From Aeromonas tecta (GTDB lineage: Bacteria; Pseudomonadota; Gammaproteobacteria; Enterobacterales; Aeromonadaceae): a stretch of 53,236 bases of DNA. Shown one piece after another: positions 1-53,236 of this stretch. The position numbers were made by a program, and so were the translations under genes. The stretch spans positions 1-53,236 of the forward strand of contig NZ_CDCA01000026.1 in NCBI RefSeq assembly GCF_000820185.1. Direction: 5' to 3'. A model generated the notes under the pieces. It saw only the letters and a program-made list of their open reading frames with translations. It did not search any database and was not told where the DNA came from. Positions within the stretch are counted from its first letter, which is position 1. The number at the start of each line of letters is the position of its first letter.

Positions 1-106
1 GGGCGGGGGCTCAGCGGGGTGTGAGCAGACTGGAAAAAATCATGAGCGCTTTCATGTGGATACCATAACCATTCTGGGCGGCTTTGGCAATTGTCCCGAC
101 TCGCGC

Positions 107-853
107 TCAGGGCGCCTGATAATCGTACTGCTTGAGGATGCGGGCCAGGCTGCCATCGCGCCGCATTCCCTGGATGGTCTTGCGCCAGCGAGTGGCCTCT
201 GCGGGGGAGAAATCGGGGTGGGCGGCGAGGTAGATGGCCGTGCGTTGCAGGGTCTGGCCACGCACCAGGTTGGCCAGCGGCAACCCGGCCTGCTGCTGAT
301 TGTAACGGGCGCTGTTCCAGGCCACGGCCCAGCCCTGAATGCGGCCCCGTGCCAGCTTGCTGGCGTTGCTTATCTCCTCCGCCACCCTCTCCACCTGTAT
401 CCCGGGGATGGGCTGGATCAGGCTCTCGCCATAGGAGCCACGCATCGCCCCTATGGTGGGCGCAGGGGTCAGCGCGGACAGCGTCTTGACGAAGAGCGGA
501 TCGGCATGATGCCGCTGGTCGCTGACCAGCACGAAGGCTTCCTCCAGCAGGGGGACAATCCAGAGCAACTGGGATGCTCGCTGCGGGCTACGCACCGGTG
601 GCAGCAACAGCACGTCGGGGCGGTGGCGAGTCTGGATGAGGGCGCGGGCCAGCGGCATCATCTCTATGGTCAGCGGCTCGTGCAACCTGCGCGCCGCCTC
701 TTCCAGCACCTCGATGGCCATGCCGCTCGGGGCGCCCTGTTGGGAGCGAATGACGAAGGGGGGCACGTCGGCCGCGATCACCGTCACGGCATGGGCCATG
801 GTCGCCATCAGCCAGAGAGGGCTGAGGAGGAAAAGCAGGGCAAGAGTGCGCAT
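107..853 (-). CDS. Periplasmic solute-binding protein (SBP_bac_3-like)
   Basis: The product is about 248 residues with an N-terminal signal peptide (MRTLALLFLLSPLWLMATMAHA, cut after AHA). The mature part has the two-lobed layout of family 3 amino-acid binding proteins, with an early DVPPFVI strand and a GSYGES segment in the second lobe. I chose the ATG at 853 because it places the signal peptide at the N-terminus; an in-frame ATG at 892 would add 13 residues. No permease or ATPase gene lies beside it, so it may serve a distant transporter or act as a sensor or orphan binding protein. The ligand cannot be told from sequence. A second protein of this broad type is encoded at 44465-45283. Confidence 0.75.
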   Translation of the reverse strand: MRTLALLFLLSPLWLMATMAHAVTVIAADVPPFVIRSQQGAPSGMAIEVLEEAARRLHEPLTIEMMPLARALIQTRHRPDVLLLPPVRSPQRASQLLWIVPLLEEAFVLVSDQRHHADPLFVKTLSALTPAPTIGAMRGSYGESLIQPIPGIQVERVAEEISNASKLARGRIQGWAVAWNSARYNQQQAGLPLANLVRGQTLQRTAIYLAAHPDFSPAEATRWRKTIQGMRRDGSLARILKQYDYQAP

Positions 854-933
854 GGAGAGCCGATGTGGAGATGGGAACACTGAGTGTATCATTCCACGGG
901 TTCAAAGCGGCCCACCCCACTCGGGGGAGCGCC

Positions 934-1620
934 TCAGTCGAAGAAATCGCGCAAGTCCAGACTCTGGTAGCCATCGAGTTGCTGCCAGGGCAACTGCTTG
1001 GGCAGAGATTTGGGGGTCACCTCCATCCGGTAGCTGCGATAGCCATCCAGGCTCGCGGATTCCACTACCAATGGGATCTGCCACTGACTCGACCAGAGGA
1101 TGCGGGTGCGCTGCCTGCCCTCGCGTTTCTCGTACCAACGCGCCTGATTGGGGGCCGCCTCATCGAGGGGGGTCATGCCCTGCAACAGGGCCGGATCCAC
1201 CAGATGGCGGATCTTGTCCCAGTCCGGGGTGAAGCCGACCTGACCGTACTCCTCCGCGGGCACCTCTACCAGCTGGTTGTGCCAGGCATCGGCGTAGCGC
1301 AGTTGCAGCCCGTCATCTTGCTCATGGGTGACCCAACGGGCCGCCATCTGGTGGGTGAAGTGTTTGTGGCCAGGATTGGCGTCATGGGTGGCGTGATAGG
1401 CGCGGGCAAGGGGCAGGGGAATGAGCCGTTGGCTCCACACCTGATCGCCGACACGCATCCATTTCTCCTGCCACTCATGCTGTTTGGTGACGCCATCGCT
1501 GCTGGTCACGCTGTCCTGGTAGCGGATACGGGCCGCAAGATCGGGGACCTCGTCGGCCCGCGCCTGGGTAAGGAGGGTGCTGCCGAGCAGCAATAAAGGG
1601 AGCAAGTGTTTCATCATCAT
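934..1620 (-). CDS. Exported protein of unknown function
   Basis: This 228-residue protein starts with a clear signal peptide (MMMKHLLPLLLLGSTLLTQARA). I do not recognise a named domain. The mature part is rich in Trp, Tyr and charged residues and predicted to be mostly beta, with a run resembling outer-membrane lipoprotein-carrier-like folds (IRYQDSVTSSDGVTKQHEWQEKWMRVGDQVW). That resemblance is weak. Three adjacent Met codons make the exact start uncertain by one or two residues. It lies 54 bp downstream of the alkaline phosphatase pair on the same strand and could be co-transcribed with it, but no functional link is shown. Confidence 0.6.
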   Translation of the reverse strand: MMMKHLLPLLLLGSTLLTQARADEVPDLAARIRYQDSVTSSDGVTKQHEWQEKWMRVGDQVWSQRLIPLPLARAYHATHDANPGHKHFTHQMAARWVTHEQDDGLQLRYADAWHNQLVEVPAEEYGQVGFTPDWDKIRHLVDPALLQGMTPLDEAAPNQARWYEKREGRQRTRILWSSQWQIPLVVESASLDGYRSYRMEVTPKSLPKQLPWQQLDGYQSLDLRDFFD

Positions 1621-1674
1621 TCGTCGCTCGAAAGAGCGGGGGTCCCTGCGCCTTGGCAGCCGGACCCCCGTGTC

Positions 1675-3048
1675 TTACAGGCCGAGCGCCTCCCGCAGTT
1701 TGCCGAACACCTTGGTGTTGTCCAGTGTGCCCTTGAAGCGGTTGCTGCCGGCGCCACCGGCGAACAGCATGACGTCGCCGCCACCGTGGGTCTCGGAGCC
1801 GAGCTTGACGCCGGTCTCCTGCAGGTAATCATCCGCCATCACCTGATCGCTGGTGAGGGTGGGGCGCAAGTCAGGGCGATTGGGGCCGTTACCGAACACC
1901 AGGGTGGTGAACGGCTTGCCGTCCACGTCGTTCTGGGTCGAGCCATCCTGGTTCTTGACCAGATCCAGCACCGGGTTGCCCTTGGCGGAGTAACCGTTGA
2001 TGGTCATGGTGTGATCGTGATCCGCGGTGACCACGATCAGGGTGTTGGCGAGATCCACCTTAGCTAATGCCGTCTTCACCGCCTCGTCCAGCGCCACCGC
2101 ATCGGTGAGGGAGCGTTTGGCGTTGGTGGCGTGCAGGGCGTGATCGATGCGCCCCCCTTCTACCATCAGGAAATAGCCCTGGCTGTTCTGGCTCAACAGA
2201 TCGATCGCCTTGGCGGTCATCTCGGACAGGGACGGCTGGGTGTTGGCGGCCCCCTTGGCGACGCGGTCCAGCTCATAGTCGAGGTGGGACTTGGCGCTAA
2301 AGAGGCCCAGCACCTTGCCGCTGCCGACCTTGGCGAGATCGGCCTGGGTGGTGACGTACTGATAGCCCTGGGTACGAAGCTCTGCGGTGAGATCCCGGCC
2401 ATCGGCGCGGCCACCCTTGTTGCTGGCGCTGTAAGGCGTCCAGTGGTTGGCTCCGCCCCCCAGCAGCACATCCACTCCGTCCCCCAGCGCCGCGTTGAAA
2501 CCGGCGCCGCCCGGCACCGCCTGCTCGGCGATGGCGTATGCCGCATCCCGGTGGCAGATGTGGGAGTAGGTGGCCGCCGGGGTGGCGTGGGTCAGCTCTG
2601 TGGTAGTGACGGCGCCGACCGATTTCCCCGCCGCCTTGGCCAGCTCGAGGATGCTGGACACAGGGGCGCCGTTGTCGCTGGCGCAGTTGTTGACGCCTTT
2701 GTTGCCGTTCACATCTTTGCCGGGCGCCACGGCCTTGGTGTCACTGCTCATGGCGATCACCTCGTTGTTCATCTTGACGCCCGTGGTGTAGGCCGCCATG
2801 GAGGGGGCCGAATCCGTGGTCTGGGCGTCGTTGGAGAAGGTCTTGATGCGGGCGCTTTGGGGCAGCTTCATCATCTCCAGATTGCCTTCTTCCCCCACCT
2901 TGAACAGGCGGGTGGCTGTGAGCACGGTGGGGCCCATGCCGTCACCGATAAACAGGATCACATTCTTGGCGTCGCTGGCCTGGGCCTGGCCTGCCAGTGC
3001 CCCCAGTAGGGCGGTGCATACGAGGGTTTTGTTCATGCTTGTTTTCAT
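1675..3048 (-). CDS. Alkaline phosphatase, PhoA superfamily (periplasmic)
   Basis: The 457-residue protein has a signal peptide ending near GQAQA. Its metallophosphomonoesterase motifs are intact: FIGDGMG for metal binding, TDSAPSMAAY carrying the Ser nucleophile, EGGRIDHALH, TADHDHT and ETHGGGDV. It should hydrolyse phosphate monoesters in the periplasm with two Zn ions and one Mg ion. The start at 3048 is preceded by AGGAA at a good distance; an in-frame ATG at 3036 is the alternative. It lies 11 bp downstream of a homologous lipoprotein phosphatase gene, so the two form an operon produced by an old duplication. The pair is diverged in sequence and differs in targeting, being soluble versus lipid-anchored. 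Confidence 0.9.
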   Translation of the reverse strand: MKTSMNKTLVCTALLGALAGQAQASDAKNVILFIGDGMGPTVLTATRLFKVGEEGNLEMMKLPQSARIKTFSNDAQTTDSAPSMAAYTTGVKMNNEVIAMSSDTKAVAPGKDVNGNKGVNNCASDNGAPVSSILELAKAAGKSVGAVTTTELTHATPAATYSHICHRDAAYAIAEQAVPGGAGFNAALGDGVDVLLGGGANHWTPYSASNKGGRADGRDLTAELRTQGYQYVTTQADLAKVGSGKVLGLFSAKSHLDYELDRVAKGAANTQPSLSEMTAKAIDLLSQNSQGYFLMVEGGRIDHALHATNAKRSLTDAVALDEAVKTALAKVDLANTLIVVTADHDHTMTINGYSAKGNPVLDLVKNQDGSTQNDVDGKPFTTLVFGNGPNRPDLRPTLTSDQVMADDYLQETGVKLGSETHGGGDVMLFAGGAGSNRFKGTLDNTKVFGKLREALGL

Positions 3049-3059
3049 CTGAATGTTCC

Positions 3060-4451
3060 TTACAGCTTGGCTGCGGCCTTGACCTTGCCAAACACGGCGG
3101 TGTTGTCGAGAGAGCCGTGGAAGCTGTCCGCTCCCTGGCCGATGGCGCCGAGGAAGACGTCGGTGCCGCCGTGGGTTTCGTTGCCTATCTCACCGACCTT
3201 GACCACCACTTCCTGGTGATAGTCGTTGGCCGAGACGGTGGCGTCATCGAGGGCGGCCACGCTGCTGCGCGGGCCATCCACCCGGTTGTAGCCGTTGCCA
3301 AAGCCGATGATGGTGTAGGGCATGCCATCGCTGTCTTTGCTGGGCTCGCCAGTCTCGTAGTTTTTCACCAGTCCGAGCACGCCCGGATTGCTGGCTGTGG
3401 TCTTGCCGGTGCGTTTGGCATAGCCGTTCAGCACCAGGGTGTGGTCATGATCGGCGGTGACCACTATCAGGGTGTTTTTCAGCTCAGGATCGGTCTTTTT
3501 CACCTCGTCGATGGCGGCCTTGATGGCATCGTCGAAGGCGAGGGTGTCTTGCAGGGCGCGCTTGGCGTTGGTGTCGTGCAGGGCATGGTCGATGCGGCCC
3601 CCTTCCACCATCAGGAAATAGCCCTTCTCCTTGTCCTTGAGCTGCTTGATGGCTGCCAGGGTCATCTGGGCCAGTGACGGCTCGTTGGCCGGTCTGTCCA
3701 GGTCGTATTTCATGTGGCTTGAGCCAAACAGCCCCAGCAGCGGCTTGTTGGCATCGGCCTGATTCAGCTGATCCAGACTGCTGGCGAACTGATAGCCCTT
3801 GGCCTGCATCTCCGCGATGAGGTCACGGCCATCGCTGCGCTTGCCCTTGGCTGTAGTGGGCAGGAAGAAGCTGCTGCCGCCGCCGAGCACCACGTCCAGC
3901 CCCTCTTTCAAGGCCGCGTTGTAACCGGCGCCACCCGGGACCAGCTGGGCGGCGATGTCGGCCTCCAGATCCCGGTTGCAGATGTGGGCATAGGTGGCGG
4001 CCGGGGTGGCATGGGTCACCCGGGTGCTGGTGACCACGCCGGTGCCGCGGCCATCGGCCTTGGCCAGCTCCAGCAAGGTGGTGACCGGTTTGCCGGCGCT
4101 CTTGCTGCAGTCGCTCTCCTGGGTGGCGTCGCTGTCCATGCTGATGACACCATTATTGCTCTTGACCCCGGTCATGTAGGCCGCCATGGAGGGGGCCGAG
4201 TCGGTGACTTGGGAGTCGTGGGAGAAGGTCTTGATGAAGGCCGTCTCCGGCAGGGTATCAATGGTGAGGCTGCCCTCTTCACCGACGCCGTAGATGCGGG
4301 CCGCGGTCAGGGTGTTGAGGCCCATGCCGTCACCGAGGAAGAAGATCACGTTCTTGGCGCTGGGCTCGGGGGTGGTGCTGTCGTTTGTGGAATTGCAGCC
4401 GGCAGCCAGGGCGGCGCCGATCATCAATGCAAGTCCTGCCATTTTTCTCAT
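3060..4451 (-). CDS. Alkaline phosphatase, lipoprotein paralogue
   Basis: This 463-residue PhoA-family enzyme has a lipobox (LAAGC) at residues 16-20, so it is probably anchored by a lipidated Cys20 rather than free in the periplasm. Active-site motifs match those of the downstream paralogue: FLGDGMG, TDSAPSMAAYMTGVK with the nucleophilic Ser, EGGRIDHALHDTNAKR, TADHDHT and ETHGGTDV. It is the first gene of a two-gene operon with 1675-3048. Upstream lie TGTCAT-type half-sites spaced 22 bp apart (4498-4526), consistent with PhoB control under phosphate limitation; this is inference. The N-terminal spacer after Cys20 is Asn/Thr/Ser-rich, typical of lipoprotein tethers. Confidence 0.9.
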   Translation of the reverse strand: MRKMAGLALMIGAALAAGCNSTNDSTTPEPSAKNVIFFLGDGMGLNTLTAARIYGVGEEGSLTIDTLPETAFIKTFSHDSQVTDSAPSMAAYMTGVKSNNGVISMDSDATQESDCSKSAGKPVTTLLELAKADGRGTGVVTSTRVTHATPAATYAHICNRDLEADIAAQLVPGGAGYNAALKEGLDVVLGGGSSFFLPTTAKGKRSDGRDLIAEMQAKGYQFASSLDQLNQADANKPLLGLFGSSHMKYDLDRPANEPSLAQMTLAAIKQLKDKEKGYFLMVEGGRIDHALHDTNAKRALQDTLAFDDAIKAAIDEVKKTDPELKNTLIVVTADHDHTLVLNGYAKRTGKTTASNPGVLGLVKNYETGEPSKDSDGMPYTIIGFGNGYNRVDGPRSSVAALDDATVSANDYHQEVVVKVGEIGNETHGGTDVFLGAIGQGADSFHGSLDNTAVFGKVKAAAKL

Positions 4452-4497
4452 TGGGGTTCGCTCCTTGTAAAACCTGAGCGCAGCCTAACGGTGGCAA

Positions 4498-4526
4498 ATG
4501 ACACTTTTAGTGGATACAGATGACAA
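4498..4526 (-). promoter_or_regulatory. Candidate Pho box upstream of the phosphatase operon
   Basis: On the minus strand, TTGTCAT and GTGTCAT half-sites start exactly 22 bp apart, two 11-bp units, about 50-75 bp before the start codon at 4451. PhoB sites are built of CTGTCAT-like 7-mers at 11-bp intervals. The middle unit (ATCCACT) is degenerate, so this is suggestive only. Confidence 0.4.
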
Positions 4527-4791
4527 TCCGGTGACGGTGCTATCTAAATGTGATGATGTATCAATCACTTATTGATGATAACTCTGTCACTTTAGGCAAC
4601 TTGGCAGGGCGATCCGGTCCGCGTCACCGGCTTGGTGGTTTGCGTCTCTCGGGCTAGAATGGCCTGTCAAATTGCGGCGCCAACGGGTAAAATGCGCCCC
4701 CTTGCGACGCCAGACGTCCGCCACCGCTCGGCCCTCGCCGCTCGTTCTTATAGCAAGCCAGCGCCCGCAGCCCTTACTGAGAGTCACGGAT

Positions 4792-5742
4792 ATGTCCATC
4801 AACTGGTTCCCCGGCCACATGCACAAGGCCCGCAAAGAAATTGCCGAGGTCATGCCCCAGGTCGATGTCATCATCGAGATGCTCGATGCTCGCATCCCCT
4901 TCTCCAGTGAAAACCCGCTGGTGCCCGAGCTGCGCGGTGATACCCCGGTGATCAAGGTGCTGAACAAGGCGGACCTCGCCGATCCTGCCATCACCGAGCT
5001 GTGGGTGGCGCACATGGAAAAAGAGAAAGGGATCAAGGCATTGCCTCTGACCCAGCAGGAGCCGGAGAAGATAAAGAATCTGCTGGCCCTGTGCCACGAG
5101 ATGCTGCCTGAGCGCAACTTCGACCTGCGCGGGGTGCGCGCCATGATCATGGGCATCCCCAACGTGGGCAAATCTACCCTGATCAATACTCTGGCGGGGC
5201 GCACCATTGCCCGCACCGGCAACGAGGCGGGGGTGACCAAGTCCCAGCAGCGGATCAAGCTCGACAACAACGTCATCCTGACCGATACCCCGGGTTTCCT
5301 CTGGCCCAAGCTCAATCCCCCTTCCTGTGGTTATCGGCTGGCGGTCACCGCGGCCATCAAGGATACGGTGTTCGACTATGCCGACATCGCCATGTTTGCC
5401 GCCGATTACTTTATCAAGGCTTATCCGGAGCGCATCAAGGCGCGCTACCAGATTACGGACTTGCCAGAGACCGAGATTGAGCTGCTTGAGCTGATCGCCC
5501 GCCAGCGCGCCTTCGTGCGCAAGGGGGGCCTCGCCGATCTGCACAAGGCGTCCGAAATCCTGGTCAACGAGTTTCGCTCCGGCCTGCTGGGTCGCATCTC
5601 GCTGGAGACCCCGGAGATGGTGGCGGCCGAAATCATAGCGGCGGAAGAAGAGGCGGCGCAGAAGGCAGCAGAGAAGGCCGAGCGGGAAGAGGAGCGCCAG
5701 GCGCGCGCCCGTCGCAAGTACGCCAAGAAGCGTCAGAAATAG
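4792..5742 (+). CDS. ylqF: Ribosome biogenesis GTPase, YlqF/RbgA family
   Basis: The 316-residue protein has the circularly permuted GTPase motif order of the YlqF/YawG family. G4 (NKADL) and the SA-like region come first, then G1 (GIPNVGKST, residues 121-129), G2 and G3 (DTPG). The conserved opening INWFPGHMHKARKEI supports the ATG at 4792 over the longer upstream frame. YlqF homologues assist assembly of the large ribosomal subunit. The C-terminus is a long charged Glu/Arg/Lys helix (EEEAAQKAAEKAEREEERQ), likely a rRNA-binding or coiled-coil extension. A strong terminator follows at 5765-5792. It stands alone between the phosphatase operon and ycaD. Confidence 0.92.
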   Translation: MSINWFPGHMHKARKEIAEVMPQVDVIIEMLDARIPFSSENPLVPELRGDTPVIKVLNKADLADPAITELWVAHMEKEKGIKALPLTQQEPEKIKNLLALCHEMLPERNFDLRGVRAMIMGIPNVGKSTLINTLAGRTIARTGNEAGVTKSQQRIKLDNNVILTDTPGFLWPKLNPPSCGYRLAVTAAIKDTVFDYADIAMFAADYFIKAYPERIKARYQITDLPETEIELLELIARQRAFVRKGGLADLHKASEILVNEFRSGLLGRISLETPEMVAAEIIAAEEEAAQKAAEKAEREEERQARARRKYAKKRQK

Positions 5743-5764
5743 CCGCCATTGTGCTTGGTATAAA

Positions 5765-5792
5765 GAAGAGGCGACCCCTGGGTCGCCTCTTC
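5765..5792 (+). terminator. Rho-independent terminator after ylqF
   Basis: A perfect stem GAAGAGGCGACC / GGTCGCCTCTTC with a short loop lies 23 bp after the ylqF stop and is followed by TGTTT. The same stem occurs almost unchanged after ycaD at 7429-7455. The remaining gap to 6198 (about 400 bp) shows no convincing gene. Confidence 0.85.
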
Positions 5793-6198
5793 TGTTTATG
5801 GCGTTCAGGGTCAGAACAGGGGCCAGGCAAGACAGCGGTGCACCTTGGCCGACATTATGGTGCGCCTCCTCGGTGAGGCGGGAGCCGCAGCTGTCAGTAG
5901 CACCGGTCGCAGTCACAGGGTGCTTTGTGTTTGTCCTGCCTGTTCTCGAAATAACAACAGCACGTATTAATTTTGATGTTTCGGCTGGTACGTTTAACAG
6001 GGAGTGCCTTGCCGTGGCAGTTAAATATCCCGTCAATCAAGAAGATAAATTTGATGTCGAGTGGGCACTTTGCAGTGAAGAGAAACGGCTAAAACCCCTG
6101 GATGAGAAAAAGCCGCTTGGGCCATCTCAGGCTGATTGACAATGGTGTTGGCGGTGGCATGATGCGCTCGCATTTTGCATATCCTCAAGGTTTCCCCC

Positions 6199-7347
6199 AT
6201 GACCACCTACACCCGGCCAGTGCTGTTGTTGCTCTGTGGCCTGCTGCTGCTTACTCTGGCTATCGCGGTGTTGAACACCCTGGTGCCGCTCTGGCTCGCC
6301 CATGAAAAACTGCCGACCTGGCAGGTGGGCATGGTCGGCTCCTCCTATTTCAGCGGAAACCTGCTGGGGACCCTGCTCGCGGGGGCGCTGATAAAACGGG
6401 TCGGGTTTAACCGCAGCTACTATCTGGCGTCCCTGCTCTTTGCCGTGGGCTGCGTTGGGTTAGGGATAACCCTCGGATTCTGGAGCTGGCTCGCATGGCG
6501 ATTCATCGCTGGGGTCGGCTGCGCCATGATCTGGGTGGTTGTGGAGAGCGCGCTGATGTGCAGCGGCACCTCCCACAATCGTGGCCGTCTGCTGGCCGCC
6601 TATATGATGGTCTATTACGCGGGCACAGTGCTGGGGCAACTCCTGGTCAGCAAGGTGCCGACGGGCCTGATGGAGGTGCTGCCCTGGGTGACAGCGCTGG
6701 TATTGGCGGCCATTTTGCCACTGCTGTTCACTCGCCTCGTTCACGATCGCGGTGAGCCGCAGGCCACTACCCTGGTGTGGCCCATGCTGCGCCTGCGTCA
6801 GGCCCGTCTCGGGGTCAACGGCTGCATCATCTCCGGCATCGTACTGGGGTCGCTGTATGGGTTGATGCCGCTCTATCTGAACCATCAGGGCGTGAGTGAT
6901 GCCGGCATCGGCTTCTGGATGGCGGTGATGGTGAGCGCCGGCATCCTGGGACAGTGGCCCATCGGCCGCCTGGCGGACAGGTTCGGGCGATTGCAGGTGC
7001 TGCGGGTACAGGTCTTTGTGGTGATCCTGGGGGCCATGGCGATGCTCGGCAACGCGGCCATGGGGCCGACGCTGTTTATCCTTGGCGCCGCGGGTTTTAC
7101 GCTCTATCCGGTGGCCATGGCCTGGGCCTGCGAGAAGGTCGAACAGCATCAGCTGGTGGCCATGAACCAGGCGCTGCTGCTGAGCTATACCATCGGCAGC
7201 CTGCTCGGCCCGACCTTTACTTCGCTGCTGATGCAGCACTATTCCGATAAGCTGCTGTTTGTCATGATCGCCTGCGTCTCTTTTATCTATCTGCTGATGT
7301 TGCTGCGTAAAATGGGCGAGCATCCGACGCCGGTGGCCCATGCCTGA
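6199..7347 (+). CDS. ycaD: MFS transporter YcaD
   Basis: The 382-residue protein matches E. coli YcaD in length and over nearly its whole sequence as I remember it (for example [18 protein letters not shown] and [20 protein letters not shown]). It has about 12 membrane segments and the MFS loop signature GRLADRFGR after helix 8. It is an inner-membrane secondary transporter of unknown substrate. The start at 6199 matches the family N-terminus; an in-frame ATG at 6175 is less likely. The gene is monocistronic, bracketed by two near-identical terminators (5765 and 7429). Confidence 0.92.
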
Positions 7348-7428
7348 TGGCCCAAGAGGCGCGCCTGTAACGGGTGGGCCTGATTGGCGGGAAAAAACGC
7401 GGTAGAACACTGTTGTGCTTTATATAAA

Positions 7429-7455
7429 GAAGAGGCGACCCTGGGTCGCCTCTTC
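7429..7455 (+). terminator. Rho-independent terminator after ycaD
   Basis: The stem GAAGAGGCGACC / GGTCGCCTCTTC is followed by AGTTTTT. It is nearly identical to the terminator at 5765-5792, including the TATAAA-type flank. An AT-rich stretch without genes follows (about 7560-7650). Confidence 0.85.
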
Positions 7456-7649
7456 AGTTTTTGGTATGTGGGAAATCACCTTCTTTCGATAACGCGATGC
7501 AAGGGGCTAGCCAAAGCGCCGCCGGGCTTCCTCAAATAGTGACTGGAGAAGCTCTATGAACTACATTTCGTGATTATTGTAGTCGTATTAACTAAATTTA
7601 TTATAATTCGTGGTTAAGTTAACTTTAAATATTTAATTTAATGGTGATG

Positions 7650-7860
7650 TTATCTGATGTTGGTCGCATCGATACCCCCCTGCACGGCGGTGATGGCCAG
7701 GCCATGCTGCTTCGCGCAATCGAACACCATAAGTCCTATAGGCGCACGCCCGCATCACTCAAGGCGAGATAATCGAGCTTATCGACCTGATGCACGTCGA
7801 CCCCGGCCTGATAGAGGATGATTTCCGGGCTGTAGAGGTGCTGCGTTAGGGAGGATAGGA
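7650..7860 (-). pseudogene. Remnant of a histone deacetylase/AcuC-family gene
   Basis: Read on the minus strand, the segment encodes LYSPEIILYQAGVDVHQVDK then LDYLALSDAGVR, followed after a frameshift near 7740 by MVFDCAKQHGLAITAVQGGI and a stop at 7650-7652. This matches the C-terminal third of HDAC-family amidohydrolases: PDLVLYxAGVDxHxxDxLGxLxLSxxGxxxRD, then a VFxxAxxxxIPxAxVxGGGY block. The metal-binding N-terminal two thirds are missing and the final GGGY motif is degraded to GGID. It is a dead gene fragment. Whether an intact copy exists elsewhere cannot be seen here. Confidence 0.6.
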
Positions 7861-7918
7861 GGAGCCGCTGCGATGATGAAAGGATGCGCAGGGACAGGAG
7901 ATCCGAGTCAGTGAGACA

Positions 7919-7950
7919 TAAAAAAGGGGAGCCATGCTCCCCTTTTTCTG
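7919..7950 (-). terminator. Terminator after the DUF2057 gene
   Basis: AAAAAGGGGAGCATGG-type arms: AAAAAGGGGAGC and GCTCCCCTTTTT flank a CAT loop. The T-tract on the minus strand suits the gene ending at 7968; the hairpin is symmetrical enough to work both ways. Confidence 0.8.
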
Positions 7951-7967
7951 TGGGCACCAGGGTGCCG

Positions 7968-8627
7968 TTACTGCTGCTGGATAACCCAGATCTGGAAGGC
8001 TTTGCGGGTTTCCGCATCGGCCTTATTGTACCAGCTTTGCAGCTGGGTCAGGGCTTCTGGGTTGCTTTGGGCTTTGCTCGGAGCCACTTCAACCGGCGCG
8101 CTGGCGGCGGCCATCACGGCGGCGGTGGAGACGGCGACCGTCTTCGGCTGGTTGAAGGCCTTGCCCATCTTCAGCAGCTCTTGCTGATAGTCACGGGTCA
8201 GCTGGAAGCCGCCCACGGTCGGCATCACGAACTGTTCGCTCTCGACCACTTGGCCGCTGGCTTTGTCCTTGAGCAGAACTTTCTGATCCTTGATGAAACG
8301 CTTGGCTTCATCTTCCTTACGAGGTTTCTTGAAATCGAGGAACAACTGCTGGTTGTCGCCGGCAGTGAAGTTGATCACCAGGGGCTCGGCAGTCACCAGT
8401 TTGGTTTCGCTACGGCTGGAGTAGTTACCTTCGAAGGCCACGACGACCTGGTGCTTGCCAGCACTCAGGGGGAAGGTGCTGGTTTTCTCGAGCAATTTGG
8501 GATTGATGGTCTCACCATCAAGCAGTTGCACCACGTAAGGGGTTGTTATTTCCAGTTGGCTATCAGCCAGGGCGCTACCTGCCCACAACAGACCAGCCAG
8601 GGCCGGCACCAGAACAGTCAGTTTCAT
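7968..8627 (-). CDS. DUF2057 family periplasmic protein (YccT/CsgI-like)
   Basis: The 219-residue protein has a signal peptide (MKLTVLVPALAGLLWAGSALA). It then follows the DUF2057/UPF0319 pattern: an ITTPYVVQLLDGE-type opening, a PLSAGKHQVVVAFEGNY motif and an FTAGDNQQLFLDFKKPR segment. E. coli YccT (CsgI) belongs to this family and affects curli assembly; no curli genes are nearby, so that role is not assumed here. The last 40 residues (ALTQLQSWYNKADAETRKAF) form a helical tail that is common in gammaproteobacterial members. It appears monocistronic. Confidence 0.8.
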   Translation of the reverse strand: MKLTVLVPALAGLLWAGSALADSQLEITTPYVVQLLDGETINPKLLEKTSTFPLSAGKHQVVVAFEGNYSSRSETKLVTAEPLVINFTAGDNQQLFLDFKKPRKEDEAKRFIKDQKVLLKDKASGQVVESEQFVMPTVGGFQLTRDYQQELLKMGKAFNQPKTVAVSTAAVMAAASAPVEVAPSKAQSNPEALTQLQSWYNKADAETRKAFQIWVIQQQ

Positions 8628-8784
8628 TTCATCTCCTTTGAACAGTCAGGCAAGTGCCCACTGAAAAATAGGGGGTCATTTTTACAGGTTTGCTGCACAG
8701 CGGCAATAGGCGTTTAGGGCGTCTCTGGCGGGGTGGGCAGCCATTTTTATCGTGGGAAAGAGGGCAGGCAGCGAATTGTATTGC

Positions 8785-10857
8785 CTATTCCACCCGCCGG
8801 GTGAAGGGAGGCAGGGCGTCGAGCAGCCCCTTGCCGTAGCGTTTGGTCAGCAGGCGGCGATCGAGGATGGTGACCCGGCCCCGATCGGCTTCTTTTCGGA
8901 TCAGACGGCCACAGGCCTGGATCAGTTTTCGGGATGCTTCTGGCACCGTCAGTTGCAGGAAGGGGTTACCCCCCCGTTTCTCGACCCACTCGGCGGTGGC
9001 CTCTTCCACCGGCGAGTTGGGCACGGCGAAGGGCAACTTGGTGATCACCAGATTGGTGAGGTAGTGGCCGGGCAGATCCAGTCCCTCGGAGAAGCTGCCG
9101 GTACCAAACAAGATGCTGGCCTGACCGCCGTCGCATTTCTGCTTATGCAGGGTGAGCAGGGCATTGCGTGACGCCTCTCCCTGCACCAGCAGCGACAGTC
9201 CCTTGGCTCGCAAACCGACCGCCACCTCGTTCATCTGCCGGTAGGAGGAGAACAGCACCAGGCTCGCCTCCTTGCCGGCCAGCAGGCGTGGCAGTACCTC
9301 GACCAGCTCCTGGGTAAACGCGGGGGCGCTGGGCTCATGGTTCATCTTGGGCAGATAGAGCTCCGCCTTGTGGTAATCAAACGGGGATCGCAGGCGCAGA
9401 TAGCGGGTACCATCGTGCTCTTTGAGGCCGACCTGATGACGGAAATAGCTGAAAGAGGAGAGGGCGGTGAGGGTGGCTGACACCAGCACTGCGCCGAGGC
9501 AACGGGACCAGAGCCACTCCTCCAGCAGGTAGCCGACTTCGATGGGGGAGGCGTGCAACCAGATGTCGCCATCGTCGCTTTTGGCCATCCAGCGGGCGAG
9601 CGGGGTCTTGCCGGCGGGGACATGGCGGCCCAGCATCTCCCACAGGGCGCAGAAGCTCTCCAGCCGCTGCAGGTGAAAACCGCTTTCCGCCAGCAGGGGT
9701 TCAGCCTCCTTGCGACGAATTTCGCCATCCTTGAGCGCCTCGCCGATGGCGCCCTGCATCCGATCCAGTGCCCGCAGTGCCTTCTTGCTCGCCTCTTTCA
9801 GGTTCTCCGCCAGCATGGGCAGGGGATCTGGCAGCACCCCATCGGCAAAGCGGTGGTGCTGTTCGCTGCCAAACAGCTGATCGTTACCGGCGAGCCATTG
9901 CTCCAGCGCCTTGAGATCGGGCTGCAGGGAGGCCAGTGCGTCCTGCAGTTTGAGTTGGGGATCGAGCAAGCTCTCCTTGTTGAGGGCGCGGGCCAGCTTG
10001 CCGGCACTCTGCGCCAGCTTCTCCAGCCAGCGGCGAGAGCCCTTCACACTGGCCGAGGCGGCGCCGTGATCCCGCGCTATGGTGGGCAGGTGATGGGCTT
10101 CATCCAGCACATAGATACACTCGTCCGGTGGCGGCAATATGATGCCGCCACCCATGGTGAGATCCGATAGCAGCAGGGCATGGTTGACCACCAGCACATC
10201 GGCGGCATCCATGTCGTTGCGAGCGCGATGGAAGGGGCAGTGCTGATGGTGGCTCAGGGCCTTGTTGCAACTGTGGCGATCGGCGGCGATCCGCTCCCAG
10301 CACAGATCCGGGATGGGCTTGGGCCAGTTGTCCCGATCGCCATCCCACTTGCCCTCGGTATAGGCCTGCCACAGCGCCTGATAACGCGTCTTGTCGGCAT
10401 CCGTCGGCTTGTGCTTACTCAGTGCGCCGAAATCCAGCTCGAAGTTGGCCATCTCGGCACCGTTGGCGGCCTGCTCCAGCAGATGCTCGCAGCAATAACG
10501 CTGGCGCCCCTTGACCAGCATGAAGCGAAACGGCAGCTCGCTGTGGCGATGATAGAAGGGCAAGTCCTTGTGGATCAGCTGCTCTTGCAGGGCAACGGTG
10601 GCGGTCGAGATGATCAGCTTCTTCTGGGTGAGGCGCGCCACCGGGATGGCGCCCTGGGCATAGGAGAGGGATTTACCGATGCCGGTGCCGGCCTCGGCCA
10701 CCAGAATGCGGCGGGCCCTGTCATATTCCCCGGTCAGGGTCTTGGCGATTTCGGCCACCAGAAAATTCTGCTCCTTGCGCGGGACAAAACCGGGTAAGCC
10801 ATCGGCAATCTGGCGATAGGTATTGCGAATGGCGGCTTTGAGGCGAGTAGATAGCAT
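8785..10857 (-). CDS. dinG: ATP-dependent DNA helicase DinG
   Basis: The 690-residue XPD-like superfamily 2 helicase carries Walker A (AEAGTGIGKS, residues 54-63) and a DEAH box (VLDEAHHLP). The 4Fe-4S cluster is supported by Cys residues in YCCEHLL, DLCWERI, HSCNKAL and HHQHCPF. Late helicase motifs GSFSEGLDLPG and ACGRLIRKEADRG are present. The N-terminal layout (FVPRxxQ, then AKTLxGE) fits DinG rather than YoaA. DinG unwinds R-loops, D-loops and G-quadruplexes in 5'-3' direction. E. coli dinG is SOS-induced, but I found no clear LexA box upstream here. Confidence 0.92.
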   Translation of the reverse strand: MLSTRLKAAIRNTYRQIADGLPGFVPRKEQNFLVAEIAKTLTGEYDRARRILVAEAGTGIGKSLSYAQGAIPVARLTQKKLIISTATVALQEQLIHKDLPFYHRHSELPFRFMLVKGRQRYCCEHLLEQAANGAEMANFELDFGALSKHKPTDADKTRYQALWQAYTEGKWDGDRDNWPKPIPDLCWERIAADRHSCNKALSHHQHCPFHRARNDMDAADVLVVNHALLLSDLTMGGGIILPPPDECIYVLDEAHHLPTIARDHGAASASVKGSRRWLEKLAQSAGKLARALNKESLLDPQLKLQDALASLQPDLKALEQWLAGNDQLFGSEQHHRFADGVLPDPLPMLAENLKEASKKALRALDRMQGAIGEALKDGEIRRKEAEPLLAESGFHLQRLESFCALWEMLGRHVPAGKTPLARWMAKSDDGDIWLHASPIEVGYLLEEWLWSRCLGAVLVSATLTALSSFSYFRHQVGLKEHDGTRYLRLRSPFDYHKAELYLPKMNHEPSAPAFTQELVEVLPRLLAGKEASLVLFSSYRQMNEVAVGLRAKGLSLLVQGEASRNALLTLHKQKCDGGQASILFGTGSFSEGLDLPGHYLTNLVITKLPFAVPNSPVEEATAEWVEKRGGNPFLQLTVPEASRKLIQACGRLIRKEADRGRVTILDRRLLTKRYGKGLLDALPPFTRRVE

Positions 10858-11243
10858 GAATGAGGTGTGGCCCTATCGGTGGTGAAGAAAGACAGGATAC
10901 CCGCAACAGGCCGGTGGGGTCGAGGCGATGGAGAGACGAGAGCTACCGCCTGGGCCCTGCATTTATATTATGAGGACTCAATATGGTGCAATAAACCACC
11001 AAAAAGGGACGATTCAAGCAGTGAGTATCGCTGTAAACGTTTTCCCCAGCGGGGCAAACAATGTGAGATTCAGCTCACAAAATTTTTGTTTTGACTATGC
11101 ATTTGCCAAAAAGTTCCAAGTTTTTTCGTTGCGGATTGGAAAACCCGGTGATAGTCTCGGCGGCATAGTGATGCAAAGAACATCGCTAACACAGGGAATA
11201 ACAAGGACTTAGTGTTTAATTACAGTAGGCATTGGAAACAACT
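10858..11243 (+). promoter_or_regulatory. Long 5' region of the porin gene
   Basis: The 386-bp gap between divergent dinG and the porin gene holds no ORF I can support. Its AT-rich middle (about 11040-11130) includes poly-A/T runs suited to a regulated porin promoter. A weak -35/-10 pair is TTGCGG and TAGTCT with 17-bp spacing near 11130-11160. No specific regulator site could be assigned. Confidence 0.3.
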
Positions 11244-12281
11244 ATGAAAAAGACAATTCTGGCTATCGCTATCCCGGCTCTGTTCGCATCTGCCGCTAAC
11301 GCCGCAGTAGTTTATGACAAAGACGGTACCTCTTTTGATATTTATGGCCGTGTTCAGGCTAACGTATATGCAGATCACGACGACGCTGATACTGAGCTGG
11401 TTGGTTCCTCCCGTCTGGGCTGGTCCGGCAAAGTTGCGCTGAACAACACCTGGTCTGGTATCGCCAAGACCGAGTGGCAAGTATCTGCCGAGAACTCTGA
11501 CAACAAGTTCAACTCCCGTCACATCTACGTCGGTTTCGACGGTACCCAGTACGGTAAGATCATCTTCGGCCAAACCGACACCGCGTTCTACGACGTGCTG
11601 GAGCCGACCGATATCTTCAACGAATGGGGTGACGTAGGTAACTTCTACGACGGTCGTCAAGAAGGCCAGGTCATCTATTCCAACACCTACGGTGGTTTCA
11701 AGGGCAAGCTGTCCTATCAAACCAACGATGACGTAGCCGTCAAGGTTACCGACATCGGCCAAGGCATCAAAGAAGACGCCGTTTACGGTCCGAACGTAAA
11801 ACGTAACTACGGTTACGCTGCTGCCGCCGGTTATGACTTCGACTTCGGTCTGGGTCTGAACGCTGGTTACGCTTACTCCGACCTGGAAAGCACCACTACC
11901 TCCGCTTCTGGCGACAAGAAAGAGTGGGCCCTGGGCGCACACTACGCCATCAACGGTTTCTACTTCGCCGGTATGTACACCCAGGGTGACCTGAGCTATG
12001 ACAATACCCTGGCCGGTAGCAACAAGGACAAGGGCCGTGGCTACGAGCTGGCTGCTTCCTACAACGTTGACGCCTGGACCTTCCTGGCTGGCTACAACTT
12101 CGCCGAAGGCAAAGTGCTGTCCAACACCTCCGGTTCTTCTTACGAAGACATGATTGACGAAACTCTGCTGGGCGTGCAGTACAACTTCACTTCCAAGTTC
12201 AAAGCGTACACCGAGTACAAGATCCAGAGCATCGACGACAAGGACGACGAGTTCACCGTTGCCCTGCAATACAACTTCTAA
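11244..12281 (+). CDS. General porin (OmpC/OmpF-type outer membrane protein)
   Basis: The 345-residue precursor has a signal peptide MKKTILAIAIPALFASAANA and a mature start AVVYDKDGTSFDIYGRVQ, the classical opening of trimeric gram-negative porins. It ends in LQYNF, whose terminal Phe is the signal for beta-barrel insertion by BamA. Alternating hydrophobic strands and the motifs NSRHIYVGFDGTQYGKIIFG and GVQYNF fit a 16-stranded barrel. Codon use is strongly biased (AAC, GGT, TTC, CTG), as expected for an abundant protein. The ATG at 11244 is chosen because it begins the signal peptide. It would allow passive diffusion of small solutes and is a likely antibiotic entry route. Confidence 0.93.
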   Translation: MKKTILAIAIPALFASAANAAVVYDKDGTSFDIYGRVQANVYADHDDADTELVGSSRLGWSGKVALNNTWSGIAKTEWQVSAENSDNKFNSRHIYVGFDGTQYGKIIFGQTDTAFYDVLEPTDIFNEWGDVGNFYDGRQEGQVIYSNTYGGFKGKLSYQTNDDVAVKVTDIGQGIKEDAVYGPNVKRNYGYAAAAGYDFDFGLGLNAGYAYSDLESTTTSASGDKKEWALGAHYAINGFYFAGMYTQGDLSYDNTLAGSNKDKGRGYELAASYNVDAWTFLAGYNFAEGKVLSNTSGSSYEDMIDETLLGVQYNFTSKFKAYTEYKIQSIDDKDDEFTVALQYNF

Positions 12282-12309
12282 TCCAGTCTTAGTACTGAGT
12301 TAGCGAGTA

Positions 12310-12339
12310 AACGGCCAAGCATAGCTTGGCCGTTTTGTT
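12310..12339 (+). terminator. Terminator after the porin gene
   Basis: AACGGCCAAGC / GCTTGGCCGTT stem with an ATA loop, followed by TTGTTTT, 28 bp after the stop. Confidence 0.9.
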
Positions 12340-12470
12340 TTATATGCCATTAACGCATTGATTATTTAGCCCTTTCCCCTTTCCTTCTCGCACTGCGTCA
12401 CATCACGTTGTCTCCCTTTTTCCCTTGGTTCCGGGTCGGTAAATCGCTAGATTATTCCTCTCGTTGAAAC

Positions 12471-13439
12471 ATGATCGACCAACAGGGAAGCACAGGCTTG
12501 ATCGATTTCAGTCACCCCGAATGGCGGGCGCTGGCTCAGCAACTGCTGGGCGATGCCCCCTTGCCCGTCCGTGGTCGCCAATGGCAACCCCTCATCGGCA
12601 TGCTCAAGGACAATCAGCTGTTGCTCGCCCTCGGCAATCATCGCTATGAGCTGACCCCGGCCGGTCGCCGTTATCTCACCCGCGAGTTGATGCTGGCGGA
12701 GATGGCTTTGGCGCCCCCCGAGCCGGAAGAGTGGCTGCAAGCCCACGGCTGGCAACTGGGTGAACGGGTGAACGAGCGGGTACTGGCGGCGCTCTATCGC
12801 AAGGGGGAGGGCAGCTTCAGCCCGGTGGAGCAGATCAACTTCGAAGACAAGGGTATCCGCTTGTGCCGCGATCAGTCGCTGCGGCTGCGCGCCTCCCGCC
12901 CGTTTAGCCTGTTTTTCAGTGGCGGTACTTTGCTGGATGCGGGCCCCTGGTTGCAGAGTCTGGGGGAGGTCGCGCTGCCCGTGCGCACCCTGGAGGGCCT
13001 TGGCAAGATCTTGTGGGGGGAGGGGGAGTTCCAGCGGGTGATCAGCACCGATTCCATCGGCGCCTTTGCCGAGCTGAGCTTGCCTGCCGATGCTCTGTTG
13101 GTCTGGCTCCCCCCAGAGGAGCCTGGCGCCTTGCAATCCCTGGTTGCCGCCTTGCCGCCCCATGTCATCTGGAGTCACCTCGGCGCCCTGGATCCGGCTG
13201 GGGTCGACCGGGTACTGGTGCTGGCCCAGCGACTGGGTCGCCCGGCTAGCTGGTGGCTGCCACAGGCGCTTTCCCCCATCAAGGCGACCTATGCCACTGT
13301 GCTGACTGATTCCCGCCCCTGGGAGCCAAGCCGGATCCCGCGGCCATTATTGGCAGTTTGTAGTGATTTAATTGAATCAAACAGTGGTTTGTCCGTCGAG
13401 GTCTGCGCCCTGGCGTCAGACTGGCATGCCGTCGGGTAA
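12471..13439 (+). CDS. Conserved protein, possible Toprim/JetD-like C-terminal domain
   Basis: The 322-residue protein is not one I can name. Residues 1-75 look like a winged-helix-like region (DFSHPEWRALAQQLL, then YELTPAGRRYL). The C-terminal half has the order VISTDSIGAFAEL, about 35 residues, then VIWSHLGALDPAGVDRVLVL. This resembles the DUF2220/DUF2399 Toprim-like domain of JetD and topoisomerase VI A relatives, where a Glu strand is followed by a WGDLDxxGL strand. Here the usual GD(L/I)D reads GALD, so one acidic residue is missing. No condensin-like jetABC partners are nearby. The domain match is from memory and needs a profile search. Confidence 0.5.
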   Translation: MIDQQGSTGLIDFSHPEWRALAQQLLGDAPLPVRGRQWQPLIGMLKDNQLLLALGNHRYELTPAGRRYLTRELMLAEMALAPPEPEEWLQAHGWQLGERVNERVLAALYRKGEGSFSPVEQINFEDKGIRLCRDQSLRLRASRPFSLFFSGGTLLDAGPWLQSLGEVALPVRTLEGLGKILWGEGEFQRVISTDSIGAFAELSLPADALLVWLPPEEPGALQSLVAALPPHVIWSHLGALDPAGVDRVLVLAQRLGRPASWWLPQALSPIKATYATVLTDSRPWEPSRIPRPLLAVCSDLIESNSGLSVEVCALASDWHAVG

Positions 13440-13636
13440 TACAGTGGTGGATATGGTCAAAGATACCCGCGAAAAAGCGGTTTTCCCCTATTGAGCGCGG
13501 TGGTATAAAGAGTTGACGAGGCGCCTGCCAAACGGACGCCTTCGTTCGCCACCCTTTGTTTGCCGCTTTTCGTTTGCCATTGTGTTTTAAAAAAGCGCCT
13601 GCCACCCAACACATTCAATGGAATACAGGGACTACC

Positions 13637-14827
13637 ATGTTTGAAAAGGTTGTTGCCGCCCCAGCGGATCCGATCCTGGGCCTGACCGAATCTTTCCGTG
13701 CCGATACTCGTAGCCACAAGATCAATCTGGGGGTCGGGATCTACAAGGATGAGTCCGGTGCCACCCCCATACTGCACTGCGTCAAGAAAGCCGAACAGAA
13801 GCTGCTCGAAGGCGAGAAAACCAAGAATTACCTCGGCATCGAGGGCAATCTCGAATATGCCCGCATCGTGCAGCAGCTGCTGTTCGGGCAAGATGCGGCC
13901 CTGATTGCCAGTGGCCGCGCCAAGACGGCGCAAGCCCCGGGTGGTACCGGTGCCTTACGTATCGCCGCCGAGTTCGTGGTGCGCAACGGTCTGGCCAAGA
14001 CCATCTGGATTTCAGACCCCACTTGGGCCAACCACGTCAGCGTGTTCCAGGCCGCTGGCCTCACCGTCAAGCAGTACAAATACTATGACGCCGCCACGAA
14101 GGGGCTGGACTTTGCCGCCATGCAGGCGTCGCTCAGTGAAGTGCAGGCCGGTGAACTGGTGTTGCTGCACGGTTGCTGCCACAACCCGACCGGTATCGAT
14201 CCGACCACCGAGCAGTGGCAGGCCCTCGCCAAGCAGAGTGCGGCCGCCGGCTGGTTGCCGCTGTTTGACTTTGCCTATCAGGGCTTTGCTCGCGGTATCG
14301 AGGAAGATGCCGAGGGTCTGCGCATCTTCGCCGAATGTCACGACGAGCTGCTGGTGGCGAGCTCCTTCTCCAAGAACTTCGGCCTCTATAACGAGCGGGT
14401 CGGCGCCTTCACCCTGGTGAGCGCGAGCAAGGCCGTTGCCGATGTCGCCTTCACCCAGGTGAAAGCCGTCATTCGTGCCAACTACTCCAACCCGCCCTCA
14501 CACGGCGCCGCCGTGGTGACTGCCATCGTCAGTGACCCGGCACTCTACGCCGAGTGGGTGGAAGAAGTGACCGCCATGCGAGTGCGGATCCGCGAGATGC
14601 GCGAGCTGCTGGTGGCGAAGCTGGCCGAGCGTGGGGTGAATCAGGACTTTGGCTTTATCCGTGAGCAGAACGGCATGTTCTCCTTCTCCGGTCTTTCCAA
14701 GGATCAGGTTGAGCGCCTCAAGAGCGAGTTTGCCATCTACATCGTCGGCTCCGGCCGGATCAGCGTGGCCGGGATCACCCGTTCCAACATAGATCCCCTC
14801 TGCGACGCTATCGCCAAGGTGTTGTAA
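13637..14827 (+). CDS. aspC: Aromatic/aspartate aminotransferase (AspC/TyrB family)
   Basis: The 396-residue protein matches E. coli AspC in length and conserved blocks: [13 protein letters not shown], [18 protein letters not shown] ([12 protein letters not shown]), [21 protein letters not shown] and [14 protein letters not shown]. Lys246 in SFSKNF is the PLP Schiff-base residue. The enzyme interconverts aspartate and 2-oxoglutarate with oxaloacetate and glutamate, and members often accept aromatic amino acids; AspC and TyrB cannot be separated with certainty here. The start at 13637 matches the family N-terminus MFE. A strong bidirectional terminator follows. Confidence 0.92.
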
Positions 14828-14863
14828 GCGAAGTAATGCGCTTGGATTGAGGTTTACCGCTGA

Positions 14864-14896
14864 CAAAAAGCCCGCCAGATTTGGCGGGCTTTTTTG
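14864..14896. terminator. Bidirectional terminator between aspC and yjgR
   Basis: AAAAAGCCCGCCA / TGGCGGGCTTTTTT stem between two convergent genes; T-tracts on both strands. Confidence 0.9.
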
Positions 14897-14910
14897 ACTC
14901 TGGCCGTGAC

Positions 14911-16434
14911 TCAGCGGCGGCCCTTGTTGCCACCCAGCAGGGAGCCCAGCACGCCGCGTACCAGCTGACGGCCCACCTCGTTGCCGAGGGTGCGGGCCAC
15001 ACTCTTGGCGGCCGTCTGCATCACACCGTCATGCTGACCGCCACGGGGGCCGGTGCGGCCAAATAGCATGCCACTCAGGGCATCGAGCAGGCCCCCTTCC
15101 GCCGGTTGGGCTGCCTGAGAGGGGGTTGGCGCTATCTCGGCGTCCTGCTTGTGCTCATCGGGTTTGCCCTTGAGGCGCTCGAAGGCGGATTCCCGATCCT
15201 CGGTCTGCTCATATCGGCCATAGAGCAAGGAGCCCTGGATCAGCGACTGGCGCTCGGCTTCATTGAGCGGGCCGATCCGGCTGGCGGGTGGCGCGATAAA
15301 GGCGCGCTCCACCACGTTGGGGCGACCCTTCTCATCGAGCAGGGAGACCAGCGCCTCACCCACCCCGAGTTCGGTGATGACGCCGGCGGCATCGAAGGCC
15401 GGATTGGCCCGCAGGGTGTTGGCGGCGATCCGCACCGCTTTCTGATCGCTCGGGGTGAAGGCGCGCAGGGCATGCTGTACCCGGTTGCCGAGCTGCCCCA
15501 GCACGGTGTCCGGGATATCGGCCGGGCTCTGGGTCACGAAATAAACACCCACCCCCTTGGAGCGGATGAGCCGCACCACCAGTTCGATTTTTTCCAGCAG
15601 CGCCTTGGGAGCATCGTTGAACAGCAGATGGGCCTCATCGAAGAAGAACACCAGCACGGGCTTTTCCGGATCCCCCACCTCGGGCAGTTGCTCGAACAGC
15701 TCGGACAGCAGCCAGAGCAGGAAACAGGCATAGAGCCGGCTGGACTGGGTCAGCCTGGCTGCCGCCAGTACATTGATGTGGCCGTGACCAGCTTGGTCTG
15801 TCTGCAGCAGATCCTGGATATCCAGCATGGGCTCGCCGAAGAAGTGATCGCCACCGGCGCTCTCCAGGGTGAGCAGGTTGCGCAAAATGGCGCCGACGGA
15901 TGCAGTGGAGACATTGCCGTAGTGGGTGGTCAGCAGCTTGGCGTTCTCGCCCACGAACTGCACCATGGCGCGTAGATCCTTCAGATCGAGCAGCAGCAAG
16001 CCTTCATCGTCCGCCACCTTGAACACCAGCTCCAGCACCCCGCTCTGGGTGTCGTTCAGGCCAAGCAGCCGGGCCAGCAGCAGTGGGCCCATGTCGGAGA
16101 CGGTGGCCCGCACCGGATGGCCCTGTTCGGCGAACAGATCCCAGCACAGCACTGGGTTGGGGGAGAATGTGGGGGCGCTGATACCGAGTTGGGCCAGCCG
16201 GGCATCCAGTTTGGCTGACGGCGTGCCAGCTGCGCCGAGCCCACCGAGATCTCCCTTCACATCCGCCAGAAACACCGGCACACCGATGCGGGAGAAGCCC
16301 TCGGCCATGACCTGCAAGGTGACGGTTTTGCCCGTGCCGGTGGCGCCGGTGATGAGGCCATGACGATTGGCCAGCGCCGGTAGCAGGCTGATGGGGCGGC
16401 CATTGGCATAGGCGACGGTCAGTGGTTCGGCCAT
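14911..16434 (-). CDS. yjgR: HerA-like ATPase, DUF853 family (YjgR)
   Basis: The 507-residue protein matches the DUF853/YjgR family (about 500 residues in E. coli). It has Walker A GATGTGKT (residues 30-37) preceded by RHGLI, the [10 protein letters not shown] segment typical of HerA-like P-loop ATPases, and Walker [11 protein letters not shown]. Other conserved blocks are [29 protein letters not shown] sequence, a sensor/arginine-finger region. Near the C-terminus is a Gly/Gln-rich stretch ([19 protein letters not shown]) and an amphipathic tail. Its cellular role is not established. It stands alone, transcribed towards aspC. Confidence 0.87.
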
Positions 16435-16582
16435 GGAGGACTCCTTATTTCGGTCGGTCGTACGCGTTGTACAAAGAGAAATCAGGCTGATAGGAGTGTG
16501 GTGGCAGAGGCATGGGATGGCAAGGCGATGGCGTCGTCAGATGAGGGCGTGGCGCGGCTCATCATGGTGACGAGTCAATGAC

Positions 16583-17116
16583 TTAGGGGGTATGAGAGCG
16601 CTGTTTGCCGAGCCTGCCCAGCTGCAGCAGCAACAGGGTGAGCAGGGCACCGGCGGCAGCGGTCAGCAGCGCCAGCAGCAGGCTGCCAAGCAGGAAGGGA
16701 GGCATCAGGGTAGCCGCCTCATGCTCCAGCCAGTGCAGGGACCAGGTGAGATGGAAGGGCTCTGGCGTCTGTTGCAACAGCAGGCAGCCGGTGCGATACG
16801 CATAGAGGTACATGAAGGGCAGGGTCAGCGGATTGTTGAACCAGACCGCCAGCAGGGCCAATGGCAGGTTGAAGCCAAAGACCACCGCCAGCGCTACCGC
16901 GATGAGGGAGTGCATGGGCACCGGGATCCAGCTGGCAAAGAGCCCGGCGGCAATGGCGCCACACAGGGCCCTGCGGCCATGCTGCCACAGGGCGGGGGCA
17001 AACAGGCGCTCCCCGAACAGGGCAAACCACTTCTGCTGGCGCAGGGTATCCGGGTTCAATTTGAGACGAGCCAGCCAACCACTCAGCATAGGCGCGCCGT
17101 CTTGCGTCTCTGCCAT
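16583..17116 (-). CDS. DUF2062 membrane protein (second of tandem pair)
   Basis: The 177-residue protein has the DUF2062 pattern: a basic N-terminus, then FASWIPVPMHSLIAVALA, a cytoplasmic turn with WFNNPLTLPFMYLYAYRTG, and two or three further membrane segments. The motif N-P-x-T-x-P in NNPLTLPF is the family hallmark. It is paralogous to the gene just upstream (17083-17601) and overlaps its end by 34 bp in another frame, so the pair is probably translationally coupled. Function unknown. The ends are well fixed by the overlap and by a Met start in the last codons of its neighbour. Confidence 0.8.
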   Translation of the reverse strand: MAETQDGAPMLSGWLARLKLNPDTLRQQKWFALFGERLFAPALWQHGRRALCGAIAAGLFASWIPVPMHSLIAVALAVVFGFNLPLALLAVWFNNPLTLPFMYLYAYRTGCLLLQQTPEPFHLTWSLHWLEHEAATLMPPFLLGSLLLALLTAAAGALLTLLLLQLGRLGKQRSHTP

Positions 17117-17601
17117 TGGCGCACCGTGTTGATGCGCCAGAAGGTGCGAATGAAGGCGTAGCCAATCAACGAACTCAGGATGGCGAGCACCAAGGATCCC
17201 AGCAGCAGCGGTGGGGCCAGGGTTTCAAACACCGAGACCAGCCAGGCCCAGGTGAACTCGATGTCGATGTGCTGGGAGGGTTGGCCCAGCAGTTGGCAGC
17301 CGACCAGATAGGCGGCATAAAACAGTGGCGGCATGGTGAAGGGGTTGGAGAGCCAGACCAGCGCCACCGAGAGTGGCAGATTGACCCGAAATGCGATGGC
17401 GCCTCCGGCCGCCAGCAACATCTGGCAGGGCAACGGGATCCAGGCCATGAACAGACCGACTGCGAAGGCGCCTGCGGCAGAGCGGCGATTGAGATGCCAC
17501 AGGTTGGCATCGAGCAGCAGCTTGCCAAACAGCCGCAAATGCTTGTGTTCCTTGAGCTTCTCCTGATCGGGTAGCCAGCGTTTTATGAGTCGTTTGGGCA
17601 T
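17083..17601 (-). CDS. DUF2062 membrane protein (first of tandem pair)
   Basis: The 172-residue protein starts MPKRLIKRWLPDQEKLKEHKH and shows the DUF2062 features: GLFMAWIPLPCQMLLAAGGA, then WLSNPFTMPPLFYAAYLVG with the N-P-x-T-x-P motif, and two C-terminal membrane spans. It ends in a basic tail (RQWQRRKTARLC). A longer frame exists upstream, but the family N-terminus supports the ATG at 17601. It is divergently arranged with comEC, whose start is only 28 bp away, so promoter elements of each must lie inside the other gene or overlap. Confidence 0.83.
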   Translation of the reverse strand: MPKRLIKRWLPDQEKLKEHKHLRLFGKLLLDANLWHLNRRSAAGAFAVGLFMAWIPLPCQMLLAAGGAIAFRVNLPLSVALVWLSNPFTMPPLFYAAYLVGCQLLGQPSQHIDIEFTWAWLVSVFETLAPPLLLGSLVLAILSSLIGYAFIRTFWRINTVRQWQRRKTARLC

Positions 17602-17629
17602 GTTTGAAACCTTGCTAAATACTTGCTCA

Positions 17630-19867
17630 ATGGATCTGCGTCTGTTGTGCTTTGCCCTTGGGGCAAGCTCCTCACTGCTCTGGCCCTGGTTACCTTCGCT
17701 GGCATGGGGAGGGTTGCTGCTGGCTCTTGCCGCCCCGCTTGCTTTTGGTCGCCATTGGCGGCTGCTGTTCCTGTTGCTCGGCATGCTCTGGATGCAGCTC
17801 AACTTGCCGTATCGGCTGGCCTGGCTGGATAGCCTGGAGGCGCAGACAACCCACATCATAACCGCACGGGTGCAAAGTACGGAGCCCTCAGGTGATAAAC
17901 AGGGAGATAAATTTGTCCGCCTGCTGCTGCGGGTGGTGACCCTGGATGAGCGCTCCCTCACCCCTGAGCCTCTGATCCGGCTCAACGCCTATCAGGCGCT
18001 GCCGCCGATGCCGGCGGGCAGTGCTATCACGCTGGTGAGTACCCTCAAACCCGCCCACGGGCTCGCCAACGAGGCGGGCATGGATGGGCGGCGCCTGCTG
18101 CTCGGCAAGGGCATCACAGCGACCGGCAATCTGCGCCGGGTGATTGAGATAAAAGAGGTACCTCCGGGCTGGCGTGAACGCTGGCTGGCGCAGGCGAATG
18201 CCGGTTGGCGGGGGCTAAGCCAGGCCCCCTTGCTGGCGGCGCTCAGCTTCGGTGAGCAGGCGGGCATCACGGACGGGCAGTGGGATCTGTTTCGCGGCAG
18301 TGGCCTGACCCATATCATCGCCATCTCGGGTCAGCATATCGCTCTGGTGGCGGTGCTTGGCTGGTGGCTGGGACGACTGTTCGGGTTGCGTGGCGCTATC
18401 CTGGTCTCCCTGTTGTTTGCCGCGACTTACAGCGCCCTGGCGGGATTTGCGGTGGCGACCGAGCGGGCACTCATCATGGTACTGGTCTGGAGCCTGCTGC
18501 GCTGGCTGAAACGGGACTGGCCTAGTTATCGCATCTGGTTGTGGGCCTTCGTTGTCATCACGCTCTGGGATCCCCTAGCCCTCTATTCGGCCGGATTCTG
18601 GCTCTCGTTCATGGCGGTGGCCTTGCTGTTGCTGGCCGGTTATCTGGATCCCAAGCCCGGTCTGGTGCGGCTGCAGTTCTTGTTGCTGCTGGGGCTGCTC
18701 CCCTTGCAACTACTGCTGTTCGAGGGCATGGCACCGCTGGCACTGCTACTCAATCTGCTGGCCCTGCCGCTGTTTTGTATCGGTATCATCCCGCTCGCAC
18801 TGATTGGCGTGTTGCTGGCGCCACTCTCCAGCGATCTGGCCCACGGCCTGTTCTGGCTGGCCAATCTGGGATTGGAGTGGGTGTTGTGGGGGCTTGGCCT
18901 GCTGGCCGAACATCTGCAACTCTGGTGGCCGGTACCTGACTGGCTGATGCCCGCCAGCATCCTGCTCATCTTGCTGTGGGGTGGCTGGCAGTTGCCGGGT
19001 GGCCGCCCCTTGCTGCTGCCGGTGGCAGCGGCCCTGTTGCTGGCGGCCTGGCCAGCACCAGTTCGTTGGCAAATACGAGTGTTGGATGTGGGGCAGGGGC
19101 TGTCGGTGCTCATCACCCGTGGGGAGCGCGGCATCCTGTATGACACCGGCGATCGCTATCCTGGCGGCTACAACATGGCGGATGCAGCCATCTTGCCGCA
19201 GCTCAATGGACTCGGCGTGCGGGTGCTGGACGCGCTTATCATCTCTCATAAGGACAAGGACCACGCCGGTAACAGGGACGCCATCCTGCGGGCGGTGCCG
19301 GTACGCCGTGAACTCTCCTCATTCAAATTCGCGCAAAGCACTGAGCTGTGTCGGCGTGGCCAGCAGTGGCGCTGGCAAGGGCTTGACTTTGCCGTGCTCT
19401 GGCCCGAGCGACCGGGCGCCGGTCACAACAACGATGGTTGCGTGCTGCAGATAAGTGACGGCCAGCAGCGCATCCTGCTCAGCGCCGATATCGAGAAGGA
19501 GGCGGAGCGCCGCCTGCTTGCGCTCGAAGGGGAGGGGCTTGCCAGCACTCTTGCCAGTACTCTTTCCAGCACTCTGCTGGTGAGTCCGCACCACGGCAGC
19601 CGCACCTCCTCGACCCCGGTTTTCGTGGCGGCGGTAAACCCTGCGTTTGTAGTGCACAGCGCAGGCTATATGAATCAGTGGCAATTTCCCCGCCCCGAGG
19701 TGGTGGCGAGATACGAGCATGCCAGACAGTGGGTGACCGGTCAGGATGGCGCCATTCTGATCGAGGGCGGGGATCACGGGCTCGAGATCCGGGCCGAGCG
19801 CGGACAGGGGCCCTGGTATCGGCGAGGCGGCGCCTGGTGGCGACCCCGCCTCTGGCGAGAGGAATAA
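17630..19867 (+). CDS. comEC: DNA internalization competence protein ComEC/Rec2
   Basis: The product is about 745 residues. It has an N-terminal DUF4131 region, then a multi-spanning Competence domain with GSGLTHIIAISGQHIALVA, the signature of ComEC channels. From about residue 490 comes a metallo-beta-lactamase-like domain (VLDVGQGLSVLI, YDTGDRYPGG, SHKDKDHAGN, VSPHHGSRTSS). ComEC moves one DNA strand through the inner membrane during natural transformation. I chose ATG 17630 because ATGs at 17585 and 17600 overlap the divergent DUF2062 start. It contains a small in-frame repeat, ASTLASTLSSTL, at about 19545-19580. The order comEC-msbA-lpxK is as in E. coli. Confidence 0.9.
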   Translation: MDLRLLCFALGASSSLLWPWLPSLAWGGLLLALAAPLAFGRHWRLLFLLLGMLWMQLNLPYRLAWLDSLEAQTTHIITARVQSTEPSGDKQGDKFVRLLLRVVTLDERSLTPEPLIRLNAYQALPPMPAGSAITLVSTLKPAHGLANEAGMDGRRLLLGKGITATGNLRRVIEIKEVPPGWRERWLAQANAGWRGLSQAPLLAALSFGEQAGITDGQWDLFRGSGLTHIIAISGQHIALVAVLGWWLGRLFGLRGAILVSLLFAATYSALAGFAVATERALIMVLVWSLLRWLKRDWPSYRIWLWAFVVITLWDPLALYSAGFWLSFMAVALLLLAGYLDPKPGLVRLQFLLLLGLLPLQLLLFEGMAPLALLLNLLALPLFCIGIIPLALIGVLLAPLSSDLAHGLFWLANLGLEWVLWGLGLLAEHLQLWWPVPDWLMPASILLILLWGGWQLPGGRPLLLPVAAALLLAAWPAPVRWQIRVLDVGQGLSVLITRGERGILYDTGDRYPGGYNMADAAILPQLNGLGVRVLDALIISHKDKDHAGNRDAILRAVPVRRELSSFKFAQSTELCRRGQQWRWQGLDFAVLWPERPGAGHNNDGCVLQISDGQQRILLSADIEKEAERRLLALEGEGLASTLASTLSSTLLVSPHHGSRTSSTPVFVAAVNPAFVVHSAGYMNQWQFPRPEVVARYEHARQWVTGQDGAILIEGGDHGLEIRAERGQGPWYRRGGAWWRPRLWREE

Positions 19868-20023
19868 GCCGTCATTTCGTCTCTTTACGTCTGAAACCGC
19901 TAGAAATGATTCAAATTTGCTCTGGATGGGAGCTGCGGGTTGAGGGTATCCGCATGGCGGCACTTGGTGGTTGCCCAAGCTTTGGCTAGAATAGCCCGTC
20001 ATTTCCCTTATTAACGGCTATTC

Positions 20024-21799
20024 ATGCAACAAGAAACCTCACAAGAGAGCTGGCCCGTCTTCAAGCGCCTGCTCGGGTATGTCCGGGATCGCAAGCTGGG
20101 TCTGGTTGGCGGCATCATCGGCATGCTGGGCTACGCAGCCGTGGATACCACCTTCGTCTATTCCATCAAGCCGCTGATCGATCAGGGCCTGAACGGCAAT
20201 GACAGCACTGTGCTGAAATGGATGCCCTTCTTCGTGCTCGGCATCGTCGCCCTGCGCGGCTGCGCCGCCTTCCTCTCCAACTACTGCATGGCCTGGGTCG
20301 GTAACCATGTGGTGATGCGGCTGCAGCAACAGGTGTTCAGCCACCTGATGGCCATGCCCATGAGCTTCTTCGATCGCCAGAACACCGGCAACCTGCTCTC
20401 CAAGGTGACCTATGACGCCGGTCAGGTGTCGTCCGCCGCGAGCTCCACCCTGGTCTCCCTGGTGCGGGAAGGGGCCACCGTCATCGGTCTGCTCGGCCTG
20501 ATGTTCTGGCACTCCTGGCAGCTGTCGGTGATCTTCCTGGTGGTGGGCCCGGTGGTGGGCATCCTGATTGGTCTCATCAGCCGCCGTTTTCGCAAGATCA
20601 GCCGCCATATCCAGCAGGCGGTAGGCGATATCACCACTTCGACCGAGCAGATGCTCAAGGGTCATAAAGAGGTGCTGATGTTTGGCGGCCAGCAGGTGGA
20701 AGACAAGCGCTTCTTCACCGTCAGCAACCGCATGCGCCAGCAGACCATGAAGATGGTAGCCGCCGATGCCATCGGCAGCCCCATCGTCCAGATGGTGGCC
20801 TCGGTCGCCCTAGCGGTCTTCCTCTACGTCGCGACCATCGACAGCGTCAAGGCGACCCTGACTGCCGGTACCTTCACCGTCATGGTCACCTCCATGATGA
20901 TGCTGCTCAAGCCGCTCAAAAGCCTGACCGACGTGAACAACCAGTTCCAGCGCGGCATCACCGCCTGCCAGAGCCTGTTCGGTCTGCTCGACTCGACCCC
21001 GGAAGAAGATACTGGCACCCGCACCCTGGAGCGGGCCCGTGGCGAAATCGAGTTCCGTAACGTCACCTTCACCTATCCGACCAAAGAGACCCCGGCGCTG
21101 CACAATGTCAGCTTCAAGGTCGAGGCGGGTAAATCCGTGGCGCTGGTGGGGCGCTCAGGTTCTGGCAAGAGCACCATCGCCAGCCTGCTGACCCGTTTCT
21201 ACGACATCGAGCAGGGCGAGATCCTGCTGGACGGCGTCAACATCCGCGAATACAAGTTGAGCGAGCTGCGCAAGCAGTACGCCCTGGTGTCACAGCACGT
21301 GCACCTGTTCAACGACTCCGTGGCCAACAACATCGCCTATGCGGCGGAAGATCGCTACAGCCGGGAAGAGATCCAGCATGCGGCCCGCATCGCCCACGCG
21401 GACGAGTTCGTGCGCAAGATGCCGAATGGCTACGACACCGTCATCGGTGAAAACGGAGCTTCTCTGTCTGGCGGCCAACGCCAGCGGATCGCCATCGCCC
21501 GCGCCCTGCTGCGCGATGCGCCCGTGTTGCTGCTGGATGAGGCGACGTCTGCCTTGGATACCGAATCCGAGCGCCACATCCAGGCCGCCATCGACGAGCT
21601 GTGCAAGGCGCGCACCTCGTTGGTCATCGCTCACCGCCTCTCCACCATCGAGAAGGCTGACGAGATCCTGGTCATCGACGAGGGTCATATCGTCGAGCGT
21701 GGCAATCACAGCGAACTGATGGCCGAGCAGGGCACCTATGCCCAACTGCGCGCCATCCAGTTCGGTGCGAGCCACCCTGCCGTGAGCCAACAGGGCTGA
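20024..21799 (+). CDS. msbA: Lipid A export permease/ATP-binding protein MsbA
   Basis: This is a 591-residue ABC half-transporter. Six membrane helices fill residues 1-330. The nucleotide-binding domain has Walker A GRSGSGKST (376-384), Q-loop YALVSQHVHLFND, signature SLSGGQRQR, Walker B VLLLDEATSALD and the H-loop IAHRLST. Walker A positions coincide with E. coli MsbA. As a homodimer it flips lipid A-core from the inner to the outer leaflet of the inner membrane. It overlaps the next gene by the TGATG junction at 21796-21801, so msbA and lpxK are translationally coupled. Confidence 0.96.
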   Translation: MQQETSQESWPVFKRLLGYVRDRKLGLVGGIIGMLGYAAVDTTFVYSIKPLIDQGLNGNDSTVLKWMPFFVLGIVALRGCAAFLSNYCMAWVGNHVVMRLQQQVFSHLMAMPMSFFDRQNTGNLLSKVTYDAGQVSSAASSTLVSLVREGATVIGLLGLMFWHSWQLSVIFLVVGPVVGILIGLISRRFRKISRHIQQAVGDITTSTEQMLKGHKEVLMFGGQQVEDKRFFTVSNRMRQQTMKMVAADAIGSPIVQMVASVALAVFLYVATIDSVKATLTAGTFTVMVTSMMMLLKPLKSLTDVNNQFQRGITACQSLFGLLDSTPEEDTGTRTLERARGEIEFRNVTFTYPTKETPALHNVSFKVEAGKSVALVGRSGSGKSTIASLLTRFYDIEQGEILLDGVNIREYKLSELRKQYALVSQHVHLFNDSVANNIAYAAEDRYSREEIQHAARIAHADEFVRKMPNGYDTVIGENGASLSGGQRQRIAIARALLRDAPVLLLDEATSALDTESERHIQAAIDELCKARTSLVIAHRLSTIEKADEILVIDEGHIVERGNHSELMAEQGTYAQLRAIQFGASHPAVSQQG

Positions 21800-22785
21800 T
21801 GCTGGAGCAGATCTGGTATGGGCGAAGCGGCTGGCGCTGGTGGCTTGCCCCCTTCGCCCTGCTGTTTGCGCTCATCAGCGGTGCTCGTCGGGTCGCCTAT
21901 CGCCGCGGCTGGAGCAAGGCCTATCGCGCCAGCGTGCCGGTGATCGTGGTCGGTAACCTCTCGGTCGGTGGCAACGGCAAGACCCCTGTGGTGATCTGGC
22001 TGGTGGAGCAGTTGCAGGCCCGGGGCTTCAAGCCCGGGGTGGTCAGCCGCGGTTATGGCGGCAAGGCGCCCCATTATCCCTATCGACTCGATCAGCAGAG
22101 CACCACCGCAGAGGCGGGGGATGAACCCGTGCTCATCGCCCGGCGCTGCGGCTGCCCCGTGGTGGTGGCCCCCAAGCGCGCCGATGCGGTGCGGCTGCTG
22201 GAGCAAAGTGGTGAGGTGGACATCATCATCACCGACGATGGCCTGCAGCACTACGCGCTGGCCCGGGATCTGGAACTGGTGGTGGTGGATGGCGTGCGCC
22301 GTTTCGGCAATGGCTGCCTGCTGCCCATGGGGCCCCTGCGCGAGCCGCTAACTCGCCTGAAGCGGGTGAATGCCATCATTTGCAATGGCGGCACCCCGGC
22401 CAGGGGCGAGTATCCCATGGCGCTGGTGGCGGATGCGCCGCGGCGGGTGCGGGACGACGCGCTGGCCGCTGAGCCCTTGCCGCGCGAGGTAGATGCCCTG
22501 GCGGGGATCGGTCATCCCCCCCGTTTCTTTGCGACGCTCACCAGCCTTGGCTATGAACTCAAACAGAGCGTTGGCTACGCGGATCATCAGGCGTTCGACA
22601 GCGCCGAGCTGCTGGCTCGTTTTTCTGATCGTCCCTTGCTGATGACCGAGAAGGATGCGGTCAAGTGCCGGGACTTCGCACCGGCGCACTGGTGGTATCT
22701 GCCGGTCAGTGCCGAGCTGCCGACCTCCTTGCTCGATACTCTGCTGGCGTCCCTGACAGAGTCCCGTGCTGGTGCGGATAAATAA
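21799..22785 (+). CDS. lpxK: Tetraacyldisaccharide 4'-kinase LpxK
   Basis: The 328-residue protein has the P-loop GNLSVGGNGKTP (about residues 50-61), then FKPGVVSRGYGGK and ITDDGLQHY, all typical of LpxK. It phosphorylates the 4' position of the lipid A disaccharide precursor, giving lipid IVA. The N-terminal hydrophobic stretch anchors it at the inner membrane. The ATG at 21799 overlaps the msbA stop. Downstream lies a 206-bp gap with a strong hairpin (22863-22929) before ycaR-kdsB; ycaQ, present here in E. coli, is absent. Confidence 0.95.
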   Translation: MLEQIWYGRSGWRWWLAPFALLFALISGARRVAYRRGWSKAYRASVPVIVVGNLSVGGNGKTPVVIWLVEQLQARGFKPGVVSRGYGGKAPHYPYRLDQQSTTAEAGDEPVLIARRCGCPVVVAPKRADAVRLLEQSGEVDIIITDDGLQHYALARDLELVVVDGVRRFGNGCLLPMGPLREPLTRLKRVNAIICNGGTPARGEYPMALVADAPRRVRDDALAAEPLPREVDALAGIGHPPRFFATLTSLGYELKQSVGYADHQAFDSAELLARFSDRPLLMTEKDAVKCRDFAPAHWWYLPVSAELPTSLLDTLLASLTESRAGADK

Positions 22786-22862
22786 ACAATGCGTTTGTGC
22801 TGTTGGGGTGATATTTACCTTGTGTAATGACTGCCTAATCGGCCCGCTAAGCTGAAAATACT

Positions 22863-22929
22863 GACATGTCCGGCGTGAAGGTGAGGCGGGTGCCGTTGAA
22901 GGCATCTCCTCATCGGCGCCGGACATGTC
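22863..22929 (+). other. Long structured hairpin between lpxK and ycaR
   Basis: The outer arms GACATGTCCGGCG (22863-22875) and CGCCGGACATGTC (22917-22929) pair perfectly over 13 bp. An inner stem, GGTGAGG..GGGTGCC against GGCATC..CCTCATC, pairs with G-U wobbles, closed by a GTTGAA loop. It has no T-tract, so it is not a normal terminator. It could be an mRNA processing or stability element, or a mobile repeat. Confidence 0.6.
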
Positions 22930-22991
22930 CATTGGATTGCCCGGTATCATTGCCGGTATCGCCTGTCCGAAATCGTTAAAGGAGTTTCGTT

Positions 22992-23180
22992 GTGGCACTG
23001 GATATTAAACTGCTCGACATCATTGCCTGCCCGGTTTGCAAGGGGAAGCTGCACTACAACAAGGCCGCCCATGAGCTGGTCTGCCGCTTCGACAAGCTGG
23101 CCTATCCGCTGGAGGAGGGGATCCCGGTGCTGCTGGAGAACCGCGCCCGCTTGCTCAGTAGTGACGAGATGCCGTCATGA
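22992..23180 (+). CDS. ycaR: Trm112-family protein YcaR
   Basis: The 62-residue protein starts at GTG 22992, with GGAG 8-11 bp upstream. It has the family zinc-ribbon opening ([14 protein letters not shown]) and the closing [11 protein letters not shown]. Only three Cys residues (CPVC and VCRF) are seen. Its function is not settled; the gene is conserved beside kdsB in gammaproteobacteria. The stop overlaps the kdsB start (ATGA), indicating coupling. Confidence 0.9.
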
Positions 23181-23938
23181 GTTTTGTGGTGGTCATCCCG
23201 GCTCGCTATGCGTCGACCCGGTTGCCGGGCAAGCCGCTGGCGGACATCCATGGCAAGCCCATGGTGCAGCACGTGGTGGAAAAAGCCCTGCAGTCCGGCG
23301 CCGATCGGGTGATCGTCGCGACCGACGATGTGCGGGTACAACAGACGCTGGCGGCGGTGGCGCAAGAGACCGGCGCCGAGGTGTGCATGACCTCCCCGGA
23401 TCACCAGTCCGGCACCGAGCGTCTGGCCGAGGTGTGCCGTCACTACGGCTTCGCCAGCGACACCATCATCGTCAACGTGCAGGGGGATGAGCCACTCATT
23501 CCGCCCGTCATCATCCGTCAGGTGGCCGACAACCTGGCCGTCGCCACAGCGCCCATGGCGACACTCTCCGTGCCCATTGTGGACGCCGAAGAGGCGTTCA
23601 ATCCCAATGCGGTGAAGGTGGTGACCGACAAGGATGGCTACGCGCTCTACTTCAGTCGCGCCAGCATTCCCTGGGACAGGGACAGGTTCGCCCAGAGCCA
23701 TGAGCAGATTGGTGCGCATTATCAGCGCCATATCGGCATCTACGCCTACCGCGCCGGTTTCATCCAGCGTTATGTGGATTGGGCGCCGAGCCTGCTCGAG
23801 CAGGTCGAGGCGCTGGAGCAGCTGCGGGTGCTCTGGTACGGGGAGAAGATCCACGTGGCCCAGGCGCTGGAAGCCCCGCCGGTCGGGGTGGATACCCAGC
23901 GCGATCTGGACAAGGTCCGTGCCCTGCTGGCCCCTTGA
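23177..23938 (+). CDS. kdsB: CMP-KDO synthetase KdsB
   Basis: The 253-residue protein opens with [19 protein letters not shown], the nucleotide-binding signature of 3-deoxy-manno-octulosonate cytidylyltransferase. It also has [18 protein letters not shown] and [13 protein letters not shown]. It activates KDO with CTP for transfer to lipid A. It overlaps ycaR by 4 bp and is followed by a strong terminator at 23961-23990, which ends the msbA-lpxK-ycaR-kdsB transcription unit. Confidence 0.95.
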
Positions 23939-23960
23939 GACGAGCACCGGTATCTGATGT

Positions 23961-23990
23961 GAAACGGCGCCCATGGCGCCGTTTTTTGGT
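23961..23990 (+). terminator. Terminator after kdsB
   Basis: AACGGCGCC / GGCGCCGTT stem with a short CATG-type loop followed by TTTTGG, 22 bp after the kdsB stop. Confidence 0.88.
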
Positions 23991-24146
23991 TGAAACTTTA
24001 TATAATTAGTTGATTGAAAAAGGTATTCACAAACAGGTTCAATCTTTTCCCGACCATGGTTTGCCAAAGCAGCGAGTTTGGTTATGATGCAAGACGCCGT
24101 GTTAACCCTAACTGGCATATAACGAGATAAAAAACGGGGTGTATGG

Positions 24147-24791
24147 GTGATTAATGTATTCCTGGTCGATGATCATGAGTTGGTGCGTACAGGGATAAGA
24201 CGCATTTTGGAGGATGTCCGCGGGATCAAGGTGGTAGGCGAAGCACAGAGCGGCGAAACAGCCGTGACTTTCTGCCGACAGCACCACCCTGACGTGATCC
24301 TGATGGACATGAACATGCCGGGCATCGGCGGCCTGGAGGCGACCCGCAAGATCCTGCGGATCCGGCCCGATGTGCGCATCATAGTGCTGACCATTCATTC
24401 AGAAAACCCGTTCCCGACCAAGGTGATGCAGGCGGGTGCCGCCGGTTATCTGACCAAGGGCGCCGCCCCGGACGAGATGATCCACGCCATTCGGCTGGTG
24501 CACTCCGGCCAGCGTTACATCTCCCCGGAGATCGCCCAGCAGATGGCACTGAGCCAGTTTGCCTCGGCGGATGAGAACCCTTTCAAGTCCCTCTCCGAGC
24601 GCGAGCTGCAGATCATGATGATGATCACCAAGGGGCAGAAGGTGACCGACATCTCCGAGCAGCTCAACCTGAGCCCGAAGACGGTCAACAGCTACCGCTA
24701 CCGGCTGTTCAGCAAGCTCAACATCAATGGCGATGTGGAGCTGACCCATCTGGCCATTCGCTATGGCATGCTGGATGCCGACACCCTGTAA
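24147..24791 (+). CDS. uvrY: Response regulator UvrY/VarA (BarA partner)
   Basis: The 214-residue protein has a receiver domain with DD at 8-9, the phosphoacceptor Asp54 (VILMDMNMPG) and a conserved Lys in GYLTKGAAP. The C-terminal LuxR-type helix-turn-helix reads LSERELQIMMMITKGQK, then LSPKTVNSYRYRLFSKL. It is very close to E. coli UvrY, which with the BarA sensor activates small RNAs of the Csr system. The start codon is GTG at 24147 with GGGG upstream. It is followed by uvrC, as in E. coli. Confidence 0.95.
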   Translation: MINVFLVDDHELVRTGIRRILEDVRGIKVVGEAQSGETAVTFCRQHHPDVILMDMNMPGIGGLEATRKILRIRPDVRIIVLTIHSENPFPTKVMQAGAAGYLTKGAAPDEMIHAIRLVHSGQRYISPEIAQQMALSQFASADENPFKSLSERELQIMMMITKGQKVTDISEQLNLSPKTVNSYRYRLFSKLNINGDVELTHLAIRYGMLDADTL

Positions 24792-24820
24792 CTGGGTGTG
24801 ATGAACTCTGGTGAATAGAC

Positions 24821-24845
24821 AAAGGCGGCCCGGGCCGCCTTTTTG
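24821..24845 (+). terminator. Terminator after uvrY
   Basis: AAAGGCGGCCC / GGGCCGCCTTTTT palindrome 30 bp after the uvrY stop. It lies before uvrC, so the two genes are at least partly separate units. Confidence 0.88.
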
Positions 24846-25042
24846 CTTGCTGCGCTCTCATGCCTTGAGGCCTTGCCGCCAGTGCTTTTTGCTTTCCAGC
24901 GAGGGGACGCAGTATGATCTCCCCCGTGAATCCTTGTCCTAAGCCGAGTCGCCGATGATCCCTTCTCCCGCGCCCCTTTTTGATAATCAGGCTTTGCCGA
25001 GTGCCGTGACCCAGTCCATTCCTCTTTGTTGCGGGGCTCATC

Positions 25043-26893
25043 GTGACGGCCTCTGAACCTATCTTCGACAGCAAAGCCTTCCTCAGCGCCGTGACCAACC
25101 AGAGCGGCGTCTATCGCATGTACGACAGCGGTGGCACCGTCATCTATGTGGGCAAGGCCAAGGATCTCAAGAAACGGCTCGCCTCCTACTTTCGCACCAA
25201 CGTCGACAGCATCAAGACCCGCACCCTGGTGCGTCAGATTGCCGACATTCAGGTGACGGTGACCCACACCGAGACCGAGGCGCTGATCCTCGAGCACAAC
25301 CTCATCAAGCAGTACCAGCCGCGCTACAACGTGCTGCTGCGGGACGACAAGTCCTACCCCTGGATCATCATCACCGGCCATCGCCATCCCCGCATCGGTG
25401 TGCACCGCGGCGCCCGAAAAATCAAAGGGGATTATTTCGGCCCTTATCCTTCTGGTGGTGCGGTGCGCGAGAGTTTGCACCTGATGCAGAAGATCTTCCC
25501 GGTGCGCCAGTGTGAAGACGCCGTTTATGCCAACCGCAGCCGCCCTTGTCTGCTCTATCAGCTCAAGCGCTGCGCCGGCCCCTGTGTCGCCGGTCTGGTA
25601 AGCGAGGCGGAATATGCCCAGCAGGTGGAGCTGGCGAGGCTGTTTCTGGCGGGCAAGAACCAGCAGGTGATAGGCGAGCTGGTGGGCAAGATGGAGTCTG
25701 CCAGCGGCGATCTGCGCTTCGAGGAGGCGGCCCGTTACCGGGATCAGATCCAGGCGCTGCGGCGGGTCACCGAGCAGCAGTCGGTGAGCGGCAACGTGCT
25801 GGACGAGCTGGACGTGGTGGGGGTGGCCTTCGATCAGGGCACCGCCTGCATCCATGTACTGTTTATCCGCCAGGGCAAGGTGCTGGGCTCACGCAGCTAC
25901 TTCCCCAAGGTGCCGGCCGACACGCCGCTCGATGAGGTGGTGCAATCCTTCCTGCTGCAGTTTTATCTGTCGGGGCAGGGGGGACGGCAGATACCGAGCG
26001 AGGTGCTGCTGGATGTGGCGCTGGAGGACGAGGAGGTCATCGCCCAGACCCTGAGCCAGACCGCGGGTTACAAGGTGCGGGTACAGAGTCGCACCCGCGC
26101 CGAGCGGGCCCGCTTTATCAAGCTCGCGACCATCAATGCCGAGACGGCGCTGCGCTCGCGCCTCGCCCACAAGAGCACCACCACCGCCCGTTTCACTCAG
26201 TTGGAAGAGCTGTTGGAGCTGGAAGCCCCTATCGCTCGCATGGAGTGTTTCGATATCTCCCACACCATGGGGGAGCGCACCGTGGCCTCTTGCGTGGTGT
26301 TCAACCGGGAGGGGCCGCTGAGCTCCGAGTATCGCCGCTTCAATATCGAGGGCATCACCGGCGGGGATGACTACGCCGCCATGGAGCAGGCGCTGGAGCG
26401 GCGCTTTGGCAAGTTGCAGGAGCCGGACAAGGTGCCGGATGTGCTGTTTATCGACGGCGGCCTCGGTCAGTTGCGCCGTGCCGAAGAGATCCTGGCGCGT
26501 CAGCTGGAGTTTCTCGGCGGCAAATACCCGCTGCTGGTAGGTATCGCCAAGGGGGTGACCCGCAAGGCGGGGCTGGAGACCCTGATCCTGGGGGATAGCC
26601 ACGAAGAGCTGCACTTGCCGGCAGATATGCCCGCTTTGCACCTTATTCAGCACATTCGCGATGAATCTCACCGTTTTGCCATCACCGGTCACCGGGCGCG
26701 GCGCGCCAAGGCCCGTACCACCAGTACCCTGGAAGATATCCCCGGCGTGGGTCCCAAGCGCCGTCAGGCCCTGCTCAAATACCTGGGAGGCTTGCAAGAG
26801 GTGAAGAAGGCGGGGGTGGACGAGCTTGCCAAGGTGCCTGGCATCAGCCAGGAGCTGGCCCAGTCCATTCACGATGCCCTGCACTCGCTCTGA
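25043..26893 (+). CDS. uvrC: Excinuclease ABC subunit C
   Basis: The 616-residue protein has the GIY-YIG nuclease domain ([21 protein letters not shown], residues 20-40), a Cys-rich CxxxxxxxxC segment ([15 protein letters not shown]), a UVR motif ([16 protein letters not shown]) and an RNase H-like endonuclease domain ([23 protein letters not shown]). Two helix-hairpin-helix repeats close the C-terminus ([31 protein letters not shown]). It makes both incisions in nucleotide excision repair. The start is GTG 25043. The downstream 329-bp gap to pgsA shows no supported gene. Confidence 0.96.
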
Positions 26894-27222
26894 GGCTGGG
26901 TTATTTTGGTATCCGGCATCAACCAGGCGCAGGCGTGATCCACGCCTGCTGTTCGGGACAAGTGGCATCCGGCGGTATCAGCCAGGGGCGGGCTTGGCTT
27001 CGGCACCCAAGTTGCGTGGTTCTCGTTCTGGTGTTGTGGATGGGAGCAAATGCACCCTCTCGGTGTACAAGGGCCGTGACGCAGGGGGGCCGCGAATGTC
27101 ATAATAAGCGGCATCCTGAGGTTATTGATGGATTAATAGACCAAGGCGGGCGCCGGCCCGGTTGCATCGGCAATCGGCTTGGGGCTACCATCTAGCGGCA
27201 TACAAGAAGTGGCTGAAAAATA

Positions 27223-27777
27223 ATGACAAATATTCCTAACCTGCTGACGTTTTTTCGGATTTTACTGATCCCCGTCTTCGTCATCCTGTTCTATTTTCCG
27301 TACCAGTGGGCCTACATGGCGGCCGCCATCGTCTTCATCCTGGCCGCGGCGACCGACTGGTTTGACGGCTATCTTGCCCGCAAGCTGAATCAGTCCACCG
27401 CCTTTGGTGCCTTCCTCGATCCGGTCGCCGACAAGATCATGGTGGCCGCCGCGCTGGTGGTCATCGTCGAGCACTACAACACCGTCTGGGTCACCATCCC
27501 CGCCATGACCATGATTGGCCGCGAGATCATCATCTCCGCCCTGCGTGAGTGGATGGCCGAATTGGGTAAACGCTCCTCGGTGGCGGTCAGCTGGATTGGT
27601 AAGTGGAAGACCATGATCCAGATGGTCTCGCTCACCGGCCTCATCTGGCAGTACGACATCTGGATGGTGTGGCTCGCCTATGTGCTGCTCTACGTGGCGA
27701 CCGTGCTCACCTTCTGGTCCATGTTCCAGTACATGAAAGCCGCCTGGGGCGATCTGAGCTACCACTCCCGCTTCTAG
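27223..27777 (+). CDS. pgsA: Phosphatidylglycerophosphate synthase PgsA
   Basis: The 184-residue integral membrane protein carries the CDP-alcohol phosphotransferase motif D-G-x2-A-R-x8-G-x3-D-x3-D, seen as DGYLAR, then [10 protein letters not shown] (residues about 48-71). The opening [18 protein letters not shown] is typical of PgsA. It makes phosphatidylglycerol phosphate from CDP-diacylglycerol and glycerol-3-phosphate. The order uvrY-uvrC-pgsA-tRNA-Gly-Cys-Leu is conserved with E. coli. Confidence 0.95.
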
Positions 27778-27962
27778 CCCGTCTGCCACTGCACAAACCA
27801 CTGTTTCCCCGTCGTTGGGGCCGGGAAACAGCCATGAGTGGCAAAAATGCAGGGGAAGGGCAAAAAACATCCGAACGATCAGCGTATTAAATGTTTTTGG
27901 TTGACTGGGCGAGGAACATCGCTAGAATGCGTCCTCGTAGTCAGGCAATCAGCCAGACCGAT

Positions 27963-28038
<76 letters not shown>

Positions 28039-28073
28039 AATTCAGACAATCGAGAGCCAACTCTCTTTTGCAT

Positions 28074-28147
28074 GGCGCGTTAGCAAAGCGGTTATGCAGC
28101 GGATTGCAAATCCGTTTAGTCCGGTTCGACTCCGGAACGTGCCTCCA
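28074..28147 (+). tRNA. tRNA-Cys (anticodon GCA)
   Basis: 74 nt including an encoded CCA. The acceptor GGCGCGT pairs with ACGTGCC (one G-U); the anticodon GCA is at 28106-28108 in GGATTGCAAATCC. Same order as in the E. coli glyW-cysT-leuZ cluster. Confidence 0.97.
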
Positions 28148-28188
28148 TATTGATATGCCCGCCACGCGGGATTGATACCGATTGCGGT

Positions 28189-28275
28189 GCCCGAGTGGTG
28201 AAATCGGTAGACACAAGGGATTTAAAATCCCTCGCTTTTCGAGGCGTGCCGGTTCGATTCCGGCCTCGGGCACCA
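28189..28275 (+). tRNA. tRNA-Leu (anticodon TAA)
   Basis: 87 nt including an encoded CCA, with the long variable arm of a class II tRNA. Acceptor GCCCGAG / CTCGGGC; anticodon TAA at 28223-28225. It lies about 370 bp from the prophage remnant and is a plausible integration site, but no duplicated 3' end was found. Confidence 0.97.
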
Positions 28276-28293
28276 TTAAATTCAAAGAGTTAC

Positions 28294-28326
28294 GAAGGCC
28301 ACTAGCGATAGTGGCCTTTTTTGTTT
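28294..28326 (+). terminator. Terminator after the tRNA cluster
   Basis: AAGGCCACTA / TAGTGGCCTT stem with a GCGA loop followed by TTTTGTTTT. From 28330 to 28610 no gene is seen; the stretch is AT-rich. Confidence 0.9.
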
Positions 28327-28611
28327 TCTCTCAGTGTCCACATTTGATCCACACAGATTATTCTTGTCATCACTGAGCCCCTGTATTGCTCTAGGCATCT
28401 GACCGTACTGAAGCCCCTTAGATCAGCAGATCATGATTATCGGTGAGCCTATTTGTCTCTGCCCCCCAAATTCCCCAAGGAGTTCTACGATTTTTAGTGC
28501 AGGGTTTTATTTTGTGCTTTTGTTGTTATAAATAAATTGGTTATTGATTATCACTATGTTGTCTCTGCATGCAGTGGCGACAAAGTGGCGGTAAGAGATT
28601 TGATGATCGAG

Positions 28612-28640
28612 AATGGCGGCAGAGTGTAAGCTCTGCCGCC
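28612..28640 (+). terminator. Hairpin at the end of the prophage D gene
   Basis: ATGGCGGCAGAG / CTCTGCCGCCAT perfect stem with a TGTAAG loop and a TTTTT tail on the plus strand. It sits just past the end of the minus-strand D remnant and probably works in both directions. Confidence 0.75.
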
Positions 28641-28645
28641 ATTTT

Positions 28646-29785
28646 TCATTCTGGTAGTTCTTCCAGCTTCACTTCAAGTTGTACGCGGTTGGTGTAGCCC
28701 TGATTGGTGAGGTCGTGCACTACTTGGGTGAGAAGCCAGGGGGCGGCATCGATATCAGGTTTGAACCCCCTGACTGTGGTTGGTTGTTCGGGATAAAGCT
28801 CGGGGCGACCCTTAGCCAGGGTGATGTCGAACTCGGCCACCCCTCGCTGGATCCGCTCCCACTCTGCACGGGTGGCCCGCATGGCGTTGGTCTGGTTGGC
28901 ATAGACGTGGCGCAGCTCTTTGACGTTCTCGCTGCCGCCGACCAGCAGTTCACGTTCCTTCTTGTTGACGACTACACCCGGTGGCAGGGACCGTTCCGGT
29001 TTTGGTTTGATCTTCTTCTTGCGTTTCACCTCGATTTTCTTTTTCTCGGCGGCCTGGTTGTCCTGCCAGTAGGCCGTCACGCCGGTGTAAGCGTCGCGGT
29101 CTGCCACCGAAAGCGGTACAGGTCGCCATCTTGGCGGGTGATGGTGATAGCAGGTAGGGGCTGGCCACTGGCGGTGGTGCCCTGGCCTGCCTTGATGAAC
29201 ATCAGGCGGCCAGACTTGACGGTGGTGATGGCATCACACTGCCCGGTCAAGCGAGTGAGGAAGGCGAGATCGCTTTCATTGGTCTGGTCGATGTGGTCGA
29301 TCAGCTGGCCTTTGAGTGAGTCACCCACGCAGGGGGTGAGCTTGTAGGGGGCGGCGACCTGGTCGACGATGCTGCTGACGATAGTCTGGTGCCAGCTGCG
29401 TTCGCGCAGTTTGTTCATGCCGTCGCGCAGGTCTGCCGATTTGCCCCGAATGGTGAGCACATCGGGTGCGCCGTTGTGCTCTACCTCTGTCGACCAGGGC
29501 ACTGCCCTGCCAGCCGATGATGGCGCGCAGGGTAGCCCCACGGCGTGGCATGTCGAGCTGACCGTCACTGCCATCGAGGGTTATTTCGATGGTGTCGGCG
29601 GTGAAGCCCCGGTTATCGGTGATGGTCATCGACATCAGGCGTGGTCGAATGGCGGTCGAGATGTCACTGCCATCGACCAGCACCTGGTAAGCCGGTACCG
29701 GATGACCTTGGCGCAGGGCATCGAGCGGGTTGTTGATGCCTAAATTCTCGGCCAGGCGACTGCAGAACTGGTCGAATGGGCCCAT
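28646..29785 (-). pseudogene. P2-like phage tail gene D (late control gpD), frameshifted
   Basis: Three overlapping frames together give a gpD-like tail protein. The N-terminal part reads MTITDNRGFTADTIEITLDG, then RRGATLRAIIGWQG. The middle part gives APDVLTIRGKSADLRDGMNK and SDLAFLTRLTGQC-type blocks. The C-terminal part starts ADRDAYTGVTAYWQD and runs to 28646. Frame changes lie near 29495 (loss of codons around the tube-domain junction) and near 29100. In P2, gpD is a baseplate hub protein related to T4 gp27. Two independent frameshifts mean it cannot be functional. Confidence 0.85.
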
Positions 29786-30237
29786 CAGAGAAGCCCCCGA
29801 GTTTATTGCCTATGCTGCCGAGCAGTTTGCCCGCGGTTCGATTGAGCAGGGTATTGCCAAAGGTGGTGTCGTTGTCATCGACCCGCTTGAGCTTGATGTT
29901 GAATTCAATCTTGCGGGCGGCACCATCGTCGAAAAACTCGGTGCGGGTAGTGCTGATACCCTCTATCACGAATGACCCGCGCATCATGCCATCGCCTTGG
30001 ATCAGGGGGAGGGCTTCACCGCTGTCACCCATCTGGTGCAGCATGTCGAGGGAGACGACTCCACCGGTCAGTTCCCCCGCTCAGGGTGGTGGTTTCATCG
30101 TCAGGGCCGAGGAATTGGTAAGACGGGCGAGCACCGACCCGGTTATTGCCGGGGTGGCACCATGCCCATTCGTCTTGCTGGGATTGAGGGGCGACGGTTG
30201 AGCGCATAAACACGAACCAGCCCAGGGTCATCATCAT
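29784..30237 (-). pseudogene. P2-like phage tail gene U, frameshifted
   Basis: The N-terminal frame starting at 30237 reads MMMTLGWFVF, then NRVGARPSYQFLGPDDETTT. After a frameshift near 30060 it continues as MLHQMGDSGEALPLIQGDG, then GISTTRTEFFDDGAARKIEF. These are the conserved start and end of P2 gpU tail proteins, which cap or terminate the tail tube. The gene starts 12 bp after the tape-measure stop (30250) and abuts D, as in P2 (order T-U-D). The C-terminal end is extended and probably read in a wrong frame, so another frameshift is likely. Confidence 0.8.
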
Positions 30238-30249
30238 GGTGTTTGCTCC

Positions 30250-30515
30250 TTAGTTGCGATCGCCAAGGCTGGCTCGGCTACGGGCCGCTGCGCCTTGTTC
30301 ACGCTTATCCAGTTCCTGGCTGACCGCTCTCGCAACATCAGCGCCGGATTGCCCTGGTTGCTGAACGATGTGGATGGGGGCGCTGATCTGGGTGGTTGAC
30401 GTTGCCCCTCTGGCTGCAACCGGCTTTGGGGTCTGCACGATACGTGGGCCGTAACTGTAACCGCTAGCCAATGCGGGCTGGTTGTAGTTGCCGTTCAGGT
30501 AACCTGGGGTCGACG
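30250..30515 (-). pseudogene. C-terminal remnant of phage tape-measure gene T
   Basis: The last 85-90 residues of a tape-measure protein remain: GYLNGNYNQPALASGYSYGP, then TTQISAPIHIVQQPGQSGAD and VARAVSQELDKREQ, ending at 30250. The QQPGQSGADVARAVSQEL motif is typical of the C-terminus of P2-like gpT. The large N-terminal part, normally several hundred residues, is gone. The fragment joins the endolysin fragment at about 30510-30520. Confidence 0.75.
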
Positions 30516-30592
30516 CAGTGTGTAACCGGCCTTGGTCAGGCGGCGCTGCAGATCGGCCACGCTGGCGCCGGTATCCCCTTTTTCAGGCTCAT
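30516..30592 (-). pseudogene. N-terminal remnant of phage endolysin (peptidoglycan-binding)
   Basis: An ATG at 30592 overlaps the holin stop (ATGA). Allowing one lost base in the AAAAAGGGG run, it reads MSLKKGDTGASVADLQRRLT, then KAGYTL. This is the opening of a PG_binding_1-type domain as found at the front of phage endolysins. It breaks off into the tape-measure remnant. In P2-like order holin is followed by endolysin, and the junction marks a large deletion removing everything between K and T. Confidence 0.65.
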
Positions 30593-30966
30593 GGCTGGAT
30601 CTTCCGGCAGAGGTCACGGGTGCTGCTTGTCCTGTTTGTAGTCACAGAAGACCGGCGGTAGGGCAGTAGGTGATGAACCGAGCCGCGTGTTTTGAAAAGA
30701 GCGCATAGCAGGAAGGCGGCCAGTACGACGCTGGATAGGTCAGGAATCGGAACACCGCCGACGAGTAAGCGTATTGGCACAGATCCAGAGGCCACGCAGA
30801 ACAGCCATGCCAACCAGGCTGGCAGGGCTTTATATTCGCCACCTCGACGGTCGAAGAACATCACGAGCAAGAAGGTACCAGCAATGCGGGCGGCATGGAT
30901 GCGGGTAGCCAGTTGCTGCTCGCTGATTTTGGCCAATCGTTCGAGTTCGTCGTCTAGGCGGCTCAT
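30589..30966 (-). CDS. Putative phage holin (P2-like gene Y position)
   Basis: The frame of about 125 residues begins MSRLDDELERLAKISEQQLA and has three hydrophobic segments (IAGTFLLVMFF, AWLAWLFCVASGSVPIRLLV, SSVVLAAFLLCALF). That pattern and its place between gpX and an endolysin remnant make it a holin candidate. The first ATG at 30978 would overlap gpX; I chose 30966, directly after the gpX stop. The last 25 residues are Ser/Thr/Arg-rich and may come from a frameshift, so the true end may have been earlier. It is probably not expressed in this wreck. Confidence 0.6.
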   Translation of the reverse strand: MSRLDDELERLAKISEQQLATRIHAARIAGTFLLVMFFDRRGGEYKALPAWLAWLFCVASGSVPIRLLVGGVPIPDLSSVVLAAFLLCALFKTRGSVHHLLPYRRSSVTTNRTSSTRDLCRKIQP

Positions 30967-30968
30967 GG

Positions 30969-31172
30969 TCAGTCCCATAGCTGGATCAGCGGCTGCTCGG
31001 CCTGGGTGGGGGCCGCTGGCATTGTGATGAGGGTTCCGGTCGGGATGATGGGGCCGAGCGCGGCCAAACCGGGGTTGAGGTTGAGCACTTGCTCGGTGAT
31101 ACCTGCGGTGTAGCCGTAGTGTCGGAACAGGATGAGATCGACGGTGTCACCCTGTTGGCTACGCAGTTGCAT
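30969..31172 (-). CDS. Phage tail protein X (LysM-like)
   Basis: The 67-residue protein reads RSQQGDTVDLILFRHYGYTA early and NPGLAALGPIIPTGTLITMP later. This is the LysM-like gpX fold of P2-family tails. It appears intact. Its start overlaps the gpL stop (TGATG at 31172), and the holin start follows its stop by 2 bp, matching the compact P2 order L-X-Y. Confidence 0.85.
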   Translation of the reverse strand: MQLRSQQGDTVDLILFRHYGYTAGITEQVLNLNPGLAALGPIIPTGTLITMPAAPTQAEQPLIQLWD

Positions 31173-31628
31173 CAGATCAGTTCCACCGTGTTGTGGGTGG
31201 TGCCGAGGATGTCGCGAATGGCAAAGCGGGCATCCCGGTAAAGATCGTCAGAGCTCACGATCTTGGCATCTGCCCCTTTGACGCCGTCACAGGTGGCGCT
31301 GTAGTCGGTGTAATGCTCCAGCAGGTTAGCGCGGGTCATGGCGTAGACGGCGCGTCGGCAGCTTGTGCAGGTGCGCCGATTCGTTGTTGATGCGCTCGCT
31401 CGGCGCGGCAGCCAGTGTGGTGTGGCCTTCGCTCTGGCGGGTGCTGCGCCACTCGGCCAGATCGCGGTTGACGCTGGCGATGGCGTCGATCACGGCATGG
31501 GTGAGGCGTGCGGTGGTGACGGTGCCATCCAGCCGGACGGTTCCGCGCAGATCAGACAGCGAGATCGCCGGCCAGAAGGGGCTGGAGGTTAGAGTTACAC
31601 CGAGCGCCTGGAGTTTGTATGTGTTCAT
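31172..31628 (-). pseudogene. Phage head completion gene L, frameshifted
   Basis: The segment is 457 bp, not a multiple of three. The N-terminal frame gives FWPAISLSDLRGTVRLDGTV, then TTARLTHAVIDAIASVNRDL. Near 31335 a one-base shift is needed to continue as RAVYAMTRANLLEHYTDYSA, then SSDDLYRDARFAIRDILG. Together this is a full-length gpL-like head completion protein with one frameshift. A terminator-like hairpin (31638-31668) lies just upstream, where gene M would be in P2, so the QPONM genes are missing. Confidence 0.8.
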
Positions 31629-31637
31629 ATAGCTTAA

Positions 31638-31668
31638 GAAAAGCCCCCTCATTGAGGGGGCTTTGTTT
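31638..31668. terminator. Terminator-like hairpin beside gpL
   Basis: AAAGCCCCCTCA / TGAGGGGGCTTT stem with a T-loop and T-tracts on both sides. It sits immediately upstream of the gpL start on the minus strand. The 260 bp beyond (31669-31927) hold no ORF; they are GC-rich with several short inverted repeats (see findings for a possible cos relic). Confidence 0.75.
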
Positions 31669-31927
31669 TGTCTCTCATCTGACGGTCTGAGCGCTCTGCT
31701 ACTGCATCGACCGACATATTCCCTGATCCTTGAGCACCTGCTCAGAGCAGTAGGCGCAGCCTGCTGACCCCTGTCAGCACCGCTGGCGCGCAATCGGGAC
31801 CCCGCCTCCCTGCGCGCTTTATGTGTCGATTAGCATGCAGACGTATAACTGGGGGCGGGGAGTTGCATCCCGCGCCAGCATTGGCCGTGCGCGGATGATA
31901 TGGCGTGTGAGATTACACTGGCGATAA

Positions 31928-32572
31928 TTACTCGAACATTGGCTTGATAACCTTAAATAGTTCATCTGAAATTAACACCATGCCTTTGTCAGATGGATGG
32001 AGAGCAACAGTGCTATTGTCATATAGTCCTTTTGCTGTGGCGCCCTCCACAAACATGACCTTACTTATATCAACAAATGAATAATCATTCTCTTTTGTGA
32101 ACTTTAACATGGCCTGATATTTAATTGGCTCTGGCCAAAACTCACTAATAATGACTACGTGCTGTGGTTTTATATATTCAATTAATTTTTTAAGATGCTC
32201 AGTGTATTTGTACTTTTCGAAAGTGCTTGGCTCTACGTTTTCACCAGCCTGATATACCATGATAAATGGTCGTGCATCCTGATATGCTTTAAAAAACGAC
32301 AAGTCCATTGTGTTGTATTTATATTCAAAATCACCAAGGTTGATCACTTGGAATCTTGGGTTATCAAGTTTGCTGACTGTTATATGGACATAGTCATTAT
32401 TTTCACTGCTTGCAGCCATCCCCCAATTGCCATACCAGCCAATATCTGGGGATAAACCATAGGCGGTTATGCTGTTTCCGACGAAAACTATATTTTTGTT
32501 AGAATTCTTATAGTAAAGATAGCCCAATGTAATGGAAATTAGTGCTGCTATAGCGATAATTATCTTCTTCAT
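31928..32572 (-). CDS. AT-rich SGNH/GDSL-hydrolase-like protein (cargo gene)
   Basis: The 214-residue protein has one N-terminal membrane anchor or signal (MKKIIIAIAALISITLGYLY). Block I of SGNH hydrolases is present: IVFVGNSITAYG, with the likely nucleophile Ser in GNSIT. A YQAGENVEP segment could be block III (Gly and Asn), and the end has LHPSDKGM, which supplies a His but lacks the usual D-x-x-H spacing. Esterase activity is therefore uncertain. Its base composition is much more AT-rich than the surroundings, and it sits inside the prophage remnant, so it looks like a horizontally acquired moron gene. It appears intact. Confidence 0.65.
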   Translation of the reverse strand: MKKIIIAIAALISITLGYLYYKNSNKNIVFVGNSITAYGLSPDIGWYGNWGMAASSENNDYVHITVSKLDNPRFQVINLGDFEYKYNTMDLSFFKAYQDARPFIMVYQAGENVEPSTFEKYKYTEHLKKLIEYIKPQHVVIISEFWPEPIKYQAMLKFTKENDYSFVDISKVMFVEGATAKGLYDNSTVALHPSDKGMVLISDELFKVIKPMFE

Positions 32573-32830
32573 ATATATCTGAGCCGATATGTTAATTATT
32601 AGATATTGAGTGTGAGCATAAAGATTTAATACTCCACATCGCAGTTTAATGTAGTTTGTCGTTGATGTATAGAATTGATACCAGCCACGCTTTTTGCTTA
32701 ATTTTTAGTCTAGCTGTGCTTTTTTAATGTTATTGTTCTGTGGTAATTGATTATTATTTGTGTGAAATTATCAAAGCAACAAAGGGCTCTATCGGGGGAG
32801 TTTCATGCCAGATCGTGGCGCTGTGACCGG

Positions 32831-33189
32831 TCACAGCGCCACGGCTTTGTCCCCGCAGGTGAGCCACGCCTCGCCCTTGAATGCGCCGGCGCACCTGGAC
32901 GCTGGTTGTCGCAGTGTTGGCAGGCTTGCGCGGCCAGCTCCGCTTGTTGTTGCTGCCAGCGTTCTCAGTCGCGGCGTAGCAGGGTGCTGATGTACTCGTC
33001 GGCGCTGTAGGGCTCACCGGATCCGGCCCGGCGCAGGGTCTCCAACTGCTCGCGTTCACGGGCGAAGAGCTTCACCTCCCCCCGCTTGATACCAAGTGTG
33101 ACCTGCCTCGCTCGCTGGGCTTCCTTACGAGCCTTGGCGTCTTTGCGGGTGCTCTTTGGCCCACCATGAAGGCGTTGGTAGGTGGCCAT
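32831..33189 (-). pseudogene. Broken phage early-region gene with Cys-rich C-terminus
   Basis: The frame from 33189 begins MATYQRLHGGPKSTRKDAKA and continues to ADEYISTLLRRD, where a TGA stop (probably from TGG) interrupts it. Reading past the stop gives ERWQQQQAELAAQACQHC and, after a frameshift, GAFKGEAWLTCGDKAVAL ending at 32831. The CxxC plus later Cys suggests a small zinc-binding phage protein. Function unknown. At least one nonsense and one frameshift change are present. Confidence 0.5.
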
Positions 33190-33361
33190 TGGGAATGATC
33201 TCGTGGTCATCAGGGCGATAGATTGGGTTGAGCCACTCACGGGCACCGGGGTTCGCTTTGTCATAGTTACAGCCCTCGGCAATCCACAGAATCTTGCCGA
33301 TGGTGCAGCAACTGATGGAGCCGCCGTAGAGAACGATAGCCGTTTTTTTCTTTACCACCAT
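33125..33361 (-). CDS. Hypothetical phage-like protein
   Basis: A 78-residue frame starts MVVKKKTAIVLYGGSISCCT and contains NPGAREWLNPIYRPDDHEII. I do not recognise it. Its start overlaps the stop of the preceding reading frame (33352-33354), as in phage operons. Its last 20 residues overlap the next gene in another frame, so the true end may be earlier. It may be intact or a fragment. Confidence 0.4.
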   Translation of the reverse strand: MVVKKKTAIVLYGGSISCCTIGKILWIAEGCNYDKANPGAREWLNPIYRPDDHEIIPNGHLPTPSWWAKEHPQRRQGS

Positions 33362-33663
33362 CTGTCCTCCTCCGCTTTCTTCCATATGGCTCGCTTGTAC
33401 TCGGCATCGCTTTGCCCATCTGCCTGGCGGACAAAAGACTCATCGGCCCAACGTGTCAGCGCACTGCGTTCAAAGTGCTCTAGTTCTGACCTCGTGGAGC
33501 GATCTCCTTGCAGCAGGCCAACGGCATACTGTCGTTCGGTGGGGCGAGCATGTTCAGCCAGCCGCCGATCTCATGCTGAGGCCATTTCCTGTCGAGGATG
33601 ATTTTGCAGCGGTTCTCTATGGCGATGGCGCCATGTATCCGAACGGTGCGATTTGCCTGTCAT
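33352..33663 (-). pseudogene. Broken phage early-region gene
   Basis: An ATG at 33663 overlaps the preceding frame's stop (ATGA) and gives MTGKSHRSDTWRHRHREPLQ, soon hitting a stop. The C-terminal part remains open as RPTERQYAVGLLQGDRSTRS, then FERSALTRWADESFVRQADG, ending RW-W at 33352. The whole can only be read with a frameshift or stop bypass. Unknown function, likely from the P2-like early operon. Confidence 0.4.
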
Positions 33664-33867
33664 TGGGCATCACGTCCTCTCTTGGTTTGTTGTTTCATGA
33701 GTGGCTGCATGCTCGGTAGGAACTCCATGACTTCTTTACTGGTGGGCGGGTTCTCTTCGGCGTTCTAGACCCAGTCGATGGCATTACGAAGCTCTTCCAG
33801 CGCGATATCCAAGTCGGGCTCGGATACCTGCTCTCCAGTTCGCCAGTATCTGGCATCCAGCAAGTTC
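33660..33867 (-). pseudogene. Phage-like gene fragment with an in-frame amber stop
   Basis: From ATG 33867 the frame reads MNLLDARYWRTGEQVSEPDL, then DIALEELRNAIDWV and TAG (33765). In the same frame it resumes NAEENPPTSKEVMEFLPSMQ and ends with TGA overlapping the next start at 33663. The preserved overlap suggests one original gene broken by a nonsense change. It abuts an oppositely oriented fragment at about 33865, so a rearrangement junction lies there. Confidence 0.4.
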
Positions 33868-34221
33868 ATCGTCACCGAGGATGGCGAGCACATTGACGGT
33901 CTTTCACCAGAGGCTGAAAGGCTCATATTCGATAAAGACCCCCACCTCAATGATCCCTATTTTAAGCGTAAGGAATTTGCATTCGAAAGTCTGAGATGGT
34001 TGGTTGATGCTGGATTTATCCATGGCACACCATCGGAATATAAAGGTATCAGCAATGCAGTGTTGACAGCCAAAGGGCTGGAGGTACTCAAGGCTACCCC
34101 CGATAGCTTGCAAGGGCGCTTGGGGGAGAGGCTGGTCGAGGCCGTCAAGGCGGACTCACGGGAGGTCGGCCGTTCGGTGTTGGGGCAGATTCTTGGGTTG
34201 GGAGCAGGTTTGTTCTTATGA
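33862..34221 (+). pseudogene. Truncated gene, conserved C-terminal domain only
   Basis: The plus-strand frame from about 33862 reads KFIVTEDGEHIDGLSPEAER, then FAFESLRWLVDAGFIHGT, VLTAKGLEVLKATPDSLQGR and a C-terminal glycine-rich GQILGLGAGLFL. The LRWLVDAGFI..LTAKGLEVL pattern looks like a winged-helix C-terminal domain seen in prophage-associated hypothetical proteins. No credible start codon precedes it: the upstream 28 codons are antisense to another gene fragment. It is therefore annotated as 5'-truncated. Confidence 0.5.
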
Positions 34222-34261
34222 CCGTCCGCAAACGCGATGACGGCGAGCCAGCTGAATTCAG

Positions 34262-34519
34262 CTAACTGCCACGCCCTGTCAGGTACAGCAGCACAAAATA
34301 GGGCACAAGGTTGAACAGCAGCACCCCGATTTTGTAGATCGATATGCCCAGATAGTGGACGACATTAAAGTGCTCCACGGAAAGGGGAAACCAGCGGTTG
34401 TGCAGCCGGTACATGCGGTCGTGGGCAAACACGAAGGCGGCAAACCAGACGATGATGATCAGATAGTTGATGGAGAGGTTCCAGAGCAGGAATGTCTTGA
34501 GCAATTGCAGATCCATCAC
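34262..34519 (-). CDS. Small inner-membrane protein (DUF6868-like)
   Basis: The 85-residue protein has two or three membrane helices (LLWNLSINYLIIIVWFAAFV; KIGVLLFNLVPYFVLLYL) around a polar loop HDRMYRLHNRWFPLSVEHFN. This loop is the conserved core of a small family I know as DUF6868. Function unknown. It marks the return to normal chromosomal genes beyond the prophage remnant. Confidence 0.65.
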   Translation of the reverse strand: MMDLQLLKTFLLWNLSINYLIIIVWFAAFVFAHDRMYRLHNRWFPLSVEHFNVVHYLGISIYKIGVLLFNLVPYFVLLYLTGRGS

Positions 34520-34611
34520 AGCACCTTCGGGTGGTCAGTCAGGGGAAGTGCCCATCACCAGCGTCATCACGGGATGATGGGCACCTTTGGTATGACAAAC
34601 GGCCCAGCGGC

Positions 34612-34806
34612 TTAGTAGGTGAAGTAGTGACCTCCACCAGTACCCGGCATGCCTGGACCACCATCAATGCCCCCACCTTTATCAATGTCGAAACCACCGT
34701 CAAACATCCCGCTATCTGCGGGAGGGGGAGGGCTCGAACCTCCGGATGACGCGCAGGCGGCCAGCATCAGTTGGGCCACTATCAGGCAAATTTTCCAGAT
34801 TTTCAT
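34612..34806 (-). CDS. Small Gly-rich lipoprotein
   Basis: A 64-residue product starting MKIWKICLIVAQLMLAACAS has a lipobox LAAC, so it is probably lipidated at that Cys. The mature part is almost entirely Gly, Pro, Ser and Asp (GGFDIDKGGGIDGGPGMPG). An ATG two codons upstream (34812) is an alternative start. No known domain. No gene is seen between here and 35081. Confidence 0.6.
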   Translation of the reverse strand: MKIWKICLIVAQLMLAACASSGGSSPPPPADSGMFDGGFDIDKGGGIDGGPGMPGTGGGHYFTY

Positions 34807-35081
34807 GACCATGTCCTCTACTGCTCGCTTACCCAGTGGCCTGGTTGGACCAATCGGTCGAACTGGGCAAGATAACGCTGAGTTTAGCCCAGAGCCCCAT
34901 GTATGGAACTGCCTCGGCCCAACCCTGTCAGGCGGGCGAGGGCTATCCAGAGCTGCAGCCGAGCACGGTGGATCCCTGCAGTGGATCCCAACGTAGCTCA
35001 AAGCGTTCGCTTCGAGCTGCGGGGTGGGCTAGAGTCGGTCTCCTGGCGTTATCGTCAGGCTGAACAAGGGGTGGGCTATTC

Positions 35082-35369
35082 ATGTTGAAAGTCATCGCGC
35101 AGGATTTTATCAAACTGGATCGTATCGAGGAGGTCATGCCTCTGTATCGGGATCTGGTGGAGAAAACCAGGGCAGAGCCACTGTGTATCTCTTATGAGCT
35201 GTGCATTGATCAGAAAGATCCCGGGCACTTCGTGTTCGTGGAGGAGTGGCCCGATAGGGACGCCCTGGATGCCCATTGTGCCACCGAGCATTTTCAGCGG
35301 CTGCTGCCGCTCATCGATCGGCATCAACGACAGCCCGGCACCTATCTGCTGATGGATGCGTTCGCGTGA
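35082..35369 (+). CDS. Antibiotic biosynthesis monooxygenase (ABM) family protein
   Basis: The 95-residue protein has the ABM ferredoxin-like fold pattern: VIAQDFIKLDRIEEVMPLYR, CISYELCIDQKDPGHFVFVE, EWPDRDALDAHCATEHFQR. It is related to YgiN-type quinol monooxygenases. Such proteins form dimers and may act on quinols or small aromatics; the substrate is unknown. Its start follows a 280-bp gap. It converges on the GlsB gene over a shared terminator. Confidence 0.85.
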   Translation: MLKVIAQDFIKLDRIEEVMPLYRDLVEKTRAEPLCISYELCIDQKDPGHFVFVEEWPDRDALDAHCATEHFQRLLPLIDRHQRQPGTYLLMDAFA

Positions 35370-35408
35370 GCCAGCTTGGCCACGCCTCCAGGCGGGTACC
35401 GAGCGCCC

Positions 35409-35440
35409 ATAAAAAATCCGAAACACCAGGTTTCGGATTC
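35409..35440. terminator. Bidirectional terminator, ABM gene / GlsB gene
   Basis: AATCCGAAAC / GTTTCGGATT stem with an ACCAG loop between convergent genes; A-tract to the left and TT to the right. Confidence 0.8.
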
Positions 35441-35487
35441 TTGGCCCGCGGGGGCACACACAAATTATCGCCAGAGGGAGTGGTCGA

Positions 35488-35736
35488 TCAGCTGCGTACT
35501 TTGTTGTAGATAAACAGCACGAGCAAGGCGCCGACGGTGGCGATAAGAATGCTCGACAGGTTGAAACCGGTGACGGTGCCCATGCCCAGCAGGGTGCTGA
35601 CATAACCGCCGACCATGGCGCCGATCACGCCCAGTATCACCGTCATGAAGAAACCACCACCATCCTTGCCCGGCATGATCCATTTGGCCAGAATGCCGAC
35701 GATCAACCCCAATACAATCCAGGTAATAAAGCCCAT
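35488..35736 (-). CDS. GlsB/YeaQ/YmgE family stress membrane protein
   Basis: The 82-residue protein has three membrane helices with the family signature GLIVGILAKWIMPGKDGGGF, then GVIGAMVGGYVSTLLG. It belongs to the transglycosylase-associated (Pfam Transgly_assoc) family of small inner-membrane proteins linked to stress responses. The precise function is unknown. Confidence 0.9.
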   Translation of the reverse strand: MGFITWIVLGLIVGILAKWIMPGKDGGGFFMTVILGVIGAMVGGYVSTLLGMGTVTGFNLSSILIATVGALLVLFIYNKVRS

Positions 35737-35865
35737 TACTTCATCCTCGTTGTGTGCGGAGATCTAGAGTATACGCAGTGGATTGCATTGTATCCCGCCT
35801 GGGACTCGCGTTGGTCAGAAATGGTCATATGAGAACCCCCCATCCCCGAGGCTTTTGCCCCTCAA

Positions 35866-36591
35866 CTACGCGAGCGGGCGTGTTTCCAAGCGCTGACCCG
35901 AGTGCGAACAGGTCAGGATGGAGCCTTGCTCGAACCAGTCCCCCAACACGATGCGGCGAGCCGGTGCGCCATCCAGCACGAAATCATGCACGGCGGGTCT
36001 GTGGGTGTGGCCGTGGATCATCAACCGGCAGTCGTGGCGTCTCATCATTTCGTCCACGGCGGCGGGGGTCACATCCATGATGGTCTGCTGCTTGCCTGCA
36101 TTTTCCATCTGGCTCTGGCCCCGCATCTTGCAGGCGATGCGCTGGCGACGGGAGAGCGGCAGACGCAGGAACAGCCAGCGCAGCCATGTCAGCTGGGTGA
36201 TGCGGCGAAACTTCTGATAGTCGACATCCAGGGTACAGAGCAGATCGCCGTGGCTGAGCAGTGCCCGCTCACCGTAGAGCTCGATGACGCAGGGGTCGCC
36301 GAGCAGGGTCATGCCGGCGCGCTTGGCAAACTGCTGGCCCAGCATAAAGTCGCGGTTACCGTGGATGAAATAGATGGGCACCCCTTGCTGGCTCAGGGCG
36401 AGGAAGGCGTCGGCCACCTGGTCGTGGAGCGGGTTGGGGTCATCATCGCCAACCCAGAATTCGAACAAGTCTCCCAGTACATAGAGCGCATCGGCGCCGG
36501 GGGCATCGTTGGCCAGAAAGCGCACCAGCGCGGCGGTCATGTCGGGGCGGGCGTTGCTTAAGTGAATATCACTGATAAAAAGGGTGCTCAT
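35866..36591 (-). CDS. lpxH: UDP-2,3-diacylglucosamine hydrolase LpxH
   Basis: The 241-residue calcineurin-like metallophosphoesterase has motifs SDIHLS (Asp8, His10), LGDLFEFWVGDD, HGNRDFMLG and HGHTHRP. The FEFWVGDD extension is specific to LpxH. It splits UDP-2,3-diacylglucosamine to lipid X and UMP with Mn. It is the third gene downstream of ppiB, 13 bp after the DUF4269 gene, as ppiB-lpxH is adjacent in E. coli. Together with lpxK, msbA and kdsB it gives four lipid A or LPS steps in this window. Confidence 0.95.
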   Translation of the reverse strand: MSTLFISDIHLSNARPDMTAALVRFLANDAPGADALYVLGDLFEFWVGDDDPNPLHDQVADAFLALSQQGVPIYFIHGNRDFMLGQQFAKRAGMTLLGDPCVIELYGERALLSHGDLLCTLDVDYQKFRRITQLTWLRWLFLRLPLSRRQRIACKMRGQSQMENAGKQQTIMDVTPAAVDEMMRRHDCRLMIHGHTHRPAVHDFVLDGAPARRIVLGDWFEQGSILTCSHSGQRLETRPLA

Positions 36592-36604
36592 GAGGTCCTG
36601 GGCG

Positions 36605-37282
36605 TCATGGTAAGAGGGTGTCCTCGAGACGGACTGCGTGGGTGAGGGGAGCAGATTGCCAGACGAGCCGATTCAGATCGACCCCTTCCTGCGCCAGCAG
36701 CGCCTGATAAGGGTCGCCAGCAAGACCCAGCAACTGGCAGATGGCGGCCTCGCCTTTGAGCCCTTGCTCGCGGCGAAGGCGCAGCACCGCACGATAAAAA
36801 TCGTCACCAAACTGTTCGAGCAGGGCGGCCATCAGACTGAGATGGCGCCAACCGTGCAGGGTCTCGAGCCTTGCTGGGGTGACATAGAGCTCGACGGGCC
36901 AGGCTTGGGCATTCATGCCAGTCAGGGTGTGTGTTACCAACCAGTTGCCACCCGCCAGCGGGCGGGTCTGCCATTGCCCTGAGGCAAACAGAGCGGCGAA
37001 GGCGGCGGGATCCGGGTGCTGACAGAGGATATCGAGATCGCTGCCGGGCTTGTCGAGTCCAATCGCCACCGTGCTCACCAGAGCCAGGTCTTGGCAGAGG
37101 CGCTGTAGCTCAGCCCACAGCCCCGCCGTGAGCAGGGCATGGGCCGAGCGCTGGCGCGGGTTGCCCTCGGCCAGATAGTCGAGGCGGCGCCAGTTCGGGC
37201 CGCCGCTGGCTCGCGCAGATGGAAAAACTGCGGCCGGGGCCGCAGTTTTATCCGTGCCGAGTTGGCAGCAATCAGTCAGCAA
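36605..37282 (-). CDS. DUF4269 nucleotidyltransferase-like protein (start uncertain)
   Basis: The DUF4269 pattern is clear: [40 protein letters not shown] (the Gly-Ser-x-Asp-x-Asp of nucleotidyltransferase folds) and AYRHL-like [15 protein letters not shown]. Substrate unknown. The only standard start in frame is TTG at 37282, inside the end of ppiB. The ppiB terminator hairpin then falls inside codons 11-20. No ATG or GTG lies between there and the conserved LDYL. Either a TTG start is used with the hairpin translated, or the native start has been lost. Confidence 0.7.
37228..37252 (-). terminator. Terminator after ppiB
   Basis: AAAACTGCGGCC / GGCCGCAGTTTT stem on the minus strand with a short GG loop and a T-tract, about 20 bp after the ppiB stop. 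It overlaps the possible 5' end of the DUF4269 gene. Confidence 0.75.
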
Positions 37283-37769
37283 GGGTGACCTTGGTGATGA
37301 CCACGTCTTCGACCGGGACGTCCTGGTGCATACGGCCGGCGTTGCCGGTCTTGACGCTCTTGATCTTGTTGACCACGTCCATGCCGGCAGTCACTTCACC
37401 GAACACGCAGTAGCCGAAGCCCTGAGTGGTGGCGGACTTGAAGTCGAGGAAGTCGTTGTTGTTCACGTTGATGAAGAACTGGGCGCTGGCAGAGTGCGGC
37501 TCAGAGGTACGGGCCATGGCGACGGTACCAATCTTGTTGGACAGACCGTTGGCGGCTTCGTTCTTGATGGGAGCGCGAGTCTCTTTCTCTTTGAAGCCAG
37601 CAGCATAGCCGCCGCCCTGGATCATGAAGCCGTCGATGACGCGGTGGAAGATGGTGTTGTCGTAGTGACCGTCACGGCAGTATTGCAGGAAGTTGGCAAC
37701 GGTTTCCGGCGCCTTGTCAGCATGCAGGGTCAGGGTGATGTCGCCGTGGTTGGTGTGCAGAGTAACCAT
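37272..37769 (-). CDS. ppiB: Peptidyl-prolyl cis-trans isomerase B (cyclophilin)
   Basis: The 165-residue protein (164 in E. coli PpiB) has cyclophilin blocks [33 protein letters not shown] and [16 protein letters not shown]. No signal peptide, so it is cytoplasmic. It isomerises Xaa-Pro bonds. The ATG at 37769 is chosen on family alignment. It is divergent from cysS, as in E. coli. Confidence 0.95.
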
Positions 37770-37960
37770 GATATGTCCTTTCAAAATTGCGCGAGCACCG
37801 AAGGGCCCGCGGGTGTATGGCATAAAGTGGTGGCAATTCTAGCCCATCAAGGCCGCCTGGCATAGGGCGAACGCCATCTCTGGCACGTTTTGCGCCTCGT
37901 TTTCTCTACCGGATGCGGTTAGAATGTCAGACCATTTTACTCACAGGCAGTGGTCATAAG

Positions 37961-39337
37961 ATGCTGAAGATCTACAACACACTCACTCGTCAAAAAGAAG
38001 AATTCAAACCTATCCACCCGGGCAAGGTGGGCATGTATGTGTGTGGGGTCACCATTTACGATCATTGTCATATCGGCCACGGCCGCACCTTCGTCGCCTT
38101 CGACGTGGTGGCCCGTTACCTGCGCTACAGCGGCTATGAGCTGAACTATGTGCGCAACGTCACCGACGTGGACGACAAGATCATCAAGCGCGCCGCCGAG
38201 ACCCAGGTCACCTGCGACGATCTGACCGAGCGTCTGATCGGCGACATGCACGCTGATTTTGATGCCCTCGGCATGCTGCGCCCGGACATCGAGCCCCGCG
38301 CCACCCAGCACATTCACGAAATCATCGATCTGGTCGAAACCCTGATCGCCAAGGATCACGCCTACGTGGCGGACAACGGTGACGTCATGTTCATCGTCGA
38401 ATCCTTCGCCGACTACGGCAAGCTCTCGGGCCAGGATCTGGAACAGCTGCAGGCCGGCGCCCGGGTCGACGTGGTGGATGCCAAGCGCAACCCGCTCGAC
38501 TTCGTGCTGTGGAAGATGTCCAAGCCCGGCGAGCCGACCTGGGACAGCCCCTGGGGCCCGGGTCGTCCCGGCTGGCACATCGAGTGCTCCGCCATGAACT
38601 CCAAGCACCTTGGCAACCATTTCGACATCCACGGCGGCGGCTCGGATCTGCAGTTCCCGCACCACGAGAACGAGATTGCCCAGTCCTGCTGCGCCCACGG
38701 TGGCGACTACGTCAACACCTGGATGCACAGCGGCATGGTGATGGTGGATAAAGAGAAGATGTCCAAGTCCCTTGGCAACTTCTTCACCATCCGCGACGTC
38801 CTGGCCCATTACGACGCCGAAACCGTGCGCTACTTCCTGATGTCCGGCCACTATCGCAGCCAGCTCAACTACTCGGAAGATAACCTCAAGCAAGCCCGCA
38901 CCGCCCTTGAGCGCATGTACACCGCCTTGCGTGACCTGCCCGTGGTGCCCGCCGCCGGTGGGGAAGAGCAGCTGGCTCGCTTTGTTGATGCCATGAACGA
39001 TGACTTCAACACCCCGGAAGCCTACTCCGCCCTGTTCGATCTGGTGCGTGAGATCAACCGTCAGAAGAGCGAAGACGTAGCCGCAGCTGCCGGTCTTGCC
39101 GCCCGCCTGCGCGAACTCGGCGCCGTGCTCGGCATACTGCAGCAGGATCCGGACGCCTTCCTCAAAGGTGACGAGGCCGACGACGAAGTGGCCGAAATCG
39201 AGCAACTGATCGCCCAGCGCAACCAGGCCCGCGCCGACAAGAACTGGGCCGCGGCGGATGCCGCCCGTAACCGTCTCACCGAGATGGGCATAGTGCTGGA
39301 AGACAGCGCCGGCAAAACCAGCTGGCGCCGTGCATAA
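37961..39337 (+). CDS. cysS: Cysteinyl-tRNA synthetase
   Basis: The 458-residue class I synthetase has [16 protein letters not shown] (HIGH motif, with a zinc Cys at CG), GWHIECSAM and HHENEIAQS for zinc binding, and [10 protein letters not shown] (KMSKS loop). It charges tRNA-Cys; a tRNA-Cys gene lies at 28074-28147. The start at 37961 agrees with the family opening [11 protein letters not shown] terminator follows. Confidence 0.97.
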
Positions 39338-39375
39338 GGCCGGTTGTCCTGTTGGTGCCAACAGGTCAACCCAAT

Positions 39376-39408
39376 AAAAAATCGCAGCCCTTGGGCTGCG
39401 GTTTTTGT
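39376..39408 (+). terminator. Terminator after cysS
   Basis: AAAAATCGCAGCCC / GGGCTGCGGTTTTT stem, 40 bp after the cysS stop. Confidence 0.9.
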
Positions 39409-39462
39409 TTGTGCCTTTTCCCTCGAAGCCTCTTAAGCCTTTGCTGCCTCTGCTCTGATCCC

Positions 39463-39725
39463 CTCGCCCCTTGGGGGAGAGGGCTAGGGTGAGGGGTCGC
39501 TAACGTTATTCCCCTGCGGAATGCCGTCCTACGCCTGAATGGCATGGCTTCGCCATGCAGGACACGAGGGCTCTGCCCTCGAAGGGGTTTCGCCCGCCCT
39601 TCGGGCTGGGGCGAGTGACTTTGGAAAGACCCAAAGTCACCAAAAGTCTTCTCCCCCGGCAAACCGCCCACTTCGCGGGTGCCCTAGTCTCGTCCAACGG
39701 GTCGGACGGAACGCCGCAGACGGCA
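39463..39725 (+). repeat. Left inverted repeat of the immunity-gene island
   Basis: A chain of hairpins: GCATGGCTTCGCCATGC (39542-39558), CGAGGGCTCTGCCCTCG (39565-39581), GCCCGCCCTTCGGGC, and GTGACTTTG..CAAAGTCAC (39615-39640). The same series appears in reverse orientation at 42230-42521, with matching linkers such as CGGAATGCCGT/CGGAATGTCGT. It begins with a CCCTCGCCCC..GGGGGAGAGGG block common in gammaproteobacterial intergenic repeats. It does not code for a convincing protein. Confidence 0.8.
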
Positions 39726-39906
39726 CTTTGGCCTACGCCATCCATGGCTTCGGCCAAAGCCCACTTCGAACCTCCCTGTTCTCGCGCCAAATCGGGGTCG
39801 AGCAGTGCTCGCCCTGACCCGATTTGGCCCCTATGCCGGCTGCGCCATCATCCGTGACGGCGCTCCTGACCCGTTGAACTCGACTCGGCGATTGTGCTTG
39901 GCCTTG

Positions 39907-40722
39907 TTATGCCTTACCTACACCAAACCACGATTTGAGCTTTGAACCCCATTTTTTCTCGTAGAATGGTTTAACTTGATTTGTAAAGTATTGGCTAAGT
40001 CCAGAATCACTTTCATTGACCTTGTACAGATCAACAGACTCGCCTTCTGGCACGGTATCGCCAGCCACGTTGCCAGCCTCCCTCATTACCTTTTCAATAT
40101 CACCATCTGCTTCTATACCAACTATTAGATGCGGTTTCTCATCAACAGATGTGTCATGCATAAGTACCAAATAAGCTTTTTTTACATTGCCATGTTTTGC
40201 CAATAGCTGAGTAAGTGAATCAACCATTTTTGATGGATAATTAGACGGCTCCCCCAGCAGCACCTTAGTTTCTTTCTCCACAATTCTCTGGGATGGCTCC
40301 CGACTGATGCCGATAGATAACAAGTGTGCTACTTCTTCAGGAACAAACTCTTTTCCATAGTCTGATTTTGGGTTAAGAAATAGCGTAGCTCCTTGTGTCA
40401 TTTCAAACAAAGAACGTACTGGTAGGGCCAAATATGATTCTTCGCTATCGATAGATTTTTGTAACACTTCTAGCGAGGAAAAGAAAGGAATTACAGGTGA
40501 GCCATCAGCCTTTTCCCAATGCTGTATTTGAATTTTACTTCCAGCTGCGAGATTCACTTGTCCGTCCGTGCCTGGCACTCCAGTTGTACCAAGCAAAAAG
40601 ACGTGCGAACTTAGCAGGACTTCACAGAATTGTGGTCGATGGGCTGGTTCGTTTGCAGCCAATCTTAAAATCTCTTCAAGTTTATTTTCTTCGGTTATTT
40701 CCACGGTTTGTCCTTTAGACAT
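39907..40722 (-). CDS. SseB-family protein (N- and C-terminal SseB domains)
   Basis: The 271-residue protein has an SseB N-terminal domain (LEEILRLAANEPAHRPQFCE, VIPFFSSLEVLQKSI, ALPVRSLFEM) and an SseB_C domain (KAYLVLMHDTSVDEKPHLIV, then GIEADGD). E. coli SseB (258 residues) is linked to serine sensitivity. SseB-type domains also occur among immunity proteins of polymorphic toxins. The gene is clearly more AT-rich than its flanks and lies within an inverted-repeat island beside a SUKH gene, so an immunity-like role is plausible but not shown. A related repeat lies upstream at 40989-41270. Apparently intact. Confidence 0.8.
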   Translation of the reverse strand: MSKGQTVEITEENKLEEILRLAANEPAHRPQFCEVLLSSHVFLLGTTGVPGTDGQVNLAAGSKIQIQHWEKADGSPVIPFFSSLEVLQKSIDSEESYLALPVRSLFEMTQGATLFLNPKSDYGKEFVPEEVAHLLSIGISREPSQRIVEKETKVLLGEPSNYPSKMVDSLTQLLAKHGNVKKAYLVLMHDTSVDEKPHLIVGIEADGDIEKVMREAGNVAGDTVPEGESVDLYKVNESDSGLSQYFTNQVKPFYEKKWGSKLKSWFGVGKA

Positions 40723-40988
40723 AACAGTGATTAGATAGACGGTGGTACTAATCCGATAGCAAAGCCTTCCATATAACTCCGTTCTGTCCTGATAGTTGTC
40801 ACGAAAAAAATCAAATTAAATCAAAATACTACTAGTCTATCTCTGATGCTTGAATGTATTCGCTTGACCTCCTCTTTTTACTCTATCATTACCACTGTAT
40901 AAAAAAATAGTTTAGGAGCCAGCTATGGAGAGTATCGCCAAACCCTGTCTGCGTGAACAGGTCTGGATAGTGATGCGTTTGCATTAGG

Positions 40989-41270
40989 GTCGTAGGTTCG
41001 ATTAGCGAAGCGTAATCGGACCTTCTATATACAACCGTTCCCGATAGATATCTGTGCCGCTTGCTGCTTTGCTCACCATGATTTTTTCACCTATTCAACC
41101 ATGTCGATATCACTGGTTGTATAGGCGCGATAATCTGGTCTCGCCATGAAGTGGGCGAGGGGTAGCTGCGAGATAACAACCCACCCGAGCTTTACCCCGA
41201 ATAGACAGGGGCTGTTAACTGGTCTTGGGGCTGAAGGTTCGGGCTTGCCCCTGTTGTTCGCCGAGATGAA
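40989..41270 (+). repeat. Direct repeat copy 1 (upstream of the SseB gene)
   Basis: The unit contains GGTTCGATTA..TAATCGGACC (an imperfect stem, 40995-41022), CCTTCTATATA, TGTGCCGCTTG and CTGTTGTTCGCCGAG. The same blocks in the same order recur at 41962-42178. The 670-bp stretch 40723-41392 otherwise holds no gene I can support; short frames at 40925 and 41146 look random. Confidence 0.65.
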
Positions 41271-41392
41271 AGCACAACTTCAGGACGAAGGCCATTGCTT
41301 GTTCAAGGCTAGCGGCAACAAGCTTGTCCCAAAACCTTAGCTATCAGAAATAGCATTGAATTAATGATTATGAATACGTGCAGTTTGATAGT

Positions 41393-41923
41393 CTATTTAT
41401 TAAGCTTTCTATTTTTCCTTTCAGCTAGTTCATTAAGTTCGTGTTCGATTAACTCAAACCAGGTTTTATCTACGCGCTCGAAGGTATTCTCTTCATGTAA
41501 ATATCTTACCAGTCGGCCCTCTTCATTATAACAATAGACATTGGCATCAGCCAAAATCCTGAGAACTGGAATTGCTTTGTGACCTAACTCTTTGAACTGT
41601 TCTGCTGCTATATTTATATTCATCCATTCAGGAGCATCCTCGCTATAAGCGTAAGAATAGACACCTCGCAAAAACTCCCAATATGGTGCCACAGCCAGCA
41701 CTTCTGCATATGGCCACAATTCCTCTTTAACCTCTATAAAGAATCCACCCAGCGTTCCCATAGCATGAGAGATATAGTCATCTGGAAATTTAATACCATA
41801 CCTCTCTCCAAGAGTTATCACCTCATGTTTTGTGGGAGCCTGATCTCCTGCCGCAACAATGTAATAATAATCATCCCAGATCTCAAGTATTAGTTCTCTT
41901 GTTTTATCTGTTACGTTAACCAT
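41393..41923 (-). CDS. SMI1/KNR4 (SUKH) family immunity-like protein
   Basis: The 176-residue protein shows the SUKH core: EVITLGERYGIKFPDDYISH, then GTLGGFFIEVKEELWP and PEWMNINIAAEQFKELGHKA. SUKH proteins protect against secreted nuclease and other toxins of contact-dependent and type VI systems. No toxin gene is visible beside it, so this would be an orphan immunity gene. The sequence is AT-rich relative to the region. Repeats lie on both sides. Apparently intact. Confidence 0.8.
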   Translation of the reverse strand: MVNVTDKTRELILEIWDDYYYIVAAGDQAPTKHEVITLGERYGIKFPDDYISHAMGTLGGFFIEVKEELWPYAEVLAVAPYWEFLRGVYSYAYSEDAPEWMNINIAAEQFKELGHKAIPVLRILADANVYCYNEEGRLVRYLHEENTFERVDKTWFELIEHELNELAERKNRKLNK

Positions 41924-41961
41924 TGTTTATTGTCATCCTGTTAGCATTGTCTGTAGAGACG

Positions 41962-42178
41962 ATGGTTCAATTAATAAAGCGTAATTCAGCATTCGAAAAA
42001 TTAAAATTCTGCCACGGTGAAATACTTACTATAAGGCCTTCTATATAAGGTTATTCCCAGATAAGATGGTGTGCCGCTTGTTGTTGTATTCAAATTTACT
42101 TTTTTACCCATCTGTATAAGTGCGACCATTTAACCTCGGGGCTGAAGATTCGGGGTTGCCCCCTGTTGTTCGCCGAGG
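41962..42178 (+). repeat. Direct repeat copy 2 (upstream of the SUKH gene)
   Basis: It shares with copy 1 the blocks GGTTCAATTA..AAAGCGTAAT, GGCCTTCTATATA, GTGTGCCGCTTGTTG, TCGGGGCTGAAG and CCTGTTGTTCGCCGAGG, with a short insertion near 41985-42030. Each repeat copy lies 5' of one immunity-like gene, giving two gene-repeat units in tandem. The rest of 41924-42858 has no supported gene. Confidence 0.65.
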
Positions 42179-42229
42179 CTAGGGCAGAAGGTCAGGTGCG
42201 CTGTCATGGACGACGGCGCAGACGCAGGC

Positions 42230-42521
42230 GGTACAGGGATGTACCGTCTGCGTCGTTCCGCCAGGCCTTTTGCCCTAACCGAGGGCACTCGACGCAGGAG
42301 GGCGAACAAGCGGGGGTTGCCTTTCTTTTGGTGACTTTTCTTTGGCCACGCAAAGAAAAGTCACTCGCCTCAGCCCGAAGGGCGGGCGAAACCCCGTCGA
42401 GGATGGCGTTCTCGCGTCCTGCATGGCGAAGCCATACCAATGCTGCGGCCTACGACATTCCGCAAGGCAATGACGTTACCTCGCCCCTCACCCTGACCCT
42501 CTCCCGCAGGGGGAGAGGGGA
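42230..42521 (-). repeat. Right inverted repeat of the immunity-gene island
   Basis: The reverse-oriented counterpart of 39463-39725. It contains GTGACTTTTC..GAAAAGTCAC (42331-42364), GCCCGAAGGGCGGGC, GCATGGCGAAGCCAT (42421-42435) and CCTCACCCTGACCCTCTCCC. An additional perfect 15-bp stem with a GGGA loop (42221-42254) lies at its inner end. Arms match over about 200 bp with moderate divergence. Confidence 0.8.
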
Positions 42522-42858
42522 CAGCCCTCGCCGAGGCGCGGGATGCCGGGCTGGCATCCGTCAGGGACGCTGCCGCCTAGCGTTGACTGCCAGAGTGCGT
42601 CGTGAACTGTCACAAAAAGAGGGGGCCTGCGGCCGCGCCACCATCTTACGGAGCCATTTTGGTCTAATCCATGGCTTTGATTAGTTAACTGTCAGAAATG
42701 AATGAATTTTTGCGCTGCTTCAAAGTTCCGAGAAGGAACCTGGACTCGGGCCCGAATTTTATCGCGCCTGAGCCTTGCTTGGCTCCAGAGGGGCTTGATT
42801 GCCCATGGGCGGGTTGGCTATCGTGGGCGGGTATGACATGCAAGCTGGGAGTATAGGC

Positions 42859-43872
42859 ATGGACAAGATATTGCAGGCCCTGTCGGTACAGGTCACGGCA
42901 GCGCGGGATCTGGAGAGCCTGACGCGGCCGTTGCTGGAGATGCTCGAAGCGGTGACCGGGCTGGAGTCGACCTATCTCACCGAGATCGATCTGGGGGAGG
43001 GCAAGCAGAGCATTCGCTACGCCCGCAACGTGGCCGGATTGCAGATCCCGGAGGGGATCTCGGTGGATTGGAGCGATACCCTGTGCCGGCGCGCCATCGA
43101 TGAGGGGCGCATGTATACCGACAACGTCGCCGACTGCTGGGGGGATTCCGAGGCGGCCAGTGCGCTCGGCATTCGCACCTACCTGAGCAGCCCGGTGCGC
43201 ACGCCATCGGGCTCGCTCTATGGCACCCTGTGCGCCGCCAGCGCCGAACAGCGGCCCTTCGTGGCGGGCTCGGAGCAGCTGATCGCCTTCTTCGCGCGGC
43301 TCATCGCCGAGCACGTGGAGCGCGAGCAGTTGCTGCAGCAGTTGCAGCAGGCGAACCATGAGCTGTCGCGCCAGGCGCTGTGCGATCCCCTGACCGGCCT
43401 TGCCAACCGCCGCGCCCTGATGCACGAGCTGGCTCGGCTGTTCCCCCTGTCGGAGCGGGCCGGTCATCCGGTGCTCGTCGCCTTCATCGATCTGGACGGT
43501 TTCAAGGTCATCAACGACACCCACGGTCACGAGACGGGGGATCTGCTGCTCAGCACCCTGGCCAGGCAACTGGGCTCGGCCCTGCGCAGTGGCGATCTGC
43601 TGGCGCGGGTGGGGGGCGATGAATTTGTCGCCGTGGGCATGGGCCCCATTCACGGGGAGGAGACAGTGGAGGCGGCGGTGCACTGTTTCCAGCGCCGACT
43701 GTTCGAGCACAGCGTGCTGCAACTGCCGCTCGGCGCCCAGGTGCTGCATTACCCCGGCGCCAGCGTGGGGGTGGTGGCCATCGATCCGGCCTACACCAGC
43801 ATCGACGATGCTCTGCGCCAGGCCGATGCGCGCATGTACGCGGTCAAGCGCCAGCGCCGTGCCCAGGGATAG
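42859..43872 (+). CDS. GAF-GGDEF diguanylate cyclase
   Basis: The 337-residue protein has an N-terminal GAF domain (about residues 10-155; LLEMLEAVTGLESTYLTEID, VRTPSGSLYGTLCAAS). A short coiled linker (QLLQQLQQANHELSRQALCD) leads to a GGDEF domain with DPLTGLANRRAL and the active site GGDEF at 252-256. RSGD, five residues before it, forms an inhibitory I-site for c-di-GMP. It should make c-di-GMP in response to an unknown GAF ligand. ATG 42859 has GGGAG upstream and is preferred to 42799. No membrane segment. Confidence 0.9.
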   Translation: MDKILQALSVQVTAARDLESLTRPLLEMLEAVTGLESTYLTEIDLGEGKQSIRYARNVAGLQIPEGISVDWSDTLCRRAIDEGRMYTDNVADCWGDSEAASALGIRTYLSSPVRTPSGSLYGTLCAASAEQRPFVAGSEQLIAFFARLIAEHVEREQLLQQLQQANHELSRQALCDPLTGLANRRALMHELARLFPLSERAGHPVLVAFIDLDGFKVINDTHGHETGDLLLSTLARQLGSALRSGDLLARVGGDEFVAVGMGPIHGEETVEAAVHCFQRRLFEHSVLQLPLGAQVLHYPGASVGVVAIDPAYTSIDDALRQADARMYAVKRQRRAQG

Positions 43873-44019
43873 GCAGGCGCGGCCTGTTCACTGGGCCACA
43901 AGCAGCCAGCGCCTCTAGTGGGCCCGTTGGCAACGGCCAGCATCCTTGATGTTGCGCATTGTTGCCTTGGCAGGCACGATGCTAGGATGCTCACCTCTTC
44001 ACCACAGGCAGTCCCGATC

Positions 44020-44307
44020 ATGGCAAACCGGATTATCAGCAGCGCCCGCGCCCTGGGGGCGAAAGCGGCCTCACTCTTTGCCGAGCTCTCGGAGTTTCAG
44101 CAGCGGATCTGGGTGGTCAGCATCATGCAGGAGTCCTACACCGACACCTTTATCGTCAACGAAGGCAGCTTTGAGGAGCCGATGCAGTGGATGGTGCGCA
44201 AGGGCTATGACGGCGAGATGCTGCGCCAGGTGAACGAGATGCGCCCCTCCCAGGCCATCGAGCTCGACTTGGGTCATATCAGCCACCGGTTGATGCGGGT
44301 CAAGTAG
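44020..44307 (+). CDS. Hypothetical protein
   Basis: A 95-residue protein starting MANRIISSARALGAKAASLF, with no domain I recognise. It contains QESYTDTFIVNEGSFEEPMQ and a charged helical C-terminus. Codon use and GC fit the surroundings. ATG at 43987 would give a longer form. Possibly a small lineage-specific protein. Confidence 0.55.
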   Translation: MANRIISSARALGAKAASLFAELSEFQQRIWVVSIMQESYTDTFIVNEGSFEEPMQWMVRKGYDGEMLRQVNEMRPSQAIELDLGHISHRLMRVK

Positions 44308-44382
44308 ACCTGGCTGTAGTCGAGTAACGTGGTGATATTTTATCCTGATTCTTAATGATATTTAGGTGTTTTATACCGCAAA

Positions 44383-44417
44383 ATTATGAAGCAGGGGCCC
44401 ATCTCGGGCCCCTGTTT
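44383..44417 (-). terminator. Terminator after the second solute-binding gene
   Basis: CAGGGGCCC / GGGCCCCTG stem with an ATCTC loop between convergent genes. Confidence 0.75.
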
Positions 44418-44464
44418 CGTTATGAGTGTCGTTATTAGTTTCGTTATGAGAAGGGTGCGACGTT

Positions 44465-45283
44465 TCAAGGGGTGGGGAAGTACTTGGCCTGCAGTTGCTG
44501 GAAGGCGCTGCTGGCCAGCACCTGGGTCAGGCCGCGCTGGAACTCCTTGACCAGGGCATCGTCCACCGGGTGGCTGAAGGCGAAGCAGAACTGCTCCGAG
44601 CTTAGCACCCAGCTCACTTTGAATAGCGCGGGATCCAGCTGCTGGGCGCGGATCAGATCCTGCATGGTGGTCTTGTTGCTGGAGACGAGATCGACCCGGC
44701 CCGAGGTGAGCATGCGCAGGGCCTGGGAGAGGCGGTTGGCGGTCATGATCTTCTGCTCGTCGAAGCCGCTGTTGAGCAGCAGTTGCTCCCCCACGTCGGT
44801 GCGCACCGCGCCTATGTTGTACTGCTGGGCCTCTTCCAGGGTGCTGAGCCGAATGTCCCGCGAGGCGAGCCCCATCAACACGATTTCGGCATAGCCGATG
44901 GGGCAGGCCCACTTGAACAAGGGGCTGCGCGCCTCGGTGCGGGCGGTGGAGAAGAGCACCACGTTGGGTTTTTGGGTCAGCAGGTAGTAGCCGCGCGCCC
45001 AGGGCAGGATGCTGATCGCTTGTGGCGGGGTGTCGGTTTTTTGCCACACCAGTTGCAGCAACTCGATGGCGAGGCCTGCGGGTTTGCCATCCTCGCCGGT
45101 GAAGTTATAGGGCTTGTACTCTTCGGTGAGGTAATGCAATTGGGCTAGGGCGGGACTGGCCTGGGCGGCGTTGACGCAGGCAACGAGCATCAGCAAGAGG
45201 GTGATAACGCGTGAGGTAAACAGCGCGGTAAGGCGCGTCGTCACTGGTATCCATATCGGTATCCATCTGCTCATCCCGACCAT
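44465..45283 (-). CDS. Periplasmic solute-binding protein
   Basis: A 272-residue protein with a basic N-terminus and a hydrophobic signal region (ITLLLMLVACVNAAQA). The mature part has YKPYNFTGEDGKPAGLAIEL, the typical family 3 binding-protein opening, and LSQALRMLTSGRVDLVSSNK in lobe 2. The start may be internal (several Met/GTG options before the signal). As with 107-853, no transporter genes are adjacent. It may be a signalling or orphan SBP. Confidence 0.75.
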   Translation of the reverse strand: MVGMSRWIPIWIPVTTRLTALFTSRVITLLLMLVACVNAAQASPALAQLHYLTEEYKPYNFTGEDGKPAGLAIELLQLVWQKTDTPPQAISILPWARGYYLLTQKPNVVLFSTARTEARSPLFKWACPIGYAEIVLMGLASRDIRLSTLEEAQQYNIGAVRTDVGEQLLLNSGFDEQKIMTANRLSQALRMLTSGRVDLVSSNKTTMQDLIRAQQLDPALFKVSWVLSSEQFCFAFSHPVDDALVKEFQRGLTQVLASSAFQQLQAKYFPTP

Positions 45284-45489
45284 CCTGAGGCTGTGTGTTC
45301 AGCTTCAAGTGTTGCCAAGACGGGCGGTTTCGCCACCCTTGCGCGAACGAGGGGGCGGGATATGGGGCGAAAAAGTGGGCAGGCGATGGCGCAGATGATA
45401 TCCGCGCGGCGCGCCTGCCGAACTCTTTATGACGGCGGTGAGGGCGATGAGCCGGGGCCTCGGTCAGTGCCGGCTGACCCAGTGCCGTC

Positions 45490-45990
45490 TTACCAGGCAC
45501 CTCTGATCTTGCCGATGGGGTTGAGGCCTTCGTCCCGCAAGCCGACCAGCAGGGTCTTGCCATCGGCCTGCAGGCGGAACTCGCCGTAGCGGGCCGCCTC
45601 GAACTGCTCACCGGTCCCTTCCTCGAAGAAGTAGGCATCCGGCCCTATCCGCCACTGGCTCTCTTGCTTGCGCACCTGCAGCAGTCGCTGATCCGGCCCG
45701 AGTGATTCCGGATTGCCATCGCGCACCCAGTGCCCTACCTGCTGGTTATCGAGGCGGATAACCAGGGTGTCGAGGGCCGCCACCTGCTCCTTGTCCAGCC
45801 CCACCAGATCCCGGGCCAGCTCATAGTTCAGGCGCATATAGTCCCCTTGCATCAGGGAGCGGGGGTCGACCGGCGCCAGGCGCAGCAGCACCACCTCGCC
45901 GCTGGCCATGGCGTGCTCGAAGCGCCAGACGGTCAGATTGATGCCGACGAGGATCAGTAGGCCGGTCAGCAGCAGTGAAAGACGCCTCAT
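45490..45990 (-). CDS. GDYXXLXY domain membrane-anchored protein
   Basis: The 166-residue protein has one N-terminal anchor (LLLTGLLILVGINLTVW) and the motif GDYMRLNY (the GDYXXLXY signature), in MQGDYMRLNYELARDLVG. It is the last gene of the DUF2157-DUF4401-GDYXXLXY operon, which recurs in many bacteria. The cassette's function is unknown to me. The periplasmic domain may bind a ligand or partner. Confidence 0.85.
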   Translation of the reverse strand: MRRLSLLLTGLLILVGINLTVWRFEHAMASGEVVLLRLAPVDPRSLMQGDYMRLNYELARDLVGLDKEQVAALDTLVIRLDNQQVGHWVRDGNPESLGPDQRLLQVRKQESQWRIGPDAYFFEEGTGEQFEAARYGEFRLQADGKTLLVGLRDEGLNPIGKIRGAW

Positions 45991-46042
45991 GAGGAGCTCC
46001 TGATAGTCGAAATGATCTGGGTAAGGTCCAGTGTCAGATGTT

Positions 46043-47062
46043 TCATGCGCTTTTCCTCACGCTGAGCAGTTTCAATAACTGCCTGGCACCGAGCAACAGG
46101 GCGCCCGAGCCCAGCAAGAGCCAGGACTTGACCATCAGGGTGAGCCCCAGATCGTAGTAATAGAGGGAGCCAAAGCCCAGCAGCAGCAGGCCCGCCAGGG
46201 TCATCAGCCCCAGACTCCCGCCATAGAAGCCGAGTACCAGCACCAGGGCGCCGGCCCCCATGCCGGGGATGATGGCGCTGATCAGCACCAGCGGCAGGCC
46301 ATACAGGAGCGGCAGTTTCAGCTTCACCATGACTCCGAGCAGCAGGGCCGCGCACAGCAGAGGATTGAGCCAGAGCGGCAGGCGGGAGTGGCCGAGCTCG
46401 TCGAGCACGCTGTCGCCGCCATCCCACAGTGGATGATGCAGCCGCCCCAACACCAGCAGGGAGAGTGCCAGCCCCAGGGTGAGGGATTCATACAGCTGAT
46501 GGCGCATCGGTTGGCGCTCGGCTTGCAGCCAGCAGACGGTGAGCGCCGTCATCACCAGTGGCAGGGCCAGCAGTTGCAGGCCGAGGCAAGCCAGTCCAAG
46601 CGCGAGCAGGATGGCGGCGGCGAAACTGTGAAACAGCCGCACCAGCCAATGCTCAAACAGGGCGGCGATACCTAACGAGAGCAGACAGAGGCCGAACCAG
46701 AGGGGGGCCGAGTGCAGATCGAGCCGGTCGATCAGGCCATAGAGCAGCCAGGCATCGGCGGCGAGCGCCAGCGCCAGCACGAACTGCTCCCCCAGATCGC
46801 TGGACTTGGCGCTGTGGCTAGCCTGGTGGTTGAGGACTAGGGCGGCAACCATCAAGACGGCACCCATGGCGAGGGCGTGGTTGGCCTCACGGATGACACC
46901 TTCGAACGCCATAAACAGGAAGAACAACAGGAAGAGGGCCGCTATCCAGCCCACCATGCCGAGCAGGAAGCGGCTCGACCAGTGAGGTTGATCGTCAAGG
47001 GGGGCCTCACCTTCGACCAGATCGGCGGCCAGCAGTCGTTGCCAGGGGGTCAGTTCAGACAT
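46043..47062 (-). CDS. DUF4401 multi-spanning membrane protein
   Basis: The 339-residue protein has about ten hydrophobic helices and the DUF4401 pattern: an N-terminal cytoplasmic HWSSRFLLGMVGWIAALFLL, ALPLVMTALTVCWLQAER and a C-terminal LTLMVKSWLLLGSGALLLGA. It lies between the DUF2157 and GDYXXLXY genes. Function unknown; probably a subunit of the same membrane complex. Confidence 0.82.
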   Translation of the reverse strand: MSELTPWQRLLAADLVEGEAPLDDQPHWSSRFLLGMVGWIAALFLLFFLFMAFEGVIREANHALAMGAVLMVAALVLNHQASHSAKSSDLGEQFVLALALAADAWLLYGLIDRLDLHSAPLWFGLCLLSLGIAALFEHWLVRLFHSFAAAILLALGLACLGLQLLALPLVMTALTVCWLQAERQPMRHQLYESLTLGLALSLLVLGRLHHPLWDGGDSVLDELGHSRLPLWLNPLLCAALLLGVMVKLKLPLLYGLPLVLISAIIPGMGAGALVLVLGFYGGSLGLMTLAGLLLLGFGSLYYYDLGLTLMVKSWLLLGSGALLLGARQLLKLLSVRKSA

Positions 47063-47125
47063 AGGGCCTCCGTGGTTGTGGTAGTCAGTGATGGTAAAGG
47101 CAGTGAATACGGTTCGGAGATCAGC

Positions 47126-48064
47126 TTATGCATGTTGCCTCCGTTGTTGTTGCAGCCAGCGACTGGCGACGACGGAGAGGCCGATGGCGATGAGGCTGAG
47201 CAGCAAGAAGCCGTTCACGTCGGGCTCCATCCACTTGCCAAGGGCCGCCAGGATGACGGCGATAAGACTCAGACACCCCATGGCGAGGCCGGCGATGAAG
47301 CGGCCGTGCCAGCGGAGGTAGGCGGCGACCAGCCAGCCGAACCAGACGGGCCAGACCCAGGGGACGGTGGCATCGAACAGCGCCAGCAGGGCCAGCAGGG
47401 TGACGCCGAGCCCGGCGGCCAGCCCCGCCAGCCAGGAGGGCATCAGCCTGGCGCGGGCGGGCACCAGGATGAGGACGCCCCAGAGGGCGAAGTTGAACAG
47501 GGAGAGGCTCCAGGCGAGGGCCTGCTCGTCGAAGGCGAAGAAGAGATTGAACAGGCCGAGCCGCCAGTAGAGCACCAGCGCCAGCTGGCCGAGCAGCCAG
47601 CAGAGGGTCCACAGCAAGGGGCTCATGCCGAGGGCCGCCAGGGGCAACAGCAGCAGGGCCCAGGTGGCGAACAGCTGCCAGGGATCGGCGCCGGTCTGAT
47701 AGGTCTGCCCTACCAGCGCCAGCAGGGCGCCGATATTGAGGGCAATGGCCAGCAGCAGGGCCTGGCGTGCCCCGTCCGTCATGGGCCGCTTCCACAGCAG
47801 CACCAGCATGGCGAGCAGAGGCAGCTCCAGCAGGGCGAGGCGAGAGAGGCGGCCGAGCTCCTGCCAGTTGAAGGCGACGAAGAACACCAGGCCAGCGCCC
47901 AGACAGAGGCTGCCGAGCCACAGCAGCAGCCTGTCGAACAGCCACTGCCAGCGCTGCTCGGCGGGGGGCAAGCCTAGCTGGGCGAGGGCGGCCGGCAGGC
48001 GATCCTGCGCGAGGCGGCCGCGTCTGACCCAGTCGAGCAGGGTCTGTCTGGAGGTGTGGTGCAT
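47126..48064 (-). CDS. DUF2157 membrane protein
   Basis: The 312-residue protein has a soluble N-terminal helical region (LDWVRRGRLAQDRLPAALAQ) and then eight or more helices. DUF2157 is recognised by this layout and by FVAFNWQELGRLSRLALLEL. First gene of the three-gene operon. Its start at 48064 lies just inside a GC-rich leader. Function unknown. Confidence 0.82.
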   Translation of the reverse strand: MHHTSRQTLLDWVRRGRLAQDRLPAALAQLGLPPAEQRWQWLFDRLLLWLGSLCLGAGLVFFVAFNWQELGRLSRLALLELPLLAMLVLLWKRPMTDGARQALLLAIALNIGALLALVGQTYQTGADPWQLFATWALLLLPLAALGMSPLLWTLCWLLGQLALVLYWRLGLFNLFFAFDEQALAWSLSLFNFALWGVLILVPARARLMPSWLAGLAAGLGVTLLALLALFDATVPWVWPVWFGWLVAAYLRWHGRFIAGLAMGCLSLIAVILAALGKWMEPDVNGFLLLSLIAIGLSVVASRWLQQQRRQHA

Positions 48065-48193
48065 GGCGAGGCTCCCAAGTGCCTGTCTGTCCTTGTGTTT
48101 GTCGCATTATGGCACGGCGAGGCGACGCGGGGCAGGCCCTGCCCGGGTGGGTGCGACAAGGAAGCGCACCTGAGAGAAGATCGGACCTTGCGG

Positions 48194-48228
48194 GCACAAA
48201 AAAGCCCCAATGCGACATCGGGGCTTGA
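48194..48228 (-). terminator. Terminator after the TMEM165-family gene
   Basis: AAAAAAGCCCC / GGGGCTT stem on the minus strand with an ATGCGACATC loop; the T-tract is on the minus strand. Confidence 0.85.
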
Positions 48229-48292
48229 TGAGGCTGGCGTTCTGGTGGGGTAAGTCAGTGCTCACGCTGACCTCCCGACCTTATGGCGCCAA

Positions 48293-48850
48293 TCAGACGA
48301 AGAGCAGGGTACTGACCCCCAGTCCAACGAACAGCACGGCGCAGGCGATGCGGATCCCCTTGAGCGGCAGCTTGTCGGCGCCGAGCTTGCCGAGCAGCAC
48401 CACGGGTACGTTCGCCAGCATCATGCCGAGGGTGGTGCCGGCGATGACCTGAGTGAGGGAGTCGTACTTGGCCGCCAGCAGCACTGTGGCTATCTGGGTC
48501 TTGTCGCCGATCTCGGCGATGAAGAACAGCACGAAGGTGGCCATAAAGGGGCCGTACTTGTCGAGGGAACTCTCCTCATCGTCCATCTTGTCTGGCACCA
48601 GGATCCAGACCGCCATGGCGATGAAGGCCGCGGCCACCAGGTAGGTCATGATCTTGGGATCGAGCCAGTTGCTGATGAACCCGCCTATCCAGGCGGCACC
48701 GGCGTGGTTGAGCAGGGTCGCCGCCAGCATGCCGGCGATGATGGGCCAGGGTTTTCGAAAACGACAGATGAGCAGCAACGCCAGCAGCTGGGTCTTGTCG
48801 CCAATTTCGGCGATAGCCACGCTCAGGGTTGAGGTTAACAAGGCTTCCAT
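48293..48850 (-). CDS. TMEM165/GDT1 (UPF0016) family manganese exporter
   Basis: The 185-residue protein has six helices and the twin family motif E-x-G-D-K-(T/S): AEIGDKTQLLALLL and AEIGDKTQIATVLL, each in an inverted half. Bacterial relatives export Mn. The ATG at 48850 is preferred because it starts at MEALLTSTLSVAIAEIGDKT and sits right after a regulatory hairpin. The upstream leader carries a yybP-ykoY-type manganese riboswitch, which supports Mn as the substrate. Single gene with its own terminator. Confidence 0.9.
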   Translation of the reverse strand: MEALLTSTLSVAIAEIGDKTQLLALLLICRFRKPWPIIAGMLAATLLNHAGAAWIGGFISNWLDPKIMTYLVAAAFIAMAVWILVPDKMDDEESSLDKYGPFMATFVLFFIAEIGDKTQIATVLLAAKYDSLTQVIAGTTLGMMLANVPVVLLGKLGADKLPLKGIRIACAVLFVGLGVSTLLFV

Positions 48851-48859
48851 AAAAAATAA

Positions 48860-48911
48860 CCGGGGGACGGAATTGTTATACCTAAGACAAGCCTGCGCCA
48901 TCCGTCCCCGG
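48860..48911 (-). promoter_or_regulatory. Hairpin sequestering the TMEM165-gene start region
   Basis: CCGGGGACGGA and TCCGTCCCCCGG form a long stem, followed by TTATTTTTT and directly ATG 48850. It resembles an intrinsic terminator lying on top of the ribosome-binding region, so it is a probable expression platform. Confidence 0.7.
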
Positions 48912-48921
48912 TATTGGCACT

Positions 48922-49070
48922 GGCCCGTCAAAGGTCTTGTCAAATCCGGCATTGCCCGGATCATCCTGACCATGGTGAGTTGGCACCAAGTATGTTGATC
49001 AGGATCGCGCGTCGGGTTTGGCTCAAAGCGAAACCGGCGGCGAGACTACTCCCCCTCGATGGGAGCGGGC
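48922..49070 (-). ncRNA. yybP-ykoY-type manganese riboswitch
   Basis: On the minus strand the leader has the class hallmarks in order: GGGGGAGTAG (49046-49055), then GATCAACATACTTGGTG near 48985-49000, and ACAAGACCTTTGACGG near 48930. These match the conserved 5' GGGGAGUAG, the metal-site ACAUAC loop and the 3' GACCUUUG. It lies directly upstream of the Mn-exporter gene. The call rests on these motifs; the fold was not computed. Confidence 0.75.
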
Positions 49071-49104
49071 ATTCTAGGGAAAAAATCGAAGCGAGACAAG
49101 GCTA

Positions 49105-49434
49105 TTAGCCACCCACCAGCTTGACGCTAAAGCCGGCCTTCTCCAGCTCGGCCTTGATCAGCTCCCTTTTATCCCCTTGGATCTCGATGATCCCATCCTT
49201 CAGACCGCCGCCGGTACCGCACTTCTTCTTGAGCAGGGTGGCGATGGTTTTTTGCTGATCCTGGGGCACCCCATGGATGCTGATGACCCCGGCGCCCTTG
49301 CGCCCCTTGGTCTCGCGGCGGATGCGCACCACCCCGTCGGTGGGGAAGGGGGAGGCACTCTGGGGGGCGCTTTGTTCCTTGATGATGCCGCCGTCGGTGC
49401 TGTAAACCAGGCGGTTGTTATTGTCCGGAGTCAT
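49105..49434 (-). CDS. yciH: Translation initiation factor Sui1-like, YciH
   Basis: The 109-residue protein has the eIF1/SUI1 domain: RIRRETKGRKGAGVISIHGV, KKKCGTGGGLKDGIIEIQGD and ELEKAGFSVKLVGG. YciH is the bacterial eIF1-like protein; its role in E. coli is not settled. It is divergent from feoA. Confidence 0.92.
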   Translation of the reverse strand: MTPDNNNRLVYSTDGGIIKEQSAPQSASPFPTDGVVRIRRETKGRKGAGVISIHGVPQDQQKTIATLLKKKCGTGGGLKDGIIEIQGDKRELIKAELEKAGFSVKLVGG

Positions 49435-49466
49435 GACAGTTCTTTATGAGTTAGCTGAGCGGAGTT

Positions 49467-49528
49467 TGATTTTACGCAAATAAAAGTTGAGGGCACAGCT
49501 TATAATTCGCCAACTAAAAGCGAATTAT
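49467..49528 (+). promoter_or_regulatory. Possible FNR-type promoter of feoABC
   Basis: TTGATTTTACGCAA (49467-49480) resembles the FNR site TTGATN4ATCAA with a weak right half. TATAAT (49501-49506) lies 20 bp beyond, which places the site near -41 from a start at about 49514, class II activator geometry. A 9-bp inverted repeat ATAATTCGC / GCGAATTAT (49502-49528) overlaps the start region. No clear Fur box. Confidence 0.4.
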
Positions 49529-49553
49529 TCTTGTTTAACTTCAGGAGTCAGTC

Positions 49554-49781
49554 ATGGTTCTCACGCAGTTGTCGCCGGGGCAGAGCGCTCGCATCAAGAA
49601 CATGAACCACCTTGGCCGTACCCTGCGGCGCAAGCTGATGGTGATGGGGCTGCTGCCTCAGACTGAAGTCATCTTCCTGCGCGCGGCACCGCTCGGTGAC
49701 CCGCTCCAGATCCAGTGCCAGGGCATCTGTCTCTCCATGCAAAAGAGCCTGGCACAGCAAATAGAAGTGGAGCCGGTATGA
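49554..49781 (+). CDS. feoA: Ferrous iron transport protein A
   Basis: The 75-residue SH3-like protein has GQSARIKNMNHLGRTLRRKL, then LPQTEVIFLRAAPLGDPLQI. It binds and modulates FeoB in the cytoplasm. Its RBS is CAGGAG. The stop overlaps a short ORF (49778-49846) derived from a copy of its own 3' end. Confidence 0.92.
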   Translation: MVLTQLSPGQSARIKNMNHLGRTLRRKLMVMGLLPQTEVIFLRAAPLGDPLQIQCQGICLSMQKSLAQQIEVEPV

Positions 49782-49846
49782 GTCATCCGCAAGATCTGCA
49801 AGAGAAGAAGAGCCTGATACAACACATTGAGGTAGAGCCGGTATGA
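49778..49846 (+). CDS. Short ORF from tandem duplication of the feoA 3' end
   Basis: A 22-codon frame begins with ATG overlapping the feoA stop (ATGA) and ends with TGA overlapping the feoB start in the same way. Its C-terminus, IEVEPV, is identical to that of FeoA, and KSLIQH matches KSLAQQ. The DNA around 49742-49783 and 49804-49846 is a diverged tandem copy. The middle segment could couple feoA and feoB translation. Confidence 0.6.
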   Translation: MSHPQDLQEKKSLIQHIEVEPV

Positions 49847-52113
49847 GTTACAACCTGGTCACCGTCGGCAATCCCAATAGCGGCAAGACATCCTTATTCA
49901 ACGCCCTGACCGGGGCCCGCCAGCAGGTGGGTAACTGGAGCGGGGTCACCGTCGACAAGAAAATGGGCGAATTTTCCGCAGGCGGCCACGACTATCAGCT
50001 GATGGACTTGCCCGGCATCTACTCCCTTGCCAACCAGGAGGCGAGCCTGGACGAGCAGATCGCCAGCCGCTTCGTGGAAGGCCAGCAACCGGATCTGCTA
50101 CTCAACGTCATCGATGCCGCCAATCTGGAACGCTCCCTCTATCTCACCCTGCAACTGCGCGAATTGGGCCTGCCCATGGTGGTGGTGCTCAACAAGATGG
50201 ATATCCTGCAAAAGCGCCGGGTCACCATCGACGAGGCGTTGCTCAGTCAGGCGCTCGGTTGCCCCGTGGTGTCGCTCTCTGCCCATAACCGCCAACAGGT
50301 AGCGGCCCTCAAGGGACAGATCCACCAGTTCATCGGTCAGCCTCAGCCCGCGCTGGTGCTCGATTACGGTCAGCCGCTGGAAGCCGACATCGCCGAGCTT
50401 GAGACCCTGCTTGCGCCGCATCACCTCAGCGCCCGTGGCCGCGCCCTGCGCCTGCTGGAAGAGGATGAAGCCATCCAGGAAACCCTGCAGCCAGGTCAGC
50501 AGGCCGCCGCCAGCAACCTGGTCAGCCGGGCCCACAACGCCCAGGATATCGACTTGCAACTGGCGGACTTGCGCTACGGCCATATCCATCACTGGTGTCA
50601 GCAGGCCTGTCAGCAGAAGGGCAAGCTCACCGTCGCCCAGAGCGAGCGGCTGGATCGGGTGCTGCTCAATCGCTGGGTCGGCATTCCCTTCTTCCTGCTG
50701 GTGATGTACCTGATGTTCATGTTCGCCATCAAGGTGGGCAGCGCCTTCATCGACTTCTTCGACATCATGGGCGGCGCCCTGTTTGTGGACGGCGTGCATC
50801 ATGTGCTGGGGCTGGTGAATGCGCCCGAGTGGCTGGGCGCCGTGCTGGCGGACGGCTTCGGGGTCGGTCTGCAGACGGTGGCGACCTTCATTCCGGTGAT
50901 TGGCTGTCTGTTCCTGTTTCTGGCGGTGCTGGAGAGCTCTGGCTATCTGGCCCGCGCCGCCTTCGTGGTGGATGCGCTGATGCGTCGCCTCGGTCTGCCA
51001 GGCAAGGCCTTCGTGCCGATGCTGATGGGCTTTGGCTGTACGGTACCGGCGGTAATGGCGACCCGTACCCTCAACTCGGAGCGCGAGCGGCTGATGACCT
51101 CGGCCATGTCGCCCTTCATGTCGTGCGGTGCCCGTCTGCCGGTCTATGCCCTGTTTGCGGTGGCCTTCTTCCCCGAATCCGGCCAGAACCTGGTGTTCGG
51201 CCTCTACCTCATCGGCATTGTGGTGGCGGTGCTGACGGGCCTGTTCCTGCGCAACACCCTGCTGCCGGGCAAGAGCGACTCCATGGTGATGGAGATGCCG
51301 GACTACGAGTGGCCCCGTCCGGTGGACGTGGCGATCAAAACTTGGCACAAGCTCAAGTCCTTCGTATTGGGGGCGGGCAAGACAATAGTGCTGATGGTGG
51401 CGGTGTTGAGCGTGCTCAATTCGCTGGGCACCGATGGCAGTTTTGGTCATCAGAACCAGGGCAACTCCGTCCTGAGCCACATCAGCCAGGCGGTGACGCC
51501 GGTGCTGCACCCCATCGGCATCAGGGATGACAACTGGCAGGCAACGGTCGGCATCGTCACCGGCATCTTCGCCAAGGAAGCGGTCGTGGGTACCCTCAAC
51601 AGCCTCTACGCCGGCAACGGCGGGGAAGAGGAGGAGAGTGAATACTCCCTGCTGGACAGCTTGCAGGAGGCGCTTGCCACCATTCCCGCCAATCTGGCCG
51701 ACATAGACCCGACCGATCCCATGGGGATCAAGGTCGGCGATCTGGAAGACAAGCAAGCCGCTGCCGAGGCGCAAGAGGTGGATACCTCGACCTACGGCAA
51801 CATGCAGACCCACTTCGACGGTGCGGCCGGTGCCTTCTCTTATCTGCTGTTCGTCTTGCTCTACATGCCTTGCGCCGCCGCCATGGGTGCCCTGGTGCGG
51901 GAGACTGGCCGCAAGTGGGCCCTGTTCACCGCCGCCTGGTGCAACTACATGGCCTTCCTCTGTGCCACTATTTTCTACCAGTTGGCGACCTTCGCCGCAC
52001 ACCCCGAGCAGAGCCTGCTCTGGGTCGCCAGCTACGGCATCTCCCTGCTGCTGCTGTGGTGGCTTGGGCGCCGGCATGGTGACATCGCCTCGCGCAAGGT
52101 GGTGGCCTTATGA
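49843..52113 (+). CDS. feoB: Ferrous iron transporter FeoB
   Basis: The 756-residue protein has an N-terminal G domain: G1 GNPNSGKTS (residues 9-17), G3 DLPG (55-58) and G4 NKMD. A guanine dissociation inhibitor region follows. Then come two Gate domains of nucleoside-transporter type (SGYLARAAFVVDALMRRLGL, GCTVPAVMATRTLNSERERL) and a FeoB_C domain. It takes up Fe(II) across the inner membrane. Its start overlaps the short ORF stop and its stop overlaps feoC. Confidence 0.96.
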   Translation: MSYNLVTVGNPNSGKTSLFNALTGARQQVGNWSGVTVDKKMGEFSAGGHDYQLMDLPGIYSLANQEASLDEQIASRFVEGQQPDLLLNVIDAANLERSLYLTLQLRELGLPMVVVLNKMDILQKRRVTIDEALLSQALGCPVVSLSAHNRQQVAALKGQIHQFIGQPQPALVLDYGQPLEADIAELETLLAPHHLSARGRALRLLEEDEAIQETLQPGQQAAASNLVSRAHNAQDIDLQLADLRYGHIHHWCQQACQQKGKLTVAQSERLDRVLLNRWVGIPFFLLVMYLMFMFAIKVGSAFIDFFDIMGGALFVDGVHHVLGLVNAPEWLGAVLADGFGVGLQTVATFIPVIGCLFLFLAVLESSGYLARAAFVVDALMRRLGLPGKAFVPMLMGFGCTVPAVMATRTLNSERERLMTSAMSPFMSCGARLPVYALFAVAFFPESGQNLVFGLYLIGIVVAVLTGLFLRNTLLPGKSDSMVMEMPDYEWPRPVDVAIKTWHKLKSFVLGAGKTIVLMVAVLSVLNSLGTDGSFGHQNQGNSVLSHISQAVTPVLHPIGIRDDNWQATVGIVTGIFAKEAVVGTLNSLYAGNGGEEEESEYSLLDSLQEALATIPANLADIDPTDPMGIKVGDLEDKQAAAEAQEVDTSTYGNMQTHFDGAAGAFSYLLFVLLYMPCAAAMGALVRETGRKWALFTAAWCNYMAFLCATIFYQLATFAAHPEQSLLWVASYGISLLLLWWLGRRHGDIASRKVVAL

Positions 52114-52352
52114 TCTTGAGAGAGTTGGGTGCCTACTTGGCCCAGCAGCACAAGGTGAGCCGGCGGGAGCTGGCGCGCTATTTCCACACCTCGGAAGATG
52201 CGGTGGAGGCCATGCTCGGCGTCTGGATGCGCAAGGGGCGCGTCGCCAAGCGCGAGACGCAGGTGTGCGGCGGTAGCTGCTGCGGCAAGAGTCAGGAGGT
52301 GATGTTCGAGTGGTGTGAGCCCGGTCAGATTGGGCTGATACAAAAGAGCTGA
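52110..52352 (+). CDS. feoC: FeoC, winged-helix Fe-S protein of the Feo system
   Basis: The 80-residue protein has a winged helix (LRELGAYLAQQHKVSRRELA, RYFHTSEDAVEAML) and a C-terminal Cys cluster: CGGSCCG and a final FEWC. This suits a small Fe-S or redox-sensing partner of FeoB. It overlaps the feoB stop by 4 bp. Confidence 0.88.
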   Translation: MILRELGAYLAQQHKVSRRELARYFHTSEDAVEAMLGVWMRKGRVAKRETQVCGGSCCGKSQEVMFEWCEPGQIGLIQKS

Positions 52353-52373
52353 GTGAACCGCGCATCCCAGAAT

Positions 52374-52403
52374 AAAAGACCCGCCATTGGCGGGTCTTTT
52401 ATT
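52374..52403 (+). terminator. Terminator after feoC
   Basis: AAAAGACCCGCCA / TGGCGGGTCTTTT stem with a T loop; also suits the convergent glgC. Confidence 0.9.
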
Positions 52404-52435
52404 ATTTGTGGCCTGATCGCCGGAAGGCGCCGGGC

Positions 52436-53236
52436 TCAGGTCAATCTGGCCAGCATCTCCTTGGTGACCAGTACTATGCCCTGCTCGGTGCGGTAGAAGC
52501 GGCGAGCGTCCTCATCGGCATTTTCCCCGATCACCATGCCCTCCGGCAGTTGGCAGCCCTTGTCGATCACCACGCGGCGCAGTCGGCAGCCGGCGCCTAT
52601 CTCGACTTGCGGGAAGACCACCGCCTGATCCAGGGTGCAGAAAGAGCCGACCCGTACGTTGGGGAACAGCACCGAACTGGTGATGAAGGAGCCGTTGACT
52701 ATGGTGCCGCCGGCGAACATGGAGTTGATGGCCAGGCCGTGCTGGCCGTTGTCGTCCTGCACGAACTTGGCGGGCGGGATCATCTTCTGGCTGGTCCAGA
52801 TGGGCCAATCCTGATCATAGATATCGAGCTCCGGGGTGACGGAGGTGAGATCCATGTTGGCTTCCCAGAAGGAGTCCACGGTACCCACATCGCGCCAGTA
52901 GGGGCGGGTCTGCTGGCCGCTGCCGACGCAGGAGAGGCCGAACGGATGCGCATAGGCGGTGCCCTCTCTGACCACCCGCGGGATCACGTCCATGCCAAAG
53001 TCGTGGTGGGACTCTTCATTGGCAAGATCTTCTTCCAGCAGCTGATAGAGATACTCGGCCTCGAAGATGTAGATCCCCATGGACGCCAGCGCGGTATCGG
53101 GCTGGCCGGGCATGGCGGGAGGATCGGCGGGTTTCTCGACGAAGCGCTGGATCTTGCGATCCTCATCGATAGCCATCACGCCAAAGGCGCTCGCCTCGGT
53201 GCGTGGTACCTCGATGCAGGCCACCGTCACCTTGGC
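52436..53236 (-). CDS. glgC: Glucose-1-phosphate adenylyltransferase, partial
   Basis: The C-terminal 266 or so residues of GlgC are inside the window; the N-terminus lies beyond the right edge. [20 protein letters not shown], then [34 protein letters not shown] and left-handed beta-helix repeats ([20 protein letters not shown], then [20 protein letters not shown]) identify it. It makes ADP-glucose for glycogen. The carboxyl end is complete. Confidence 0.95.

Follow-up and report, generated by a model that had tools for sequence, protein, structure and literature searches.

A probable integron relic carrying an SseB-family gene in a defence-type exchange hotspot of Aeromonas tecta, and a family of attI sites mostly without intI

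Genes and repeats between cysS and the GGDEF gene

The window, a stretch of 53,236 nucleotides from Aeromonas tecta, contains an interval bounded on the left by the conserved cysS gene (37913-39337, forward strand, called as an open reading frame [ORF]) and on the right by a GAF-GGDEF gene (42799-43872, forward strand, identified by ORF and Pfam match). Within it lie two genes on the reverse strand, between hairpin-rich repeats where the G+C content drops to about 0.40-0.48. The first (39907-40722) belongs to the SseB family, matching the Pfam SseB_C and SseB models (PF14581, E = 2e-33; PF07179, E = 2e-21). The second (41393-41923) is SUKH-like, but its match to SMI1/KNR4 (SUKH-1, PF09346) scores 21.7 bits, under the Pfam cut-off of 25.4. 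Of the two AT-rich genes named in the original prediction, the SseB-family gene is confirmed and the SUKH assignment falls below threshold. PADLOC models yielded zero matches to the two proteins at 1e-8. SseB-like proteins were found in 41 plasmid records (the ten listed share about 52% identity and come from Pantoea), and the SUKH-like protein had two plasmid-borne matches at 28 to 30% identity. Zero phage records matched 39340-42700, and a phage origin of the island was rejected. Comparison of repeats also revealed two forward-strand copies of an element, here called element B, at 40987-41284 and 41954-42196.

The hairpin-rich repeats are real, as had been predicted. The left repeat (39459-39893) forms the chromosomal flank, and the right repeat (42241-42521) is an inverted copy. 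They share four arm pairs: 39501-39622/42357-42478 (122 nt, 82% identity), 39459-39496/42484-42521 (38 nt, 87%), 39676-39726/42241-42291 (51 nt, 73%), and 39633-39646/42325-42338 (14 nt, 100%). The left repeat, used as a query against its own genome, recovers the right one with E = 2.9e-38, so their resemblance is not due to chance. A TwoAYGGAY RNA motif (42151-42310, forward strand; Rfam RF01731, 46 bits versus a cut-off of 43) runs from the end of element B into the right repeat; a search of the left repeat for this motif gave no match. Among the 20 listed of 1,557 matching Escherichia coli records, only a 39- to 40-nt piece of the left repeat is matched.

The original prediction took these repeats to be the ends of an undescribed mobilisable cassette. 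They are indeed inverted, about 82 to 87% alike over their best arms, and flank cargo here, and copies lie on both sides at 13 of 31 cysS loci. A transposable element, however, would carry such repeats solely as paired ends, and these also stand alone elsewhere in the genome, at C21 and C30. One arm has four matches in this genome; across the genus, 34 of 37 Aeromonas genomes contain between 1 and 25 matches each. The left repeat was not found at 16 of the 31 cysS loci, and Aeromonas caviae KAM479 has the repeats without the SseB or the SUKH-like gene. The hairpin-rich repeats are thus dispersed intergenic repeats and not the ends of one element, and the mobilisable-cassette reading is unlikely. 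Nor do the observations made at the locus support a recombined Rhs/CDI tail, the other origin suggested for the boundaries.

The attI site, the intI stub and the SseB gene

The left half of the island resembles the integrase end of an integron, a device with which bacteria capture genes. An attI site with a leader directed toward the cassette occupies 40723-40923 (reverse strand), recognised by its similarity to two other copies in the genome. Together with the start of intI (40723-40987), it is 82% identical over 265 nt to an integron at C38, and the attI itself is 85% identical over about 210 nt to the copy at C30. When the attI copies are aligned, the similarity ends in a sharp boundary at CACTGTTA, beyond which the genes are unrelated. 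This boundary places the attI/cassette core CTGTTATG at 40720-40727 (reverse strand), with recombination at G^TT. The attI contains a putative 13-codon leader ORF (40731-40772, reverse strand; MEGFAIGLVPPSI and a stop) with GGAG upstream, similar to ORF-11 of attI1 (PMC8876359). On the forward strand, 40925-40987 encodes the first 20 codons of an intI gene and then a stop (MESIAKPCLREQVWIVMRLH); in tblastn this stub matches an intact Aeromonas IntI at 78% over about 23 codons (E = 2e-5), and it is divergent from the SseB cassette. The C38 integrase passes TIGR02249 at 396 bits and has two internal stops. Ahead of the stub, CTGTATAAAAAAATAG (40895-40910, forward strand) resembles a LexA box; the C38 copy carries CTGTATATAAAAACAG at this position.

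The SseB-family gene occupies the first-cassette position behind this attI. By inspection, its end retains an attC remnant (39893-39913, reverse strand) composed of an R'' box, GGCATAAC (39906-39913), which overlaps the stop codon of the SseB gene, and a short adjoining stretch; the remainder of the attC is absent where the remnant meets the left repeat, and a blastn alignment with A. caviae KAM479 stops at 39893. The R'' box pairs with the cassette 5' end at four of five positions. With so little of the attC left, the SseB cassette would hardly be excisable in its present form. No attI or attC was seen when the ends of the SUKH-like gene were inspected by eye, and this gene, on the other side of the attI/intI stub from the SseB gene, lacks the appearance of a cassette.

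The window thus has an attI with an integron core, and only the 20-codon stub in place of the functional integrase gene of a complete integron. It also differs from a CALIN, a cluster of at least two attC sites without intI, in having, by inspection, one partial attC. Given the SseB gene in the cassette slot and the truncated intI, insertion by an integron integrase is likely. We consider the left half of the island very probably an integron relic, with the SUKH-like gene separate from it. The original prediction saw no integrase between the repeats and no recombinase involved; the former overlooked the intI stub beside attI, and the latter is at odds with the position of the SseB gene next to that stub. 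Transcription of the SseB gene from the attI leader is predicted, and present-day attI function and cassette expression are predictions at most.

An exchange hotspot at cysS

The 3' end of cysS is matched in all 37 Aeromonas genomes, although one match (G399) is short and weak. With cysS as an anchor, the cargo of the interval differs among other Aeromonas species, and the KAM479 interval matches neither island gene, consistent with the predicted exchange of genes at this locus. We scanned the main proteins of 17 other cysS loci, hand-picked from 24, one by one with PADLOC. Anti-phage models were matched at 14 of the 17, including GajA/GajB, LmuB, HamB, Drt3b, RT-UG5-nitrilase and DarT, among others. 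One site thus holds different defence systems in related genomes, which identifies the cysS-GGDEF interval, from its sequence content, as a defence-type exchange hotspot. The flanking dispersed repeats likely aid the exchange of cargo by homologous recombination. What was predicted as an orphan immunity island accordingly reads as two things side by side in this hotspot, the relic of an integron and a SUKH-like gene; an immunity role of either island gene is putative.

A family of attI sites across Aeromonas

Matches to the attI were found in 29 of 37 Aeromonas genomes, with up to 10 per genome, versus 4 of 37 with an intI over the cut-off. Of the 78 attI copies examined, a single one is accompanied by an intact intI and another by an intI pseudogene. 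First ORFs of at least 80 codons were chosen mechanically behind the attI copies, and all 70, including the SseB gene of the window, are mutually unrelated. Such sites, almost all without an integrase and with unrelated cargo, were likely loaded by an integrase since lost or supplied from elsewhere. The cassette 5' ends are complementary to the R'' boxes behind the first genes, with a total pairing of 177 over 52 copies; permuted totals average 114 (standard deviation, 6.5; maximum, 137), and none of 2,000 reaches the observed value. The permutation test supports integrase-made junctions. One could instead suppose that the shared sequence is a mobile promoter or leader that inserts before arbitrary genes, since about 200 nt precede 70 unrelated ORFs and many copies have ops sequences upstream. 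Yet at C38 and G388 this sequence serves as the attI of an integron whose intI is recognisable, the integron core marks its boundary on the gene side, and the pairing with R'' boxes exceeds all permutations, all of which make a mobile leader highly improbable.

The ancestral site of the attI family was probably next to trpA. One species (G388) has an intact intI there, in the order JUMPstart/ops leader, intI, and attI, and ten species have the attI without intI; nine of these ten have a first ORF of at least 80 codons, and all nine are unrelated. The attI and trpA distances at this site are uncorrelated (Mantel r = -0.23, p = 0.82, n = 10), so simple vertical inheritance of the trpA attI with cassette swapping is unsupported.

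How the relic came to lie at cysS is a separate matter. The attI and its gene may have been imported into the hotspot as one block by homologous recombination between flanking genes and repeats, the integrase having acted elsewhere and long ago. This possibility is compatible with the integron-relic identity and competes solely over the route of the cassette to the site. It agrees with the many unrelated systems hosted by the hotspot without a detected attI, with the presence of attI at only 2 of 31 cysS loci, and with the uncorrelated distances at trpA. Another species (G402) has the attI at the same cysS position and next to element B but with a different first ORF, which fits a cassette change in place as well. 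We give import as a block a chance slightly short of even. At sites lacking intI, cassette turnover would require either that an integrase be supplied in trans or that the site recombine with other attI copies.

Among the closest known systems are chromosomal integrons such as the class 4-like one of Aeromonas sp. 3925 (PMC10609294), which likewise combine intI, an attI roughly 200 nt long (227 nt in that strain) with a GTTRRRY core, and cassettes with attC sites. The window, likened to it by description, differs in its intI stub and its single cassette with a truncated attC, and nearly all family members examined lack intI. Cassettes without a neighbouring integrase recall CALINs, reported in Aeromonas veronii (PMC6715197) and mobilisable in trans (PMC12444791); CALINs are defined by attC clusters, whereas the window has one cassette with an attI in front. 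A CALIN headed by an attI has been described from a prophage of Shewanella (PMC9892861). Decayed chromosomal integrons occur in Xanthomonas at ilvD (PMC12444791) and in Treponema (PMC3607928), with similar loss of intI leaving remnants and, in Xanthomonas, a single ancestral site. Xanthomonas strains sharing an intI defect usually have identical arrays (introduction of PMC12444791), in contrast to the nine trpA attI sites with unrelated first ORFs and the spread of Aeromonas copies over the genome. Delta-attI gene cassettes also have partial or whole attI sites in unusual places, but there the attI replaces the attC downstream of a gene in mobile class 1 or 2 integrons (PMC12901181); here it is upstream and chromosomal.

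A JUMPstart leader of the RfaH type lies within 450 nt upstream of 30 of the 74 attI copies scanned. Like other such leaders (Rfam RF01707), these have a 38-nt motif with the GGCGGTAG core, in the sense orientation and upstream of variable genes. Known JUMPstart/ops leaders head polysaccharide, conjugation and similar operons; those described here precede integron attI sites instead. The attI of the window lacks one, as neither the ops core, sought within 430 nt, nor an Rfam JUMPstart match was found. Our literature search did not find a paper that connects RfaH with integron cassettes. At copies that retain the ops leader, RfaH would extend transcription into the cassettes. The usual picture of integrons is one integrase, one attI and one array. 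It is conceivable, though we regard it as rather doubtful, that Aeromonas exchanged a single resident integron for scattered, integrase-free docking sites (an RfaH-type JUMPstart leader plus attI), each with its own cassette. Visiting integrases would load these sites in trans, and transcription would run through them as long, antiterminated RNAs; the SseB gene would then be a docked gene at a site that has lost the RfaH leader and become stranded in a defence hotspot. Across the genus, attI persists where intI is gone and is the more numerous of the two; the first genes differ without relation among the copies examined, and an RfaH/ops leader often lies ahead. The trans-loading of integrase-less attI sites and the choice of expressed cassettes by RfaH are now testable, and the cysS-GGDEF and trpA sites are two places of exchange in Aeromonas where defence and cassette genes can be sought.

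Three attC sites were folded, with z scores of -5.10, -2.70 and -0.77, the last no better than shuffled sequences. The intI remnants also differ between loci: L113 retains roughly 200 nt from the 5' part of the gene and L124 a 3' piece, indicating that intI was not lost by one common deletion everywhere.

An attI site and integrase remnant at cysS

The island between cysS and a GAF-GGDEF gene (about 39459-42521) contains an integron relic. When the island was compared with plasmids by blastn, positions 40720-40981, directly upstream of the SseB-family gene (39907-40722, minus strand), were also found ahead of other genes in one Pseudomonas mendocina and one Enterobacter plasmid. The same sequence recurs upstream of a Trypsin_2 gene on C30, another contig of this genome, and positions 40717-40985 share 82% identity with 28984-29248 of a further contig, C38, where they correspond to the beginning of a gene for an integron integrase plus a divergent attI. 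The original prediction described the island as lacking an integrase, but a 20-codon 5' stub of intI had been missed at 40925-40987 (78% identity, E = 2e-5, in a tblastn search using intact IntI from genome G388 as query), next to an attI at 40723-40923. The SseB gene occupies the cassette position: it begins at the core CTGTTATG and ends at the R'' box GGCATAAC (39906-39913), with the remainder of its attC missing. At the cysS locus of A. caviae KAM479, the blastn alignment of the flank with the window extends to 39893, and neither island gene has a match. The predicted SseB-family assignment held; the SUKH label of the second gene (41393-41923, minus strand) corresponds to an SMI1/KNR4 (SUKH-1) match below the Pfam cut-off.

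The SseB cassette would have been placed by an integrase, either one encoded at the site until the deletion or one acting in trans, and its gene is predicted to be driven by the attI leader. A 13-codon leader ORF with GGAG, resembling ORF-11 of attI1 (PMC8876359), perhaps helps SseB expression.

Hairpin-rich inverted repeats had been proposed as the boundaries of a single element. The repeats exist (39459-39726 and 42241-42521; E = 2.9e-38, far beyond chance), but the sequence is dispersed and does not delimit one element: one arm has four matches in its own genome and, at E <= 1e-10, between 1 and 25 in each positive genome (34 of 37 Aeromonas genomes). Rfam places a TwoAYGGAY RNA (RF01731) at 42151-42310 (46 bits versus a cut-off of 43), spanning the start of the right repeat and the end of element B, a repeat within the island (40987-41284 and 41954-42196, plus strand); the left repeat has no such match. 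The TwoAYGGAY matches indicate that this dispersed Aeromonas repeat includes a catalogued RNA motif. Further matches lie in loci L020, L128, L135 (two), L140, L147, L216, L189, L194, and L203. The highest counts of both the hairpin repeat (25) and attI (10) occur in genome G377.

An attI family with unrelated first genes

Matches to attI number 82 across 29 of 37 Aeromonas genomes, with a maximum of 10 per genome; across the class, with at most two candidates scored per genome, 3 of 369 genomes are positive, including this one. Integrase genes above the family cut-off were found in 4 of the 37 Aeromonas genomes in a search limited to E <= 1e-40. We fetched 78 attI copies or pieces, 76 from Aeromonas (part of the 82 matches) and two from plasmids. 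By tblastn, intI beside attI is intact in one and a pseudogene in another, and pieces remain in six more, including the window, with five of the 78 having less than 1200 nt of flank for this search. The remnants differ, as locus L113 retains roughly 200 nt from the 5' end and L124 a 3' piece, so the losses of intI do not all trace to one deletion. By upstream flank, 75 copies form 39 clusters, 12 of them with multiple members.

A first ORF, picked mechanically as the longest of at least 80 codons starting near the core, is present in 70 of the 78 copies. An all-versus-all comparison of these 70 proteins yielded zero similar pairs (E 1e-5, over half the shorter). Their Pfam matches are scattered over 31 families, of which HNH is the commonest (three members) and Imm41 and SseB have one each; PADLOC matches (1e-5) involve 143 models, with one or two members in each of the 25 models listed. 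Integrase-type junctions are found family-wide. Where the core is intact and a first ORF is present (52 copies), the cassette 5' end pairs with an R'' box behind the gene at a summed score of 177, versus a permuted mean of 114 (sd 6.5, max 137; 2000 permutations), and such pairing is what junctions made by an integrase between attI and attC should show.

On C38, the integrase gene matches TIGR02249 above the cut-off (396 bits) and contains one TGA and one TAA. Downstream of its attI are ORFs together with four 135-nt repeats that resemble attC and share 63-73% identity, one of which folds with z = -5.1. The integron (C38:25432-31011; L042 11433-17012) is laid out as if in a tRNA-bounded island. 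Two 33-nt direct repeats, 88% alike, flank it at 11433 and 16917 of L042, with a tRNA gene (16928-17012) overlapping the right-hand copy. An 8-nt-unit tandem repeat lies at the distal end of the cassette array (L042 11600-11707), and a TTGCAAC-type tandem lies inside a cassette ORF (L042 13988-14055).

Elsewhere, a tandem pair of attI-gene units about 0.9 kb apart precedes a VCR-like attC in G377 (L165 3215-4900). Genome G403 (C1) carries two integron integrase copies, each split into two overlapping matches (349564-350507 and 4144349-4145292), beside an unbroken match (3607164-3608108). The P. mendocina plasmid (L027 5001-5261) and a conjugative Enterobacter plasmid (L028 5001-5185) each have attI ahead of an unrelated gene with no integrase seen alongside. 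A DUF805 RNA (RF03081) lies upstream of attI in one shared-flank cluster (L169 539-609, L180 4872-4941, and L208 1036-1106).

Loss of integrase from chromosomal integrons is on record in Xanthomonas (PMC12444791) and Treponema (PMC3607928). CALINs have been reported in Aeromonas (PMC6715197), one headed by attI is described from a Shewanella prophage (PMC9892861), and Aeromonas is also known to carry a chromosomal integron (PMC10609294). A literature search covering a minority of subscription papers gave no account of a genus-wide set of attI copies that lack an integrase and precede mutually unrelated first genes.

JUMPstart leaders and the trpA site

Many attI copies have upstream DNA in common, which matches JUMPstart RNA (Rfam RF01707), a leader bearing the ops core on which RfaH acts. 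An Rfam scan of the loci of 74 of the 78 copies gave 36 matches, all on the same strand upstream of attI, 30 within 450 nt and six at 572-1118 nt; none reached the C38 copy with its intI pseudogene. In an independent count over the 76 copies with sufficient flank, 36 have the exact ops core GGCGGTAG at most 430 nt upstream, versus 1 of 76 on the opposite strand and 1 of 282 downstream control windows. Allowing one mismatch gives 45 of 76 versus 47 of 282 control windows. Over the same 430 nt, the window's copy lacks the ops core. RfaH (TIGR01955) is above the cut-off in 36 of 37 genomes. In the same literature search, no report of RfaH/ops leaders ahead of attI was found, nor any paper naming both RfaH and attC; judged by titles among the matches listed, papers naming integrons with JUMPstart or RfaH seem to do so incidentally.

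We located trpA in 36 of 37 genomes and mapped 32 loci, some near contig ends. The intact G388 integron lies here, running from trpA through the hairpin repeat, JUMPstart and intI to attI, and attI without intI occupies this position in 10 species, including this one (C30). The trpA site is likely the ancestral site of the attI family. On inspection, the junction from ops core to attI is similar, with comparable spacing, at 7 of these 10 sites, which suggests a shared ancestral deletion. In nine of the 10, the first ORF reaches 80 codons, and all nine are mutually unrelated. Distances among trpA sites average 0.28 for attI and 0.10 for trpA and are uncorrelated (Mantel r = -0.23, p = 0.82); thus, either attI-cassette blocks have been replaced by recombination, or attI evolution is too irregular to tell.

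In nine more species, a JUMPstart-type module at trpA (recognised by blastn plus an ops core with at most one base changed) has no detected attI. Among nine cargo proteins from eight such loci, four match PADLOC models, suggesting trpA as a second defence hotspot, one of RfaH type. These models are HamB-like, PDC-M02B, PDC-M26A, and PDC-S64, at L221, L222, L228, and L231.

Cargo at the cysS hotspot

We compared 31 cysS loci for which 2.5 kb or more was visible, including the window and KAM479. The hairpin repeat flanks 15 of them on the left, 21 on the right, and 13 on both sides; 19 loci contain element B. Only the window and G402 have attI, and their first ORFs differ. Whole blocks would be exchanged at cysS by homologous recombination in the flanks and repeats. 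A mechanical pick from 24 loci gave 62 cargo ORFs, and the hand-picked main proteins of 17 of these loci were scanned singly. PADLOC models matched at 14 of the 17 and not at the other three, comprising GajA/GajB, LmuB, HamB, Drt3b, RT-UG5-nitrilase, DarT, Old-like, candidate PDC-M60, and some weaker matches. Neither protein of the window's island, SseB or SUKH-like, has a PADLOC match at 1e-8; thus, what occupies this defence-type hotspot in this species is an integron relic together with a SUKH-like gene. In the literature search on this hotspot, none of the papers listed contains the word cysS. Elsewhere in the window, three consecutive tRNA genes lie at 27963-28272.
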